A DNA stretch of 64,000 bases from assembly GCA_016765295.1 (NCBI GenBank), contig JAESQF010000134.1:1-64000 (forward strand). Reading direction: 5' to 3'. The notes beneath the pieces are model-generated. The model saw nothing but the letters and a program-made list of their open reading frames with translations, ran no database searches and had not been told where the DNA came from. The DNA is from Oleispira sp. Its GTDB lineage: Bacteria; Pseudomonadota; Gammaproteobacteria; Pseudomonadales; Oceanobacteraceae. Shown here in pieces: positions 1-64,000 of the stretch; within the stretch, counting starts at the first letter, position 1, and the number at the start of each line of letters is the position of its first letter. The position numbers were made by a program, and so were the translations under genes.

Positions 1-2
1 CG

Positions 3-128
3 GGTGATAACGTTAACCTAGAAGTGACTCTAATCGCACCAATCGCGATGGATGAAGGTCTACGTTTCGCTATCCGTGAAGGTGGCCGTACTGTAGGTGC
101 TGGTGTTGTTGGTAAAGTAATCGCTTAA
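3..128 (+). CDS. tuf: Elongation factor Tu, C-terminal fragment (5' truncated by window)
   Basis: Frame 3 reads [41 protein letters not shown], the EF-Tu C-terminus; lies upstream of rpsJ as expected. Confidence 0.97.
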
Positions 129-228
129 TTGCGGCTTTAGCTACATTGTTGAATTTTGAAATTATTATTCAGCACGGGTTGATAATAATTTAATAACGTA
201 AGTTGTTGATTATTTGAGGCTTTATAGT

Positions 229-275
229 AAGAAAGGCCTTCTTCCCAATTAGGGAAGGGGGCCTTTCTTTTTGTG
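229..275 (+). terminator. Rho-independent terminator after tuf
   Basis: aagaaaggccttcttccc-aatta-gggaagggggcctttcttttt hairpin with T-run. Confidence 0.85.
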
Positions 276-278
276 CGC

Positions 279-307
279 TTGACACTTTTTGATCAGAGGC
301 ATACAAT
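279..307 (+). promoter_or_regulatory. Sigma70 promoter for S10 operon
   Basis: TTGACA (279-284), 17-nt spacer, TACAAT (302-307), upstream of rpsJ. Confidence 0.8.
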
Positions 308-367
308 TCGCCTCCCTTTTCGAAGGGTGTTCGGCTGCATCTAAACATTAATTGGAGACTGGAACGA

Positions 368-679
368 ATGCAAAATCAAAGTATCCGTATCCGTTTGAAA
401 GCGTTTGACCATTTACTGATCGATTCTTCGACTCAGGAAATTGTTGAAACTGCTAAACGTACAGGCGCTCAGGTTCGTGGTCCTATTCCACTACCTACTC
501 GTAAAGAGCGTTTTACAGTATTGGTTTCACCACACGTCAACAAAGACGCTCGTGATCAGTTTGAAATCCGTACACATAAGCGCATGCTTGACATTGTTGA
601 GCCAACTGAAAAAACAGTTGATGCGTTGATGAAGCTTGATTTGGCTGCCGGTGTGGAAGTTCAAATTAGCTTAGGTTAA
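368..679 (+). CDS. rpsJ: 30S ribosomal protein S10
   Basis: [44 protein letters not shown]; operon context. Confidence 0.99.
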
Positions 680-763
680 TAATTAAGCAATCTTGCTTAA
701 TTATTAATCAGACACAGTTCTTGTGTAACGCTCAATGAAATCACTTGTGATTGATTTGGAGCG
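676..763 (+). promoter_or_regulatory. Structured rpsJ-rplC intergenic region (three potential hairpins)
   Basis: 15-bp perfect IR ttaataattaagcaa-tc-ttgcttaattattaa (676-707); acaca-gttct-tgtgt; cgctc...aatcac-tt-gtgatt...gagcg (729-763). Confidence 0.5.
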
Positions 764-804
764 GCCATAGCGGGTATTAGCCCCCTACACTAGAGGAAAG
801 TATT

Positions 805-1437
805 ATGACGATAGGTTTAGTCGGCAAAAAAGCTGGCATGACCCGAGTTTTTTCTGAGGATGGTCAAGCTATCCCAGTAACAGTGATTGAAGTTCCGACT
901 CAATTAGTTACACAGATTAAAACTCAAGAAACTGATGGCTACCAAGCTATTCAGGTTACTTATGGTGAGAAGAAAGCTTCTCGCGTTTCAAAGCCAGCCG
1001 CTGGTCACTTCGCTAAAGCGAATGTTAAAGCCGGTCGTGGTCTTTGTGAATTTCGTACTGAAGAAGAGTTCACTGTAGGCGCTGAGCTTACTGTTGCTCG
1101 TTTTGAAGACGGCCAGAAAGTAGATGTAACCGGTACCTCTAAAGGTAAAGGTTTTCAAGGTGGTGTTAAGCGTTGGAATTTCCAAATGCAAGATGCTACA
1201 CACGGTAACTCATTGTCTCACCGTGCACCTGGTTCAATCGGTCAGTGTCAAACTCCTGGTCGTGTTTGGAAAGGTAAGAAAATGGCAGGTCACATGGGTT
1301 CTGAGCAGGTAACTACTCAAAATCTAGAGATCATTCGCGTAGATGTTGAACGCGGCTTGTTGTTGGTTAAAGGTGCAGTACCCGGCGCTACCGGCGGTGA
1401 TCTGATCGTTAAACCAGCTGTTAAGATTAAGCGCTAG
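805..1437 (+). CDS. rplC: 50S ribosomal protein L3
   Basis: [29 protein letters not shown]. Confidence 0.99.
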
Positions 1438-1447
1438 GAGAACAACT

Positions 1448-2050
1448 ATGGAACTGACAACAAACAGTGGTGCCACTGTATCTGTTTCCGAAGTTGCTTT
1501 CGGTCGCGAATACAATGAATCATTAGTACATCAGGTTGTTACGGCATACCTGTCTACTGGTCGTCAAGGTACAAAAGCTCAGAAAAACCGCGCAGCTGTA
1601 AGCGGCGGTGGTGCTAAGCCTTGGCGTCAAAAAGGTACTGGCCGTGCACGTGCCGGTACTTCTCGTGGTCCTATCTGGCGCAAAGGTGGTGTTACATTCG
1701 CCGCTAGCCCACGTAGCTTCGAGCAAAAAGTTAACAAGAAGATGTATCGTGCTGCGATGCAGAGCATTCTTTCTGAATTAGTTCGTCAAGAGCGTTTGGT
1801 TATTACTGAAGAATTCACTATGGATTCTCACAAGACCAAAGACTTCGTTGCGAAGATGGCAGAGTTGCAATTGAGCAACGTGCTAATCATTGCTGAAGAT
1901 CTGGATGAAAAACTTTACTTAGCTTCTCGTAACGTTCCACACGTTGCAGTTACTGAAGCGGGTGCTGTTGATCCTGTGAGCCTAGTTGCCTTTGATAAAG
2001 TATTGGTAACTGTCTCTGCTCTTAAGAAATTAGAGGAGACTTTAGGATGA
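1448..2050 (+). CDS. rplD: 50S ribosomal protein L4
   Basis: [41 protein letters not shown] motif; operon order. Confidence 0.99.
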
Positions 2051-2340
2051 ATCAGGAACGTATCTATAAAGTATTAATGGGCCCACGTATCTCTGAGAAA
2101 GCGACAGTTATCGCAGAGCAAGGTCAATATACCTTCGTGGTAGCACCGGATGCTACAAAGCCTGAAATCAAGAAAGCTGTAGAAGCATTATTCGACGTTA
2201 AAGTTGAAGGTGTTCAGGTCTTGAATCAGAAAGGCAAAACTAAGCGTACTGCACGCGGCATTGGTAAGCGTAATGATATGCGTAAAGCATACGTTACACT
2301 TGCAGCCGGTCAGAACATTGACTTCGCTGACGCGGAATAA
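2047..2340 (+). CDS. rplW: 50S ribosomal protein L23
   Basis: [24 protein letters not shown]; 4-nt overlap with rplD. Confidence 0.99.
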
Positions 2341-2352
2341 GGAGCTAGGGTA

Positions 2353-3180
2353 ATGGCATTAGTAAAAACTAAACCGACTTCAGCTGGCCGTCGTCATCTG
2401 GTTAAGGTTGTAAACGCTGAGCTTCACAAAGGTAAGCCGTTCGCTGGTTTGCTAGAGAAGAAAAGTAAGAGTGGCGGTCGTAACAATAACGGTCGAATTA
2501 CTACTCGTCATATCGGTGGTGGTCATAAGCAACACTACCGTATGATTGACTTTAAGCGTAACAAGGATGGCATTCCAGCTGTTGTTGAACGTTTAGAGTA
2601 TGATCCAAATCGCAGTGCTAACATTGCTTTGTTGAAGTACCTAGATGGTGAGCGTCGTTACATTATCGCTCCTAAAGGTCTTTCAGCAGGTGATGAAGTA
2701 CGTTCTGGTGAAGATGCTCCTATTAAAATAGGTAGTTCTATGCCACTGCGTAACGTTCCAGTCGGTAGTGTAATACACTGCGTCGAATTGAAGCCTATGA
2801 AAGGTGCTCAAATCGCTCGTTCTGCTGGAACATCTGCTCAGCTTGTTGCTCGTGAAGGTACTTACTGCACCTTGCGTCTACGTTCTGGAGAAATGCGTAA
2901 AGTATTATCCGAATGTCGCGCTACTTTAGGTGAAGTAGGGAATAGCGAACACAGCTTGCGCCAGCTTGGTAAAGCAGGTGCTTCACGCTGGAGAGGTATA
3001 CGACCAACGGTTCGTGGTGTTGTTATGAACCCAGTTGATCACCCACATGGTGGTGGTGAAGGTCGTACATCGGGTGGTCGTCACCCAGTATCTCCGTGGG
3101 GCATGCCTACCAAGGGTTATAAAACTCGTTCGAATAAACGTACCGATAAACTTATCGTACGTCGTCGTTCGGCGAAGTAA
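2353..3180 (+). CDS. rplB: 50S ribosomal protein L2
   Basis: [19 protein letters not shown]... [25 protein letters not shown]. Confidence 0.99.
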
Positions 3181-3200
3181 ATTTAAAAGAGGATTGAGCT

Positions 3201-3476
3201 GTGCCACGTTCATTGAAAAAAGGTCCTTTTATAGACCACCACTTGATGACAAAGGTAGAGACAGCGTTGGAGTCGGGCGAAAAACGTCCGATTAAAACCT
3301 GGTCTCGACGCTCTACGATCTTTCCGGAGTTCGTAGGACTGACCATTGCCGTTCATAACGGCCGTCAACACGTGCCTGTTTTCGTTACAGAAGACATGGT
3401 TGGACATAAACTAGGCGAATTTTCTGTTACGCGTACCTATCGTGGTCACGTAGCCGATAAGAAAGCTAAACGATAA
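3201..3476 (+). CDS. rpsS: 30S ribosomal protein S19
   Basis: [23 protein letters not shown] start. Confidence 0.99.
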
Positions 3477-3491
3477 TAAGGGGTGAATAGT

Positions 3492-3827
3492 ATGTCAGAA
3501 GTAGCCGCTATATTACGTGGAGCTCAAATATCTGCACAGAAAGTACGTTTAGTTGCGGATCAAATCCGCGGTAAAAATGTAGCTGATGCGTTAATTCTTC
3601 TTGAGTTTAGCCCTAAAAAGGGTGCTGACTTGATGAAGAAGGTTTTGGAATCTGCCATCGCTAACGCTGAGCATAATGAAGGCGCTGACGTAGATGAGTT
3701 GAGTATATCAACAATCTTCGTTGACGAAGGTACTACCATGAAACGCATTCGTCCGCGTGCCAAGGGTCGTGCTGATCGTATATTGAAGCGTTCTTGCCAT
3801 ATCACTATTAAAGTGTCTGAGAAATAG
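3492..3827 (+). CDS. rplV: 50S ribosomal protein L22
   Basis: [30 protein letters not shown]; start set to ATG at 3492 rather than the track's 3483. Confidence 0.98.
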
Positions 3828-3837
3828 GGAGTCGAAG

Positions 3838-4527
3838 ATGGGTCAGAAAGTACATCCTACTGGTATTCGTCTCGGTATTACCAAAGACCATAATAGTATT
3901 TGGTATGCCGGTAGCGACAAATATGCAGATAACTTGCTAACTGATATTCAAGTGCGTACTCATATTGAGAAGCGTCTTGTTAAAGCATCAGTAAGTAAGG
4001 TAGTTATTGAACGTCCTTCACAGAATGCTAAAGTTACTATTCATACTGCCCGTCCAGGCATTGTGATTGGTAAAAAAGGTGAAGACGTAGAAAAACTACG
4101 TAAAGAAATCACTGATATGATGGGTATTCCGGTACACATCAATATTGAAGAGATCCGCAAGCCAGATCTTGATGCGAAATTAGTAGCGCAAAGCGTTGCT
4201 AGCCAGCTAGAGCGTCGTATTATGTTCCGTCGTGCTATGAAGCGCGCCGTTCAGAATGCTATGCGTGGCGGTGCTGAAGGCATTAAGATTCAAGTTGGTG
4301 GCCGTCTAGGTGGTGCTGAGATCGCTCGTTCAGAGTGGTATCGTGAAGGACGTGTTCCTTTGCACACACTACGTGCGGATATCGATTATGGTACTTGCGA
4401 AGCACATACTACTTACGGCGTTATCGGCGTAAAAGTATGGATCTTCAAAGGTGAAGTCTTGGGTGGTATCGAAGAAGTTCGAAACCGTGCTAAAAACCAA
4501 GGCAAAAAGAAAGGCGGCCGTTCATAG
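3838..4527 (+). CDS. rpsC: 30S ribosomal protein S3
   Basis: [24 protein letters not shown]. Confidence 0.99.
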
Positions 4528-4539
4528 GGGTTTTTAACC

Positions 4540-4950
4540 ATGTTGATGCCAAAACGTACAAAGTTCCGCAAGATGATGAAGGGCCGCAATCGCGGTCTGG
4601 CTCGCGGAAGTAAAGTGAACTTCGGTGAGTTTGGCCTTAAGGCTACTGGCCGTGGGCGCATTACAGCTCGTCAAATTGAGGCTGCGCGTCGTGCAATGAC
4701 ACGCAAAATCAAGCGTGGCGGGAAAATCTGGATTCGAATTTTTCCTGATAAGCCGATTACCAGCAAGCCTCTTGAGGTTCGTCAAGGTAAGGGTAAGGGT
4801 AACGTAGAATACTGGGTATGCCAGATCCAGCCAGGTCGTGTTTTATACGAAATGGATGGTGTAAGTGAAGAATTGGCTCGTGAAGCTTTCGATCTTGCAG
4901 CGGCAAAATTGCCTATTTCTACAACATTCGTTAAACGGACGGTGATGTAA
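4540..4950 (+). CDS. rplP: 50S ribosomal protein L16
   Basis: [23 protein letters not shown]. Confidence 0.99.
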
Positions 4951-5141
4951 TGCAGGCGATTGAATTAAAAGATAAGTCAGTAGCTGAGTTGCAAACTCAG
5001 CTCGAAGAGCTGTTGAGCGATCAATTTAAGTTGCGTATGCAGAAGTCTACTGGTCAGTTGGGTCAATCCCATCTAATCAAGCTGACGCGTCGTAACATAG
5101 CTCGCGTAAAAACCGTGCTGGCTCAGAAGGCAGGTGAATAA
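4950..5141 (+). CDS. rpmC: 50S ribosomal protein L29
   Basis: 63 aa, [33 protein letters not shown]. Confidence 0.98.
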
Positions 5142-5143
5142 TC

Positions 5144-5407
5144 ATGAGTGAACAAACTACTGCACGCACCCTTACTGGTAAGGTTGTAAGCGATAAGATG
5201 GATAAAACCATCACTGTTCTTATAGAGCGTCGTGTTCAGCACCCGATCTACAAGAAATTCGTGAAGCGTTCTACGAAAGTACACGCCCACGACGCTAACA
5301 ACGAATGCCAAATTGGTGACGTGGTTACTGTTAAGGAAACTCGTCCATTGTCGAAAACAAAGACATGGGCGCTGGTTACCGTTAATGAGCGCGCCGTTAA
5401 GGTTTAG
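5144..5407 (+). CDS. rpsQ: 30S ribosomal protein S17
   Basis: [32 protein letters not shown]. Confidence 0.99.
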
Positions 5408-5430
5408 CGCAGTTACTAGGAGCAAATGGC

Positions 5431-5799
5431 ATGATCCAAACACAATCAATGCTGGATGTTGCTGATAACAGCGGCGCCAAACGTGTAATGTGTATTAAGG
5501 TTTTGGGCGGTTCACACCGTCGCTATGCCCGTATCGGCGACCTTATTAAGGTATCCGTTAAGGAAGCAATTCCGCGCGGTAAAGTTAAGAAGGGTCAAGT
5601 ACTTACAGCTGTTGTTGTTCGTACACGTAAAGGTGTTCGTCGTCCGGATGGTTCAATTATCCGTTTCGATACGAATTCTGCAGTATTATTAAATGCTTCA
5701 GATGCACCTATCGGTACCCGTATTTTTGGGCCAGTGACTCGTGAGCTTCGTTCTGAGAAGTTCATGAAGATCATTTCCCTAGCACCTGAAGTGTTATAG
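5431..5799 (+). CDS. rplN: 50S ribosomal protein L14
   Basis: [33 protein letters not shown]. Confidence 0.99.
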
Positions 5800-5812
5800 G
5801 GGTAGAGATAGC

Positions 5813-6124
5813 ATGTTGAAAATTCGTAGAGATGACGAAGTAATTGTTATTGCTGGTAAAGATAATGGTAAGCGAGGCAAAGTAGTTAAAGTACTTGCCG
5901 ATAATCGTGTTATCATCACCGGCATTAATATGGTGAAAAAACACCAAAAGCCTAACCCGCAACTACAGCAACCAGGCGGCATCGTTGAAAAAGAAGCTGG
6001 AATTCAAGTTTCTAACGTTGCAATCTGGAACCCTAAGACTGAAAAAGCCGACCGTGTTGGCTTTAAAGTTGAAGGCGAGACTAAAGTGCGTGTTTTCAAA
6101 TCAACCGGCGAAGTAATCGCTTAA
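5813..6124 (+). CDS. rplX: 50S ribosomal protein L24
   Basis: [22 protein letters not shown]. Confidence 0.99.
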
Positions 6125-6144
6125 AGCAACTAGGAGATACCGAT

Positions 6145-6684
6145 ATGTCACGTTTGAAAGAACTGTACAAATCAGATGTTGTAGCCAAGTTGACTGAAGA
6201 GTTTGGTTACAAAAACGTTATGGAAGTGCCACGCGTTACTAAAGTTACCCTGAATATGGGTGTTGGTGAAGCGTTAGGCGATAAGAAACTTCTTGATAGC
6301 GCCGTTACTGATATGGAAGCAATGTCAGGTCAGAAAGTTGTTGTTACTAAGGCTCGCAAGTCTGTTGCAAGCTTTAAAGTACGTGATGGCTATCCGATTG
6401 GCTGTAAAGTAACCATGCGTTCAGATCGTATGTGGGAATTCTTAGATCGTCTAATCGACATCTCTCTTCCTCGCGTACGTGATTTCCGTGGCTTGAACGG
6501 TAAATCGTTCGATGGCCGTGGTAACTACAGCATGGGTGTGAAAGAGCAGATTATCTTTCCAGAAATCGAATACGACAAAGTCGATAAGATTCGCGGTATG
6601 GATATCACTATCACAACTACAGCTAATACGAACGAAGAAGGTCATGCTTTATTGAAAGCATTGAACTTCCCGTTCCGTAACTAA
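6145..6684 (+). CDS. rplE: 50S ribosomal protein L5
   Basis: [41 protein letters not shown]. Confidence 0.99.
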
Positions 6685-6694
6685 CGGAGGTCTC

Positions 6695-7000
6695 ATGGCT
6701 AAAGTCAGTATGAAACAGCGTGAAGCAAAGCGTGAGAAGCTAGTCGCTAAATACGCCGAGAAACGCGCTGCACTGAAAGCGATTATTCAAAATGTAAATT
6801 CTTCTGACGAAGATCGTTGGAGCGCGCAAATTCTTTTGCAAAAGCTTCCTCGTGATTCTTCAAAGAGCCGTTTGCGTAATCGCTGCCAAATCACAGGTCG
6901 TCCACATGGCGTCTACCGTAAATTCAAGCTTTCCCGTATTAAGTTACGTGAAGAAGGCATGAAAGGTAACGTTCCTGGCCTGAAAAAAGCTAGTTGGTAA
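6695..7000 (+). CDS. rpsN: 30S ribosomal protein S14
   Basis: [16 protein letters not shown]... [25 protein letters not shown]; 101-aa form without the zinc CXXC motifs. Confidence 0.99.
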
Positions 7001-7011
7001 GCAATTCCGGC

Positions 7012-7053
7012 TAGTGAAAAAGGAGTGCTGTAATGGCGCTCTTTCTTTCACTA
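7012..7053 (+). promoter_or_regulatory. Intercistronic hairpin between rpsN and rpsH
   Basis: tagtgaaa / tttcacta arms, continuing as aaggagtgc / gcgctcttt. Confidence 0.45.
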
Positions 7054-7084
7054 TCTAGGGCGCTGTACAACAGAGGAAATACAA

Positions 7085-7477
7085 ATGAGTATGCAAGATC
7101 CCTTAGCGGACATGCTAACTCGTATTCGTAACGGCCAATTGGCTGGTCATGCGAATGTGAGTATGCCGTCTTCTAAGTTAAAAGTATCTGTAGCCCAGTT
7201 GCTACAAGATGAAGGTTATATTGCTGCGTTTGCAGTTGAAGGCGATGCTAAACCAAGCCTAAATATAGACCTTAAGTACTACGAGGGTAAGCCAGTAATT
7301 GAGACTATCAAGCGTGTTAGTCGTCCTGGTTTACGTCAATACAGAGGCACAGTTAAACTACCAAAAGTAGAAGCTGGTCTTGGTGTTGCCATTGTATCCA
7401 CTTCGAAAGGTGTAATGACTGATCGTGCAGCTCGTGCTCAAGGCATTGGCGGCGAAGTTATTGCTACCGTTTTCTAA
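7085..7477 (+). CDS. rpsH: 30S ribosomal protein S8
   Basis: [33 protein letters not shown]. Confidence 0.99.
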
Positions 7478-7488
7478 GGAGATTTACA

Positions 7489-8022
7489 ATGTCACGTATT
7501 GCAAAAGCTCCCGTAGCTATTCCGGCTGGTGTTGAAGTAACACTTGCTGAGTCTAAGATCGCTATTAAAGGCGGTAAAGGCACTCTAGAGTTGAATATCC
7601 ATTCATCTGTAGAAATTAAACAAGAAGAGAGCAATATTGTTTTCGCTCCGAAGAACGGTGATAAGTCGGCCAACGCTATGGCTGGTACATTTCGTTCTCT
7701 AGTGAACAATATGGTTATTGGCGTAACTCAAGGCTACCAGAAGAAATTAATTCTTCAGGGCGTTGGTTATCGTGCCAAGATCTCAGGAAAAGTCGTCAGT
7801 CTGAGCTTAGGTTTCTCACATCCAGTGGATTATGAGTTACCAAAAGGCATCAAAGTAGAAGTACCATCTCAAACTGAGATTGTTATTTCTGGTGCAGATA
7901 AGCAACAGGTTGGTCAAGTAGCCGCAGAAATTCGTGGGTATCGTCCACCAGAGCCTTATAAAGGTAAAGGTGTTCGTTATGCTGATGAAAATGTGCGTCG
8001 CAAAGAAGCTAAGAAGAAATAA
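7489..8022 (+). CDS. rplF: 50S ribosomal protein L6
   Basis: [19 protein letters not shown]... [19 protein letters not shown]. Confidence 0.99.
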
Positions 8023-8033
8023 GGTCTAGGCTC

Positions 8034-8384
8034 ATGAATGAGAAGAAAACAGCTCGTTTACGCCGTGCCCGTAAAACTCGTATGCGTATTCGCGAGAAGG
8101 GTACAGTACGTCTGTGTGTAAACCGTACACCAAGACACATTTACGCTCAGATTCTTTCTTCCAGTGGTGCTGAAGTGTTAGCTACAGCCTCTACTGTTGA
8201 AGCGGATCTGCGTGCAACTACTACTGGTAACGTCGAAGCGGCAACTAAAGTTGGTCAGCTTATCGCTGAGCGCGCTAAAGCTGCTGGTGTCACTAAGGTT
8301 GCTTTTGACCGCTCTGGTTTCCAATACCATGGTCGTGTTAAGGCCCTGGCTGATGCAGCCCGTTTGGGCGGCTTGGAATTCTAA
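8034..8384 (+). CDS. rplR: 50S ribosomal protein L18
   Basis: [40 protein letters not shown]. Confidence 0.99.
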
Positions 8385-8396
8385 GGGGTAGGAACA

Positions 8397-8906
8397 ATGG
8401 CAAATAATGAACGCAATGAGCGTAACGAAAGCGATCTGCAGGAAAAACTGGTTCAAGTGAACCGAGTTGCAAAAGTAGTAAAAGGGGGTCGTATATTCGG
8501 CTTCACTGCTTTGACTGTAGTTGGCGACGGAAATGGTAAAGTTGGTTTTGGTCGCGGAAAAGCACGTGAAGTGCCAACCGCAATCCAAAAAGCAATGGAT
8601 GCAGCTAAACGTAATATTATCCAGGTTGAATTGGATGGTACTACTTTGCAATATCCTATTAAGGCACGCCACGGCGGTTCTAAAGTTTACATGCAGCCAG
8701 CATCTGAAGGTACTGGTATTATTGCCGGTGGTGCAATGCGTGCAGTTTTAGAAATGTGTGGTGTTAAGAACGTATTGGCAAAATGTTACGGGTCTACAAA
8801 CCCAGTTAACGTTGTTCGTGCAACTTTCAATGGCTTGAATCAAATGAAGTCACCTGAACAAGTTGCAGCCAAGCGTGGTAAATCCGTAGAAGATATTCTG
8901 GGGTAA
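8397..8906 (+). CDS. rpsE: 30S ribosomal protein S5
   Basis: [43 protein letters not shown]. Confidence 0.99.
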
Positions 8907-8912
8907 GGCATC

Positions 8913-9095
8913 ATGGCTAAGAAAACTGTAAAGGTTACACAATTGCGTAGCTCAATCGGCAAATTGCCGAAGCATCGCGCGACCATTAAGGGTCTAGGCC
9001 TTCGTAAGATCGGTCACACTGTAGAGTTGGAAGATACTCCGTCAGTACGTGGCATGATCAACAAGGTTCAATACATGCTTAAGGTAGAGGGATAA
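8913..9095 (+). CDS. rpmD: 50S ribosomal protein L30
   Basis: [31 protein letters not shown]. Confidence 0.99.
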
Positions 9096-9099
9096 TAAG

Positions 9100-9534
9100 A
9101 TGCGTCTTAATGAACTCAGCCCTGCTAAAGGTGCTAAAACTGCACGTAAGCGTGTAGGACGTGGCATCGGATCAGGTCATGGTAAGACCTGTGGCCGTGG
9201 TCACAAAGGTCAAAAATCACGTTCAGGTGGTAATGTTGCACCTGGTTTTGAAGGCGGTCAAATGCCTTTACAACGTCGTTTGCCAAAATTTGGTTTTACT
9301 TCACGTAAAGCTCAATATACTGCAGAGGTTCGTTTAAACGAACTGACTAAAGTTGACGGCGACATCGTAGATTTAGCGGCTCTTAAAGCTGCAGATATCA
9401 TCGGCGATAAGATTAAGCGTGTTCGCGTAATCTTGTCTGGTGAGATCAAACAAGCTGTTACTATCAAAGGTTTGACAGTAACTAAAGGTGCTAAGGTTGC
9501 TATTGAAGCAGCCGGTGGGAAGGTCGAGGACTAA
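9100..9534 (+). CDS. rplO: 50S ribosomal protein L15
   Basis: [44 protein letters not shown]. Confidence 0.99.
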
Positions 9535-10863
9535 ATGGCTAAAGGCTCACTACCGCAAGGCATGCAAAGTGGATTAACCGAGCTTTGGACTCGGATCCGC
9601 TTTGTATTCTTAGCGATTATCGTATATCGAATCGGGGCACACATTCCTGTACCGGGAATTAACCCTGATCAATTAGCGCAGATGTTTGAACAGCAGCAAG
9701 GCACGATCTTGAGTATGTTCAATATGTTTTCGGGTGGTGCATTAGAGCGCATGAGTATTCTTGCGCTTGGCATCATGCCTTACATTTCTGCTTCTATTAT
9801 TATGCAATTGCTAACGGCAGTGAGCCCCCAGCTAGAACAGCTGAAGAAAGAAGGTGAAGCTGGTCGCCGCAAGATCACGCAGTATACGCGCTACGGCACG
9901 GTACTGTTGGCTACTATCCAGGCAACTGGTGTGTCGGTCGGTCTAGCGGGGCAGGGGATTACCTTTAGCTCTGGCATGGACTTCTATCTGGGAGCTATTC
10001 CGTCTTTCGTATGTGGTGCAGTATTCCTAATGTGGTTGGGTGAACAAATCACCGAACGTGGCATTGGTAACGGCATCTCTATACTGATTTTCGCGGGTAT
10101 CGTTGCAGGTTTGCCTGGCGCAATCGGTCAAAGCTTCGAGTCAGCACGTCAAGGGGACTTAAACATCCTTGTGTTGTTAGTGGTTGGGATCGTAGCGGTT
10201 ATGATTGTTGCATTTGTTGTTTTCGTTGAACGAGGGCAGCGCCGCATCACGATTAATTACGCTAAGCGCCAGCAAGGCCGCAAAGTGTTTGCAGCACAGA
10301 CAAGTCATTTACCATTGAAATTGAATATGGCTGGTGTTATTCCTGCTATTTTTGCATCAAGTCTGTTATTATTCCCCGCTTCGATCGGCCAGTGGTTTGG
10401 GCAGAGCGAAGGAATGGAGTGGTTGCAGGATGTATCTTTAGCGTTAGGACCTAGTCAACCGCTATATATCGTACTGTTTGCAGCGGGTATCATCTTCTTC
10501 TGTTACTTCTATACGGCGTTGATGTTTAACCCGAAAGACGTAGCTGAAAACTTGAAGAAGTCTGGTGCTTTTATTCCAGGGATTCGTCCGGGAATACAAA
10601 CTGCTAACTATATCGATGGTGTATTGGGTAAGTTGACATTGTTCGGCTCCTTATATATCGCAGCAGTGTGCTTAATGCCACAGATGCTAGTCGTCTTGGC
10701 TGATGTACCCTTCTATTTCGGTGGTACTTCGTTATTGATTGTTGTAGTGGTAGTGATGGACTTTATGTCCCAGGTGCAATCGCATTTGATGTCACATCAG
10801 TATGAGTCAGTGATGAAGAAATCCAATTTAAAGAATTTCGGTTCTGGTAGCGTTCCGCGCTAA
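9535..10863 (+). CDS. secY: Preprotein translocase subunit SecY
   Basis: [12 protein letters not shown]-type start, ten-TM protein, SecY sequence throughout. Confidence 0.99.
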
Positions 10864-10888
10864 CAGGCTGACTTGATAGGAGATCGTC

Positions 10889-11005
10889 ATGAAAGTACGT
10901 GCTTCTGTAAAAAAAATCTGCCGTAATTGTAAAACGATTCGTCGTAACGGTAGTGTGCGAGTGATCTGTACTTCAGATCCTAAGCATAAACAACGTCAAG
11001 GCTAA
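10889..11005 (+). CDS. rpmJ: 50S ribosomal protein L36 (missing from supplied ORF track)
   Basis: Manual translation [42 protein letters not shown]...C...H zinc motif. Confidence 0.98.
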
Positions 11006-11045
11006 TAATAGTCTTGACCATTGGTGGTGTTTAAGAATATGTTGC

Positions 11046-11074
11046 TTGCATTTTATGTAGGTGGCATATATTAT
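11046..11074 (+). promoter_or_regulatory. Candidate sigma70 promoter for alpha operon (rpsM-rplQ)
   Basis: TTGCAT, 17-nt spacer, TATTAT in the rpmJ-rpsM gap. Confidence 0.55.
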
Positions 11075-11113
11075 CTTGCGCCCTTTATAAGCAAAAACTG
11101 ATTGGAGTTAGAC

Positions 11114-11470
11114 ATGGCCCGAATCGCCGGTGTCAACATTCCCGATAACAAGCACGCGGTTATCTCTCTGACTTACGTATTTGGCGTAGGTCGTACAACC
11201 GCGAAGCAGTTATGTGCTAGTACTGGAATTGCTGAAACGATTAAGATATCTGATCTATCTGAAGCCCAACTTGATGAACTTCGTAATGAAGTAGGTCAAT
11301 TGACGGTTGAAGGTGATCTTCGTCGTGAAAAACAAATGAACATCAAGCGATTGATGGACATGGGTTGTTACCGTGGCATACGCCACCGTCGCAGTCTTCC
11401 AGTTCGTGGCCAACGCACTAAAACAAATGCGCGTACTCGTAAGGGTCCTCGTAAACCAATCCGTAGATAA
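11114..11470 (+). CDS. rpsM: 30S ribosomal protein S13
   Basis: [30 protein letters not shown]; start at ATG 11114. Confidence 0.99.
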
Positions 11471-11547
11471 TACGGATTGGCTTTTAGTGTAGCTGCATTG
11501 TCATTGTTTAGGTTGCAGTGTTGATATTAAAAGTAGGAATTTAGAAT

Positions 11548-11940
11548 ATGGCTAAGCCAGGAAATTCTCGTACTAAGAAGAAAGTTAAAAAGCAGGTTGC
11601 GGACGGTATCGCCCACATCCATGCTTCTTTTAACAATACGATTGTAACGTTAACCGATCGCCAAGGTAATGCTCTTGCATGGGCAACCGCAGGTGGTTCT
11701 GGTTTCCGTGGATCACGTAAAAGCACACCGTTCGCTGCGCAGGTTGCTGCTGAGCGCGCTGGTGAAGCTGCTAAAGAATTTGGATTAAAGAACCTTGATG
11801 TTGAAGTTAAAGGTCCTGGTCCAGGTCGTGAATCTGCTGTACGTGCATTAAATGCATGTGGTTACAAGATTAACAACATCACAGACGTGACGCCGATCCC
11901 TCATAATGGTTGTCGTCCGCCTAAGAAACGTCGTGTATAA
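11548..11940 (+). CDS. rpsK: 30S ribosomal protein S11
   Basis: [55 protein letters not shown]. Confidence 0.99.
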
Positions 11941-11952
11941 GGAGACAGAATA

Positions 11953-12573
11953 GTGGCACGTTATATTGGTCCTAAATGTAAACTGTCTCGTCGCGAAGGC
12001 ACTGACTTATTCTTGAAGAGCGGCGTTCGCGCATTAGACTCCAAGTGTAAGCTAGAAACTAAGCCTGGCGTACACGGCGCAGGTCGTGGTCGTTTATCCG
12101 ACTACGGTCTACAATTGCGTGAAAAGCAGAAGGTTCGCCGTCTATACGGTGTTCTGGAAAAGCAATTCCGCGGATATTACAAAGAAGCTGCACGTCGTAA
12201 AGGCGCTACAGGTGAAAACCTGCTTAAGTTGCTTGAATCTCGTCTAGATAACGTTGTTTATCGTATGGGCTTTGGTTCAACTCGTGCAGAATCTCGTCAG
12301 TTGGTATCACATAAGTCGATCACGGTTAACGGCACTGTCGTTAACGTTGCTTCTTTCATGGTTAAAGGCGGTGACGTTGTTGCTGTTCGTGAGAAAGCAA
12401 AGAACCAAGATCGAATTAAAAGTGCACTTGTTCTTGCTGGTAATCGTGGAGATTCTTCATGGATCGATTCGAATGCTACTAAGATGGAAGGAACATTTAA
12501 ATCTGTTCCTGAGCGCGCTGATTTACCAGCAGAGATCAACGAAAACCTAATTGTGGAACTTTACTCTAAATAA
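11953..12573 (+). CDS. rpsD: 30S ribosomal protein S4
   Basis: [27 protein letters not shown] start. Confidence 0.99.
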
Positions 12574-12596
12574 TTAGAGCATTGTAAGGGGCAGCT

Positions 12597-13598
12597 ATGC
12601 AGCGCGCAGTAAACGAATTTTTGACACCGCGTCATATTCAAGTTGAAGAAATGAGTAAAACTCATGCGAAAGTGACTCTTGAGCCACTGGAGCGTGGTTT
12701 CGGTCATACACTTGGCAACGCTTTGCGTCGAATATTGCTGTCCTCCATGCCAGGAGCGGCAATTGTAGAGGTAGAGATCGACGGTGTACTTCATGAGTAC
12801 AGCACGATCGAAGGCGTACAAGAAGACGTAATTGAAATCTTGTTAAACCTTAAAGGTGTTGCAGTCAAACTTCACGAACGTGATGAAGCGACTCTGACTC
12901 TAGTTAAATCTGGAGCAGGTGCAGTTACCGCTGCCGATATTCAACTGGATCACGGTGTTGAAATCGCTAACCCTGAGCATGTAATTGCTCATTTAGCGCC
13001 AGGCACTGAACTGAAGATGACGTTAAAAATCACTTCAGGTCGTGGTTATGAGACTGTAGAGTCTCGCAATCAAAACGACGAAGAAACGAAGGCGATTGGC
13101 AAATTGCAAATCGATGCGACTTATAGTCCAGTTCTGCGTATTTCATACAGTGTAGATGATGCACGTGTTGAACAGCGTACTGATCTAGACAAGTTGGTTA
13201 TCGAGTTGGAAACCAATGGTACTATCGATCCAGAAGAAGCGATTCGTCGTTCTGCTACAATTCTGCAGCAACAATTAGCAATATTTGTTGACCTGGAAAA
13301 TGAGGAAGTAGTTGAGCAGCAGAAAGAAGAAGAGGAAATTGATCCTATCCTTCTGCGCCCAGTTGACGATTTAGAGTTAACTGTTCGTTCTGCAAACTGC
13401 CTAAAGGCTGAGAATATTTACTACATTGGTGATTTGATACAGCGCACTGAAGTTGAGCTGTTGAAGACTCCTAATTTGGGTAAGAAATCTCTGACTGAAA
13501 TTAAAGACGTTCTTGCATCGCGTGGTCTCTCTCTAGGTATGCACCTAGAAAATTGGCCGCCAGCAAGTCTTCGAAACGACGAAAAAGTGCTGGCTTAG
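12597..13598 (+). CDS. rpoA: RNA polymerase alpha subunit
   Basis: [46 protein letters not shown]. Confidence 0.99.
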
Positions 13599-13649
13599 TC
13601 CTTCGGGACTAAATCTAGCAGAGCGTTCAGTTAGTAAAGGAAATTAATC

Positions 13650-14057
13650 ATGCGTCATCGTAAAAGTGGTCGCCACTTTAATCGTACCAGTTCGCATCGC
13701 CAAGCTATGTTTAAAAACATGGCTGTGTCTTTGTTCGAGCATGAAATCATTAAAACTACTTTGCCAAAAGCAAAAGAGTTACGTGGTGTTGCTGAGCCGT
13801 TGATTACATTGGCTAAAGTTGACTCCGTTGCAAATCGCCGTTTGGTATTTGCACGTACTCGCAGTAAAGAAGCTGTTGGTAAGTTGTTTAATGAATTGGG
13901 TCCTCGTTATGAAGCCCGTCCAGGAGGCTACATTCGTATTATGAAATGTGGTTTCCGTTCAGGTGATAATGCACCTATGGCTTACGTTGAATTAGTAGAC
14001 CGTCCTGCTGTTGAAGCAGAAGACGTTGTTGAAGCAACAGAAGCTGGCGAAGAGTAA
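13650..14057 (+). CDS. rplQ: 50S ribosomal protein L17
   Basis: [45 protein letters not shown]. Confidence 0.99.
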
Positions 14058-14068
14058 AATCTTTGTCG

Positions 14069-14100
14069 AAAAAAGCCCAGCTTATGCTGGGCTTTTTTTT
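14069..14100 (+). terminator. Rho-independent terminator after rplQ
   Basis: aaaaaagcccagc-ttat-gctgggctttttttt. Confidence 0.95.
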
Positions 14101-14181
14101 GCCTAAAATTTGTCTATTGCTATTATCTATTACTAATTAATACTGATGTAAGCCCAGCGACTTAAGATAAAGGCCTTAGTA

Positions 14182-15069
14182 ATGTTGAAACGTGATAATG
14201 CTTATGTGATTAAGCAGCAGTTGGCGAGTTATCTCGGGGATTTGAAGTCTCAGCAACTATCGATTGCTAAAGATAATTTTAGATTCATCGAGGGTGGTCA
14301 AGCTGACAGTCCGTGCGTGGTATTTCTGCACGGTACTATGGGTAACAAAAGCCAGTGGCGAGGCTTAATGCAGTTGCTCAGTAATAAATATCGTGTGATA
14401 TCGATCGATATTCCTGGTTTGGCGCTTGGGTTTAAAACGAAAAATGATCAATATTCATTAACTGCATTAGCGAATTATCTGCAACGGTTTTTTAATCATC
14501 TTAATATCTCCTCAGCTTGCTTAGTCAGCCATTCAATGGGCGCTAATGTCGCATGCCGCTATGCTGCATTGTATCCTAAGCACGTTGACTCATTAGTGGT
14601 ATCTTCGCTGATGGGTTGGGAGCAACTGTTTGATCAATCCTATTGGCAAAAGTTTAGTGAATTTAAGCAATTGTTGATTGTTAACTCTTTAGACGAGTTT
14701 CAAAGCTTAGTTTCATCGCTATTTCATCAGCCACCTTATATGCCTCGGGTATTGCTAGATTTTAGAATGAGGGATATACAAAAACATCGAACGCAATTGT
14801 TCAAAGTGCTTGATGATATTCAGCAAGAGTTTCACTTGTTAGTGGATGATTTAAAATCTTTATCTTGTGCTGTGCTTGCAATAAACGGTGAAAATGATGT
14901 GTTTGTCGATCAAGCTATAATTAGGCGGGCGACTAATTTGTTACCGGCAATAGAAATGGTTAACTTTCCAAATTGTGGTCATGTGCCTTTTTTAGAGTAC
15001 CCAAAAAAGACACATGAAGTGATTCAAAAATTTATTTTATCAACGTCTAAAAAGTTAGACGTTGGTTAA
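14182..15069 (+). CDS. Alpha/beta hydrolase
   Basis: VFLHGTMGNKSQWRG, SHSMGA nucleophile elbow, C-terminal NCGHVPFLEYP. Confidence 0.85.
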   Translation: MLKRDNAYVIKQQLASYLGDLKSQQLSIAKDNFRFIEGGQADSPCVVFLHGTMGNKSQWRGLMQLLSNKYRVISIDIPGLALGFKTKNDQYSLTALANYLQRFFNHLNISSACLVSHSMGANVACRYAALYPKHVDSLVVSSLMGWEQLFDQSYWQKFSEFKQLLIVNSLDEFQSLVSSLFHQPPYMPRVLLDFRMRDIQKHRTQLFKVLDDIQQEFHLLVDDLKSLSCAVLAINGENDVFVDQAIIRRATNLLPAIEMVNFPNCGHVPFLEYPKKTHEVIQKFILSTSKKLDVG

Positions 15070-15073
15070 ACTT

Positions 15074-17908
15074 TTAATAGCCTCGTTCTAATAAAGGCTT
15101 AAGGAAAGTAGCAGTATGCGACTGAGTTTGCTCGGCAAGCTCTTCAGGAGTGCCTTCCGCAATAATATAGCCACCTTTTGATCCGCCTTCTGGCCCTAAA
15201 TCTATAATCCAGTCTGCGGTTTTAATAACATCTAGGTTATGTTCAATGACTACTACGGTATTGCCATGATCTCGAAGACGATGCAGAACCGTTAATAGCT
15301 GTTGGATATCAGCAAAGTGCAAGCCAGTAGTCGGTTCATCTAGAATGTATAAGGTATTACCAGTATCGCGTTTGGATAATTCTTTAGCCAGTTTGACTCG
15401 CTGAGCTTCACCGCCTGAAAGTGTCGTCGCCGCTTGGCCTAACGTTATGTAAGACAAGCCGACATCCATTAAGGTCTGTAGCTTACGTGATATCGCGGGT
15501 ATAGCGTCAAAGAACTCACGGGCATCCTCGACAGTAAGGGATAAGCACTCATGAATATTTTTGCCTTTATAGCGAATATCTAGAGTTTCACGGTTATAGC
15601 GTTGTCCCTTGCAGATATCACAGGGTACATACACATCCGCTAAGAAGTGCATCTCAACCTTGATTACGCCATCACCTTGGCAAGCTTCACAACGGCCGCC
15701 TTTAACGTTAAACGAGAAACGCCCAACCTTGTAACCGCGAGTACGTGATTCTTGAGTACCGGCAAATATTTCACGAATGGGTGTGAATATTCCGGTATAG
15801 GTTGCCGGGTTAGAGCGTGGTGTACGGCCAATTGGACCTTGGTCGATATCGACTACTTTATCCAGCTGATCCATGCCGGTGATTGTTTCATAAGGCGCGG
15901 CTTTTAATGTCGTCGCACCGTTTAAAGCGGTTGCAGCCAGTGGATAGAGTGTGCGATTAATCAGAGTTGATTTACCGGATCCGGAAACACCCGTCACACA
16001 AGTGAATAAACCCAATGGGATTTTTAATTCAACGTTATCTAAATTGTTACCGGTTGCGCCGGAAAGCGTTAATAAACGCTCACTATCATAAAGACTACGT
16101 TCCTTCGGGATCTCAATTCTTCTTGCCCCCGTTAAAAATTGTCCGGTAATTGAATTCTTATTCTTGAAGACTTCTTCGGGAGTACCTTGAGCCACAATTT
16201 CGCCCCCATGGACACCAGCACCAGGGCCAATATCGATCAGGTAGTCAGCGCTTCGAATAGCATCTTCATCATGCTCAACCACGATCACTGTATTACCAAT
16301 ATCGCGTAAGTGGACTAGGGTCTGCAGTAAGCGTTCGTTATCTCTTTGATGCAAGCCAATAGAAGGCTCATCCAAGATATACATAACGCCGACTAAACCC
16401 GCGCCAATTTGTGAGGCTAAACGAATACGTTGAGCTTCGCCACCCGATAAGGTATCAGAGCTACGATTCAAACTAAGGTATTCTAAACCGACATTAACCA
16501 GGAACTGTAAGCGGTCACGAATTTCTTTTAAAATCTTATCTGCAATTTTTTCTTTTTGTCCGACGAACTCAAGCTGAGTGAAATACTTTTGGGCTTCATC
16601 AATCGGCATGGCGGTACATTGGTGAATTGTTTTATCACCAATAAATACGTGGCGTGCTTCGGTTCTTAAGCGAGAGCCGTCACAGTCAGGGCAAGATTGT
16701 ATGCTTAAATACTTAGTCAGTTCCTCGCGTACCATTTGTGAGTCAGTATCGTGGAAGCGACGATCTAAGTTCGGTAATACACCTTCGAAAATATGCGTTT
16801 TTAAAACGGTATCACCGCGGCTATTAACGTAGTTGAAACTAATTTCATCTTCGCCGCTGCCTTGCAGGATAAGAGTTTGCTGATTTTTAGTGAGCTGGTT
16901 AAAGGCTTTGTCGATATCGAAGCCATAATGGTCGGCAACTGAATTGAGCATCTGGAAATAATAAATGCTGCGTCTATCCCAGCCACGAATCGCGCCTTCA
17001 GAAATAGACAAGGTAGAATCGGCAACCACTAGGTCCTGATCGAAATACTGCTTAACCCCTAAGCCATCGCAAGCAGTACACGCGCCAGCAGGGTTGTTAA
17101 AAGAAAAAAGTCGAGGCTCTAATTCCGATAAGCTATAACCACAATGTGGGCAAGAGAACTGTGACGAAAATAAAAGACCTTTGCTTTTTTCATTATCCAT
17201 CGGCATAACCAGTACTAGGCCGCCACTTAACTCAACGCAGGTTTCTAATGATTCGGCTAGGCGCTGAGCAATATCTTCACGGATTTTAAAGCGATCAACG
17301 ACAACTTCAATGGTATGTTTCTTTTTCTTATCGAGATCAGGAGTATCGTCGAGATCACAGACTAAGCCATCGATACGAACGCGAATAAAACCTTGGGCGC
17401 GTAAATTATCTAAAACGTGTAGGTGCTCACCCTTGCGGTCACGAATAACGGGGGCCAATATCATCTGCTTACTGCCTTCGGGCAGCGCGATAACCTGGTC
17501 AACCATCTGACTGATCGTTTGTGCTTCTAAAGCCACATCATGATCAGGGCATTTAGGTGTTCCTACGCGGGCGTATAATAATCTTAGATAGTCATAAATT
17601 TCAGTCACTGTGCCCACTGTCGATCGCGGGTTGTGAGATGTCGATTTTTGTTCGATAGAAATAGCGGGAGATAAGCCTTCGATATGATCGACATCGGGCT
17701 TTTCCATCATGGATAAAAACTGACGGGCATAAGTCGAAAGGGACTCAACGTAGCGACGCTGACCTTCGGCATAGAGGGTGTCAAAAGCTAGGGAGGATTT
17801 TCCTGAACCACTCAAGCCTGTAATAACAATAAGCTTGTCGCGAGGAATCTCAATATCAATGTTTTTAAGATTATGAGTGCGAGCACCCTGAACTATAATT
17901 TTATCCAT
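15074..17908 (-). CDS. uvrA: Excinuclease ABC subunit UvrA
   Basis: [28 protein letters not shown]; two ABC cassettes with LSGGEAQR and zinc cysteines. Confidence 0.99.
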
Positions 17909-17975
17909 TTAACAATTCTGACTTTAATCAATTGTAAAGGCAGAATTGTAAAGCAACTGAGCGGGGGGTAAAGGA

Positions 17976-18650
17976 TTAAACCATAGTTTCCGGAACTAGA
18001 TCTTCCAGATTATCTTTTGCCCAGTTAACCGCTTGAATTCGGTTGGAAACATCAATCTTTTTAAACAGGTTGTAGATGTGGGTTTTAACCGTATGCATGC
18101 TGACATTAAGGTGCTCCGCAATCTCAGTATTGGTTGCCCCTGTTGCCGTTAGGTTAAGAATTTGCTTCTCACGACGAGTAAGTAAGTTGGCATTGTGTGT
18201 CACTTTGCGAGGCTTACTACGAGTACGTTCAAGGTATTGCGCCATTAAACGACGAGATAACCAGAACTCACCTTCGAAGATACCAGTGATACCTTTAACG
18301 AGTTGCTGCTGTGAGCTTTCTTTGTAAAAGATGCCGTTAACCATAGGCCAAGCCATAAGGCGTTCAACTGGGCTGGTTGCATGGGTATTGAAGAAGGCAA
18401 CTTGGATATCATTACCCTGGTCAAAGATCTGTTCTAATAATTCTTGTAGGCGTTCCGGACGAGCACACTCTGCATCAATAAGAGCCAGAGTCTGGCCAGT
18501 GAAGGCATTCCAATCAGTGCGCCATTCAGGAGTATTAATTAGCTGACAATCGATATTGGTACGCTGGTGTATAAAGCCGATCAGAATAGAATTTTGAAGA
18601 TTTTGCTGACCAAAAAGAATAATGCGGCGAGAGTTTGTAGCGTGTTCCAT
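17976..18650 (-). CDS. LuxR/CsgD-type helix-turn-helix transcriptional regulator
   Basis: C-terminal LTRREKQILNLTATGATNTEIAEHLNVSMHTVKTHIYNLFKKIDVSNRIQAVNWA. Confidence 0.88.
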   Translation of the reverse strand: MEHATNSRRIILFGQQNLQNSILIGFIHQRTNIDCQLINTPEWRTDWNAFTGQTLALIDAECARPERLQELLEQIFDQGNDIQVAFFNTHATSPVERLMAWPMVNGIFYKESSQQQLVKGITGIFEGEFWLSRRLMAQYLERTRSKPRKVTHNANLLTRREKQILNLTATGATNTEIAEHLNVSMHTVKTHIYNLFKKIDVSNRIQAVNWAKDNLEDLVPETMV

Positions 18651-18912
18651 TATTACGATCCCTGTAATTTGTGTGAGCGTCCCAGCTCGAATTACATAAG
18701 TTTACGCCATTTGCCTTAAAATGCCAGATTAAACAGGCCTCAATTGCGACATTTTGATCGCGAATGTGACCCATTTCCTCGGTCTAATGTAATTAACAGT
18801 ACTTTTGTAGTAGTTGCTCTATTTATTGATAATTTAGATAGAAAGAAAATTAGTTCAGGGGCTATAAATTAATCTGCTAGAATGAGCCTCCAATTTTTTG
18901 TAACCATCTTAA

Positions 18913-20289
18913 ATGTCTTCAGTATCCACTATCTCAGGCACAGAAAAACGTGCCATCGCCTCATTAGCCTCTTTGTATGCATTGCGTATGCTGGGCTTAT
19001 TTATGGTCTTGCCAGTGATGGCAATTGCCGGCGCTGACTTTGAAGGTGCGACTCCAGAGTTATTAGGTCTAGCGATCGGTGCTTATGGGTTAAGCCAAGC
19101 ATTGCTACAAATACCGGCTGGCGCGTTATCCGATTATTTTGGTCGCAAACCCATCATCGTTATCGGCTTACTTATTTTTGCATTGGGCAGTTTTGTTGCG
19201 GCCAATGCCGATACTATCTATGGCATTATTTTCGGTCGATTTTTACAGGGTTGTGGTGCTATCGCTAGTGCCGTAATGGCCTTGGTATCGGACTTGACCC
19301 GAGAAGAGCACCGCATGAAGGCAATGGCTTCGATTGGTGCCTCCATTGGTCTTTCGTTTTCAGTTGCTTTAGTGCTGGGGCCGGTACTAGTTAACTTAGG
19401 TGGCTTGCAGTTAATCTTTATTGTTACCGGTGTTTTGTCATTAGGAGGTATCGTTTTAATGCTGTACCTAGTGCCAACTCCCGCCCGTAAAAGACACAGG
19501 GATGGCAGTGCCATTGTAAGCGAAGTCTTTAAGCAGCTGGGTAATGGCCAGTTGTGGCCTCTCAATATTGGGATTTTCATTCTGCATGCGTTAATGGTTG
19601 CGATGTTTGTTTCTATTCCGCCGCAACTCGTGCAAGCAGGATTGACCCTTGATCAGCACGCTTGGCTGTACTTACCGGTATTATTAATCGCGTTTGTCTT
19701 AATGGTTCCGTTTGTCATCATCGCTGAGAAGAAAAAGCAGATGAAAGGCATTGTGATTACGGCATTAGGGATTATGATACTCGCCCTTATTTTGATGTCT
19801 CAAGCCATGGAAATTTGGGCTTGGGCAATCGCCCTCGGTGTGTTCTTTTGGGCTTTCAATATCATGGAAGCGACTCTGCCATCTTGGTTAAGCAAGGTAG
19901 CTCCTGCGGGAGCAAAAGGCAGTGCGATGGGAATCTATTCCACGTTACAGTTTTTAGGTGCTTTTGCCGGTGGATTAACCGGTGGCTGGTTAAATAACCA
20001 CTTCGGTATTGAAGGACTATTCCTTATACTGGCGGCTGCTGTATTTGCATGGGCATTATTGGTTATCTTTACACCAAAACCCGCACATCTTAATAGTGTG
20101 CGCGTAGACATTCAAAATCAGGATAACAGTGAAGATCAGAGTGCGCTCTATCTTGACGCCCTGATTAATCTTAGAGGGGTTGCCGATGCTATTTTAATAG
20201 CAGAAGAGCAAGCCATATATTTAAAAGTAGATGCCAGCGTTTTTGATTATCAACAAGCGATGGCAACCGTCAACTCATTGGGAGAATGA
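18913..20289 (+). CDS. yajR: MFS transporter, YajR-like
   Basis: 12-TM MFS with soluble C-terminal extension resembling the YajR C-terminal domain; lies between uvrA and ssb. Confidence 0.75.
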
Positions 20290-20290
20290 A

Positions 20291-20977
20291 ATGGGCCGCA
20301 GTGTAAATAAAGTACAAATCATCGGCACGCTAGGGCGTGATCCGGAAATGAAATATCTACCAAGTGGTAGTGCGGTTGTGACGGTTAGCGTAGCGACAGA
20401 TGAAAGCTACAACGATAAGAACTCAGGCCAGAAAGTTGAAAAGACTGAATGGCACCGTCTGACGGCTTTCGGTAAGTTGGCAGAAATTATCGGTCAATAT
20501 TTGAAGAAAGGCTCTAAGGCTTACTTCGAAGGTAAACTGCGTACTAACGAATATGAAAAAGACGGTATCAAGCGTTACTCAACAGAAATCGTTGTTAACG
20601 ACATGATGATGCTTGATGGTCGTCCGGATGCGGGTGTAAGCCAAGGCTTTGCTAATACCGCACCTATGGCGCAAGCACCTTCTGCGGCAATGGGTCAGCA
20701 GCCTGCACAACAGCAAGGTGGATTTGCTCCACAAGGTCAGCAGCCTGCACAGCAGCAAGGTGGTTTTGCTCCTCAAGGACAGCCAGCTCAGCGTCCAGCT
20801 CGACAGCCGACTCCATCGCAACAAGGTGGCTTCGTTCCTCAGCAACCAGCTCAGCAGCCTCAACAGGGTGGTTATTCTCAGCCTGGTCAGGCACAAGGTC
20901 AGCCAGCTCAGCAGCCACAAGCGGCTCCTCAGCCAGCAAATAACTTTGATAGCTTTGATGACGACATCCCGTTCTAA
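20291..20977 (+). CDS. ssb: Single-stranded DNA-binding protein
   Basis: [40 protein letters not shown]; acidic tail DSFDDDIPF; start at ATG 20291. Confidence 0.98.
20693..20776 (+). repeat. Two tandem ~42-bp repeats in the SSB linker
   Basis: ggtcagcagcctgcacaacagcaaggtggatttgctccacaa repeated with few synonymous changes. Confidence 0.9.
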
Positions 20978-21018
20978 GGGAATATTTAACTAACTACTAG
21001 ATAGTCATGTTAATACTG

Positions 21019-21055
21019 AACCCCATATATTTCTGTTAATATATGGGGTTTTTTG
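21019..21055 (+). terminator. Rho-independent terminator after ssb
   Basis: aaccccatatat..atatatggggttttttgg. Confidence 0.9.
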
Positions 21056-21105
21056 GTTTAAGCCCCTTTAATTATAAATAGCCGACATTATTCAGAGCAA
21101 GCCCA

Positions 21106-21705
21106 ATGAGTGAAAGCGAAGATAAGCACCAACAACGCATGGCGAAAAAGAAAGCTATCGTCGATCAAAAAATTGCCCAGGCCCAAGAAGAGCGTGGGGT
21201 ATTAATACTCTTAAAGGGTAATGGCAAGGGCAAAAGTAGCTCGGCTCTCGGTACAATGGCTCGTTCTCTGGGTTATGGAAAAAAATGTGCGGTGATTCAG
21301 TTCATTAAAGGCCGTAATGAAACTGGCGAGATGAAATTCTTTAAAGAGCACCCTCTGGTTGACTGGCATGTGATGGGCCATGGCTTTACTTGGGAAACCC
21401 AAGATAAAACACAAGATATAGCCGCCGCGCAGCAAGCTTGGGCTTTGGCAGAAAAGCTATTGCAAGACGAAAGCTATGACTTCTTATTATTCGATGAAAT
21501 GAGCTACATGTTCAAATACGAATATCTTGATGTCGAACCTGTGGTAAAAGCCTTACAGGCGCGTCCAAAAATGCAAAACGTAATGATTACTGGCCGAACG
21601 ATGGCGCGACAATTACAAGACGTAGCGGATACAATTTCCAGCATACAAGATGATAAGCATGCCTTCCGCCAAGGTGTGAAAGCGCAAGAAGGCATTGAAT
21701 TTTAA
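21106..21705 (+). CDS. cobO: Cob(I)yrinic acid a,c-diamide adenosyltransferase
   Basis: GVLILLKGNGKGKSSSALGTMARSLGYGKKCAVIQFIKG. Confidence 0.96.
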   Translation: MSESEDKHQQRMAKKKAIVDQKIAQAQEERGVLILLKGNGKGKSSSALGTMARSLGYGKKCAVIQFIKGRNETGEMKFFKEHPLVDWHVMGHGFTWETQDKTQDIAAAQQAWALAEKLLQDESYDFLLFDEMSYMFKYEYLDVEPVVKALQARPKMQNVMITGRTMARQLQDVADTISSIQDDKHAFRQGVKAQEGIEF

Positions 21706-23054
21706 TGAGCAGCTTAAAAGATCAGCAATCCGTTTTTTGTCCGGCATTATTTTTAACTGCACCGGCATCTGGCCAAGGAAAAACCACAGTCACTGCCGCG
21801 TTAGCACGAATGCTTAAGCGCCAAGGTAAAACTGTGCGGGTATTTAAAACCGGCCCTGATTTTTTAGATCCTCAAATTCTAGCCCAAGCATCGGGCGAAC
21901 ACGTTGAGCAATTAGATTTGTGGATGGCGGGTGAAAACTACTGCCGTTATCAATTCTATCAAGCTGCCAAAGAAGCCGATTTAATTATTATTGAAGGCGC
22001 TATGGGCATGTTCGATGGCGAGCCTTCTAGTGCAGACTTAGCGGCCACCTTTAACATTCCAATGGCGATTGTCATGGATGTAAAAGGCATGGCGCAAACG
22101 GCGGCAGCGATCGCAACCGGATTAGCAAATTATCGTGACGATATTCAGGTTGCAGGTTTAATTGCCAACAGTTGTAGTACTGAACGTCATCGTCAATTGA
22201 TTGAAGATGCACTGCCTGAAAATTTACCCCTATTAGCCACACTTGCTCGATCTGAAAAAGTCGCCTTACCCGAACGTCACTTGGGCTTAGTACAAGCTAG
22301 CGAAGTGCGTGACGAATTAGAGTTGCGTTTTGAAGCGGGTGCCGATTGGCTAGTGGAAGCTGGATTAGAAAATATTTTAGAGCGTTTTGCTCTAGTAGAA
22401 TTTAAATATGCTGAATTACCGATAGCTGAACCATTATTAAAAAACAAAGTGGTAGCAGTAGCAAAAGACGAAGCTTTTAGTTTTATTTACCAAGCCAATT
22501 TATTAGTTTTGCAAGAATTGGGGGCTGAGGTTAAATTTTTCTCTCCCATTCACGATGAAGAAATCCCCATGGCAGATGCTCTTTGGTTGCCTGGTGGATA
22601 TCCAGAATTACACGGACAAAAATTAGCAGCAAATATCAGTATGCTTAGCAGCATGAAAAAATTTGCCGAAGAAAATAAACCGATCCTAGCTGAGTGTGGT
22701 GGCTTTCTATATTGTTTAGAAGATCTAACCGACTTAAATGATGAGACTCATGTGATGGCCAATATCCTTGCAGGGCAAGGTGCGATGAAGGGTAAGCGAG
22801 GTTGCCAAGGAATGCAGACCGCAATTTTCCCTGAAGGTGAAGTGCGTGCCCATGCGCATCACAGGTCACGCAGTTTTAATATGCCGGAAGCACTCTCCCA
22901 TGGCCGTCGCCAGCGGCACCCAGCTCCGGGTGAAGCTATGTACCGCCATAACAATTTAAATGCCAGTTATCTGCATTTATTTTTCCCCTCAAATCCAAGA
23001 GCCATCAGTTGTTTGTTCGATCCAGAACTAACAAAAGAGTTAACTGATGCGTAA
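21705..23054 (+). CDS. cobB: Cobyrinic acid a,c-diamide synthase
   Basis: APASGQGKTTVTAALARMLKRQGKTVRVFKTGPDFLDP; glutaminase domain LAECGGFLYC. Confidence 0.95.
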   Translation: MSSLKDQQSVFCPALFLTAPASGQGKTTVTAALARMLKRQGKTVRVFKTGPDFLDPQILAQASGEHVEQLDLWMAGENYCRYQFYQAAKEADLIIIEGAMGMFDGEPSSADLAATFNIPMAIVMDVKGMAQTAAAIATGLANYRDDIQVAGLIANSCSTERHRQLIEDALPENLPLLATLARSEKVALPERHLGLVQASEVRDELELRFEAGADWLVEAGLENILERFALVEFKYAELPIAEPLLKNKVVAVAKDEAFSFIYQANLLVLQELGAEVKFFSPIHDEEIPMADALWLPGGYPELHGQKLAANISMLSSMKKFAEENKPILAECGGFLYCLEDLTDLNDETHVMANILAGQGAMKGKRGCQGMQTAIFPEGEVRAHAHHRSRSFNMPEALSHGRRQRHPAPGEAMYRHNNLNASYLHLFFPSNPRAISCLFDPELTKELTDA

Positions 23055-23069
23055 CTTTATAATTTATAG

Positions 23070-23783
23070 GTGATATCAAATATGACTATCGAAATGTTTT
23101 CACTATTGCTAATGGGTCTAGGCTTGGGGCTACTGCATGCCTTAGATGCCGATCATATAATGGCAGTATCGGCATTAAGCAATCGTAAGCCGAGTTTAAG
23201 GCGTACCTTGAAGTTCAGTGCAAACTGGGCGATTGGCCACGGCAGCGTATTAATTCTATTGGGTTTATTATTTTTTGGTTTAGGCATTGCCTTACCAGAA
23301 TCCATTCAGAAATTGGCTGAGTCCAGTGTGGGTGTTTTATTAATAGGTTTAGGTCTAGCCTGTTTTTGGCAGTTCCATAAAGAAAAAGTCGTATTAAACA
23401 AGCATACTCACGAACACCGTGATGGTTCTATTGAACATACGCATTTACATGTTCACGACCACGACAAAAAACTTGAAAATTCACAGCAAGTTAAAGAAGC
23501 TCATACTCCGGTTATGGTCGGTGTATTACATGGGCTAGCAGGTAGTGCTCCCGCACTGGCTTTAATCCCCGCGATGATGCAAACCAGCTTATTGGAAGCC
23601 ATGGGCTACTTAGTATTATTCAGTGCCGGTGTTTTATTCTCGATGGTTACCTTTGGTTTGAGTTTTGGTTTAGTGCAGAAAAAATTACAGCAAAAATCAG
23701 TTAAGGTATTTAACTGGAGCCGAAAAGTCATTGCTTCAGCGGCGGTTGGTATCGGTTTTTACTGGTTATCACAGGCTATTTAA
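23070..23783 (+). CDS. NiCoT/UreH-like cobalt/nickel transporter with His-rich loop
   Basis: HALDADHI (HX4DH) signature; loop HTHEHRDGSIEHTHLHVHDHDKK; inside cob cluster. Confidence 0.85.
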   Translation: MISNMTIEMFSLLLMGLGLGLLHALDADHIMAVSALSNRKPSLRRTLKFSANWAIGHGSVLILLGLLFFGLGIALPESIQKLAESSVGVLLIGLGLACFWQFHKEKVVLNKHTHEHRDGSIEHTHLHVHDHDKKLENSQQVKEAHTPVMVGVLHGLAGSAPALALIPAMMQTSLLEAMGYLVLFSAGVLFSMVTFGLSFGLVQKKLQQKSVKVFNWSRKVIASAAVGIGFYWLSQAI

Positions 23784-23786
23784 TTC

Positions 23787-24941
23787 GTGTGGCCTGAGAG
23801 CGCTGATGCTACTAAAAAAGAAGAGCCTAAACCATTACGTTCTGGTTTAACCACAGGCTGCTGCGCCACCGCTTGCAGTATAGCGGCAGCGCATTCGTTA
23901 CTGGGGAATAAACAAAGCTCCATCGTCAGCGTCACCTTACCCAAAGGTAAGATCGTCGAGTTAACGATAAAGAGTTATCAGCATCACGAATCAGTTGTTA
24001 GAGCCGGTACCATAAAAGATGCCGGTGATGATCCCGATGTGACTCATGGTGCAGAAGTATTTGTTGAGTTAAAACTGATTCCGCAACCAGAAATTATTTT
24101 AATGGCTGGCAAGGGTGTCGGCACGGTTACTCGAGAAGGCTTAGCGCTAGAGGTTGGTGAACCGGCGATTAATCCGGTACCGAGAAAAATGATCAGCGAA
24201 CATTTACAAGCGCTGGCTCAGCAATATGATTACGCGGGAGGCTTTGAAGTTTCTGTTGGGGTCGAGGATGGAGAGCAGCTTGCGCTTAAAACCATGAATC
24301 CAAGACTTGGAATTATCGGTGGTTTATCCATATTAGGTACTACCGGTATCGTACGGCCATTTTCCTGTGCGGCTTATATCGCTTCGATTCATCAAGGAAT
24401 TGATGTGGCGACGACCAATGGTTATCGGCACATAGCGGCATCTACTGGCAGTAGCAGTGAAGCGGTTATTCGTGATCATTACCAGTTACCAGAGATCGCC
24501 TTGATTGAAATGGGGGATTTTGTCGGTGCAGTTTTTAAACATCTTAGAAATAATCGTCAGCGACTAAAACTGGATAAACTGAGTATTTGTGGTGGTTTTG
24601 GCAAGATGACCAAGCTAGCGCAAGGGCATCTTGATTTACACAGCAAAGCTTCAAGCATTGATCTAGAATTTTTAGCCGATCAGGTAGAGAAATTAGGTGC
24701 TTCGGTTGAGCTGGTGGCGCAAGTGCAAAACGCCAATACCAGTATTGAAGTATTAAAACTGTGCCAGTTAAACAACATAGATTTGGCCAGTGAGATTTGT
24801 CAGCAGGCGTTGAATACTGCGCGCAAGATAGTGCCTGCACATATTGCTTTAGAAGTTTGGGCGATTAATCGTCAAAGCCTAGTTGTTGGCACTGCTGTAG
24901 AAATAACAGCGGAAAGCACGGCGGAAATAACGAGCGAATGA
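23787..24941 (+). CDS. cbiD: Cobalt-precorrin-5B C1-methyltransferase
   Basis: LRSGLTTGCCATACSIAAAHSLLG. Confidence 0.95.
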   Translation: MWPESADATKKEEPKPLRSGLTTGCCATACSIAAAHSLLGNKQSSIVSVTLPKGKIVELTIKSYQHHESVVRAGTIKDAGDDPDVTHGAEVFVELKLIPQPEIILMAGKGVGTVTREGLALEVGEPAINPVPRKMISEHLQALAQQYDYAGGFEVSVGVEDGEQLALKTMNPRLGIIGGLSILGTTGIVRPFSCAAYIASIHQGIDVATTNGYRHIAASTGSSSEAVIRDHYQLPEIALIEMGDFVGAVFKHLRNNRQRLKLDKLSICGGFGKMTKLAQGHLDLHSKASSIDLEFLADQVEKLGASVELVAQVQNANTSIEVLKLCQLNNIDLASEICQQALNTARKIVPAHIALEVWAINRQSLVVGTAVEITAESTAEITSE

Positions 24942-25750
24942 AAATACTAATATTAGGCGGTACCAGCGAAGCGAAGTTGTTAGCCAAAAAATTATTAAAT
25001 ACGAATGTTGAAATAATTTACAGCATCGCAGGTTTAGTAAGGCAGCCAAATTTAGACTGTAAAATTATTAGTGGTGGTTTTAGTCAGTATAATAATGAAC
25101 TGGATAAGGCTAATAATAGCAGCTGCTTAACAAAATATTTGTTAGCAGAAAAAATTGATTACTTAGTGGATGCAACACATCCGTTTGCAACGATGATGAG
25201 TCAGCAAGCTAACCATTCGGCGCAAGAAGTAAATATTCCATACATTTCGTTTGTGCGCCCCGAGTGGGAAGCGCAAGCAGCTGATGATTGGTCTTTATTG
25301 GAAGATGAAAATCAGCTGTTGAATGAATTAGCTCTGGCGATTAATACCGGTAGCCAAAATATATTCTATACCAATGGTCAGATTGATAGGAAGTTGGCGG
25401 TAGAACTGGATGCAATGGCAGAATTAAACGAAGCCTTTGGCCCGTCTAGATATATTATCCGTAGCGCGAAAGAAACAGAGTTACCGCAATATTCTCAGTG
25501 GATACAAGCGATTGGCCCATTCAATATTGATGATGAAAAAGCGCTGTTAGAGAAATATGAAGTCGATTTGATCGTCTGTAAAAATAGCGGTGGCGAAGCG
25601 ACAAAGGCCAAGTTAGAGGCTGCGCGAGAGTTAGGTATTCGAGTATTGATGTTGCAGCGGCCAACGATGGCTGAGGACTCAAATAATCGCATGAATAAAG
25701 AATTTCATAACCTTGATGAATGTTTCGAGTTTATAAAAGCCGCGGTATAA
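24938..25750 (+). CDS. cobK: Precorrin-6A reductase
   Basis: MKILILGGTSEAKLLAKKLL; VDATHPFATMMSQQA. Confidence 0.93.
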   Translation: MKILILGGTSEAKLLAKKLLNTNVEIIYSIAGLVRQPNLDCKIISGGFSQYNNELDKANNSSCLTKYLLAEKIDYLVDATHPFATMMSQQANHSAQEVNIPYISFVRPEWEAQAADDWSLLEDENQLLNELALAINTGSQNIFYTNGQIDRKLAVELDAMAELNEAFGPSRYIIRSAKETELPQYSQWIQAIGPFNIDDEKALLEKYEVDLIVCKNSGGEATKAKLEAARELGIRVLMLQRPTMAEDSNNRMNKEFHNLDECFEFIKAAV

Positions 25751-25810
25751 CTACGCTATACAATAATAAATTTATAGCCCAATTATTTAAAATATAAAAA
25801 GAGAAACAAC

Positions 25811-26497
25811 GTGCCCTTTGATTACGTCGTAGACCCAAAAGCAATCGAGAAAAATAGCTTCGAAATGATTCGTAAGCTTACCGACCTTGATGGTTTAGAT
25901 CAAAGCCAGCAGCAAGTTGTGATGCGTATCGTACACAGTGTCGGTATGCCAGAGGTTGCCGATAAAGTGAAGTTCAGTGCTAATGCCTGTGAATCAGGGC
26001 AAGCAGCACTAGCGGCGGGTAAAGCAATACTTTGCGATGTCGAAATGGTAAAGCAGGGTATTACTAAACGCATGATTCAGCAGCCGCCCTTATGCTTGCT
26101 AAATGATCCGAGAACTGTCGAGCTAGCAAAAGCCAGTGGTGAAACTCGATCCATGGCGGCATTGGAATTATGGGGTGATGATCTTGCGGGTAGCATAGTC
26201 GTGATTGGTAATGCGCCGACTGCGCTATTTCGCTTATTAGAAATGATCGAGCAAGCGAATGAGAAAGACGGCGGCAAGGATGGTAAGGCTGGAAAGGACA
26301 GCAAGAATAAGCCAGCACTGATTATTGGTATGCCCGTGGGGTTTATCGGTGCGGCGGAATCAAAACAAGCGCTATGGGATGTTCATGAGCGCCTAGGTAT
26401 CGAATGTATTACCTTATTAGGTAACCAAGGCGGCAGTGCGGTTTCATCGGCCACTTGTAATGCGTTATTACGCTGCAACATTGGCGAGATCTATTAA
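25811..26497 (+). CDS. cobH: Precorrin-8X methylmutase
   Basis: MRIVHSVGMPEVADKVKFS; IGMPVGFIGAAESKQAL. Confidence 0.95.
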   Translation: MPFDYVVDPKAIEKNSFEMIRKLTDLDGLDQSQQQVVMRIVHSVGMPEVADKVKFSANACESGQAALAAGKAILCDVEMVKQGITKRMIQQPPLCLLNDPRTVELAKASGETRSMAALELWGDDLAGSIVVIGNAPTALFRLLEMIEQANEKDGGKDGKAGKDSKNKPALIIGMPVGFIGAAESKQALWDVHERLGIECITLLGNQGGSAVSSATCNALLRCNIGEIY

Positions 26498-26499
26498 TT

Positions 26500-27807
26500 A
26501 TGGCTATTCATGTAATTGGCTTAGGCGTAGCGGAACAAGCGGTATTAACCGCGAATGCGATGGCTGCGCTTAAGCAAGCTCAGGTTATTATTGGCAGCCA
26601 ACGCCAAATGGATACTATTTTTAATATTGCTGTTGACCCTATCTCTAGTCCCATTTCCAAGGGACAGGAATTTGTTAAGCTACCAAAGCTTAGTGAGCTA
26701 AAAACTTTATTAATTGAACTGAGCGATAAACCAGTCTGTATTCTAGCCTCAGGTGATCCACTGTATTTTGGTATTGGTCGCTGGCTGAGTCAGCAAGTTG
26801 ATACGGCTACGACAGAGCTTTACTTTCACCCTGGAGTATCGAGTATTCAAGCGGCTTGCCATAAGCTAGGTTTATCATTGCAAGATTGTGATGCGATCAG
26901 TTTGCATGGCCGCCCAGTCGAAACACTAAGAAGCTTAATTCGCCATAATCAAACCTTAGTGATCCTCACGGATAAACACAGCCAGCCAAAGCGCTTAGCC
27001 CAAGAATGTTTTGATATGGGTTATCACAATGCAAAGATCACTGTGTGCGAAGATCTTGGTTATGAAAAAGAGCGAGTTCGTAGTTTCTCTATTGAAGAAC
27101 TATTAAACGAAAAGCTATTAGCAGACTCTGCCGCTATTTCTAACTTAACCTTCTCTGACTTACAGGTGACGGTTATTGAAACCGGTATTAGCGAAATGAT
27201 GCCGCAGTTTCCCGGCTTTAACGATGATCTCTTTATTACCGGTAAGGAAGCAGGCAAGGGGTTAATCACCAAGCGTGAAGTACGTTTAGCGGTATTATCG
27301 TTATTGCAACCCAGCCGAGGAGATGTCGCTTGGGATGTCGGCGCCGGCTGTGGTGGTATAGCCGTGGAATGGGCTTACTGGAATAAAGCAGGTCAAGTAC
27401 ACGCAATAGAGCATAACGATCAGCGTTTTGATTGCTTACAGCAAAATACACAGCGCTTCGGGGTTGTGGATAACTTAATCGCCATACAAGGTCGAGCGCC
27501 AGCGGTGCTGGATTCATTACCCCAAGCGAATAAAGTCTTTATCGGTGGTAGTGATGGCGAGATGTCAGAGTTATTGGCCTTCTGCTGGATGCAGTTACCA
27601 CTTAATGGTGTGCTGGTGGTCAGCGCCGTGATGGAAAATACCAAGCAACAGCTATTAACCTTCCGCGATGAATTATTAATGGTCGGCAGTGCGACCATTG
27701 AAACCTCACAAATTGCCATTAGCCGTGGTGAAGAACTCGCAGGGCAATTAGTATATCGCCCTAACTTACCCGTTACGTTATTTCGCTTTCAAAAGAACAG
27801 CATCTAA
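26500..27807 (+). CDS. cobL: Bifunctional precorrin-6Y C5,15-methyltransferase/decarboxylase (CbiE-CbiT)
   Basis: N-terminal tetrapyrrole methylase plus C-terminal SAM methyltransferase VAWDVGAGCGGIAVEWA. Confidence 0.95.
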   Translation: MAIHVIGLGVAEQAVLTANAMAALKQAQVIIGSQRQMDTIFNIAVDPISSPISKGQEFVKLPKLSELKTLLIELSDKPVCILASGDPLYFGIGRWLSQQVDTATTELYFHPGVSSIQAACHKLGLSLQDCDAISLHGRPVETLRSLIRHNQTLVILTDKHSQPKRLAQECFDMGYHNAKITVCEDLGYEKERVRSFSIEELLNEKLLADSAAISNLTFSDLQVTVIETGISEMMPQFPGFNDDLFITGKEAGKGLITKREVRLAVLSLLQPSRGDVAWDVGAGCGGIAVEWAYWNKAGQVHAIEHNDQRFDCLQQNTQRFGVVDNLIAIQGRAPAVLDSLPQANKVFIGGSDGEMSELLAFCWMQLPLNGVLVVSAVMENTKQQLLTFRDELLMVGSATIETSQIAISRGEELAGQLVYRPNLPVTLFRFQKNSI

Positions 27808-27809
27808 TT

Positions 27810-28547
27810 ATGAGTCTAGAAAAAAATAGTAGCATGAATGCACAGTTTATTGGTTTAGGCGTAGGGCCTGGTGATCCAGAATTAATTACTTTAAAAGCCC
27901 ATCGCTTAATGCAAAATGCCGATGTTGTCAGCTACCTAGCGAATGAGCAAGGCAGCTCACAAGCACGAGATATTGCTCAGCACAGTTTAGAAGGCAGCAA
28001 GGCAGGGCAAATAGAAATTCCTGTACCGATGCCGATGAAAAACGATCGCACCGCTGCGAACCAAGCTTATGATCTAGCGGCGGATAAAATCCGGTCAGTG
28101 ATAGCCGAAGGACAAAATGTTGTCTTCTTATGTGAAGGCGACCCATTATTCTTTGGCTCGTTTAGCTATTTGTTAGATAGGCTACAAGATGAAATGACCT
28201 GCGCTGTCGTGCCGGGTATCTCGTCGGTACACGCAGCTTCTTCGGCGTTAAAACTACCGTTATCGATGCTGAAAGAATCGGTAGCGATCATTAATGGTCG
28301 TCATAGCGAAGAGAAAATACGCCAGACATTACAGCAACACGACAGTGTAATTATCATGAAAGCAGGGCCTTATCGTCCTAAGATTCTAGCCGCGTTAGCG
28401 GATACGGGCCGCAGTAGCGAAGCGAACTATTTAGAATATATTGGCCGTGACGAGCAAGTAATCATCGATGATGTAAGCCAGCTGGGTGATGATAAAGGGC
28501 CGTATTTTTCTTTATTTGTAGTGCTTAAAAAAGAGCGCCAGCGATAA
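27810..28547 (+). CDS. cobI: Precorrin-2 C20-methyltransferase
   Basis: FIGLGVGPGDPELITLKAHRLMQNADVVSY. Confidence 0.93.
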   Translation: MSLEKNSSMNAQFIGLGVGPGDPELITLKAHRLMQNADVVSYLANEQGSSQARDIAQHSLEGSKAGQIEIPVPMPMKNDRTAANQAYDLAADKIRSVIAEGQNVVFLCEGDPLFFGSFSYLLDRLQDEMTCAVVPGISSVHAASSALKLPLSMLKESVAIINGRHSEEKIRQTLQQHDSVIIMKAGPYRPKILAALADTGRSSEANYLEYIGRDEQVIIDDVSQLGDDKGPYFSLFVVLKKERQR

Positions 28548-29356
28548 TGGACTCGATTAATACCGATATTCGTCATGCTGATATTCACAGCGATATACAT
28601 ATAATCGCGCTAACAGAGGCAGGGCATCAGCTGGCTAAAACGCTAGTAGATAAAATACCGAGTGCAGATATTTGGTATAAACCCAAGCCGTTCGCAGAGA
28701 ACGTTCAGCAGGCGTTTGTCCGTGGAGAGCGACTCATATTCATCTGTGCGACGGGCATAGTAGTAAGAACTCTAGCGCCGGTATTACAAGATAAGCATAA
28801 CGATCCTGCGGTATTGATATTAGATGAAGCGGGCAAGTTTGTTATTCCGTTATTATCCGGCCATGAAGGCGGGGCGAATGATTGGGCCAATCAGGTCAGC
28901 GAGTTGATTAATGCTCAACTAGTGATGACCACCGCCAACCCCTATTTAAAACCTATTTATACCGTAGGTATGGGGTGTGAAAGAGATTGCCCACTAGAAT
29001 ATTTGTCAGAACTATTGGATCAATGTTTAACCCAAGCAGGGTTGACCCTAGAGCAAGTACACAGCATTAGCAGTATCGATATTAAAGCCGATGAAACACA
29101 TTTAATTGCGCTGGCTAAAAATTTGAATAAACCGTTTATCACTTGGAACAAAAGTGATTTAGCAACGGTCGAATCACAGCTCAGTACACGATCAGATTAT
29201 ATTTTTAAAACAGTCGGCGTATATGGCGTTGCCGAATCAGCAGCACTTTATAGCGCTCAATCTGAAACTGGCCAAGCAGCAGAATTAGTTTTAAACAAAC
29301 ATAAAAATGCCAAAGCAACGTGCGCCATTGCGCGCTCGTATCCTGCGGCGCTATGA
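28547..29356 (+). CDS. cbiG: Cobalt-precorrin 5A hydrolase
   Basis: FICATGIVVRTLAPVLQDKHNDPAVLILDEAGKFVIPLLSGHEGGAN; YTVGMGCERDCP. Confidence 0.95.
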   Translation: MDSINTDIRHADIHSDIHIIALTEAGHQLAKTLVDKIPSADIWYKPKPFAENVQQAFVRGERLIFICATGIVVRTLAPVLQDKHNDPAVLILDEAGKFVIPLLSGHEGGANDWANQVSELINAQLVMTTANPYLKPIYTVGMGCERDCPLEYLSELLDQCLTQAGLTLEQVHSISSIDIKADETHLIALAKNLNKPFITWNKSDLATVESQLSTRSDYIFKTVGVYGVAESAALYSAQSETGQAAELVLNKHKNAKATCAIARSYPAAL

Positions 29357-29419
29357 ATTTAATAGCAATATATAAAAATTGAACAAAAATTTAAATAGAA
29401 TATTAAGAAGCAAAGAATT

Positions 29420-30196
29420 ATGACCAAACTGTATTTGATAAGCACTGGCCCGGGTAATGCCGATTTAATCGCCCCAAGATCTGTAAAAGCCATCGGCGAA
29501 TGTAGCGACCTTGTGGCTTATGGACTTTACCTCGATCTATTAGGCAGCGTCTGCGACGGAAAAACACATCACGACTTACCACTGGGTGAAGAAATTGGCC
29601 GCGCTCGTTTAGCGTTAGATCTCGCGGCTAGTGGCAAAACTACCGCACTACTTTCCAGTGGCGATATTGGCATCTACGCCATGGCCACTCTAGTCTTCGA
29701 ATTACTCGACATGCAGTTGCAAGGTAAAGAGAATCACCCTGAATGGTTAGACGTAGATATCGAAGTCGTACCCGGTATTTCTGCCATGCAAGCTGGCTCA
29801 GCACGCATTGGCGCCATGTTAGGCCATGACTTCTGTACTATCTCATTATCCGATCTATTAACGCCTTGGCAGACCATTGAGAAGCGTTTGCACAGTTGTG
29901 GCGAAGGCGACTTCGTCGTCTCTTTCTATAACCCACGCTCAAAGAAACGTGATTGGCAGATTAATACCGCGCGCGATATCTTATTGCAGTATCGCCCAGC
30001 CAATACCCCAGTATTATTAGGCCGCCAACTAACCCGCGAAGATGAAAGTATCACCATTACAACCCTTGATAAGCTTGATGCCGCTGACGTAGATATGTTC
30101 ACACTCGTCAGTGTCGGTAATAGCGAGACGCGCCATATAGCAAACGGCGATAAAGAATGGGTTTACACGCCACGCGGCTACAGCAAAAAATTATAA
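29420..30196 (+). CDS. cobJ: Precorrin-3B C17-methyltransferase
   Basis: LYLISTGPGNADLIAPRSVKAIGECSDLVAYGLYLDL. Confidence 0.93.
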   Translation: MTKLYLISTGPGNADLIAPRSVKAIGECSDLVAYGLYLDLLGSVCDGKTHHDLPLGEEIGRARLALDLAASGKTTALLSSGDIGIYAMATLVFELLDMQLQGKENHPEWLDVDIEVVPGISAMQAGSARIGAMLGHDFCTISLSDLLTPWQTIEKRLHSCGEGDFVVSFYNPRSKKRDWQINTARDILLQYRPANTPVLLGRQLTREDESITITTLDKLDAADVDMFTLVSVGNSETRHIANGDKEWVYTPRGYSKKL

Positions 30197-30208
30197 GGGG
30201 CTAATGTC

Positions 30209-31024
30209 ATGAAAGTTTATTTTATTGGTGCAGGTCCTGGCGATCCAGAATTAATCACCATCAAAGCACAGCGTTTAATTAACGCCTGCCCAATCATTTT
30301 ATATGCCGGCTCATTAGTACCTCGTGCTGTTTTGGCCGATGTAGAAGATAGCGCCGAACAGATTATTGATACCGCTTCTATCGACCTCGATGAAATTATA
30401 GAGCACATGAAAGTCGCTCATAAAGAAGGCAAAGATGTTGCTCGCGTTCACAGTGGTGATCCTTCTTTATACGGCGCTATCGGTGAACAGATTCGTCGCC
30501 TGAATGAACTCGGTATCGATTTCGAAATTATTCCAGGTGTTACCGCAACATCAGCCTCGGCTGCTTGGTTAGGTAAAGAGCTAACACTGTCGGGTGTTTC
30601 TCAAACTATTATCATGACCCGCTATGAAGGTAAAACGCCGTTCCCAGAACGTGAACGTTTACCTGCACTAGCTGCTACGGGTGCAACACTCGCGATTCAC
30701 CTTGGCGTAACCCGTATTCATAAAATCGTGGAAGAGCTTATTCCACATTATGGCGAAGACTGCCCAATCGCAGTGTGCTATCGCACCTCTTGGGAAGATC
30801 AAGATAAAGTGATTGGTACGCTAAAAGATATCGTCGCCAAAGTACGTGAGAAAAAATTCACTCGTACATCACTTATTTTAGTCGGCCATGTTTTGGGTGA
30901 AGGTGATTTTGATGATTCGTATTTATACGATGAAAAGCAAGCGCATGTATTTCGTCCTAAAGTAAAACCGAAAAAGCCAAGAAGCGTTGACGATGCACAA
31001 GCGCATCCGACGTTAAAAATATAA
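30209..31024 (+). CDS. cobM: Precorrin-4 C11-methyltransferase
   Basis: MKVYFIGAGPGDPELITIKAQRLINACPIILYAGSLVP. Confidence 0.95.
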   Translation: MKVYFIGAGPGDPELITIKAQRLINACPIILYAGSLVPRAVLADVEDSAEQIIDTASIDLDEIIEHMKVAHKEGKDVARVHSGDPSLYGAIGEQIRRLNELGIDFEIIPGVTATSASAAWLGKELTLSGVSQTIIMTRYEGKTPFPERERLPALAATGATLAIHLGVTRIHKIVEELIPHYGEDCPIAVCYRTSWEDQDKVIGTLKDIVAKVREKKFTRTSLILVGHVLGEGDFDDSYLYDEKQAHVFRPKVKPKKPRSVDDAQAHPTLKI

Positions 31025-31047
31025 AACTATTCAGGATGCATTTAAAA

Positions 31048-32259
31048 ATGACCGACAAAACAATGAATAGCTTAGATGATGTCGTTAATAACTTGCCACA
31101 AGTACTCCCCGAAAATAGTGGTATCATTATCTGTGGCCACGGCAGTCGCGCAAAAATTGCCGAAGAAGAATTTAGTTTATTAGCCAAAGGTTTACGTGCG
31201 CGTTTTCCGACGCTAAAAATTGAATACGGATTCCTAGAATATTCTTCACCGAATATTCACATGGCACTTGATCGTTTACGCGAGCAAGGGGTGAAAAATA
31301 TTTTTGCCGTGCCCGGTATGTTATTCGCCGCGACCCATGCAAAAAATGATATTCCATCGGTATTAACAACCTATAAAGAAAACCATCCAGAGCTGACCAT
31401 CGCCTATGGTAAAGAACTGGGTTTGCACGAAGAAATGATCAGTGCTTTTCAACATAGAGTTGCAGAGTCGTTAGGTTACTCTTCTAATGAAAATGGCGGT
31501 GTTCCAGCGGCAGGTGAGTTATACGATACGATGCTGGTGGTTGTCGGTCGTGGAACGTCAGTGGTAGACGCTAACGCAGATGCCGCTAAGCTAACCCGAA
31601 TTATCAGTGAGAACTTAGGCTTTGGTTGGTCTGAAACAGTTTATTCTGGTGTGACTTATCCAAGCGTGGGCCGTGGTTTAGAAATGGCTTTGAAGCTAGG
31701 CTTTAAGAAGATTGTCGTCGCGCCTTACTTTTTATTCGGTGGCCGATTAATCGATCGCATCTATGCGTATGTGGATAAAGTTGCGGCAGAAAATCCTGAC
31801 GTAGAATTTATAAAAGCCGATTATTTGCGTGATCAATCTCATGTATTAAATACCTTCGTTACGCGCATTGCTGAAATTGCTCAGCCAAAGCAGAATAATG
31901 AAATGGGTTTGATGGAAGACTTCCAGCGCCGTTTAGCTGCCGGTGAAGTTGATGTGCATCATCACCATGCAGAATTTCAGCCTGAAGAAACCAGCGAAGC
32001 AGGGCATCAGCATTCTCATGACGGTGAGCATAGCCATGACCACTCACACAGCCATTCGCACGACAAGGCTGCTGGGCATAATGAAGACCATGGCCATCAC
32101 CACGCGCCATATAAACACATAGCTCACCCATTTGGGCCGCGTACAATGATTAATGACAATGTGTGCTGCTGCTTTATGCGTCAGTTTCCACAGAGTGTTA
32201 TTGATGAAGAAAAAGCGATTAAAGCAGAGGCTGAAGGAACTCCTGTGTGTAAGCGCTAA
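31048..32259 (+). CDS. cbiX: Sirohydrochlorin cobaltochelatase, two-domain, His-rich
   Basis: IIICGHGSRAKIAEEEF, second CbiX domain, His-rich segment, C-terminal NVCCCFMRQFP; ATG at 31036 also possible. Confidence 0.93.
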   Translation: MTDKTMNSLDDVVNNLPQVLPENSGIIICGHGSRAKIAEEEFSLLAKGLRARFPTLKIEYGFLEYSSPNIHMALDRLREQGVKNIFAVPGMLFAATHAKNDIPSVLTTYKENHPELTIAYGKELGLHEEMISAFQHRVAESLGYSSNENGGVPAAGELYDTMLVVVGRGTSVVDANADAAKLTRIISENLGFGWSETVYSGVTYPSVGRGLEMALKLGFKKIVVAPYFLFGGRLIDRIYAYVDKVAAENPDVEFIKADYLRDQSHVLNTFVTRIAEIAQPKQNNEMGLMEDFQRRLAAGEVDVHHHHAEFQPEETSEAGHQHSHDGEHSHDHSHSHSHDKAAGHNEDHGHHHAPYKHIAHPFGPRTMINDNVCCCFMRQFPQSVIDEEKAIKAEAEGTPVCKR

Positions 32260-32273
32260 GTATGACTTTGATA

Positions 32274-32310
32274 AAATACACAGCCACTGAATATTAGTGG
32301 CTGTGTATTT
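32274..32310. terminator. Perfect 15-bp hairpin after cbiX, likely terminator
   Basis: aaatacacagccact-gaatatt-agtggctgtgtattt. Confidence 0.7.
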
Positions 32311-32428
32311 CAACAGATTGCTCATGGCTCATTGCATGATCGGTTTTTTAGGTACAACTTCCTTAATGATTACTAGAAAATATTTAATACAAATACGTAG
32401 CAAAATCAGTGTATTATCAATATAAGAA

Positions 32429-32457
32429 ACGAGATAACGAGATCCTCGTTATCTCGT
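32429..32457. repeat. Perfect 13-bp inverted repeat, 3-nt loop
   Basis: acgagataacgag-atc-ctcgttatctcgt. Confidence 0.9.
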
Positions 32458-32587
32458 ATAAAAAGATGCAAACGCGCATGTGCGTTTATCTGGAGCTTGG
32501 AAATGGATTTCAAAAATTACCGAGTTAAATCAATTAGTTGTGCTGAGGTCGCGAAATATCGCTTCCGTGCAAACGCATGATTAAGCT

Positions 32588-32594
32588 GTTAGGT
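32588..32594 (+). other. Candidate integron core site (left edge of array)
   Basis: GTTAGGT matches GTTRRRY, directly before first cassette ORF. Confidence 0.4.
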
Positions 32595-32601
32595 GAATAA
32601 A

Positions 32602-32841
32602 GTGAGTGAAGATACTAATAGTGATTTTGTGTTAGTTGATGCAATCGCTTCAGAGGCTTATGTTTCAACTATGATCACTTGCTTGCTTTGTGACAGTGAT
32701 TTAATGGCATCTGATTTAGGTATTGATGAGCCTAATGATCCAATGGAAACGTGGGCGCAAGAATTTTGTGCTGCTGCAAAGAAAACTGGCTGGGCTGTAT
32801 CAAGTACCGGCGCAATAGTTTGCCAAAAGTGCCATGATTAA
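32602..32841 (+). CDS. Hypothetical protein with two CXXC pairs (cassette ORF 1)
   Basis: CLLC ... CQKC; candidate attC immediately follows. Confidence 0.65.
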   Translation: MSEDTNSDFVLVDAIASEAYVSTMITCLLCDSDLMASDLGIDEPNDPMETWAQEFCAAAKKTGWAVSSTGAIVCQKCHD

Positions 32842-32847
32842 GCCATC

Positions 32848-32940
32848 ACCTAACAAGTTTATCAACCATTGCCACTTCGTGGCTGGACCACTAAAAGCGC
32901 TGCTTCGCAGTAATAGCGGCCGATTATAAAGGCGTTATAA
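32848..32940 (+). repeat. attC-like site A
   Basis: R'' ACCTAAC ... R' GTTATAA; L''/L' TTTAT/ATAAA; internal hairpins gccac-ttc-gtggc and ctgc-ttc-gcag. Confidence 0.7.
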
Positions 32941-32958
32941 TAAAAGGAATAATCAGAA

Positions 32959-33339
32959 TTGTTAAATAATATTGGTCAGCACTCACAAAGTGCAGCCACA
33001 AAGCTACATGTTCGTAGTGCTCTTAACCCTTTGCTCTGGCTTACTGGAATAGCTACTCCATTATGTTTTATTAGTGGTTATGCACTTAAAGATACATCTC
33101 CTATATTTGAAATACTTATTGTTGCTGGACTTCTACCAATGACAGTTACTTGTTTTGGCTTTTGTTATTTTGCAATTTTTAAACCAGAGAAATTACAGTC
33201 TGAAGATTATCAGATCAGACATGAATCGCTTCAGCTTATTCAGCAAAAAAGTGGAAATATTGAGATCCCAATTACTTCTATTGAGCAGATTGTAAATCCT
33301 GCAACTCAGTTATCGAGACCAGAAGGGGGTAGAGGATGA
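32959..33339 (+). CDS. Hypothetical membrane protein (two predicted TM helices)
   Basis: Hydrophobic PLLWLTGIATPLCFISGYAL and ILIVAGLLPMTVTCFGFCYFAIF; non-ATG start. Confidence 0.6.
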   Translation: MLNNIGQHSQSAATKLHVRSALNPLLWLTGIATPLCFISGYALKDTSPIFEILIVAGLLPMTVTCFGFCYFAIFKPEKLQSEDYQIRHESLQLIQQKSGNIEIPITSIEQIVNPATQLSRPEGGRG

Positions 33340-33665
33340 AAGTTTATTTAATCACTTTTTATTCAATAACTAATACTGTTAGTAGGGAAAGTATTCAAAA
33401 ATATTTTGATATAAGGCCTGAGATATTAAATTGGTTTGGAGTTATGCCTCAAGCAATACTCGTAGCTACAGAATGTTCTGATAGTATCGTTTCTAGTTTA
33501 TTAGTAGAGCACTTTGGTCAAGGTATTATTTTTTTAATTACAAGCGCAGATCAGTATAAGACTCAAGGGTATATAAATAAAGAAGTTTGGGAGTTTATTA
33601 ATAATCCTAAGCCTTCTAAACACAATGGGCTTTTGGGATTGCTTGGACAGGGTTATAACAAATAA
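33336..33665 (+). CDS. Small protein resembling SinR-like/Cas2-VapD-fold proteins
   Basis: MKVYLITFYS ... AILVATECSDSIVSSLL ... IIFLITSAD ... GYINKEVWEFIN; ATGA overlap with preceding ORF. Confidence 0.55.
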   Translation: MKVYLITFYSITNTVSRESIQKYFDIRPEILNWFGVMPQAILVATECSDSIVSSLLVEHFGQGIIFLITSADQYKTQGYINKEVWEFINNPKPSKHNGLLGLLGQGYNK

Positions 33666-33710
33666 AGGCATTGGACGAAAAAATTTTCGCCCATGCTTTA
33701 AGCGTCATAC
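33653..33710 (+). repeat. attC-like site B (degenerate R')
   Basis: TTATAAC ... AAAGGCATTGG-ACGAAAA/TTTTCG-CCCATGCTTT ... GTCATAC. Confidence 0.55.
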
Positions 33711-33724
33711 AAGAGAATAGCTGA

Positions 33725-34090
33725 ATGAGATATTTTTTACTTTGTATGTTTTTATTTCCGCTAGTGTCTTTGGCGGATACTAAAACCTATATTTGCGATT
33801 ACCCGATATGGAGTAACGAAAAGGGGAAGCACAGAACCAAGGACAAGTTTGTGCTTAATTTTATCGTAGATCAAGAATCAAAAAAGTCTTATATGCTTGG
33901 TAATAATGGCAGTACCGAGGTCAAATTATTCGAATCCAGTGACCAGCTAGTGTTTATACAGCTAACGGATACTGGAAATATCATGACCACGACAATAACA
34001 CGTAAACTTAAATCAGTTCATAGTCGAAACTCAGTAATGCTAGATGAGTTAATTCCTTCGCAATACTATGGAAAATGTGAAATCAAATAG
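33725..34090 (+). CDS. Hypothetical secreted protein
   Basis: Signal peptide MRYFLLCMFLFPLVSLADT; flanked by attC-like sites B and C. Confidence 0.65.
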   Translation: MRYFLLCMFLFPLVSLADTKTYICDYPIWSNEKGKHRTKDKFVLNFIVDQESKKSYMLGNNGSTEVKLFESSDQLVFIQLTDTGNIMTTTITRKLKSVHSRNSVMLDELIPSQYYGKCEIK

Positions 34091-34094
34091 AAAT

Positions 34095-34169
34095 GTATAA
34101 CAAAGCAAACCAAGATCGCCAGCAAGCTGGCTGGATTTACAAAAGTTGTGCTTGTTTACGGCGTTATGC
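34095..34169 (+). repeat. attC-like site C
   Basis: GTATAAC ... gccag-caag-ctggc ... GCGTTATGC. Confidence 0.7.
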
Positions 34170-34184
34170 AGAATGATTTTTAAA

Positions 34185-34511
34185 ATGATGAATATTTCAG
34201 AACTTAAAGTTAGTGTTGAGATGATGGCAAAAGCTATGTGCCAACCTATGCCTTCTGAGCCACAAGTTGAACTCCTTTTTGATCATGTTTTATATGATGA
34301 TAGATTTGGGGATGTTGATGGTAAGAATGGATGCAAACACTTTGAACTTGGATTGATTACAAAATCTGAGTTTAGAGATCTTGTAATGGCACACAGTGCT
34401 AGTAAAATTTCATTTTTCAGCGGAAGGCCAGAGCCTAGTTTTAATTCTTACGAGTCAATAGAGCTAAACCAATCATTTGAGAAAGCTCTTCTAGGTAAGA
34501 TCATCGAATGA
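34185..34511 (+). CDS. Hypothetical protein (cassette ORF)
   Basis: MMNISELKVSVEMMAKAMCQPMPSEPQ; start after R' of site C, so the track start at 34146 is unlikely. Confidence 0.6.
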   Translation: MMNISELKVSVEMMAKAMCQPMPSEPQVELLFDHVLYDDRFGDVDGKNGCKHFELGLITKSEFRDLVMAHSASKISFFSGRPEPSFNSYESIELNQSFEKALLGKIIE

Positions 34512-34517
34512 GAAATT

Positions 34518-34622
34518 TCATAACAAAAGCATGTTCCATTAACCACTGCGTGGTTAGGGCGGTTTTCCGCTCGAACCTCGCTACAAACCGCCGAAAATTC
34601 TAGGCGTTATGCATCTTTAAAA
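34518..34622 (+). repeat. attC-like site D
   Basis: TCATAAC ... ccactgcgtgg ... ggcggttttccgc ... GGCGTTATGC. Confidence 0.75.
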
Positions 34623-34624
34623 TT

Positions 34625-35062
34625 ATGAAATTTGATATTATACCAAATGAGAGAATTGGCCCCATTGCACTTGGAATGACGTGCGAGGAGGTTAAGACGA
34701 TATTAAATGAAAAGCATTACTCTGGTAGCAATGGAGATAGTGATTATTATTTTTTAAACGGACTCCAAGTCGAATTTGAAGAAAATTTAGCCAATTTTAT
34801 CGGCATAAGTTTTTCACCTGATTATACAGTTTATTATAAGAACATTAATGTATTCGATGTTGACGCTGAGAAAGTATTTATTCTTATTGCTAGTGGCGAA
34901 AGTCTTAGGCATAGCTATGATGCATCGGAATACTTATTTCCAGATCAGGCTATAACTTTATGGGATGCTGATTCTCAGTATGATCGTATAGGTAAAGAAA
35001 ACAGAGTTATCTGGGCACAAATTGGTATAGGATCGCAATCTTATGTTGAGGCTGTCAGTTAA
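34625..35062 (+). CDS. Hypothetical protein (cassette ORF)
   Basis: MKFDIIPNERIGPIALGMTCEEVKTIL; flanked by sites D and E. Confidence 0.65.
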   Translation: MKFDIIPNERIGPIALGMTCEEVKTILNEKHYSGSNGDSDYYFLNGLQVEFEENLANFIGISFSPDYTVYYKNINVFDVDAEKVFILIASGESLRHSYDASEYLFPDQAITLWDADSQYDRIGKENRVIWAQIGIGSQSYVEAVS

Positions 35063-35063
35063 T

Positions 35064-35161
35064 GCATAACAAAAAGTTGGTGTTCGCACCTGCGGTTCTG
35101 GCCGGTTAAACTTCGCTCGTTCCTCGCTACGTTTCGCCGGCTCACAACAAAATCGTTAAAT
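35064..35161 (+). repeat. attC-like site E
   Basis: GCATAAC ... GTTAAAT (exact GTTRRRY); internal gccgg...ccggc. Confidence 0.7.
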
Positions 35162-35189
35162 TTAATATGAAAGTTCTTGAGTACTAATA

Positions 35190-35600
35190 ATGAAAAAGTT
35201 GATTGGATTATCTGTATTAACTACAATTTCCTACCTCTTATACACTGATAGAGAGATTAGCTTGGTTGGTGCATGGAAGGCAGACGGAAGAAAAACTGTA
35301 CATAGCATGATTGAGGCGGGGGAATTGAATACAAACGCTGATGTCAAAAATTTGGTTTCTGCCATCGGTGACGCTACTTATATTTTTACGGAAAAAACTC
35401 TCGATATTTCCTTTGAGTCAAATCCTAACTTCAAGGAAATTCCTATTCCATATAAGATTTTGGAAAAAACGGACAACAGTATAACGATACACTATCCAAT
35501 TAGCCCTACTAAAAATAATCAAGACACATATCATTTAACGGCTGATGGCAAGTGTATTTATATCGAACGTAAAAAATACAATGATTATTTCTGCAAATGA
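35190..35600 (+). CDS. Hypothetical membrane-anchored protein
   Basis: N-terminal hydrophobic segment then LVGAWKADGRKTV, possibly lipocalin-like; flanked by sites E and F. Confidence 0.6.
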   Translation: MKKLIGLSVLTTISYLLYTDREISLVGAWKADGRKTVHSMIEAGELNTNADVKNLVSAIGDATYIFTEKTLDISFESNPNFKEIPIPYKILEKTDNSITIHYPISPTKNNQDTYHLTADGKCIYIERKKYNDYFCK

Positions 35601-35601
35601 A

Positions 35602-35665
35602 ATTTAACAAGGCCAGGCACAATCCCGCAAACGGGCTGGGCTCGTCACTGCTTGCGGCGTTATAA
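35602..35665 (+). repeat. attC-like site F
   Basis: ATTTAAC ... cccgcaaacggg ... GCGTTATAA. Confidence 0.65.
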
Positions 35666-35685
35666 ATAATAAGGAGTAGTTAAGT

Positions 35686-36075
35686 ATGAAACACATATTT
35701 CTAATCTTAATTTTATCTGTTTTTAGTATTCAAAGCTTTGCTGCTGGGAAGTCAATTTCTTCTGCTTACGAAACTAAAACTAGCGATGTTCAAGTTAGTA
35801 GCACTGGTATAGTCGTTAAAGTTCTACCCGATGATAATAAGGGATCTCGTCACCAAAGATTTATACTTAAATTATCATCAGGGCAGACAGTTTTAATTGC
35901 TCATAATATTGATTTGGCTCCCAAAATTGATGCAATCAATGTCGGTGACTCCATTGAGTTTTATGGTGAATATGAGTGGAATGCCAAAGGTGGTGTCGTT
36001 CACTGGACACACCATGATCCAGCAGGTCGGCATGAAGGTGGTTGGCTTAAGCACAATGGCGTTCTATATGAATAG
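35686..36075 (+). CDS. DUF3465-like secreted protein
   Basis: Signal peptide; [57 protein letters not shown]. Confidence 0.75.
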
Positions 36076-36234
36076 CCCTATCAAAATCAACAGCAGACTC
36101 CGTAACGTGTCGTTTCAATAAGGGTTTTACCCCAAGAGGGCTAGAGCTTTTGAAGTAACAGATGTGTTCTCAAATAGAATCGACTTATAATACCGCCATA
36201 AATTAAGCGGCTCTATTGATAGATACACGGAATA

Positions 36235-38388
36235 ATGATGAGTTTTACCAAACAAATTTTGCTGGGGCTGTTTTTGGGCCTCGGTATAGGCATCTTTCTC
36301 GGCGAATTTTCAACGCCATTCTCTACCGTTGGCAATATTTATATCGGTTTGCTGCAGATGACAGTGCTGCCTTATATTGTGGTTTCTTTAATCGCAAACC
36401 TGGGGCGGGTTTCTTGGAGTAAAAGCCGTAAGCTGCTTATCTCTGCGGTAACGATATTAGCGTTATTATTAATTCTGGGCATGGGTATGTTGATTGTCAT
36501 TCCCTATGCTTTTCCTGACTGGCAGAGTGGGTCTTTCTTTAGAGCGACCATGATCGAGCCGGCCAAGGCCTTTGACTTGGTTGCGATGTATATTCCAGCT
36601 AACCCTTTTAACTCTTTGGCCAATAATATTGTACCGGCGGTTGTTTTATTCAGTATTTTACTGGGTGTTGGTGTTAGTGGCGTCACGGGTAATGGCGGCT
36701 TTTTGCAATCTTTGGATGTTGTTGAAGCAGCGCTTAATCGCATCAATAAAATGGTTATCAAGTTGACGCCTATCGGCGTATTTGCCATTGCGGCGGGCAC
36801 TGCAGGCACTATCTCGGTAGACGAACTAAGTCGGCTACAGGCCTACTTGATCACCTATACAGTCATTGCAACGGTGCTCAGCTTTTTGGTTTTGCCTCTG
36901 CTGGTTTCAGCCGTTACTCCTTTTAGTTACAAAGATCTGGTTTCCATCCCTAAGGATACGTTAATCATGGTTTTTGCTACGGCTAAAATTATTGTGTTAA
37001 TGCCGCAGTTGGTAGAAAACGTTAAGGAACTGTTTCGCCGCTATGATTTAGAAGATGATAATGTGAAATCGGGTGCCGAAGTATTAATGCCCTTAGCCTA
37101 TCCATTTCCCAATCTGGGCACGTATGCCATCTTAATGTTTGTTCCTTTTTCGGCTTGGTATATGGGCAGAAGTTTGGACTTTTCTGATCAGGTAGTATTT
37201 CAGGCAGCCTCTTTATTAAGCAGTTTTGTAGCCCCCATTATTGGTATTCCGTTTCTACTAGATTTGATGCGTATACCGGCCGATATGATGGAGCTCTTTA
37301 TGATGTCTACCGTGTATACCGATAGAATTCGTGTGGTATTGGGGGCCGTTCATCTGTTATCACTGACCATCGTAGTACTGGCCATTAATAAGGGGGTATT
37401 TCGCTGGAATATTAAAGCCTTACTTAAGGCGATCGCGATTTCAGCATTAGCGATTGCTCTTTCTTTATTGGCGGTACGCGCCTATTTGGGAGAGGCGATG
37501 AATGGTGCGCAAAATGGGGCTGAATCATTGGTTCAAATGCGCTGGATGGATAAAACCGTAGACGTTCAGGTTTATAAAGAATCGCTTCCCGCAGCGAATG
37601 AAATTACTGACAGTGAAGATCGAATTACTACCATCATGCAGCGTGGCACATTACGTGTGGGTTATTTGTCTGATTCATTGCCTTTTGCTTTTGCCAATGA
37701 GCAAGGAGAAGTCACAGGCTTTGATATAGAGATGGCGCATATGCTGGCCAGAGACCTGGGTGTTAGTTTGGAGTTGGTTCGAATTAAAACCGAGAGCATT
37801 AGTGAACTGTTCGATACCGGGCAGCTGGATATTGTTATGTCGGGTCTGGGCATCACTGCTAAGCGTGCGCTGCAGTGGGAGTTCAGTGCTTCACCGATGG
37901 ATTTAACCTTGGCAGTATTGGTTGAAGATCATAGACGTCGTGAATTTTTAACGCTGCAAGATTTGAAAAATAATCCTGATCTGCGTCTCGGCATTGTTGG
38001 AGCCGATACTGCGTATAAGCATTTGCTAGAGAATGCTATTGGCAATGTGAATTTGATATCAGTCTCTTCTCCTAGAGCTTTCTTGAAAGGTAATGAGCCC
38101 CATCTTGATGGCATTATTTATTCAGCGGAAGGAGGTTCAGCCTGGACCCTGTTATACCCTAGTTATACGGTGGTGGTTCCAGAACCTGGCGCTATTCAAT
38201 TATCCATGGCCTATCCACTGCCGAAAGGAGACGTTGTATGGAAGCGTTTTGTTTCACAGTGGGTAGGAATCAAACAGAAAGAAGGGACTATAAATTCTCT
38301 GTTTGATCATTGGATACAAGGAAAGGGGGCCGAAGATACATCACCCCGTTGGTCTGTGATGCGTAATGTTTTACATTGGGTTGATTAA
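36235..38388 (+). CDS. Dicarboxylate/amino acid:cation symporter (SDF) fused to periplasmic SBP_bac_3 domain
   Basis: N-terminal multi-TM SDF transporter; C-terminal RGTLRVGYLSDSLPFAFANEQGEVTGFDIEMAHMLARDLGV. Confidence 0.85.
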   Translation: MMSFTKQILLGLFLGLGIGIFLGEFSTPFSTVGNIYIGLLQMTVLPYIVVSLIANLGRVSWSKSRKLLISAVTILALLLILGMGMLIVIPYAFPDWQSGSFFRATMIEPAKAFDLVAMYIPANPFNSLANNIVPAVVLFSILLGVGVSGVTGNGGFLQSLDVVEAALNRINKMVIKLTPIGVFAIAAGTAGTISVDELSRLQAYLITYTVIATVLSFLVLPLLVSAVTPFSYKDLVSIPKDTLIMVFATAKIIVLMPQLVENVKELFRRYDLEDDNVKSGAEVLMPLAYPFPNLGTYAILMFVPFSAWYMGRSLDFSDQVVFQAASLLSSFVAPIIGIPFLLDLMRIPADMMELFMMSTVYTDRIRVVLGAVHLLSLTIVVLAINKGVFRWNIKALLKAIAISALAIALSLLAVRAYLGEAMNGAQNGAESLVQMRWMDKTVDVQVYKESLPAANEITDSEDRITTIMQRGTLRVGYLSDSLPFAFANEQGEVTGFDIEMAHMLARDLGVSLELVRIKTESISELFDTGQLDIVMSGLGITAKRALQWEFSASPMDLTLAVLVEDHRRREFLTLQDLKNNPDLRLGIVGADTAYKHLLENAIGNVNLISVSSPRAFLKGNEPHLDGIIYSAEGGSAWTLLYPSYTVVVPEPGAIQLSMAYPLPKGDVVWKRFVSQWVGIKQKEGTINSLFDHWIQGKGAEDTSPRWSVMRNVLHWVD

Positions 38389-38439
38389 GCTGTTAAGTTT
38401 TAAATATGAATGAATTCGAGTTTCTTACACATGGTAAAA

Positions 38440-38536
38440 ACTTAACAAAAGCATGTTGCATAAACCACTGCGTGGTCTGAACGGCTTTTCCGCTTCTACC
38501 TCGCTACAAAACCTAGCAAATGCTAGGTATTACATT
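38440..38536 (+). repeat. attC-like site G, related to site D, decayed R'
   Basis: ACTTAACaaaagcatgttgcataaaccactgcgtggt...ttttccgctt..acctcgctacaaa...ctaggtattacat aligns with site D. Confidence 0.65.
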
Positions 38537-38557
38537 TAATTGGAGCGTATCAGAACG

Positions 38558-38920
38558 ATGAAAAGTTTTTGTATGTATTGTGGCAATAGTAAGCCCGATG
38601 CCCATCAAATATGTGGATCTTGTTTTGCCATTCCAGAAACACATAAAGATCTAATATACTCAATTATCATGTGCCACAGTCCGGACGAACCGCATTTAAA
38701 TTTCTTGAGTATTGGTGAGATTGAAGAGCTATGCGAAGAGATTAGAAAAGGAAACAAGGTTGAAGTAAGCCCTCAGGTTTTTTCTCAGGCTGAGGAAGCT
38801 CTTAGCGCGGTTAGGTCTTTAGGGTCGCCACAGCTAATAAGCAAATTTTCTAGAATATCTTCGCCTATGGTAATGATAATGTTGGCTATGTTGTTGGTGG
38901 GGATTATATTCGGGGCTTAA
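38558..38920 (+). CDS. Zinc-ribbon protein with C-terminal TM helix
   Basis: CMYCGNSKPDAHQICGSC; tail MVMIMLAMLLVGIIFGA. Confidence 0.6.
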   Translation: MKSFCMYCGNSKPDAHQICGSCFAIPETHKDLIYSIIMCHSPDEPHLNFLSIGEIEELCEEIRKGNKVEVSPQVFSQAEEALSAVRSLGSPQLISKFSRISSPMVMIMLAMLLVGIIFGA

Positions 38921-39337
38921 ATGTATAAGGCAACTATGCACATAACTCACAAAAAATGGCTTAGCGAATTGGCTGGTGAAGTATCAATCGTCTATTCAGA
39001 CGTGATAAATGAAGAAGCAAATGGGAACATGGTTACCTACGCGTTTGATGTAGAGGCTCTGAATGAGTGGGGACCCGATTCCATAGATGCCTTTCTCAAA
39101 GGCTGTCGCGATTTATATGCATCTAAAAACCCAGTTGAACCCATGTGGTTTTATAGCTGGTTCGACCAGCAATATAGTCAAATTAAAATGGGTGCTGTTT
39201 CTCAACGACATGAGACACTGCCATTTGATTGTGATCTCAATGTGTGTGAACTTCATGTGGTTATACGTGGGTTGATTACTAGTGACTCCGGTCTATTTAC
39301 GAGTGGAAAATTGAATGTGTGGACATCAAGTATTTAA
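38921..39337 (+). CDS. Hypothetical protein
   Basis: 138 aa, starts directly after preceding stop, ends at site H. Confidence 0.6.
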   Translation: MYKATMHITHKKWLSELAGEVSIVYSDVINEEANGNMVTYAFDVEALNEWGPDSIDAFLKGCRDLYASKNPVEPMWFYSWFDQQYSQIKMGAVSQRHETLPFDCDLNVCELHVVIRGLITSDSGLFTSGKLNVWTSSI

Positions 39338-39386
39338 CAAAAAAAGGCTGACGACGCAAAGAGCGCGCTAGATTTTGGCGTTAGAA
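39332..39386 (+). repeat. attC-like site H
   Basis: ATTTAAC ... cgc-aaaga-gcg ... GGCGTTAGAA. Confidence 0.5.
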
Positions 39387-39504
39387 TGCAAGGATTAAGA
39401 AAATTCTTAGGTAATGCTCTAGCCAAAAGTAAACGTGAATATTAATTTAACGCCTTTGTTTTAAGCGTATACGTCATCAAAAATTTAATAGTAGGTAGTT
39501 TTAT

Positions 39505-39711
39505 ATGAATCAAACTATAAATGGAATTAGTGATAGCACTTTAGTTATTTGTGCTATTACTGTTTTTGCATTTTCTTTTGGGTATGGGCTTCTTTCTCCT
39601 TATCTTAAGAGAAAAGGTGTATCTGAACATAAAATATTAGTAATGGTTAAAGCGTCAGTTGTAATTATATTACTTGGTGGAGTTTATGTTTATCGAAATA
39701 TCTATACCTAA
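39505..39711 (+). CDS. Small two-TM membrane protein
   Basis: 68 aa with hydrophobic segments near both ends. Confidence 0.5.
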   Translation: MNQTINGISDSTLVICAITVFAFSFGYGLLSPYLKRKGVSEHKILVMVKASVVIILLGGVYVYRNIYT

Positions 39712-39715
39712 ATAA

Positions 39716-39811
39716 GATAATGAAAAAGACGATGAAATTAAATGTCTTAAGAAAGAGTTATCAAAAGCTAAAAAGGAAAATTATTTTCTAAAAAGTAGGA
39801 GCGGTATCTGA
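39716..39811 (+). pseudogene. Possible IS3-family OrfA C-terminal remnant
   Basis: Open frame without start: DNEKDDEIKCLKKELSKAKKENYFLKSRSGI*, resembling the OrfA leucine-zipper end (LKKEL...E...LKK). Confidence 0.35.
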
Positions 39812-39900
39812 AGGATCAAAAGAATTACGATTCAGGTTCATAGTTGACCATGGTGATGATTTTGGCGTCAGATACCTGTGTTGTAAATTGCTTATTGAAT

Positions 39901-40824
39901 TCATATGCGGTGCAACTCACTTCTGTTGGGTAAGTCTTCAGGTGTTTTAATATTCCAGACCAGACCCAGCTTTTTCAGTATTAATAACATCCACCAACCT
40001 GGATCGGTTTGATTCGCATTTATGCCAAGCAGGGCAGAGCCTGGAAAAGCGTGATGATTGTTATGCCAACACTCCCCCATAGTAATGAGGCCGCAGAATT
40101 TAATGTTGTACCCCTGAACAGCAGCCCCTTTGACATGCCACTCACTGTGTCCTTTATTATGTGCAAAATAGCCGATTAACCAGTGCCCTGTTATCGATAC
40201 ACAAACGCGCAAACATACCCCCCACACAACCCAGCTAACGCCGCCAAGAAAAAATAAACACAGGGCAAGTGGTAGCTGCTGCCACATCCACGTCTTTTCA
40301 ATAAATTGATAAAACCGACTATTAGAAATATGACTATCAGGCTGGAATTCGGGTGGATGCTGTAATTTAATATCGCAATGTATTTGCCAGAAACCATCTT
40401 TTAAAAAGGATGTTTTATGGCCAAAGTAGGCATGGCAACGCTTTTGCCGTTGTGCCCAATCTCTAAGGTCATGGGTGTGCATCATACCTATAGGCCCAGC
40501 GAGTCCAACCAGTACGCCTAAATACACAAACAAATACTCAAGCCACCGTGGGCACTCATAACTATGGTGAATAAAGCGGCGATGCATGCCCAATGAATGG
40601 CCAAAACAGAGCGTAATACCAGAGGTGACTAAAAACACCGCGAGTGTCTCTATGCTTGCACTATAGTATCCGCCTACAACCCCTATCAAACTCATGGTAA
40701 TAACCCATAGGGACTTGGTAGGGGCCCAAGATACACTGCCTTCAAAAGCGTTGCTTGTTGGGGTATCAACTATGCGAGGGTTGTCGTAGTCAGGCACCTG
40801 AATATTATCCGGCTTCACGGGCAA
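39901..40824 (-). CDS. Fatty acid / acyl-CoA desaturase
   Basis: His motifs HSLGMHRRFIHH and ECWHNNHHAF, multi-TM. Confidence 0.8.
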   Translation of the reverse strand: MPVKPDNIQVPDYDNPRIVDTPTSNAFEGSVSWAPTKSLWVITMSLIGVVGGYYSASIETLAVFLVTSGITLCFGHSLGMHRRFIHHSYECPRWLEYLFVYLGVLVGLAGPIGMMHTHDLRDWAQRQKRCHAYFGHKTSFLKDGFWQIHCDIKLQHPPEFQPDSHISNSRFYQFIEKTWMWQQLPLALCLFFLGGVSWVVWGVCLRVCVSITGHWLIGYFAHNKGHSEWHVKGAAVQGYNIKFCGLITMGECWHNNHHAFPGSALLGINANQTDPGWWMLLILKKLGLVWNIKTPEDLPNRSELHRI

Positions 40825-41740
40825 TTACCTCGCTTATCAGGAAATTGGCAGCGGTACTAACGCCATAGCGTTCAATGGGGGCGAAGTACCAATAAGGGTC
40901 GAGTGTGCGTTCAAAGTCGATGGTTAACGTAATGCGAGTATGTTGGGCATCAATTTTGTCTAGTTGAATTTCAGTGCCCTGAAGATGTAAATAATTAGAC
41001 AGGTAACTACTGTCCTCTAGAAATGTCGTTTTGATGCGATTCTCTTCCACCGCACTAATTTCAAGCAATATACGGCCTTCATGAACATTGGTTACAAACC
41101 AGCGATAATAACGAATGTGGATTTTATGCACATCGCCAGGTGTTAGCGATCCTGCTTCAATTTTATAGGGCATGGGGAACAGGGTTAAAAACCAGGGGCG
41201 TGATTTTTGTAAATCCATGGGTTGAATCAAATTTTGTTTGATATCGCTTATGCTACTTTGCACCACTCGTGTCACCACCACTTGTTCATTGCGGTTAAAG
41301 CTAAGTTCAGGGCTCAAACCTTCAAAAGCAGATGCAATAATAAGTAGGGGCAGCACTTGAATGTTCAAAGTACTCCTACCACGTTTTTTTGCCTTTTCGC
41401 GTATAGAGTCGAAGAGAAACATAATAAGTATAATAAACAAATAAATGGGCATGGCCATCACTACACAGACAAAGCCTTCAAATAACACCACAGAACTGCC
41501 GAGCATAATGATAAAGGCATCGATCAATCGGTTTTGATAACGCTTCTTTAAACTCATTGTCTCATCAGGGTCACGTACTTGAATCAACAACAGCGCAATA
41601 AAAAAGGGAATGCCAACATAAAGTAATGCTGTTTCATGAAAATTATATTCACCGAGTAATCTTACGCCAATAGACAGTATCGCAATGCCCACGGCTAGCA
41701 TAAGTACCTTGGGTTTGTTTCGGAAGTACGTGTTTTTCAA
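40805..41740 (-). CDS. Hypothetical membrane protein with soluble C-terminal domain
   Basis: Several TM segments then SRPBCC-like region; 20-nt overlap with desaturase. Confidence 0.7.
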   Translation of the reverse strand: MKNTYFRNKPKVLMLAVGIAILSIGVRLLGEYNFHETALLYVGIPFFIALLLIQVRDPDETMSLKKRYQNRLIDAFIIMLGSSVVLFEGFVCVVMAMPIYLFIILIMFLFDSIREKAKKRGRSTLNIQVLPLLIIASAFEGLSPELSFNRNEQVVVTRVVQSSISDIKQNLIQPMDLQKSRPWFLTLFPMPYKIEAGSLTPGDVHKIHIRYYRWFVTNVHEGRILLEISAVEENRIKTTFLEDSSYLSNYLHLQGTEIQLDKIDAQHTRITLTIDFERTLDPYWYFAPIERYGVSTAANFLISEVIAREAG

Positions 41741-42086
41741 TGAGCAGTCCTTGGCGTATTAGGGTTGGGATTAGTATAAAGGTCTGAATCGGATTTTATA
41801 GCCAAATTATAAATTACGGAGGATTACAGTATGATTAATCATCCTCACCGCACACGCCTTTATAGCCATAATAAGTAATGGACATAGTTGTACCGCATAA
41901 ATACGATAATAACCTTAAGGGCACCTCTCATTAATGGATTTAAGACTCCGCGTTTTACTTTTTTGAAAGGCAATAAATAGACGTAAATATTCAAGTTATG
42001 CATTACAAAGGTATTACGTAAGCCTTTCTTCGGCTGTGATAGAAATAGGAAAGCCGCTTAAGTGCTGAATCTAGCATCTTTGCTTT

Positions 42087-42109
42087 AAGGCCAGTTACTG
42101 GCCTTTTTA
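42087..42109 (+). terminator. Rho-independent terminator on + strand, no upstream + gene
   Basis: aaggccag-tta-ctggcctttttat. Confidence 0.7.
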
Positions 42110-42170
42110 TTTAAGCTCGTGTTGCCGTTATTATATGAACTCAGCACTTACAGACAAATATTAATACGAC

Positions 42171-43304
42171 TTAAACCAGCTGCATCAAACTATCTTTCGA
42201 ATAATCCTGTAATTCATCCAAACGATTTTCTCGAACTTTAATAACCCATTCAGGGTCTTGAATTAAAGCGCGGCCAACCGCTACCAGTTCAAATTCATTT
42301 TGTGCAACTCTTTCAGCGAGTTGAGTAATTGAACTGGCTTCAATACCTGCTTTAGCAGACATTTCCATACCGTGTTCAGCACCGACGAAGCTAGTATTCA
42401 AACCCACGCTACCTACTGTGATTACTGGCTTACCGGTTAACTTTTTAGTCCAACCGGCTAGGTTTAAATTGCCATCAACAGGGGAGTTCTCAAATTCTTT
42501 TTCCCAATAGCGACGGGTACTGCAATGGAAAATATCCACGCCGGCATCAACTAGAGGGGTTAAGAACGCTTTTAGCTCTTCAGGAGTTTGTACTAAGCGC
42601 GCATCATAATCTTGTTGTTTCCATTGTGAGAAACGGAAAATGATGGGGAAGTCTGCACCGACACGGGCGCGGATAGCACTTACAATTTCAGCGGCAAATT
42701 TAGTGCGAGCAACTAAGTCACCACCATAACTATCATCGCGTACGTTGGTGCCTTCCCAGAAGAACTGGTCGATTAAATAACCGTGTGCGCCATGAATCTC
42801 AACCGCATCAAAACCGACTTCTTTGGCATCGGCTGCAGCTTGCGCAAACGCTTCAACTACGTCATCGATATCTTGCTGAGACATCGCAATACCGTTTTTC
42901 TTACCCGGCATAAACAAACCTGAAGGACTATAACCCGGTACTGAAGGATCAGGATCTGCGCCTTCTTTACGCACAGAGCCGACATGCCATAGCTGAGGTG
43001 CAATCTTGCCGCCTTTTGCATGTACGGCATCAACCACTTTTTTCCAGCCAGCCATCGCTGCTTCACCATGAATGGCAGGAACACGAGGATAACCATTTGC
43101 AGCTTTATGGCCAACGGTTGTTCCTTCGGTAATAATTAAGCCCACTTCGTTTTCAGCACGACGTGCGTAATAAGCCACGACTAAATCATTAGGCACGCCA
43201 CCCGGTGAAAATGTGCGTGTCATTGGCGCCATAACAATGCGGTTTTTTAATGACAGTGGACCTAACTCAATAGGTTGAAATAATGGAGATAAAGAAGTGC
43301 TCAT
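42171..43304 (-). CDS. NADH:flavin oxidoreductase, Old Yellow Enzyme family
   Basis: LFQPIELGPLSLKNRIVMAPMTR; HGAHGYLIDQF. Confidence 0.92.
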   Translation of the reverse strand: MSTSLSPLFQPIELGPLSLKNRIVMAPMTRTFSPGGVPNDLVVAYYARRAENEVGLIITEGTTVGHKAANGYPRVPAIHGEAAMAGWKKVVDAVHAKGGKIAPQLWHVGSVRKEGADPDPSVPGYSPSGLFMPGKKNGIAMSQQDIDDVVEAFAQAAADAKEVGFDAVEIHGAHGYLIDQFFWEGTNVRDDSYGGDLVARTKFAAEIVSAIRARVGADFPIIFRFSQWKQQDYDARLVQTPEELKAFLTPLVDAGVDIFHCSTRRYWEKEFENSPVDGNLNLAGWTKKLTGKPVITVGSVGLNTSFVGAEHGMEMSAKAGIEASSITQLAERVAQNEFELVAVGRALIQDPEWVIKVRENRLDELQDYSKDSLMQLV

Positions 43305-43332
43305 AGTTTTCCTATTTATTCTGATGGCTTAT

Positions 43333-43932
43333 TTAAGGTTTGATAAGGTGTTCAAATTGTTTCATCGTTTGCTGAAACAAATCTTTTCCGTGCAAGCGCG
43401 CGTAATACAGTGCGCCCTTACAACTAAAAATAAATAAACTGGCTAACGCCCGAGGGTTTTGATTAGCCGTAAATTCGTTATTCTCGATGCCGTCTTGCAT
43501 CACTTGAGTTACCCAATCCAGTTCGTAATCATCTAAGGCTTTCACACGCTCTTTAATCGAGTCAGGTAGCTTATTTAGGTCACTATAAAAGGCACTGATA
43601 GGGCAGAGCTTTTGCTCATTCAGGCTGTGTTTCATGGCCGCACGTACGTAGCGCTCTAACTTGTTCCAATTAGACGTCGCCTTCGCATCAAAGTGCGATA
43701 TTCCTTGCTCAAACCAATCTTGCGTCCAATCACAGAGCGCCAAGCCTAAATCGACTTTCTTAGGAAAGTGATGGTGCACGCTGGCCTTGGTGATGCCTAA
43801 GTGACGAGAGATATCGAGATAGCTAAAACCCTCAAAACCATTGGCGCGCAGCATATCGGCAGAGTATTCAATAATCTGTTGGCGCGTGCTTAGTGGTTCT
43901 ATTTTGGGTGCTGCTTTGGCTTTCGCATTCAT
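43333..43932 (-). CDS. TetR/AcrR family transcriptional regulator
   Basis: TRQQIIEYSADMLRANGFEGFSYLDISRHLGITKASVHHHFPKKVDLGLAL. Confidence 0.93.
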   Translation of the reverse strand: MNAKAKAAPKIEPLSTRQQIIEYSADMLRANGFEGFSYLDISRHLGITKASVHHHFPKKVDLGLALCDWTQDWFEQGISHFDAKATSNWNKLERYVRAAMKHSLNEQKLCPISAFYSDLNKLPDSIKERVKALDDYELDWVTQVMQDGIENNEFTANQNPRALASLFIFSCKGALYYARLHGKDLFQQTMKQFEHLIKP

Positions 43933-43979
43933 AAGCTGTGTATTACTAAAATGTGATATGGATATAGTTGAACATAACT

Positions 43980-44005
43980 CAGCCTACCTACTGGTAGGTA
44001 GGCTG
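43980..44005. promoter_or_regulatory. Candidate TetR operator
   Basis: cagcctacctac-tg-gtaggtaggctg, perfect 12-bp arms, 47 bp upstream of the tetR start. Confidence 0.75.
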
Positions 44006-44184
44006 GTCAAGAAGGGAATTGTAAAGGAAGGTAGCAAGGTGCTTTTGTGCTCAAATATACAAAAGGCTATTTCTGATGCGTTGTAGGATGGGTATAAATA
44101 GAAAAATTCAGACTGAATCCGTGTATTATTAACATGTTAGGTGCCAATAGATAATGAATAGCATCGTAAAAATAGTGGATATGA

Positions 44185-44538
44185 ATGTACAACAATCGAG
44201 ATATTATCGTGCGACTGCGTGAGCAAATTCCGTCGTTCGAATGTGTAAAAGGTTGCCACGATTGCTGTGGCCCAGTGACGACGTCTTCGGAAGAGATGTC
44301 ACGCTTACCCGTGAAATCTGATGCCGAGCATGATGCTGCATTGAATGACTTCAGGTGCGTACACCTTGGGCCTGATGGCTGCACTGTGTATGAAGACCGA
44401 CCTTTGATCTGCCGCCTGTTTGGTACCACACCTCGTATGTCCTGCCCAAATGACCGTCGCCCAGAAGATATGGTCGACGAAGAGGTTGAGCTTGATGTTC
44501 ATCACTTCATCGCTAATACACGGCAGGTATTGGTATAG
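44185..44538 (+). CDS. YkgJ-type cysteine cluster protein
   Basis: CVKGCHDCCGPV ... CRLFGTTPRMSCPND. Confidence 0.85.
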   Translation: MYNNRDIIVRLREQIPSFECVKGCHDCCGPVTTSSEEMSRLPVKSDAEHDAALNDFRCVHLGPDGCTVYEDRPLICRLFGTTPRMSCPNDRRPEDMVDEEVELDVHHFIANTRQVLV

Positions 44539-44569
44539 CCCAATAATCGTTAGTTCTTTATGGATAAAT

Positions 44570-45067
44570 ATGGACATTAGTCTTAGGCAAGTCAGGGATA
44601 CTGAATTCGATGCGGTTTATGGAATACTTCATGAAAATGCCACTTGGCTTTTATCGAAGGACATTATTCAGTGGCCACTTGATTGGCTTGAATCAATACG
44701 CCCTGAGATAAGAGCTTCAATCGAAGCTGAATTATTTTATGCGGTTGAGATTGATAATACTTTAGCTGCCGTATTAGAGATCCGATCTGCTCCTGAGTTA
44801 TTGTGGGGTAATAATCAAGATGACGCTCACTATATTCATAAGCTTGCTATTCAACGACAATATTCTGATCGTGGTTTAGGACGAAATATTCTTGATGTAA
44901 TTAAGTCGAAAGCGCAGCAGGAAAATATAAAATATCTACGCTTAGATTGTGTTGCGCATAACGATAAACTCAGAGAGTATTATGAATCCTGTGGGTTTAA
45001 CTTAAAAGGTATCGTAGATGCTGGGGAAGTTAATCTTGCGTTGTATGAACATCAAATTCAAAACTAA
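44570..45067 (+). CDS. GNAT family N-acetyltransferase
   Basis: MDISLRQVRDTEFDAVY ... IHKLAIQRQYSDRGLGRNILDVIKSKAQ; start revised from 44420. Confidence 0.85.
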   Translation: MDISLRQVRDTEFDAVYGILHENATWLLSKDIIQWPLDWLESIRPEIRASIEAELFYAVEIDNTLAAVLEIRSAPELLWGNNQDDAHYIHKLAIQRQYSDRGLGRNILDVIKSKAQQENIKYLRLDCVAHNDKLREYYESCGFNLKGIVDAGEVNLALYEHQIQN

Positions 45068-45106
45068 CACATGTCGCACTAATTTTTAAAATCTAAGGTA
45101 ATATGA

Positions 45107-45514
45107 ATGGAATCAATACTTAAATGCATTTTGTACGCAATATCTTTGGTTGCTTTAGTCACTGGGTTAAATGTTCTAATCGGTGGCGCCGCAGCAATTC
45201 CAGGGTCTTCTGGGGCAGTTGAAGCCACAGTGGATAATGAGCTAAGGTTTTTCTCAGCATTCTGGATAGCCTACGGAGCCTTTTGTTTTTGGGTTGCTAG
45301 AAACATAAAAGAACAAAGGTTTTTTATTCCTTTAATCGCATCGGTATTTTTCCTCAGTGGTCTTGGGCGATTAATTTCAATACTGTTAATTGGCCCACCT
45401 TCAAGTATTTTAATCCCGCCAATGATTCTTGAATTAGTCATGCCAATAGTGATGGCTATGATCTACCGGAAACTCTATATAAAGAATATGACAAGTGTTC
45501 AAGCGGGTATGTAA
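45107..45514 (+). CDS. DUF4345-like small membrane protein
   Basis: 135 aa, four hydrophobic segments. Confidence 0.6.
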   Translation: MESILKCILYAISLVALVTGLNVLIGGAAAIPGSSGAVEATVDNELRFFSAFWIAYGAFCFWVARNIKEQRFFIPLIASVFFLSGLGRLISILLIGPPSSILIPPMILELVMPIVMAMIYRKLYIKNMTSVQAGM

Positions 45515-45577
45515 GTTTGTACTAGCTAACGTAGCGGTTAGGTTATAAGCATTAGTTTTAAAAGGAAGTCCGTAAAT

Positions 45578-46444
45578 ATGTATTCATTGGAAGAATGGAA
45601 AAAATCGGGTGAGATAATTCACTATAAAGGAAATGAAATATTTTATAGAGATGAAGGTGAGGGGGATGTCATTTTATGCATTCATGGATACCCATCCTCG
45701 TCGTGGGATTGGCATAAAATATGGCCAGAGATAACTAAGAATCACAGGGTGATTGCGCTGGATATGCTGGGCTTTGGCTTCTCCAGTAAGCCTGAAGAAT
45801 ATAACTACAGTATCGCTGATCAAACTGATATTCATTTAGAATTACTCAAGTCTTTAGGTATAAAGTCATTCCAAATATTGGCACATGATTTTGGTATATT
45901 TATTGGTCAGGAGTTAGTCGCTAGAAATGATCTTGGTGAATTAGATGGATTCAAAGTTAACTCCCTTTGTGCAATGAGTGGCTCTATCTTCCCTGAATTA
46001 TACAATCCTAGACTTATACAGCGGCTGTTATTAAGCCCAGTAGGGTGGTTGATTCAGAAATTGTTTACAGAAGACAAGTTCTGTACAAATTTATCCTCGG
46101 TATTTGGCGCCAATACTCAACCAACTAAGCGTGAACTCAGTTCGTATTGGTTCCTATTGAAATATAATTCTGGGGATAAAATGGTAGGTAAGCTGCTTTT
46201 TTATATAGCAGATAGAAAAACAGACGGTGATAGATGGGTAGAAGCGTGGCAGGAAACAAAGTTACCCGTTTTATTGATCATTGGCTTGGCTGATCCTATG
46301 TATGGTGCAGGTAGTATTGATCGCTATAAGGTTTTGACTAAACAGAAAAATTTAGCATGTTTAAAGGATATAGGGCACTTCCCCCAAGTTGAAAGTCCTA
46401 CAGAAGTAGTTGATGTTTATAAAGAGTTTTTAAAGAGTTTGTAG
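45578..46444 (+). CDS. Alpha/beta hydrolase, haloalkane dehalogenase-like
   Basis: CIHGYPSSSWDWHKIWPEI; LAHDFGIFIGQEL; DIGHFPQVESP. Confidence 0.85.
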   Translation: MYSLEEWKKSGEIIHYKGNEIFYRDEGEGDVILCIHGYPSSSWDWHKIWPEITKNHRVIALDMLGFGFSSKPEEYNYSIADQTDIHLELLKSLGIKSFQILAHDFGIFIGQELVARNDLGELDGFKVNSLCAMSGSIFPELYNPRLIQRLLLSPVGWLIQKLFTEDKFCTNLSSVFGANTQPTKRELSSYWFLLKYNSGDKMVGKLLFYIADRKTDGDRWVEAWQETKLPVLLIIGLADPMYGAGSIDRYKVLTKQKNLACLKDIGHFPQVESPTEVVDVYKEFLKSL

Positions 46445-46450
46445 GTAATC

Positions 46451-46507
46451 CAATAACCAACAAATACTCAACTAATGACGGCCGCTGAAAATTCTTAGGT
46501 CTTATGC
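46451..46507 (+). repeat. Degenerate attC-like relic (site J)
   Basis: CAATAAC ... gccgctgaaaattcttaggtCTTATGC, resembling the 3' half of site D. Confidence 0.4.
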
Positions 46508-46598
46508 TGAAGTATAAATATAAATTCACTACTGACATAGGCTGTCAGTAGTACTACGAGATACTTAAGAATCACTATAACCTTAATAGGAAAATTAT

Positions 46599-46994
46599 AT
46601 GATTCATGGAAGTTGTTGCTGTGAGGCGATAAAGTTTACGCTCTCTGCTAAACCAAAATTCCTAGGTATATGCCACTGTAGTCGCTGTAGGAAGTTGGGA
46701 ACCTCTGAATTTTTTATGGTTGAAAAGAGTAGCCTTGAATGGGTATCGGGTAAAGAACGGGTCATGGAATACGTACCAGAAGAACCTTATAAATATAAAA
46801 GATGCTTTTGTGGAAAGTGCGGCTCCAGCCTCGGCGAAATTTTGTCAAAAGATGATGAGTTTCCAATAGCCGCCAATACTCTTGATTCTGATCCAGGTAT
46901 TGATGTTTGGTTTCATGAGCATGTCGCTTCTAAACCATCGTGGCAGCTCACTCATGAAGATGTGAAGTTGTTTGAGGGTGATCCTCATGAATAA
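46599..46994 (+). CDS. GFA family protein
   Basis: GSCCCEAIKFTL ... CHCSRCRKLGTSEF ... RCFCGKCGSSL. Confidence 0.88.
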   Translation: MIHGSCCCEAIKFTLSAKPKFLGICHCSRCRKLGTSEFFMVEKSSLEWVSGKERVMEYVPEEPYKYKRCFCGKCGSSLGEILSKDDEFPIAANTLDSDPGIDVWFHEHVASKPSWQLTHEDVKLFEGDPHE

Positions 46995-47042
46995 CAGACT
47001 GTGGGTAAGTCTTACTGAATTAACCTATCAAAGAGTATTACT

Positions 47043-47438
47043 ATGATTGATATTCAAACAATGTTTCCAGTGATGGTGGCAACCAACCTGGAAGACGTGA
47101 AACAATTTTATACTTCAGTTTTTGGCTTTAATGTCGTTTTCTTTGATGCTAGTTTTTATCTGCATTTAGTTTCCCCCAGTACTGGAGTTCAGCTAGGTTT
47201 CTTATTGCCTAATCATCCATCTCAGCCTCAGTTTCTCCAATCTTTGATGTCTGTGGATGGTTATGTGATTAGCTTAGAAGTTGCAGATGCTGCTAAAGCT
47301 TATATCGAAGCAGAGAATATGGAGTTGCCTATTATTATGGAATTAAAGGAAGAAGCCTGGGGCCAGATCCACTTTATCGTGGAAGACCCAGCTGGATTTA
47401 AAATAGATATTGTTGAGCACTTAGAGGCGCTACCCTAA
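47043..47438 (+). CDS. VOC family (glyoxalase-like) protein
   Basis: VATNLEDVKQFYTSVFGFNVVFFDASFYLHLVSP; IHFIVEDPAGFKIDIVEH. Confidence 0.85.
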   Translation: MIDIQTMFPVMVATNLEDVKQFYTSVFGFNVVFFDASFYLHLVSPSTGVQLGFLLPNHPSQPQFLQSLMSVDGYVISLEVADAAKAYIEAENMELPIIMELKEEAWGQIHFIVEDPAGFKIDIVEHLEALP

Positions 47439-47442
47439 GTTA

Positions 47443-47601
47443 GTTGAAGCCAACGAGCGAGTTCAGCAAAATGTTCAGCGTGAGCAAATACAGAATAATT
47501 TAGAAAACTCTTATAAAGCAATTCAATATCGCTCATTAGATCAACTGTTGCTACAATGCCTCTCTGTATTGGAAATAATCAAAATTTTACCCTTTGGATG
47601 A
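47443..47601 (+). pseudogene. Possible 3' coding remnant
   Basis: Open frame without start: VEANERVQQNVQREQIQNNLENSYKAIQYRSLDQLLLQCLSVLEIIKILPFG*. Confidence 0.3.
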
Positions 47602-47610
47602 AGGGTAAAA
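47585..47610. repeat. Perfect 10-bp hairpin
   Basis: ttttaccctt-tggatg-aagggtaaaa. Confidence 0.8.
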
Positions 47611-47639
47611 CTATATGTAAATAGGAATATAAGCGCTAA

Positions 47640-48422
47640 ATGGAATTATCTTCAATCTGTAAAATCTTCACTTCAATTATATTAATTGGCTCTGTCATTG
47701 CTTGCAAAGAAGACAATGATAAGTCGAATGTATCTCTAGACATTCAGGAGGGGACTCAGAAGGAAGTGATAGCACCCTCAGAAGCTCAGGATGAAATACC
47801 AGAATGCCCTGAATTTGGGCCTTCTATTCAGGCAATGTCTATTAATGGTGTGCAGGAATTTAATGATGGCTCTGATGGTGATTTTTATCTAGCCACTGGT
47901 GAAACCTTCACTCTCGAAGAGCGCATATACAATTTCAATAATATATACTTAGAAAATAATTCAAATGTTGAAATTTCAGAACAGGCCAACAAGGACACTG
48001 CTGTTATAAAAATCAATGCTTTAGGAAGTTGTGAATTTTATGGAAATCTTAACTTCGAGGGCTATGAAGGAACAGTGGAGATAAGGTGTGATGGCCAATC
48101 TCACATTGGAATGAGATTAACTTCTGGTTACAGTATTACTCTGGTGGGAATGGGGGCTATTGTGATTAGTAAATCAGAGGACGATTCGGGAGGAGATGGT
48201 GAAGGAGGCAGTGGCGCAATTATTTCCAACGGAGATGACTTGGATGGTGATGGCTTAATCGATTCGGAACTTCCAGGAATAGTTGATTTAAGTGGTTTAG
48301 ATGATTTTGTATTTCCAGATATTACGATTATCGAAAGCCCTACCGTTATTACAGTTTTAGAGCCTGATACAATGATAGAAGCTGATCCAGACACTTTTTA
48401 TATTTGCACAACGAAACCTTAA
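47640..48422 (+). CDS. Putative lipoprotein with Asp/Gly-rich segment
   Basis: Lipobox-like IGSVIAC; GDGEGGSGAIISNGDDLDGDGLIDSELPG. Confidence 0.6.
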   Translation: MELSSICKIFTSIILIGSVIACKEDNDKSNVSLDIQEGTQKEVIAPSEAQDEIPECPEFGPSIQAMSINGVQEFNDGSDGDFYLATGETFTLEERIYNFNNIYLENNSNVEISEQANKDTAVIKINALGSCEFYGNLNFEGYEGTVEIRCDGQSHIGMRLTSGYSITLVGMGAIVISKSEDDSGGDGEGGSGAIISNGDDLDGDGLIDSELPGIVDLSGLDDFVFPDITIIESPTVITVLEPDTMIEADPDTFYICTTKP

Positions 48423-48476
48423 TCGGCGTTATTTCAGTATGCAAAGTCGTTGTCGGCTTTAATGCTATTGGCTCGT

Positions 48477-48499
48477 GCCTATATTCAGGGAATATAGGC
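48477..48499. repeat. Perfect 10-bp hairpin
   Basis: gcctatattc-agg-gaatataggc. Confidence 0.8.
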
Positions 48500-48666
48500 A
48501 ATTCAAGCTAGCGACTTTTTTCAATACAATCACCAATGCCAGACTTAGGTCAGGTACTCATGGCTCGATAAAACAACCGAATAACTTCAATTTCAATCTC
48601 GCGATTATGTTAAAATCACACCATTATATTCTTTTCCTATCTATCCTCTTATAAACTGGACAAACC

Positions 48667-49344
48667 ATGATTCCTTGGACCCTATTAGGCTTAGCCAAAA
48701 TTCCGAATAACGGTGGTGAGTTAGAGTTAACTCAGCGTGACAAAGAATTTTCTATTCATATGAAGGGTGTCCGTGGTGAGCTAATGAATAGCCGTATGCA
48801 CAGCTCTGAATTAGCTTTGTCTGACTTGGGTTGTGCTCATATAAAGAATACCGAGAATGCCAAAACACTCGTCGGTGGTATGGGCATGGGGTTTACTTTG
48901 GCCGCTGCGCTGAAGGCGACAAAGGCGAGCTCTAAGGTCGTGGTAGCTGAATTAGTGCCTGATGTCATTGAGTGGAACAAAGGGCCGTTAGGCGAGTGCG
49001 CAGGTCGGCCGTTGGATGATAGTCGAGTGATTGTGCACTTGGGTGATGTGGCTCTGTTATTCAAAGCAAAGCAACCTGAGTTTGACGCTATTTTATTGGA
49101 TGTGGATAACGGCCCTGAAGGCTTTACCCATGGTGATAATAACAACTTGTATTCACTGGATAGTTTATCGGCCATCAGACAAACGCTGAAGCCTAAAGGT
49201 GTACTAGCGGTATGGTCTGCATGGCATGATCCTAAATTTACTACCCAGCTTAAAAAAGCCAAGTTCAAAGTGGAAACGAAAACGGTGAGAGCACATAAAG
49301 GTAAAGGCAGTCGTCACACGATATACTTGGCTGTAAAAGTGTAG
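48667..49344 (+). CDS. Spermidine synthase-like methyltransferase-fold protein
   Basis: TLVGGMGMGFTLAAAL; VVVAELVPDVIEWNKG; DAILLDVDNGPEG. Confidence 0.8.
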   Translation: MIPWTLLGLAKIPNNGGELELTQRDKEFSIHMKGVRGELMNSRMHSSELALSDLGCAHIKNTENAKTLVGGMGMGFTLAAALKATKASSKVVVAELVPDVIEWNKGPLGECAGRPLDDSRVIVHLGDVALLFKAKQPEFDAILLDVDNGPEGFTHGDNNNLYSLDSLSAIRQTLKPKGVLAVWSAWHDPKFTTQLKKAKFKVETKTVRAHKGKGSRHTIYLAVKV

Positions 49345-49395
49345 TAAAACTTATGGGATGTAGGTGCTGCGAATCAATAAGTAAGGGATTATGAA

Positions 49396-49956
49396 ATGGG
49401 TCAAATATATACGGAATTATCAGATAAACACATTGAGTTTATTAAAGACCAGAAAATTTATTTTGTTGGCACTGCGGCTGAAACCGGCACGGTGAATTTA
49501 TCGCCTAAAGGAGGCGACTCACTTAGGGTGCTGGATGCCAATACGATTGCTTGGTTGAACCTTACCGGCAGCGGTAACGAATCTGCATCCCATGTTTTAC
49601 AAAATTCCAGAATGACGCTTATGTTTTGCGCCCTCGATGGCAAGCCGTTAATCCTGCGTGCTTATGGCCAGGCTCGTATGTTGCACAGAAATGATGCCGA
49701 GTGGGCTAAATATATCGATTTGTTTCCGCCGAGCATCGGATCTCGCCAAGTTTTTATTCTTGATATCGCAACCGTTCAAGCGTCTTGCGGAACTGCTGTG
49801 CCTTATTTCGATTATCAAGAAGATCGAACGTTGTTGGAAAATTGGTCTGAGAACAAAGGTAAAAAAGGCATTGAAGATTACTGGGCGAAAAAGAACCAGC
49901 AAAGTATTGATGGTTTTGAATCAAAAATTGTTGAGCTTAGTTTGGGGGAAAGCTAA
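49396..49956 (+). CDS. Pyridoxamine 5'-phosphate oxidase family protein
   Basis: FVGTAAETGTVNLSPKGGDSLRVLDANTIAWLNLTGSGNES. Confidence 0.85.
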   Translation: MGQIYTELSDKHIEFIKDQKIYFVGTAAETGTVNLSPKGGDSLRVLDANTIAWLNLTGSGNESASHVLQNSRMTLMFCALDGKPLILRAYGQARMLHRNDAEWAKYIDLFPPSIGSRQVFILDIATVQASCGTAVPYFDYQEDRTLLENWSENKGKKGIEDYWAKKNQQSIDGFESKIVELSLGES

Positions 49957-49961
49957 TAACC

Positions 49962-50879
49962 TTAACGAAAATACAGTGCATTTTTTGCATAGCCTGCGGC
50001 GATAAAATCGATTAATAAGCGTATTTTTTCCGGCAGGTATTTACTGTAAGGGTAAACCGCATAAATAGGCAGTTGCTTACCTGAAACATCGGCCAGCACT
50101 TCTTGTAAACGACCCGCCTTTAGATCTTCATAAACCAGTAGCTTGGGTGTATAGATTACTCCGTCTCCGGATAATGCTGCATTCTTTAAAGCGATTTGAT
50201 TATTAGAGCTAATATTTCCTTCTACCTTGATGCTGTATTCGTTTTCACTCTCTCCCTTTTTTTCGCGAAAAATCCAATCATTAGAACCCGTTTCCATGTA
50301 GGTGTAGGTTAAGCAATTGTGGCTCAGTAATTCTTGGGGTGTTAGCGGTATCCCATGCCTTGCTAAATATTCCGGGCTGGCGCTGACGACCCATTTGGAT
50401 TGTACCAGCAGCTTAGCAATTAGGCTGGAGTCTGGCAGGCTGGCGGTGCGAATGGCAAGGTCGACTCCTGCGGCGACAAGGTCTACTTGATGGTCTTCTA
50501 GCCTCAATTCAATTTTCAGTTTGGGGTAGCTGCGGCAAAACTCAGCGACTAGATCTGCGATTAAGAATTCCCCTGAAATAACCGGCACGCTCAAACATAT
50601 CTTCCCCGTCGGTTCACTACTGACTTCTGTTACCGCTTTAACGGCATTCGCTACCGATTGATCGACGTCATGAGCATGCTGATAGAGCAGTTGGCCCGCT
50701 TCGGTCAGCTGCAGCTTACGGGTTGTTCTGTGCAATAACTTTACCCCTAGATGCTGTTCTAGCTGGGAAATATGCTTACTAACTACCGAATTAGTCATGC
50801 CTATGCGTATCGCCGCGTGACTGAAAGAGCCGGTTTTAACGACGGTATGAAAGAGCAATATTTTATCCGCAACATTCAT
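49962..50879 (-). CDS. LysR family transcriptional regulator
   Basis: N-terminal HTH GSFSHAAIRIGMTNSVVSKHISQLEQHLGVKLLHRTTRKLQLTEAG. Confidence 0.93.
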   Translation of the reverse strand: MNVADKILLFHTVVKTGSFSHAAIRIGMTNSVVSKHISQLEQHLGVKLLHRTTRKLQLTEAGQLLYQHAHDVDQSVANAVKAVTEVSSEPTGKICLSVPVISGEFLIADLVAEFCRSYPKLKIELRLEDHQVDLVAAGVDLAIRTASLPDSSLIAKLLVQSKWVVSASPEYLARHGIPLTPQELLSHNCLTYTYMETGSNDWIFREKKGESENEYSIKVEGNISSNNQIALKNAALSGDGVIYTPKLLVYEDLKAGRLQEVLADVSGKQLPIYAVYPYSKYLPEKIRLLIDFIAAGYAKNALYFR

Positions 50880-51102
50880 TGCACTGGCCTTTGATTCGCT
50901 GAGGGTGAATTTGGTTGTCGATTTTCACGACAATCAATTATGCCATTGTTTAAAGTGATTATGCCATTTTTGGAATCTTTAGAATTCTTTTTATCTATAT
51001 ATCAATTAATTGGATTTGCGTAAAGTGCCCGTCATCAAGTTCACCGGCCCAGTAGGGGCTGACTTTAATAGTTAAATTGTTTAAATAGACGGGATAGAAA
51101 TC

Positions 51103-51660
51103 ATGAAGAAGATATTACTACTTGCGGGCGATTACGTTGAAGATTACGAAATCATGGTGCCTTTTCAGGCGTTGCAGATGGTTGGCCATGAAGTGAGCGC
51201 TGTGTGCCCTGATAAAGTTGCCGGTGATTCGGTTATTACTGCGATTCATGATTTCGAAGGTGATCAAACTTTCAGTGAAAAGCCAGGCCATCGCTTTACC
51301 TTGAATGCCAGCTTTGATGATATTGAACTGACTGATTTTGATGCTTTGGTAATTCCCGGTGGCAGAGCGCCTGAGTATCTTCGCCTTGATCAGCGTGTGC
51401 TAGCAATCGTTCAGTACTTTGCTGAAACCAATAAGCCAATTGCCGCTGTTTGCCACGGTACGCAATTATTGACGGCGGCGGGAATTCTAGAAGGACGTAC
51501 TTGTACGGGTTATCCAACGGTTGAGCCGGAAGTTAACGCGGTCGGTGGTCGTTATATTAAAACCGAGGCTGATAATGTGGTGGTTGATGGCAATCTTGTG
51601 ACGTCTCCTGCTTGGCCTTCACACCCTAAATGGTTAGCGGCGTTTTTAAAATTATTATAA
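51103..51660 (+). CDS. DJ-1/PfpI family protein
   Basis: [28 protein letters not shown]. Confidence 0.92.
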
Positions 51661-51723
51661 GAGTAGGTTAAGAAGAAACAGGTTGAAAGACTAGATAGAA
51701 AGATTAAATAGAAGGAGCAGGTT

Positions 51724-52068
51724 ATGGGTATCTTCATCATTATTGGATTTTACTGTTTAGGTGAATTCACTCATAGCTTTCTCCATTTACCGATACCTGG
51801 GGCGGTGATTGGTATGGTGTATTTATATCTCTATTTATTAATGCACAAGGGTGCTTCTTTCTCATTACAGCGTAGTGGTCGGTTATTGATTTCAAACCTG
51901 CCTCTATTATTAATCCCTAGTTCTGCCGGGGTGGTGCTTTGCATCAGTTTATTAGAACAGCAAGGCTTAGTCATCGCACTTATATTAAGTACCACTATCG
52001 TATTTTCGTTAATTTTAACGGCTTGGATGATGAGCCGACTGCAAAGGCGCTTTTATCATGAGCCTTAA
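51724..52068 (+). CDS. CidA/LrgA family protein
   Basis: LPIPGAVIGMVYLY; 4-nt-range overlap with lrgB-like gene. Confidence 0.85.
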   Translation: MGIFIIIGFYCLGEFTHSFLHLPIPGAVIGMVYLYLYLLMHKGASFSLQRSGRLLISNLPLLLIPSSAGVVLCISLLEQQGLVIALILSTTIVFSLILTAWMMSRLQRRFYHEP

Positions 52069-52738
52069 TTATCAATCGCTTCTGCTGTTTTCTCTTACCG
52101 TAATTTCCTTTGCCATTGCTAAGATAGCGTACCATCGAGGCAAGAATAATATTTTATTACAGCCCTTATTAGTTGGCGTTATCTTAGTGGTTTTCTGTTT
52201 GTATTTTTTAAATATCCCATACAGTCAGTACATTGATAGTAATCGTATTTTTCAATGGTTGTTGGGTCCTGCGGTTGTCTCTTTAGCGATTCCTTTATAT
52301 AAAAATTCGCATCATATTCGACAATGGCTTGGGGGCGTTCTGCTGACAATTGTTATCTCGGCGAGCCTAGGTGTTTTAATCACTTGGATGATTAGCCAGT
52401 TGTTCGAATTACAGCTAAATACTCAGATTGCCTTAATTACTAAATCTGCCACAACCCCTATTGCCTTATCGATTAATGAAGTGCTCAGCGGCAATAAGGC
52501 GCTGGCGGCCACGGTTGTTATGTTTACTGGATTATTCGGGGCTATGATTGGCCCTGTGTTACTTACGCGCTTGGGTTTTCATGATCATAGAATTATGGGC
52601 CTAGCGCTTGGCTTAACCTCCCATGCTATTGGTACTCAAAAAGCATTGGAGATAAGTCCACTATGTGGCGCCTTCGCGGCTTTCGCTATGACACTAACGG
52701 GAGGGTTTCTCGCGTTAGTATTGCCATTTCTAGTGTGA
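52058..52738 (+). CDS. LrgB family protein
   Basis: LLGPAVVSLAIPLYKN; KSATTPIALSINEVLSGN; GLTSHAIGTQKA. Confidence 0.9.
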   Translation: MSLNYQSLLLFSLTVISFAIAKIAYHRGKNNILLQPLLVGVILVVFCLYFLNIPYSQYIDSNRIFQWLLGPAVVSLAIPLYKNSHHIRQWLGGVLLTIVISASLGVLITWMISQLFELQLNTQIALITKSATTPIALSINEVLSGNKALAATVVMFTGLFGAMIGPVLLTRLGFHDHRIMGLALGLTSHAIGTQKALEISPLCGAFAAFAMTLTGGFLALVLPFLV

Positions 52739-52831
52739 TTGAGCATTTAGGGCAGAATGTATCGATGTAATATTGATCGAATAAAGCTTATCCTATAACC
52801 CTATTTATAATAATTTTTAGGGTCATACATC

Positions 52832-54877
52832 ATGCAAGCTAGCCGTATAAGCTTAATGACATGTCTTTTCAGTCTGTGCTTACTTTTGATGTCATGTACA
52901 GAAGAGGTAATACCCGCCGCTATCGATGAGCGTGAAGCGTTACGTGTCTTAAGCTGGGGTGGTGGTGAATCTCTTCTACTGCGTAATGGTTCTCCTGTAT
53001 CTTTAGAATTTGAATACTTGCAGCGCTTTGCTGATGAGAAAAATTTGCGTCTTGAATTCGTCATGTTAATGGAATTTAAGCAGCTGATCCCCGCACTATT
53101 AGCCGGTAAAGGCGATGTTATCGCCAGTAACTTAACCATTACTGATGCTCGTAAAGAGCTAGTCGCTTTCACTAAGCCGATCACGGAAACTCTAGAGTAT
53201 TTAGTGACAGGCATTAATTCCAAACCGTTAAAGTCACCCAAAGACCTTAACGGAAGAGAAGTTATTGTTCAGCAAGGCAAGTCTTATGAAGAAACGGCAC
53301 TCGGGCTGATAAAGGCTTATCCACAACTCAAGCTGCGTATGATCGATGCCAAGATAGACAGCGAACAAATGCTGGATAAAGTGGCTTCAGGTGAATTTGA
53401 CATCATTATAAAAGATGGCAATTTATTGGAAGCTGCCCAGCTTTATCGTGATGATTTACAGAAAGGTATGCAGGCCAGTGCGACACGAGAAATTGCTATT
53501 GCGGTTGCACCTGACAATACAAAACTATTGCATAAACTTAATGAATTTTTGCAGTTGCAAAGCATTGCACTGGTAGATAATGGTCGTTATAAAAATCGCT
53601 GGGAAAAAATAAAAAAAACCAAAACGATTAGATTTGTTATGCGAAATAACTTTTCATCATATTTTATCTGGCGTGGACAACTATTAGGTTTTAACTATGA
53701 GCTGGCAAAAAAGTTTGCTCAAGATAATGGCTTACGTTATGAAATTGTCGTAGCCCCAGATCATGCATCTATGCTTGATTACCTGCTATTAGATAAAGCC
53801 GATGTTGCGTTGGGGTTTTTGAATCCGACCCAAAGACGCAAGGATAAAGGCATCGCGTTTTCTGTACCCTATCATTACGCCTCTCAGCTTCTTGTTTCTC
53901 AAGTAGACGATCAAACTATTACTGATATCGGGGATTTGCAGAATAGAACCGTCGTGGTGCGTAAGAGTAGTGCTTATTGGGATACGATGTTAGAGATTGT
54001 AGAAAAAACACCTAATGTTTCATTATTAGCGGCGTCTGAAAATCAAGAATCAGAAGAGTTGATTGAAGGTGTTGCGGATGGCTTATATGATTTGACGGTA
54101 GCAGATAGTCATATCGTAAATTTAGAAATGGTATTTATCGATAAAATCAAATCAGTATTTCCTCTAACAAAGCCCCTGGGGCAAAGTTGGGCTACGAAAA
54201 ATGGCCATGACCAATTGCTTAAAAATATCGATGGCTTTATTAATAAACATTATAAAGGTTTGTTTTATAATATTAAATACCAGCAATACTTCACCAGTGG
54301 AAGAAAAATTGATGCCCGTAGGGATGATTATTTAAGCTTACGCAATAGTGGTACTTTATCGCCCTATGATGAGCTGGTTAAAAAGTATGCCAAACAATAT
54401 GAGTTTGATTGGCGTCTAATGGTTGCTCAAATGCATCAGGAAAGTCGCTTTGATCCCAATGCACGTTCGTTTGCAGGTGCTCGTGGATTATTTCAACTAA
54501 TGCCTAGAACCGCTAAGCAAATGGGATTAGAAAATGTTAATGATCCTGCGATTGGCATTCACGCGGGCATTAAATATATGGATTGGGTGCGCGAGCGAAT
54601 GACTTACATTAATCCTGAAGAAGATCAGCTGATCTGGTTTACGTTGGCGGCTTATAACTCCGGTGCAGGGCATGTGCGAGATGCCGTGAGTTTAGCACGT
54701 AAAAAAGGTTGGAATGAGCGTCGCTGGTTTGGCAATGTAGAAAAAGCTATGCTGCTATTATCAAAGAATGTGTATGCCAGCAAGGCGCGCCATGGTTATG
54801 TGCGTGGACATGAGCCTGTTCATTATGTGCATGCGATTAAAAACCGCTTTGATACCTTTCAATATTTGGTCGATTAA
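52832..54877 (+). CDS. MltF-like lytic transglycosylase with two tandem solute-binding domains
   Basis: Lipobox MSC; two SBP-like modules; SLT domain MHQESRFDPNARSFAGARGLFQLMPRTAKQMG. Confidence 0.88.
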   Translation: MQASRISLMTCLFSLCLLLMSCTEEVIPAAIDEREALRVLSWGGGESLLLRNGSPVSLEFEYLQRFADEKNLRLEFVMLMEFKQLIPALLAGKGDVIASNLTITDARKELVAFTKPITETLEYLVTGINSKPLKSPKDLNGREVIVQQGKSYEETALGLIKAYPQLKLRMIDAKIDSEQMLDKVASGEFDIIIKDGNLLEAAQLYRDDLQKGMQASATREIAIAVAPDNTKLLHKLNEFLQLQSIALVDNGRYKNRWEKIKKTKTIRFVMRNNFSSYFIWRGQLLGFNYELAKKFAQDNGLRYEIVVAPDHASMLDYLLLDKADVALGFLNPTQRRKDKGIAFSVPYHYASQLLVSQVDDQTITDIGDLQNRTVVVRKSSAYWDTMLEIVEKTPNVSLLAASENQESEELIEGVADGLYDLTVADSHIVNLEMVFIDKIKSVFPLTKPLGQSWATKNGHDQLLKNIDGFINKHYKGLFYNIKYQQYFTSGRKIDARRDDYLSLRNSGTLSPYDELVKKYAKQYEFDWRLMVAQMHQESRFDPNARSFAGARGLFQLMPRTAKQMGLENVNDPAIGIHAGIKYMDWVRERMTYINPEEDQLIWFTLAAYNSGAGHVRDAVSLARKKGWNERRWFGNVEKAMLLLSKNVYASKARHGYVRGHEPVHYVHAIKNRFDTFQYLVD

Positions 54878-54899
54878 ATCTATCTTAGTTGTTGATTAC

Positions 54900-56000
54900 T
54901 TAATTTTGAATGCTAGCAACCGATGTGAAGTATTCTTTTATTAAACGATTAGCCCAAGGCTTGGCCGTTATTCCTTCGAAATACGCGCAATGACTGCCGC
55001 GCTGGGTGAGCACTAAAATAATATTATCCATGGCCTCAATACGGTGCTGGTTCTGGTATACATTCTCTATATGACAAATTGGATCATCCTCGGCATTTAA
55101 AATAAGCAGGGGTATCTTAATCTGATCAAACACTACGGAAGGATTAGAATTTTGCATATAGTCTTCCGCGCTTTTATGACCTGCTATTTCATATAGGTGT
55201 TGATGAAATTCGTGTAAGTCTTGTGTGTTTTTTAATGCGGGTAAAGATTCTAGGTGTTGAAAGGTTTCTTCATTCGGCTGGATAAATAACTTATGCAGTT
55301 TCTTCGTCATCATCTTGCTATAAAAGGGCACTGCTCGAGTAAAAGCATTACGCATATCATAAGCTGGGCAATAAGCCACAGCGGCCTTGATGGGAGTATC
55401 CGTGCCTTTCTTACCTAGATAACTGGCCAGTACACCAGAACCTGCTGAAATTCCGGTCGCGTATAAAGCGGATTGAGGAAAGCAGTTTTGGATATGTTGA
55501 ATTTGCGCATCGAGATCAAGCGTATTACCCATGGTATTAAAATTTGCCGACTTGAGGCCCATCTCTCCATGACCGCGACGTACGCAAAGTGCTACCCGCC
55601 AGCCTAGTTTTTCTCTCATGTAACGCACAAAGCCGCGCATGCTTTGCGGGTTGCCAGATATGGTATGCAGCACCAGCATGGTGGGTGTATTTTCAGCTAA
55701 GTCTAAGCCAAGCCAATCGACCGCAACTTCACCACCATCTTCCATGGTTAATACATCGTGCCTGTCATACTTTAAGGGCTTAGCAAAGCCCTTGATAAAG
55801 CCCAGTGCGATTAATTGCATGTGGGTATTGAATAGCCAAGGGGTTGCGTAATACCGTTTAGTTAAAGCACTAGTGGTATTTATTATGCTTTTATTGAATG
55901 GGGTTGCTTGATAAATCAGAGCAGGTTTTTTAGCGACTCTGGCAAAATAATAACAGGCAGAGAATATAAATATTCCTAAGCTAATAAATAATAAAGTCAT
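54900..56000 (-). CDS. YheT-like alpha/beta hydrolase
   Basis: YYATPWLFNTHMQ; RRGHGEMGLKSANFNTMGNTLDLDAQIQHI; GSHCAYFEG. Confidence 0.85.
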   Translation of the reverse strand: MTLLFISLGIFIFSACYYFARVAKKPALIYQATPFNKSIINTTSALTKRYYATPWLFNTHMQLIALGFIKGFAKPLKYDRHDVLTMEDGGEVAVDWLGLDLAENTPTMLVLHTISGNPQSMRGFVRYMREKLGWRVALCVRRGHGEMGLKSANFNTMGNTLDLDAQIQHIQNCFPQSALYATGISAGSGVLASYLGKKGTDTPIKAAVAYCPAYDMRNAFTRAVPFYSKMMTKKLHKLFIQPNEETFQHLESLPALKNTQDLHEFHQHLYEIAGHKSAEDYMQNSNPSVVFDQIKIPLLILNAEDDPICHIENVYQNQHRIEAMDNIILVLTQRGSHCAYFEGITAKPWANRLIKEYFTSVASIQN

Positions 56001-56097
56001 GGAGAGTCGGTCTTCGCAGTAATAAGACCGGTATTCTAGAAGTAAAAGTATACAGTGTAAAGAAAGGCTGGGTAGCAGCCTTTCTTAGTCCTCTTGC

Positions 56098-56853
56098 TTA
56101 TGAGGTTTTAAGCACGGTTGAAAGGGTGAAATCTAATAATGTATCAACAGGAATAACGACCTGAGATCCAGGACTTAATATTGCCCCCGCAAGACCCACT
56201 TTAGCGCCTGTTTTTGCCCCATCGGAACCATTTGCCAGCCCACCGATCGCTGCACCTCTGGCGACTTTTGCAGCAGAGGCTTTTCCTGTGGCTTGAGTAT
56301 AAGCGTTAATCGCGCTGGTTCTTATGGGAATGATTTGACCATTAATTTTAATATCAGTGATGGTTAACAGCATCTTAGCTTTTCCTCGCACTCTCCGGGC
56401 TTTTACGGATTCACTAATAACGCCATAAACCTGGCTGCCCGCTGGAGCTACGGTTGTGCCATTACTTACCAAGGCACCTTCAAGCACGGCGGTGAATTTG
56501 TGCCCGGTTGTATGTTTACCGGTACTTAAGGTATCACTTAGGCGAATGGTGATCATGGATCCCACGGGTATTTCCACAGGGCCAGTGGCTTTAGTGCTCG
56601 TCACTGCAGGTTTAGTAGATTGAGCAACAGGTTTGGCAGCTTCAGTATTAGACGAGCCCATTGAAATATTTTTTACATCTTTCGCATTGAAATTCATGGT
56701 AATGCCATCGACTTCAAATGAGATTGAATCCCCTGAGCGACCGGTGAAATCCCCTTGGAATATTTTACCATTACTTAATTCGATGCTATCTGCATAAGTT
56801 ATGGTGGCTAAGCTGAAGAGTAGAGCTGAATACAGTATTTTAGTAAAAGTCAT
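56098..56853 (-). CDS. Hypothetical secreted protein
   Basis: Signal peptide MTFTKILYSALLFSLATITYA; IPVGSMITIRLSDTLSTGKHTTGHKFTAVLEG. Confidence 0.65.
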   Translation of the reverse strand: MTFTKILYSALLFSLATITYADSIELSNGKIFQGDFTGRSGDSISFEVDGITMNFNAKDVKNISMGSSNTEAAKPVAQSTKPAVTSTKATGPVEIPVGSMITIRLSDTLSTGKHTTGHKFTAVLEGALVSNGTTVAPAGSQVYGVISESVKARRVRGKAKMLLTITDIKINGQIIPIRTSAINAYTQATGKASAAKVARGAAIGGLANGSDGAKTGAKVGLAGAILSPGSQVVIPVDTLLDFTLSTVLKTS

Positions 56854-56967
56854 AAGTGATCCTAATATTAATTAATATGAGACTCGGTAGATCTCATTGC
56901 ATTTATGCTGTGATGATAAAAAAGATAATAAGTTCAGAGGCTTTAAGTATCATAAACGGTTACTGAA

Positions 56968-57208
56968 GGCTGGAATGAGCGCCGCTGGTTTGGTTTGCCG
57001 CGTTGGTTTATTCGTTGCAAGTAGGCTATCAGCTATTAACTAATCATTTATTTCTGCCTTATGGGATATCTTTTTAAGCTTTGTATTGACCATGCTTATA
57101 CATGTTTTTGGTAATCCATTCGCCAGCAACGAATATATCAGTGCATTATTCGGTGCTTATGTCTCAGGTGATTATATAAAAAAGAATAATATAGCAATGA
57201 CTTACTAA
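56968..57208 (+). pseudogene. Possible gene relic(s), including an MltF-derived fragment
   Basis: 26-nt match to lytic transglycosylase gene (encodes GWNERRWFG), then open frame FLSFVLTMLIHVFGNPFASNEYISALFGAYVSGDYIKKNNIAMTY*. Confidence 0.4.
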
Positions 57209-57239
57209 GATTAGTAAGTCTGCTTGCTCTGCGTTTTCT

Positions 57240-57812
57240 TCAGCGTTTACGCGTAGGGTCTTTTCCCAAAATGAACGCCATGATAATGCCGACGATAAAT
57301 CCGAATAAGTGAGATTCAAATGAAACCCCTGGCATTATAGGTAATACCCCAAAGATTAAGCCGCCGTACATGAAGGCGACCAAACCGCTAATCATAAACA
57401 GTTTAAATTCACGACTGATAAACCCCGCTACCAGCAGATAGCCAAATAATCCATAAATCACACCACTCATACCAATATGATTCGCACTTCTACCAAAAAA
57501 CCAAACGAGTAGGCCTCCCACTAATGCGCTGGTGGTAAAGACTAATATAAAGCGATTTCGGCCGTGGCTTAATAGTAATACGGTAAATATGAAAAGCGGC
57601 ACTAGGTTGCTGAATAGATGTATTAATCCTCCATGTATAAAAGGGGCAGAAACAATACCGGCTAGAGCATTTAAATTTCTCGGCATGATGCCGAAAGACC
57701 TTAAAGAGCCAAAGGTAAATTGATTGATGATCTCAATGAGAATTATCACGACGCATAAACTTGCCGCAATTTTTATACGCTTGGAAAAATCGATGTGTGT
57801 TCGTTTTATCAT
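57240..57812 (-). CDS. Rhomboid family intramembrane protease
   Basis: GLIHLFSNLVPLFIF; GMSGVIYGLFGYL (GXSG); SHLFGFIVGI. Confidence 0.9.
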   Translation of the reverse strand: MIKRTHIDFSKRIKIAASLCVVIILIEIINQFTFGSLRSFGIMPRNLNALAGIVSAPFIHGGLIHLFSNLVPLFIFTVLLLSHGRNRFILVFTTSALVGGLLVWFFGRSANHIGMSGVIYGLFGYLLVAGFISREFKLFMISGLVAFMYGGLIFGVLPIMPGVSFESHLFGFIVGIIMAFILGKDPTRKR

Positions 57813-57923
57813 AAGTATTGGCTGTTATGTCATTATCTGTTGATTGAGAATGACCTAATCCTATTTGATTAAAGGTTTTGTTGAAATGATTGTTTTAGCT
57901 AAAGTTATTATTTGAGTGGTTAA

Positions 57924-59321
57924 TCATTCTAACTGGTAACGTTTAATCTTATTAATTAATCCTTGGCGAGTAATTCCTAGCGCTTGTGCAGTATGGGTTT
58001 TATTACCCTTATTAGTAGCCATTTCTTTAGCGATTAACGAGATTTCTAATTCACTAACCTGCTGCTCTAATGTTTTATGAGGCTGTGTTTTATGGAGCAG
58101 CTGCTCTGCTTGATTTAAGGTAGCACTTTCTCCACGTATTAATTCGATTTCTTGCAAACTTAAGCAATTGTTTAAACAGATAGCAGCAGCGCTCTCTAAG
58201 GTGTTTTTAAGCTCACGTACATTCCCAGGCCAAGGTGTATTGATGAACCAGCTGCTGGCTGCTTTATCGAGACTGATGTCTGTTTTGTGTTCGTGGTTAT
58301 AACGTATTAGAAAGTGATCGACCAATACCGCTATATCTTCTCTGCGGCTTCCTAGGTTAGTCGTGCTGATGGTAAGGCCTTTGATGCGGTAATAGAGGTC
58401 TTCTCGAAAATCATTGTTTTGTACGGCTTTAGGCAAGTCTTTATTGGTCGCGCAGACTAAGCGAATATTAAGGGTTTCTAATTGACGGCTACCCACTGGG
58501 TAGTAACTTCCATCTTGTAGTACGCGTAATAACTTCACCTGCATGGCCACCGGCATTTCGCCAATCTCATCGAGGAATAACGTGCCTTTATCGGCACTGG
58601 CTAATAGTCCTTTACGGTCGCTATCAGCACCGGTAAACGCGCCTTTTTTATAGCCAAACAATTCACTTTCTAATAACTCCGCAGGAATGGCTCCGCAATG
58701 CACGGATACTATTTTTTGCTGCTTGCGGTCACTGTTTTGATGGATGGCGTTAGCAATAATTTCTTTACCCGTTCCACTGGGACCTTGAATTAATACCGGC
58801 ACCTGAGTATTTGATATGCGTTGAATTAATTCCCGAGTTGATTGAATAGCGCTGCTTTTACCGATCAGTCCAAAGTTGGAAATATCTTGTTGCTGTAATT
58901 CATTTTCTAAGTTTTTTATTTGCTGCAATAAGCTGTTTTTTTCTAATGCGCGCTGAATAATGACTTTTAGCAGATCAGGGTCGATGGGCTTATTAATAAA
59001 ATCCCAAGCACCTAACTCAATGGCTTTTAAGGCGAGAGCACGATCACTATGAGCGGTTAGTACTAATACCGGAATGTCGTTATAAAACTTTAAATTGTCG
59101 AGGCTATCTTCTGGTCTAAAGCTAGGAGGCAAGGATAAGTCATGAATAACCAGAGCAAATCCTTCGCTGCCTTCATTGAGATTTTTAGCATGATTGAATA
59201 GGGCCAGTCCGCTCGCGGCGTCGTGGGCATATTCAATATGATAGCCTGCTTGCTCTAGCAGCAGTGCGCATAATTCGCAGAAGGCGACTTCATCATCGAT
59301 TAATAATATTTTAGTTTTCAT
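57924..59321 (-). CDS. Sigma-54-dependent response regulator, NtrC type
   Basis: Receiver [13 protein letters not shown]+ [15 protein letters not shown] and GAFTGA; Fis-type HTH. Confidence 0.97.
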
Positions 59322-59326
59322 ATAAA

Positions 59327-61309
59327 TTATCTTTCATTGTTCGTTGATGGCTTTTTATTTTCTAATGGGTTTAGAGGCAGGCTTATCACAAAGGATACCG
59401 GCCAGCCTAAGTTCTCACTGTGGGTAATACTACCGTCATGGGCATCGACAATTCGACGTACGATCGATAGCCCCAAGCCACTGCCGCCACTGCGTTGAGT
59501 AATAAATGGCTCAAACAAGTGGGGCATCATATTAGCGGGAATCTTCGGACCGTTATTGTTCACCTGTATCAGGGTTTCGTCTTTACTTTGACTAAGTTCT
59601 AATTCTATTTTTCCATCAGGGGTACTGGCGATAAAGGCGGCGGCATTTTCTAATAGGTTAATGAGAATCTGTTGAATACGCTCGTTATCATATTGTCCCA
59701 TCAATATAGGTTCGCTGGTTAAACGAATAGATACTGAAAACAGATTGTTGATTTGTTGAATAACCTGCTGCGCAATACTGACTAGATTTTGATGTGAGGG
59801 TTTTAATTCGATATTGCCAGCGTATGACAAGGTATCGCGAATCATTAATTCAGCACGGGCGACTTGATTTTGTATGCATGCTTTTATTTTGTCATCTGTT
59901 TGCGCAGATGCCATGTTAATAATATTCAGCGGGTTGCGAAGTTCGTGGGCGATTGCGGCGGTAAGACCACCAAGTTCTACGAGATGTTGTTGTTCTATGC
60001 GTTCACGTTCAGCGCGGGCTTCTATTTTGGCCAGTTGTATTGATCGATCTAGGGATGTGCAGGCATTAGGAATGAGAGCGGCCAGTAATTCTGCCATGTG
60101 TTGCTGTGCCGGAGGAATATCGTCCCAGCCCGATAGCTGGCAGCTCCAGTCGCCACGTTTGATGCACATGAATAACGCTTTGATGTCTTTTGTCTTAGCT
60201 TCACTTGTTTTAGCTTGGTCTAACTTTGGCTCAAAATAGACATCGCCAGTGGCATTAAGAATTTTTACACCGATGCTATTTTGTTTGCCATGGTGATCAG
60301 CGCGCTTGGTTAACGGTGCATGCTGTTGCCAAATGCTTTCAATCGTTTGCGCGAGCGCTTGCCAAGAGGTCACTTGGTTTAGTTGCATCAACCACTGGTT
60401 TAACGTGACCTCATCAATACTGGCCCCAGGATAAACCAGTCGATCGGAAAACTGTTTGGCTGGGCCGTATAGCAGCCAAGCGAGTAATAATAAAATACTG
60501 GAATAGATGAAGAGTTGCAGTGTCGGTACGGTGGCTAGTTCAGTCATTGCGACTGGGGCAATAAAAGCCAGTAACAGGCTCATTAATAGCATCGAAACAA
60601 TGAGCACGGCTAACCATTGTATCGCTTGGCTCACCCAGCGGTTCACTTCTACAAGGCGGTAACGCACCACAGAATAAACAACCAGCATCACGTAGCTCGG
60701 CAGTGCCAACATAGGGTAGGGAAAGAAGTCGATCTCAAGGGATGGCAAAATAAAGCTGGTGGCGAGAGAGAAGCCCCAAGCCCCGACGGCGAACATGGCA
60801 AGAATCGAGCGTCGTTTATTACCTTGGTTATTGCGGTAACCATAAAGCAATAAAATATGCGCGGCGATACCGACGGTAATGGTATATACCAAGTTAAGCC
60901 AGCCAATAGAATCTATGTGGAAAAAGTTAGGGAAAACATTCCAAGCCTCAATATGTCCGCTTTCTCCCCAAATACTTAGAGCGGTGACCGCCATGGCAAA
61001 CAGGTAAATTAAAGGGGTAAAGCGATAACTGCGTTCGGCAATCGGAATGCTACCTCGTAGCCATAACAGGACAAAATGTAAAAAGGTGGTAGGGAGTAAT
61101 GGATTGGCTAATAAAAGACTGCGAGCGATTTGATCATGACCTTCAAGCGCAGCGATATGGCCAAAACACCAAATAGCCATCGATAGACAAAAAGCAGCTA
61201 GGGCGATAAGAGCGGGTTCTTCTTTGCGCTTCAGCCACAGCCAATAGGCGGTTCCTGAGGCCGACAGTATGGTTATCCACAAGCTGGCGCTGAATAGGGT
61301 GATAAGCAT
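59327..61309 (-). CDS. Membrane sensor histidine kinase
   Basis: TM N-terminus; H-box IAHELRNPLNIINMA; ATPase GSGLGLSIVRRIVDAHDG. Confidence 0.95.
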   Translation of the reverse strand: MLITLFSASLWITILSASGTAYWLWLKRKEEPALIALAAFCLSMAIWCFGHIAALEGHDQIARSLLLANPLLPTTFLHFVLLWLRGSIPIAERSYRFTPLIYLFAMAVTALSIWGESGHIEAWNVFPNFFHIDSIGWLNLVYTITVGIAAHILLLYGYRNNQGNKRRSILAMFAVGAWGFSLATSFILPSLEIDFFPYPMLALPSYVMLVVYSVVRYRLVEVNRWVSQAIQWLAVLIVSMLLMSLLLAFIAPVAMTELATVPTLQLFIYSSILLLLAWLLYGPAKQFSDRLVYPGASIDEVTLNQWLMQLNQVTSWQALAQTIESIWQQHAPLTKRADHHGKQNSIGVKILNATGDVYFEPKLDQAKTSEAKTKDIKALFMCIKRGDWSCQLSGWDDIPPAQQHMAELLAALIPNACTSLDRSIQLAKIEARAERERIEQQHLVELGGLTAAIAHELRNPLNIINMASAQTDDKIKACIQNQVARAELMIRDTLSYAGNIELKPSHQNLVSIAQQVIQQINNLFSVSIRLTSEPILMGQYDNERIQQILINLLENAAAFIASTPDGKIELELSQSKDETLIQVNNNGPKIPANMMPHLFEPFITQRSGGSGLGLSIVRRIVDAHDGSITHSENLGWPVSFVISLPLNPLENKKPSTNNER

Positions 61310-61521
61310 GGCTGTAAAGTCTCTTTACGGTTGGCGGCTTGAACTGCATAGATAGTTTACACCGGTGTCGATTAATTTAGCTATTCTTTCGTTGCTGCCT
61401 CGTCAGAGAGGCTGCAAACATGGCGTTCTAGTGCATGTTATCTAGTCTTTAATAAGTTGGCATGGAAGCCGCTATGAAAGAAGGTAACAAACAAAGAAAA
61501 ATACATTACAAGGCAGAGTTT

Positions 61522-63021
61522 ATGTTTGATCTTTTCGCCACACTCCCAGATACCGCCATGCTTTCGCGCATGCAATTTGCGTTTACTATCAGCTATCACA
61601 TTATGTTTCCCACCATCACCATTGGCTTATCGCTCTATTTGGCTTTTATGGAAGGCATGTGGCTGAAGACACAGAACCTAGCCTACTTGCAGCAAGTAAA
61701 ATTCTGGATGAAACCGTTTGCCATCACCTTTGGTATGGGAGTGGTCTCTGGGGTGGTGCTGTCGTATGAGTTTGGTACCAACTTTAGTAAATTTTCGGAA
61801 ATCGTCGGGCCGGTGCTTGCGCCCTTATTAGCCTACGAAGTATTAACCGCCTTTTTCTTGGAGGCGGGTTTCCTCGGTATCATGCTATTTGGCTGGCATC
61901 GAGTAAGCCCTAAGGTGCACTTTGTGGCCACCTGCACCGTAGCATTGGGTACTGTGTGTTCATCATTCTGGATTTTGGCGGCGAATTCGTGGATGCATAC
62001 CCCCGCCGGTTATGAAATTATCAACGGACAATTTCAGGTCACCAGTTGGATGGAAGTTATTTTTAACCCGTCTTTCCCTTATCGTTTAGCACACATGCTA
62101 TTAGCGACTTTTTTATCGGCGTCATTACTCTTTGCCGGAGTGAACGCCTACTACTTATTGAAGAAGCGCCATACTGAGTTTGCAAAAATCGGTTTCTCGA
62201 CGGCGATGCTAGCAGTATTAATCTTGGCGCCGATACAGGTAATGGTAGGGGATTTTCATGGTCTTAATGTTGCTCAATATCAGCCGGTTAAGCTTGCCGC
62301 GATGGAAGGTATTTGGAAAACTGAAAAAGGTGCTGCATTGCGTTTATTCGCCATTCCAGATCAAGAAAATGAAACCAATCATTTTGAATTGTCGATTCCT
62401 AAAGTGGCTAGTTTATTAATCACCCATGAAATGGACGGAGAAATTGCAGGCTTAGATCAAGTAGAAGAAAAAGATCGCCCGCAGGTCGCGGTGGTATTTT
62501 TCGCCTTCCGTATTATGTTAGGTCTAGGCGGCTTAATGTTATTGCTTGGACTTACCGGTGCGGTTGCTCGTTATAAAAAACGTCTGTTTGATTTTAAGCC
62601 ATTACTCTATCTATCGGTCACTATGATTCCTGCCGGCGTGATTGCGACACTGGCAGGCTGGTATGTTGTGGAAGTCGGACGTCAACCATGGCTGGTGCAA
62701 GGCTTAGTGCGTACGGCGGATGTGATATCACCTTTGCCAGCAGAAACCGTGGCGTTCACCTTAGGCTTGTTTGTTATTGTTTATAGCAGCTTGTTTTTCA
62801 CCTATCTCTATTTTATGCGCAAGCTCATTTTGAAGGGGCCGCCGAGTTTGGATGTAGTTCAAGCATCGCTGATTAATCCACACCTAGTTGATGATGATTT
62901 ACCGGCTACCTTAAACCCTGCTCAAGTGGACGTGGGTTATAGCCAAGAGTTATCCGAGTACTTAAAGTCTCAAAAACATGAGTCTCAAGACAGCCAGAAT
63001 CAAGAAAAGGGAGAAAAATAA
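61522..63021 (+). CDS. cydA: Cytochrome bd-type ubiquinol oxidase subunit I (CioA-like)
   Basis: LSRMQFAFTISYHIMFPTITIGLSLYLAFMEG; apparently short Q-loop; ATG 61522 preferred over 61462. Confidence 0.95.
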   Translation: MFDLFATLPDTAMLSRMQFAFTISYHIMFPTITIGLSLYLAFMEGMWLKTQNLAYLQQVKFWMKPFAITFGMGVVSGVVLSYEFGTNFSKFSEIVGPVLAPLLAYEVLTAFFLEAGFLGIMLFGWHRVSPKVHFVATCTVALGTVCSSFWILAANSWMHTPAGYEIINGQFQVTSWMEVIFNPSFPYRLAHMLLATFLSASLLFAGVNAYYLLKKRHTEFAKIGFSTAMLAVLILAPIQVMVGDFHGLNVAQYQPVKLAAMEGIWKTEKGAALRLFAIPDQENETNHFELSIPKVASLLITHEMDGEIAGLDQVEEKDRPQVAVVFFAFRIMLGLGGLMLLLGLTGAVARYKKRLFDFKPLLYLSVTMIPAGVIATLAGWYVVEVGRQPWLVQGLVRTADVISPLPAETVAFTLGLFVIVYSSLFFTYLYFMRKLILKGPPSLDVVQASLINPHLVDDDLPATLNPAQVDVGYSQELSEYLKSQKHESQDSQNQEKGEK

Positions 63022-64000
63022 TGGATATTGCATTGGTCTATTTATTGTTAATTGGCTTTGGTATTTTGGTTTATGTGCTATTAGATGGTTTTTCTTTAGG
63101 GGTAGGCATTCTATCTCCGCTATTAAAAAATAGTGATAATAAAGCGATTGCGATGAAAAGCTTATCGCATATCTGGGACAGTAATCAGACTTGGCTGGTA
63201 TTTGGTGGAGTGGTGCTGTTTGTTGCTTTTCCTGCGGCGTACGCTTTTGTTCTATCGAATTTATACTTGCCGATTATTTTAATGCTGGTGGCTTTAATAT
63301 TTCGCGGCGTTGCTTTTGAATTCCGTTTTAAATCGGATCGTAGTCAGCCTTGGTGGGATTTTAGTTTTTCTTTTGGCTCGATTCTAGCGACGTTTTGCCA
63401 AGGAATAGTTCTGGGTGCGTTAGTCGGTGAGATGTCGAGTGGTAAAACCATGGCAGACCCTGTTGAATGGTTAACACCGTTTTCGATTACTACAGGGTTT
63501 GCTCTGATTAGTGGTTATGGGTTATTAGGGGCTTGTTGGTTAGTGCGTAAAACTGAAGCTAGCTTGCAAGAAGTTGCGAAGAAACTGGCGCAGAAGTTTT
63601 TGTTCTTAATGCTGACCTTTTTTGCCGTCGTCAGTATTTGGATGTTGGTAGACCAGCCCGAGATTGCGCAGCGCTGGTTAGTATTGCCAGATAGCCTTAT
63701 ATTAGTGCCGTTACCGTTGTTGAGCCTCTTTTTCTCTTATAAGTTATGGGCGGCATTACGTGCAGAACAAGAGCCGGGTCTTAAACCTTTAGGATATGCA
63801 ATGGGATTATTTATGACCGCATTTGGTGGTTTAGTCGCCGGAGTATTTCCTTATATTATTCCCGGTCGGTTAACTATATGGCAGGCAATTGCCCCGGATA
63901 AATCGGTGTACTTTACACTGGTAGGTATTGTTATCTTTGTCCCGGTTATCCTTGCTTACAATATTTATGCTTATCGTACTTTTAGCGGTAAAACTTCGAT
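63021..64000 (+). CDS. cydB: Cytochrome bd-type ubiquinol oxidase subunit II, 3' truncated by window
   Basis: Starts TAATG-overlapped with cydA: MDIALVYLLLIGFGILVYVLLDGFSLGVGILSPLL. Confidence 0.95.
   Translation, partial: MDIALVYLLLIGFGILVYVLLDGFSLGVGILSPLLKNSDNKAIAMKSLSHIWDSNQTWLVFGGVVLFVAFPAAYAFVLSNLYLPIILMLVALIFRGVAFEFRFKSDRSQPWWDFSFSFGSILATFCQGIVLGALVGEMSSGKTMADPVEWLTPFSITTGFALISGYGLLGACWLVRKTEASLQEVAKKLAQKFLFLMLTFFAVVSIWMLVDQPEIAQRWLVLPDSLILVPLPLLSLFFSYKLWAALRAEQEPGLKPLGYAMGLFMTAFGGLVAGVFPYIIPGRLTIWQAIAPDKSVYFTLVGIVIFVPVILAYNIYAYRTFSGKTS

Follow-up and report, generated by a model that had tools for sequence, protein, structure and literature searches.

The 64,000-nucleotide stretch of DNA analysed here (the window) carries, at coordinates 36235–38388, a gene that appears to join a glutamate-transporter-type membrane carrier to a periplasmic solute-binding domain, and it lies among integron cassettes. 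What does such a protein do, and how did its gene come to be at this site? The preliminary description reported a single 717-aa ORF containing an SDF domain and a C-terminal SBP_bac_3 domain, and regarded the covalent union of a secondary-transporter domain with a solute-binding domain as mechanistically unusual; the coordinates, the length, the open frame and both domains are confirmed below, and the join is indeed unusual. We regard the gene product as a receptor-tethered transporter of a real and recurring kind that is apparently undescribed.

Two domains and an added membrane helix

The fusion gene (36235–38388, + strand) starts with ATG and has no internal stop codons over its 717-codon frame, by direct reading of the ORF, and it has full-length homologs in other genomes. 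A Pfam scan of the 717-residue protein places SDF (PF00375) at residues 5–380 with 141 bits (cut-off 27.9) and SBP_bac_3 (PF00497) at residues 473–695 with 77.9 bits (cut-off 26.4), both far above their thresholds; the scan identified no other domain, and specifically no cytoplasmic output domain and no match to the membrane components DctM/DctQ or TctA/TctB. An AlphaFold2 monomer model, built with a 31-member family alignment as input, has a GltPh-like SDF half, an added ninth helix and an SBP half (pLDDT 80), and its pTM of 0.65 indicates that the placement of the two halves relative to each other is unreliable.

The membrane domain (36247–37374, +; residues 5–380) is identified by Pfam, AlphaFold2 and Foldseek alike. 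In the model it adopts the GltPh-type fold with scaffold helices, two hairpins (HP1, residues 232–269; HP2, residues 316–345) and an unwound TM7, and Foldseek aligns it with the glutamate-transporter-family structure 9bh0 over 399 columns at 20% identity, with a TM-score of 0.77 by target length. GltPh is the best-studied elevator carrier, and the assignment of Na+ and substrate residues in GltPh and GltTk is in part established knowledge. The side chains concerned are named in PMC5110648, and neither the NMDGT motif nor the Na+ residues N310, D312 and D405 of SDF carriers are present in the fusion protein. In the alignment the Na+-coordinating residues D312 and D405 are replaced by L294 and L377, and the substrate residues D394 and R397 by R366 and L369, where TM8, aligned to canonical SDF members by MAFFT at low identity, may be displaced by one or two residues. 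N310 corresponds to P292, a proline in all 31 members of the family alignment, and the serine-rich stretch of HP1 reads A250-K251-I252-I253 (AKIIV); T314 is kept as T296, yet this position is a lysine in 21 of the 31 members.

Other positions of the hairpins and TM7 are strongly conserved among paralogs of about 30% identity, namely A248, G250 and P257 in HP1 (residue 250 being alanine in this protein), P286, P292 and G295 in TM7, and F331 and P339 in HP2. Such retention is the pattern that would be expected, from the sequences, of a carrier that works but has been re-specified. When the positions equivalent to the GltPh ligand and ion residues are pooled, they show no excess of conservation over the remainder of the SDF half (p = 0.35, 31-member alignment), and this makes a conserved site at these positions less likely. 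Sequence and fold place the protein in the SDF family; its site residues do not.

In canonical SDF carriers TM8 is the last membrane helix and the C-terminus is cytoplasmic, as is established for GltPh. The fusion protein continues into a ninth membrane helix (37411–37500, +; residues 393–422), recognised from the AlphaFold2 model and the charge pattern around it: the family mean net charge is +2.7 in the loop ahead of TM9 and −1.7 in the stretch behind it. Under the positive-inside rule this polarity predicts that TM9 takes the chain to the periplasm and puts the SBP domain outside.

The binding domain (37651–38319, +; residues 473–695) is supported by Pfam, Foldseek and phmmer (E 3e-27), and its two-lobed family-3 fold matches 5t0w, an ancestral amino-acid-binding protein, with a TM-score of 0.85 by target length. 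Cyclohexadienyl dehydratase and amino-acid-binding ancestors are the closest solved structures (28% identity, TM 0.85). We considered and rejected a cyclohexadienyl dehydratase activity, as the nearest glutamate, E632, is one position away from that expected for the catalytic residue, which we take to be E173 of the enzyme. In amino-acid-binding SBPs an arginine holds the α-carboxylate and an aspartate the α-amine. R544 aligns with this arginine, which is present in 16 of the 31 members, and the aspartate position is occupied by Ser630; this combination does not point to a particular ligand, and the uneven occurrence of the arginine suggests that ligands probably differ between paralogs. Beyond the binding domain is a conserved C-terminal tail (38320–38385, +) with RWS in 27 of the 31 members; the consensus PRWSxxRDVLxW spans residues 704–715, past the SBP fold, and is missing from one paralog group.

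Proposed function

On balance we favour a single-chain, receptor-tethered secondary transporter, that is, an elevator-type carrier with an SBP tethered to it and with altered coupling and specificity. TM9 would export the C-terminus and so leave the family-3 domain suspended on the periplasmic side, beside its own carrier, and if the SDF half trimerises in the manner of GltPh, each trimer would be surrounded by three receptors. A small organic acid or an amino acid, once caught by the binding domain, would pass to the elevator domain, where the site would have been rebuilt, for ion-coupled movement inward; specificity would then rest largely on the tethered domain. Dependence of an elevator carrier on an SBP is plausible in light of the precedents of TRAP and of TAXI-GltS, the latter with natural fusions (PMC12344293). 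No consistent metabolic neighbour that would point to a substrate was seen at the 16 homolog loci inspected. More tentatively, the protein could be an SDF-fold elevator that has dispensed with the family's side chains for Na+ and substrate and depends entirely on its covalently attached SBP, in which case several gammaproteobacterial paralog groups would make up an SBP-dependent class on the GltPh fold.

The loss of the equivalents of D312, D394, R397 and D405, together with the unremarkable conservation of the pooled site positions (p = 0.35), would also fit a sensor or regulator, in which the SDF half is a dead transporter that serves only to hold a periplasmic ligand-binding domain in the membrane as an oligomer, signalling through contact with a partner protein, with the conserved RWS...VLxW tail as a possible docking element. 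We consider this unlikely, although deserving of some weight, as the chain has no cytoplasmic output domain identifiable by Pfam, the core motifs of the hairpins and TM7 are still conserved, and there is no constant partner gene at the 16 homolog loci inspected, where neighbouring genes vary widely.

Surroundings of the gene

The fusion gene shares a 9.9 kb segment (32260–42170) with cassettes, a desaturase-like gene and one unnamed gene. In congeners G918 and G921 the genes flanking this segment, CbiX-like and old-yellow-enzyme-like, are separated by just 95 bp and by 1.2 kb, respectively, which shows that the cassettes, the fusion gene and the two further genes constitute a lineage-specific insertion. 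Two additional blocks of the window, at 45.1–48.6 kb and 49.3–57.2 kb, are missing between matching genes in G921, indicating that the region is rich in insertions. Further along, at 52832–54877 (+), is a 681-aa ORF in which an SLT transglycosylase domain comes after two SBP_bac_3 stretches; it is MltF-like, with the binding domain apparently doubled.

We identified attC sites by direct reading and by homology between sites, since a scan for the R''/R' consensus missed several sites visible by eye and gave too much noise, with some 28, 9 and 2 hits expected by chance in 64 kb at thresholds of 11, 12 and 13. The nearest site upstream of the fusion gene is attC-like (35602–35665, +; R'' ATTTAAC, R' GTTATAA by direct reading) and precedes a DUF3465 gene (35686–36075, +; PF11948, 190 bits), itself a cassette. 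No attC is present in the interval 36076–36234 between the DUF3465 gene and the fusion gene, nor a GTTRRRY left boundary, in agreement with the preliminary description. That description also placed the fusion-gene stop just ahead of an attC-like site, and there are 51 bases from the stop to the R'' box of a site at 38440–38533 (+). This site retains R'' ACTTAAC and has lost the GTT core of R' (ATT), and a separate 7-bp hairpin (38511–38528) lies at its 3′ end; it is most similar to the attC at 34518–34612 (+; R' GTTATGC), with 81% identity over 85 bp (E about 3e-17). A further attC-like site is located downstream (39332–39386, +; R'' ATTTAAC, R' GTTAGAA). In single-strand folding the bottom strand is distinctive for only some sites, and not for those at 35602–35665 and 39332–39386.

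Was the fusion gene itself delivered as a gene cassette by an integrase, either alone or together with the DUF3465 gene? This concerns its arrival and not its function. The gene lies between the attC-like sites at 35602–35665 and 38440–38533 and on the cassette strand, this copy is missing from the closest congeners, and the same genome encodes an intact integron integrase on another contig (C49:3540–4481), with a second that is frame-broken into two frames (C110:73096–73946). Against this, there is no attC directly ahead of the gene and the site behind it is degenerate; its GC content of 44.3% resembles that of the neighbouring core genes (44–48%) rather than the cassettes (29–40%); 160 bp of non-coding sequence precede its start codon; and the other homologs examined are among ordinary genes, judged from their neighbours, or on a plasmid. 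The suggestion that the gene was captured as an unusually large cassette thus finds weak support, and we think it improbable; its position among the cassettes looks incidental.

Horizontal arrival of the gene is nonetheless likely, as its nearest kin are in other families and on a Halioglobus plasmid (75%, 66% and 56% identity) and neighbouring genes vary among the 16 loci, with arrival as a cassette unproven. Probably the gene entered the genome with the lineage-specific insertion, at a cassette-rich site flanked by two core genes. The Halioglobus plasmid homolog is near a transposase-like ORF, by eye. A promoter region shared with the closest ortholog was considered and rejected, the similarity being weak, with an equally high score in 15 of 500 shuffles and no signal beside the start codon. 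Elsewhere in the genome, an attC near the end of C110 is 84% identical to the site at 32840–32955 of the window, and a truncated second copy of the DUF3465 gene (C112:9780–9998; L117:1788–1966) has 90% DNA identity over 179 bp to the window cassette. DUF3465 homologs elsewhere are uninformative as to whether the fusion gene split DUF3465 from its own attC.

Recurrence and relation to known systems

Full-length SDF-SBP homologs are encoded by 14 of 195 genomes of the order (source genome included) and by four of five congeners. Nine further genomes in a class sample of 369 have homologs, two of them seen solely as contig-edge fragments, and a phylum sample of 399 adds another five, again exclusively Gammaproteobacteria, other classes being covered through this sample only. 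The same join is present in about 30 other gammaproteobacterial genomes. Two PLSDB records also contain it, from the Halioglobus pacificus plasmid pRR3-57 (65.6% identical) and Pseudoalteromonas xiamenensis, and there are no matches among the phage records searched. No unfused member was seen in the order and class samples at the cut-offs used, and every shorter match stops at a contig edge; an unfused member would have been detectable, given that a 441-position fragment scored 547 bits.

Several genomes have two paralogs, and the second copy in this genome (C44:17094–19232; L025) is 33% identical to the first. In the homolog tree, from which row L045 was disregarded (a wrong ORF with a branch length of 10), the SDF-SBP genes of the congeners belong to a different paralog group from the window gene. 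Within some paralog groups there is a constant neighbour (L083/L087; L088/L089; L082/L092/L093), which by eye is a BshA-resembling glycosyltransferase, a small lipoprotein or a phosphoesterase-like protein. The preliminary description had raised the possibility of a widespread architecture at a conserved core locus; the architecture is recurrent within the Gammaproteobacteria but is found at many different loci.

The P. xiamenensis homolog has 'cation:dicarboxylase symporter family transporter' as its sole annotation, and this automated name, along with the SDF Pfam score and the GltPh-like fold, could be taken to indicate an ordinary Na+- or H+-coupled C4-dicarboxylate or amino-acid symporter with the binding domain as an accessory. 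Such a reading is very hard to reconcile with the replacement of N310, D312, D394, R397 and D405, canonical residues according to PMC5110648, by P292, L294, R366, L369 and L377. Similarly, of the earlier label 'SDF cation symporter' the first part holds, and the second is doubtful with the canonical Na+ and substrate side chains gone. The SDF-SBP proteins are a branch of the SDF family that has lost its well-known Na+ site, and 'cation:dicarboxylate symporter', as they are generically called, is therefore probably a misnomer. That an assembly or sequencing error fused two genes, which the preliminary description had also considered, is scarcely conceivable: the source assembly is a draft (147 contigs, 72% complete), but the identical join recurs in more than 30 other genomes, as independent homologs, and in two plasmid records.

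We found no published description of a fusion of SDF with SBP_bac_3 in the literature searched, which included few subscription papers, and InterPro may list the architecture. The receptor-tethered transporter that we favour resembles several known systems in part. It shares with the SDF/DAACS carriers (GltPh, GltTk, DctA, GltP, SstT) the Pfam SDF match and the predicted GltPh-type fold, but lacks their canonical side chains for Na+ and substrate and has a ninth helix and a binding domain in addition. The ABC importers GlnPQ and OpuA (PMC8025302, PMC11065425) likewise tether a binding domain to a membrane transporter, although theirs consists of ATP-driven ABC transmembrane domains whereas the fusion protein has an SDF-type carrier and no ATPase. 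TRAP transporters such as SiaPQM are SBP-dependent elevators driven by ion gradients, a mode of action shown for TRAP that the fusion protein may share, but they use a separate soluble SBP of another family, and the fusion protein has no DctM/DctQ-type match.

TRAP and TTT were the only secondary transporters known to need an SBP until the 2025 report of TAXI-GltS (PMC12344293), which includes natural fusions, for example in Lachnospiraceae. The authors of that report proposed that something intrinsic to elevator carriers permits them to work with binding proteins, with further classes needed as a test, and a binding domain joined to the GltPh fold, naturally and repeatedly, would be a direct test case. 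In TAXI-GltS, and by prediction in the fusion protein, an elevator-type secondary transporter that is neither TRAP nor TTT is combined with a solute-binding domain, in some cases within one chain; in the former a TAXI SBP is N-terminal to a GltS carrier, whereas in the latter an SBP_bac_3 domain is C-terminal to an SDF carrier.
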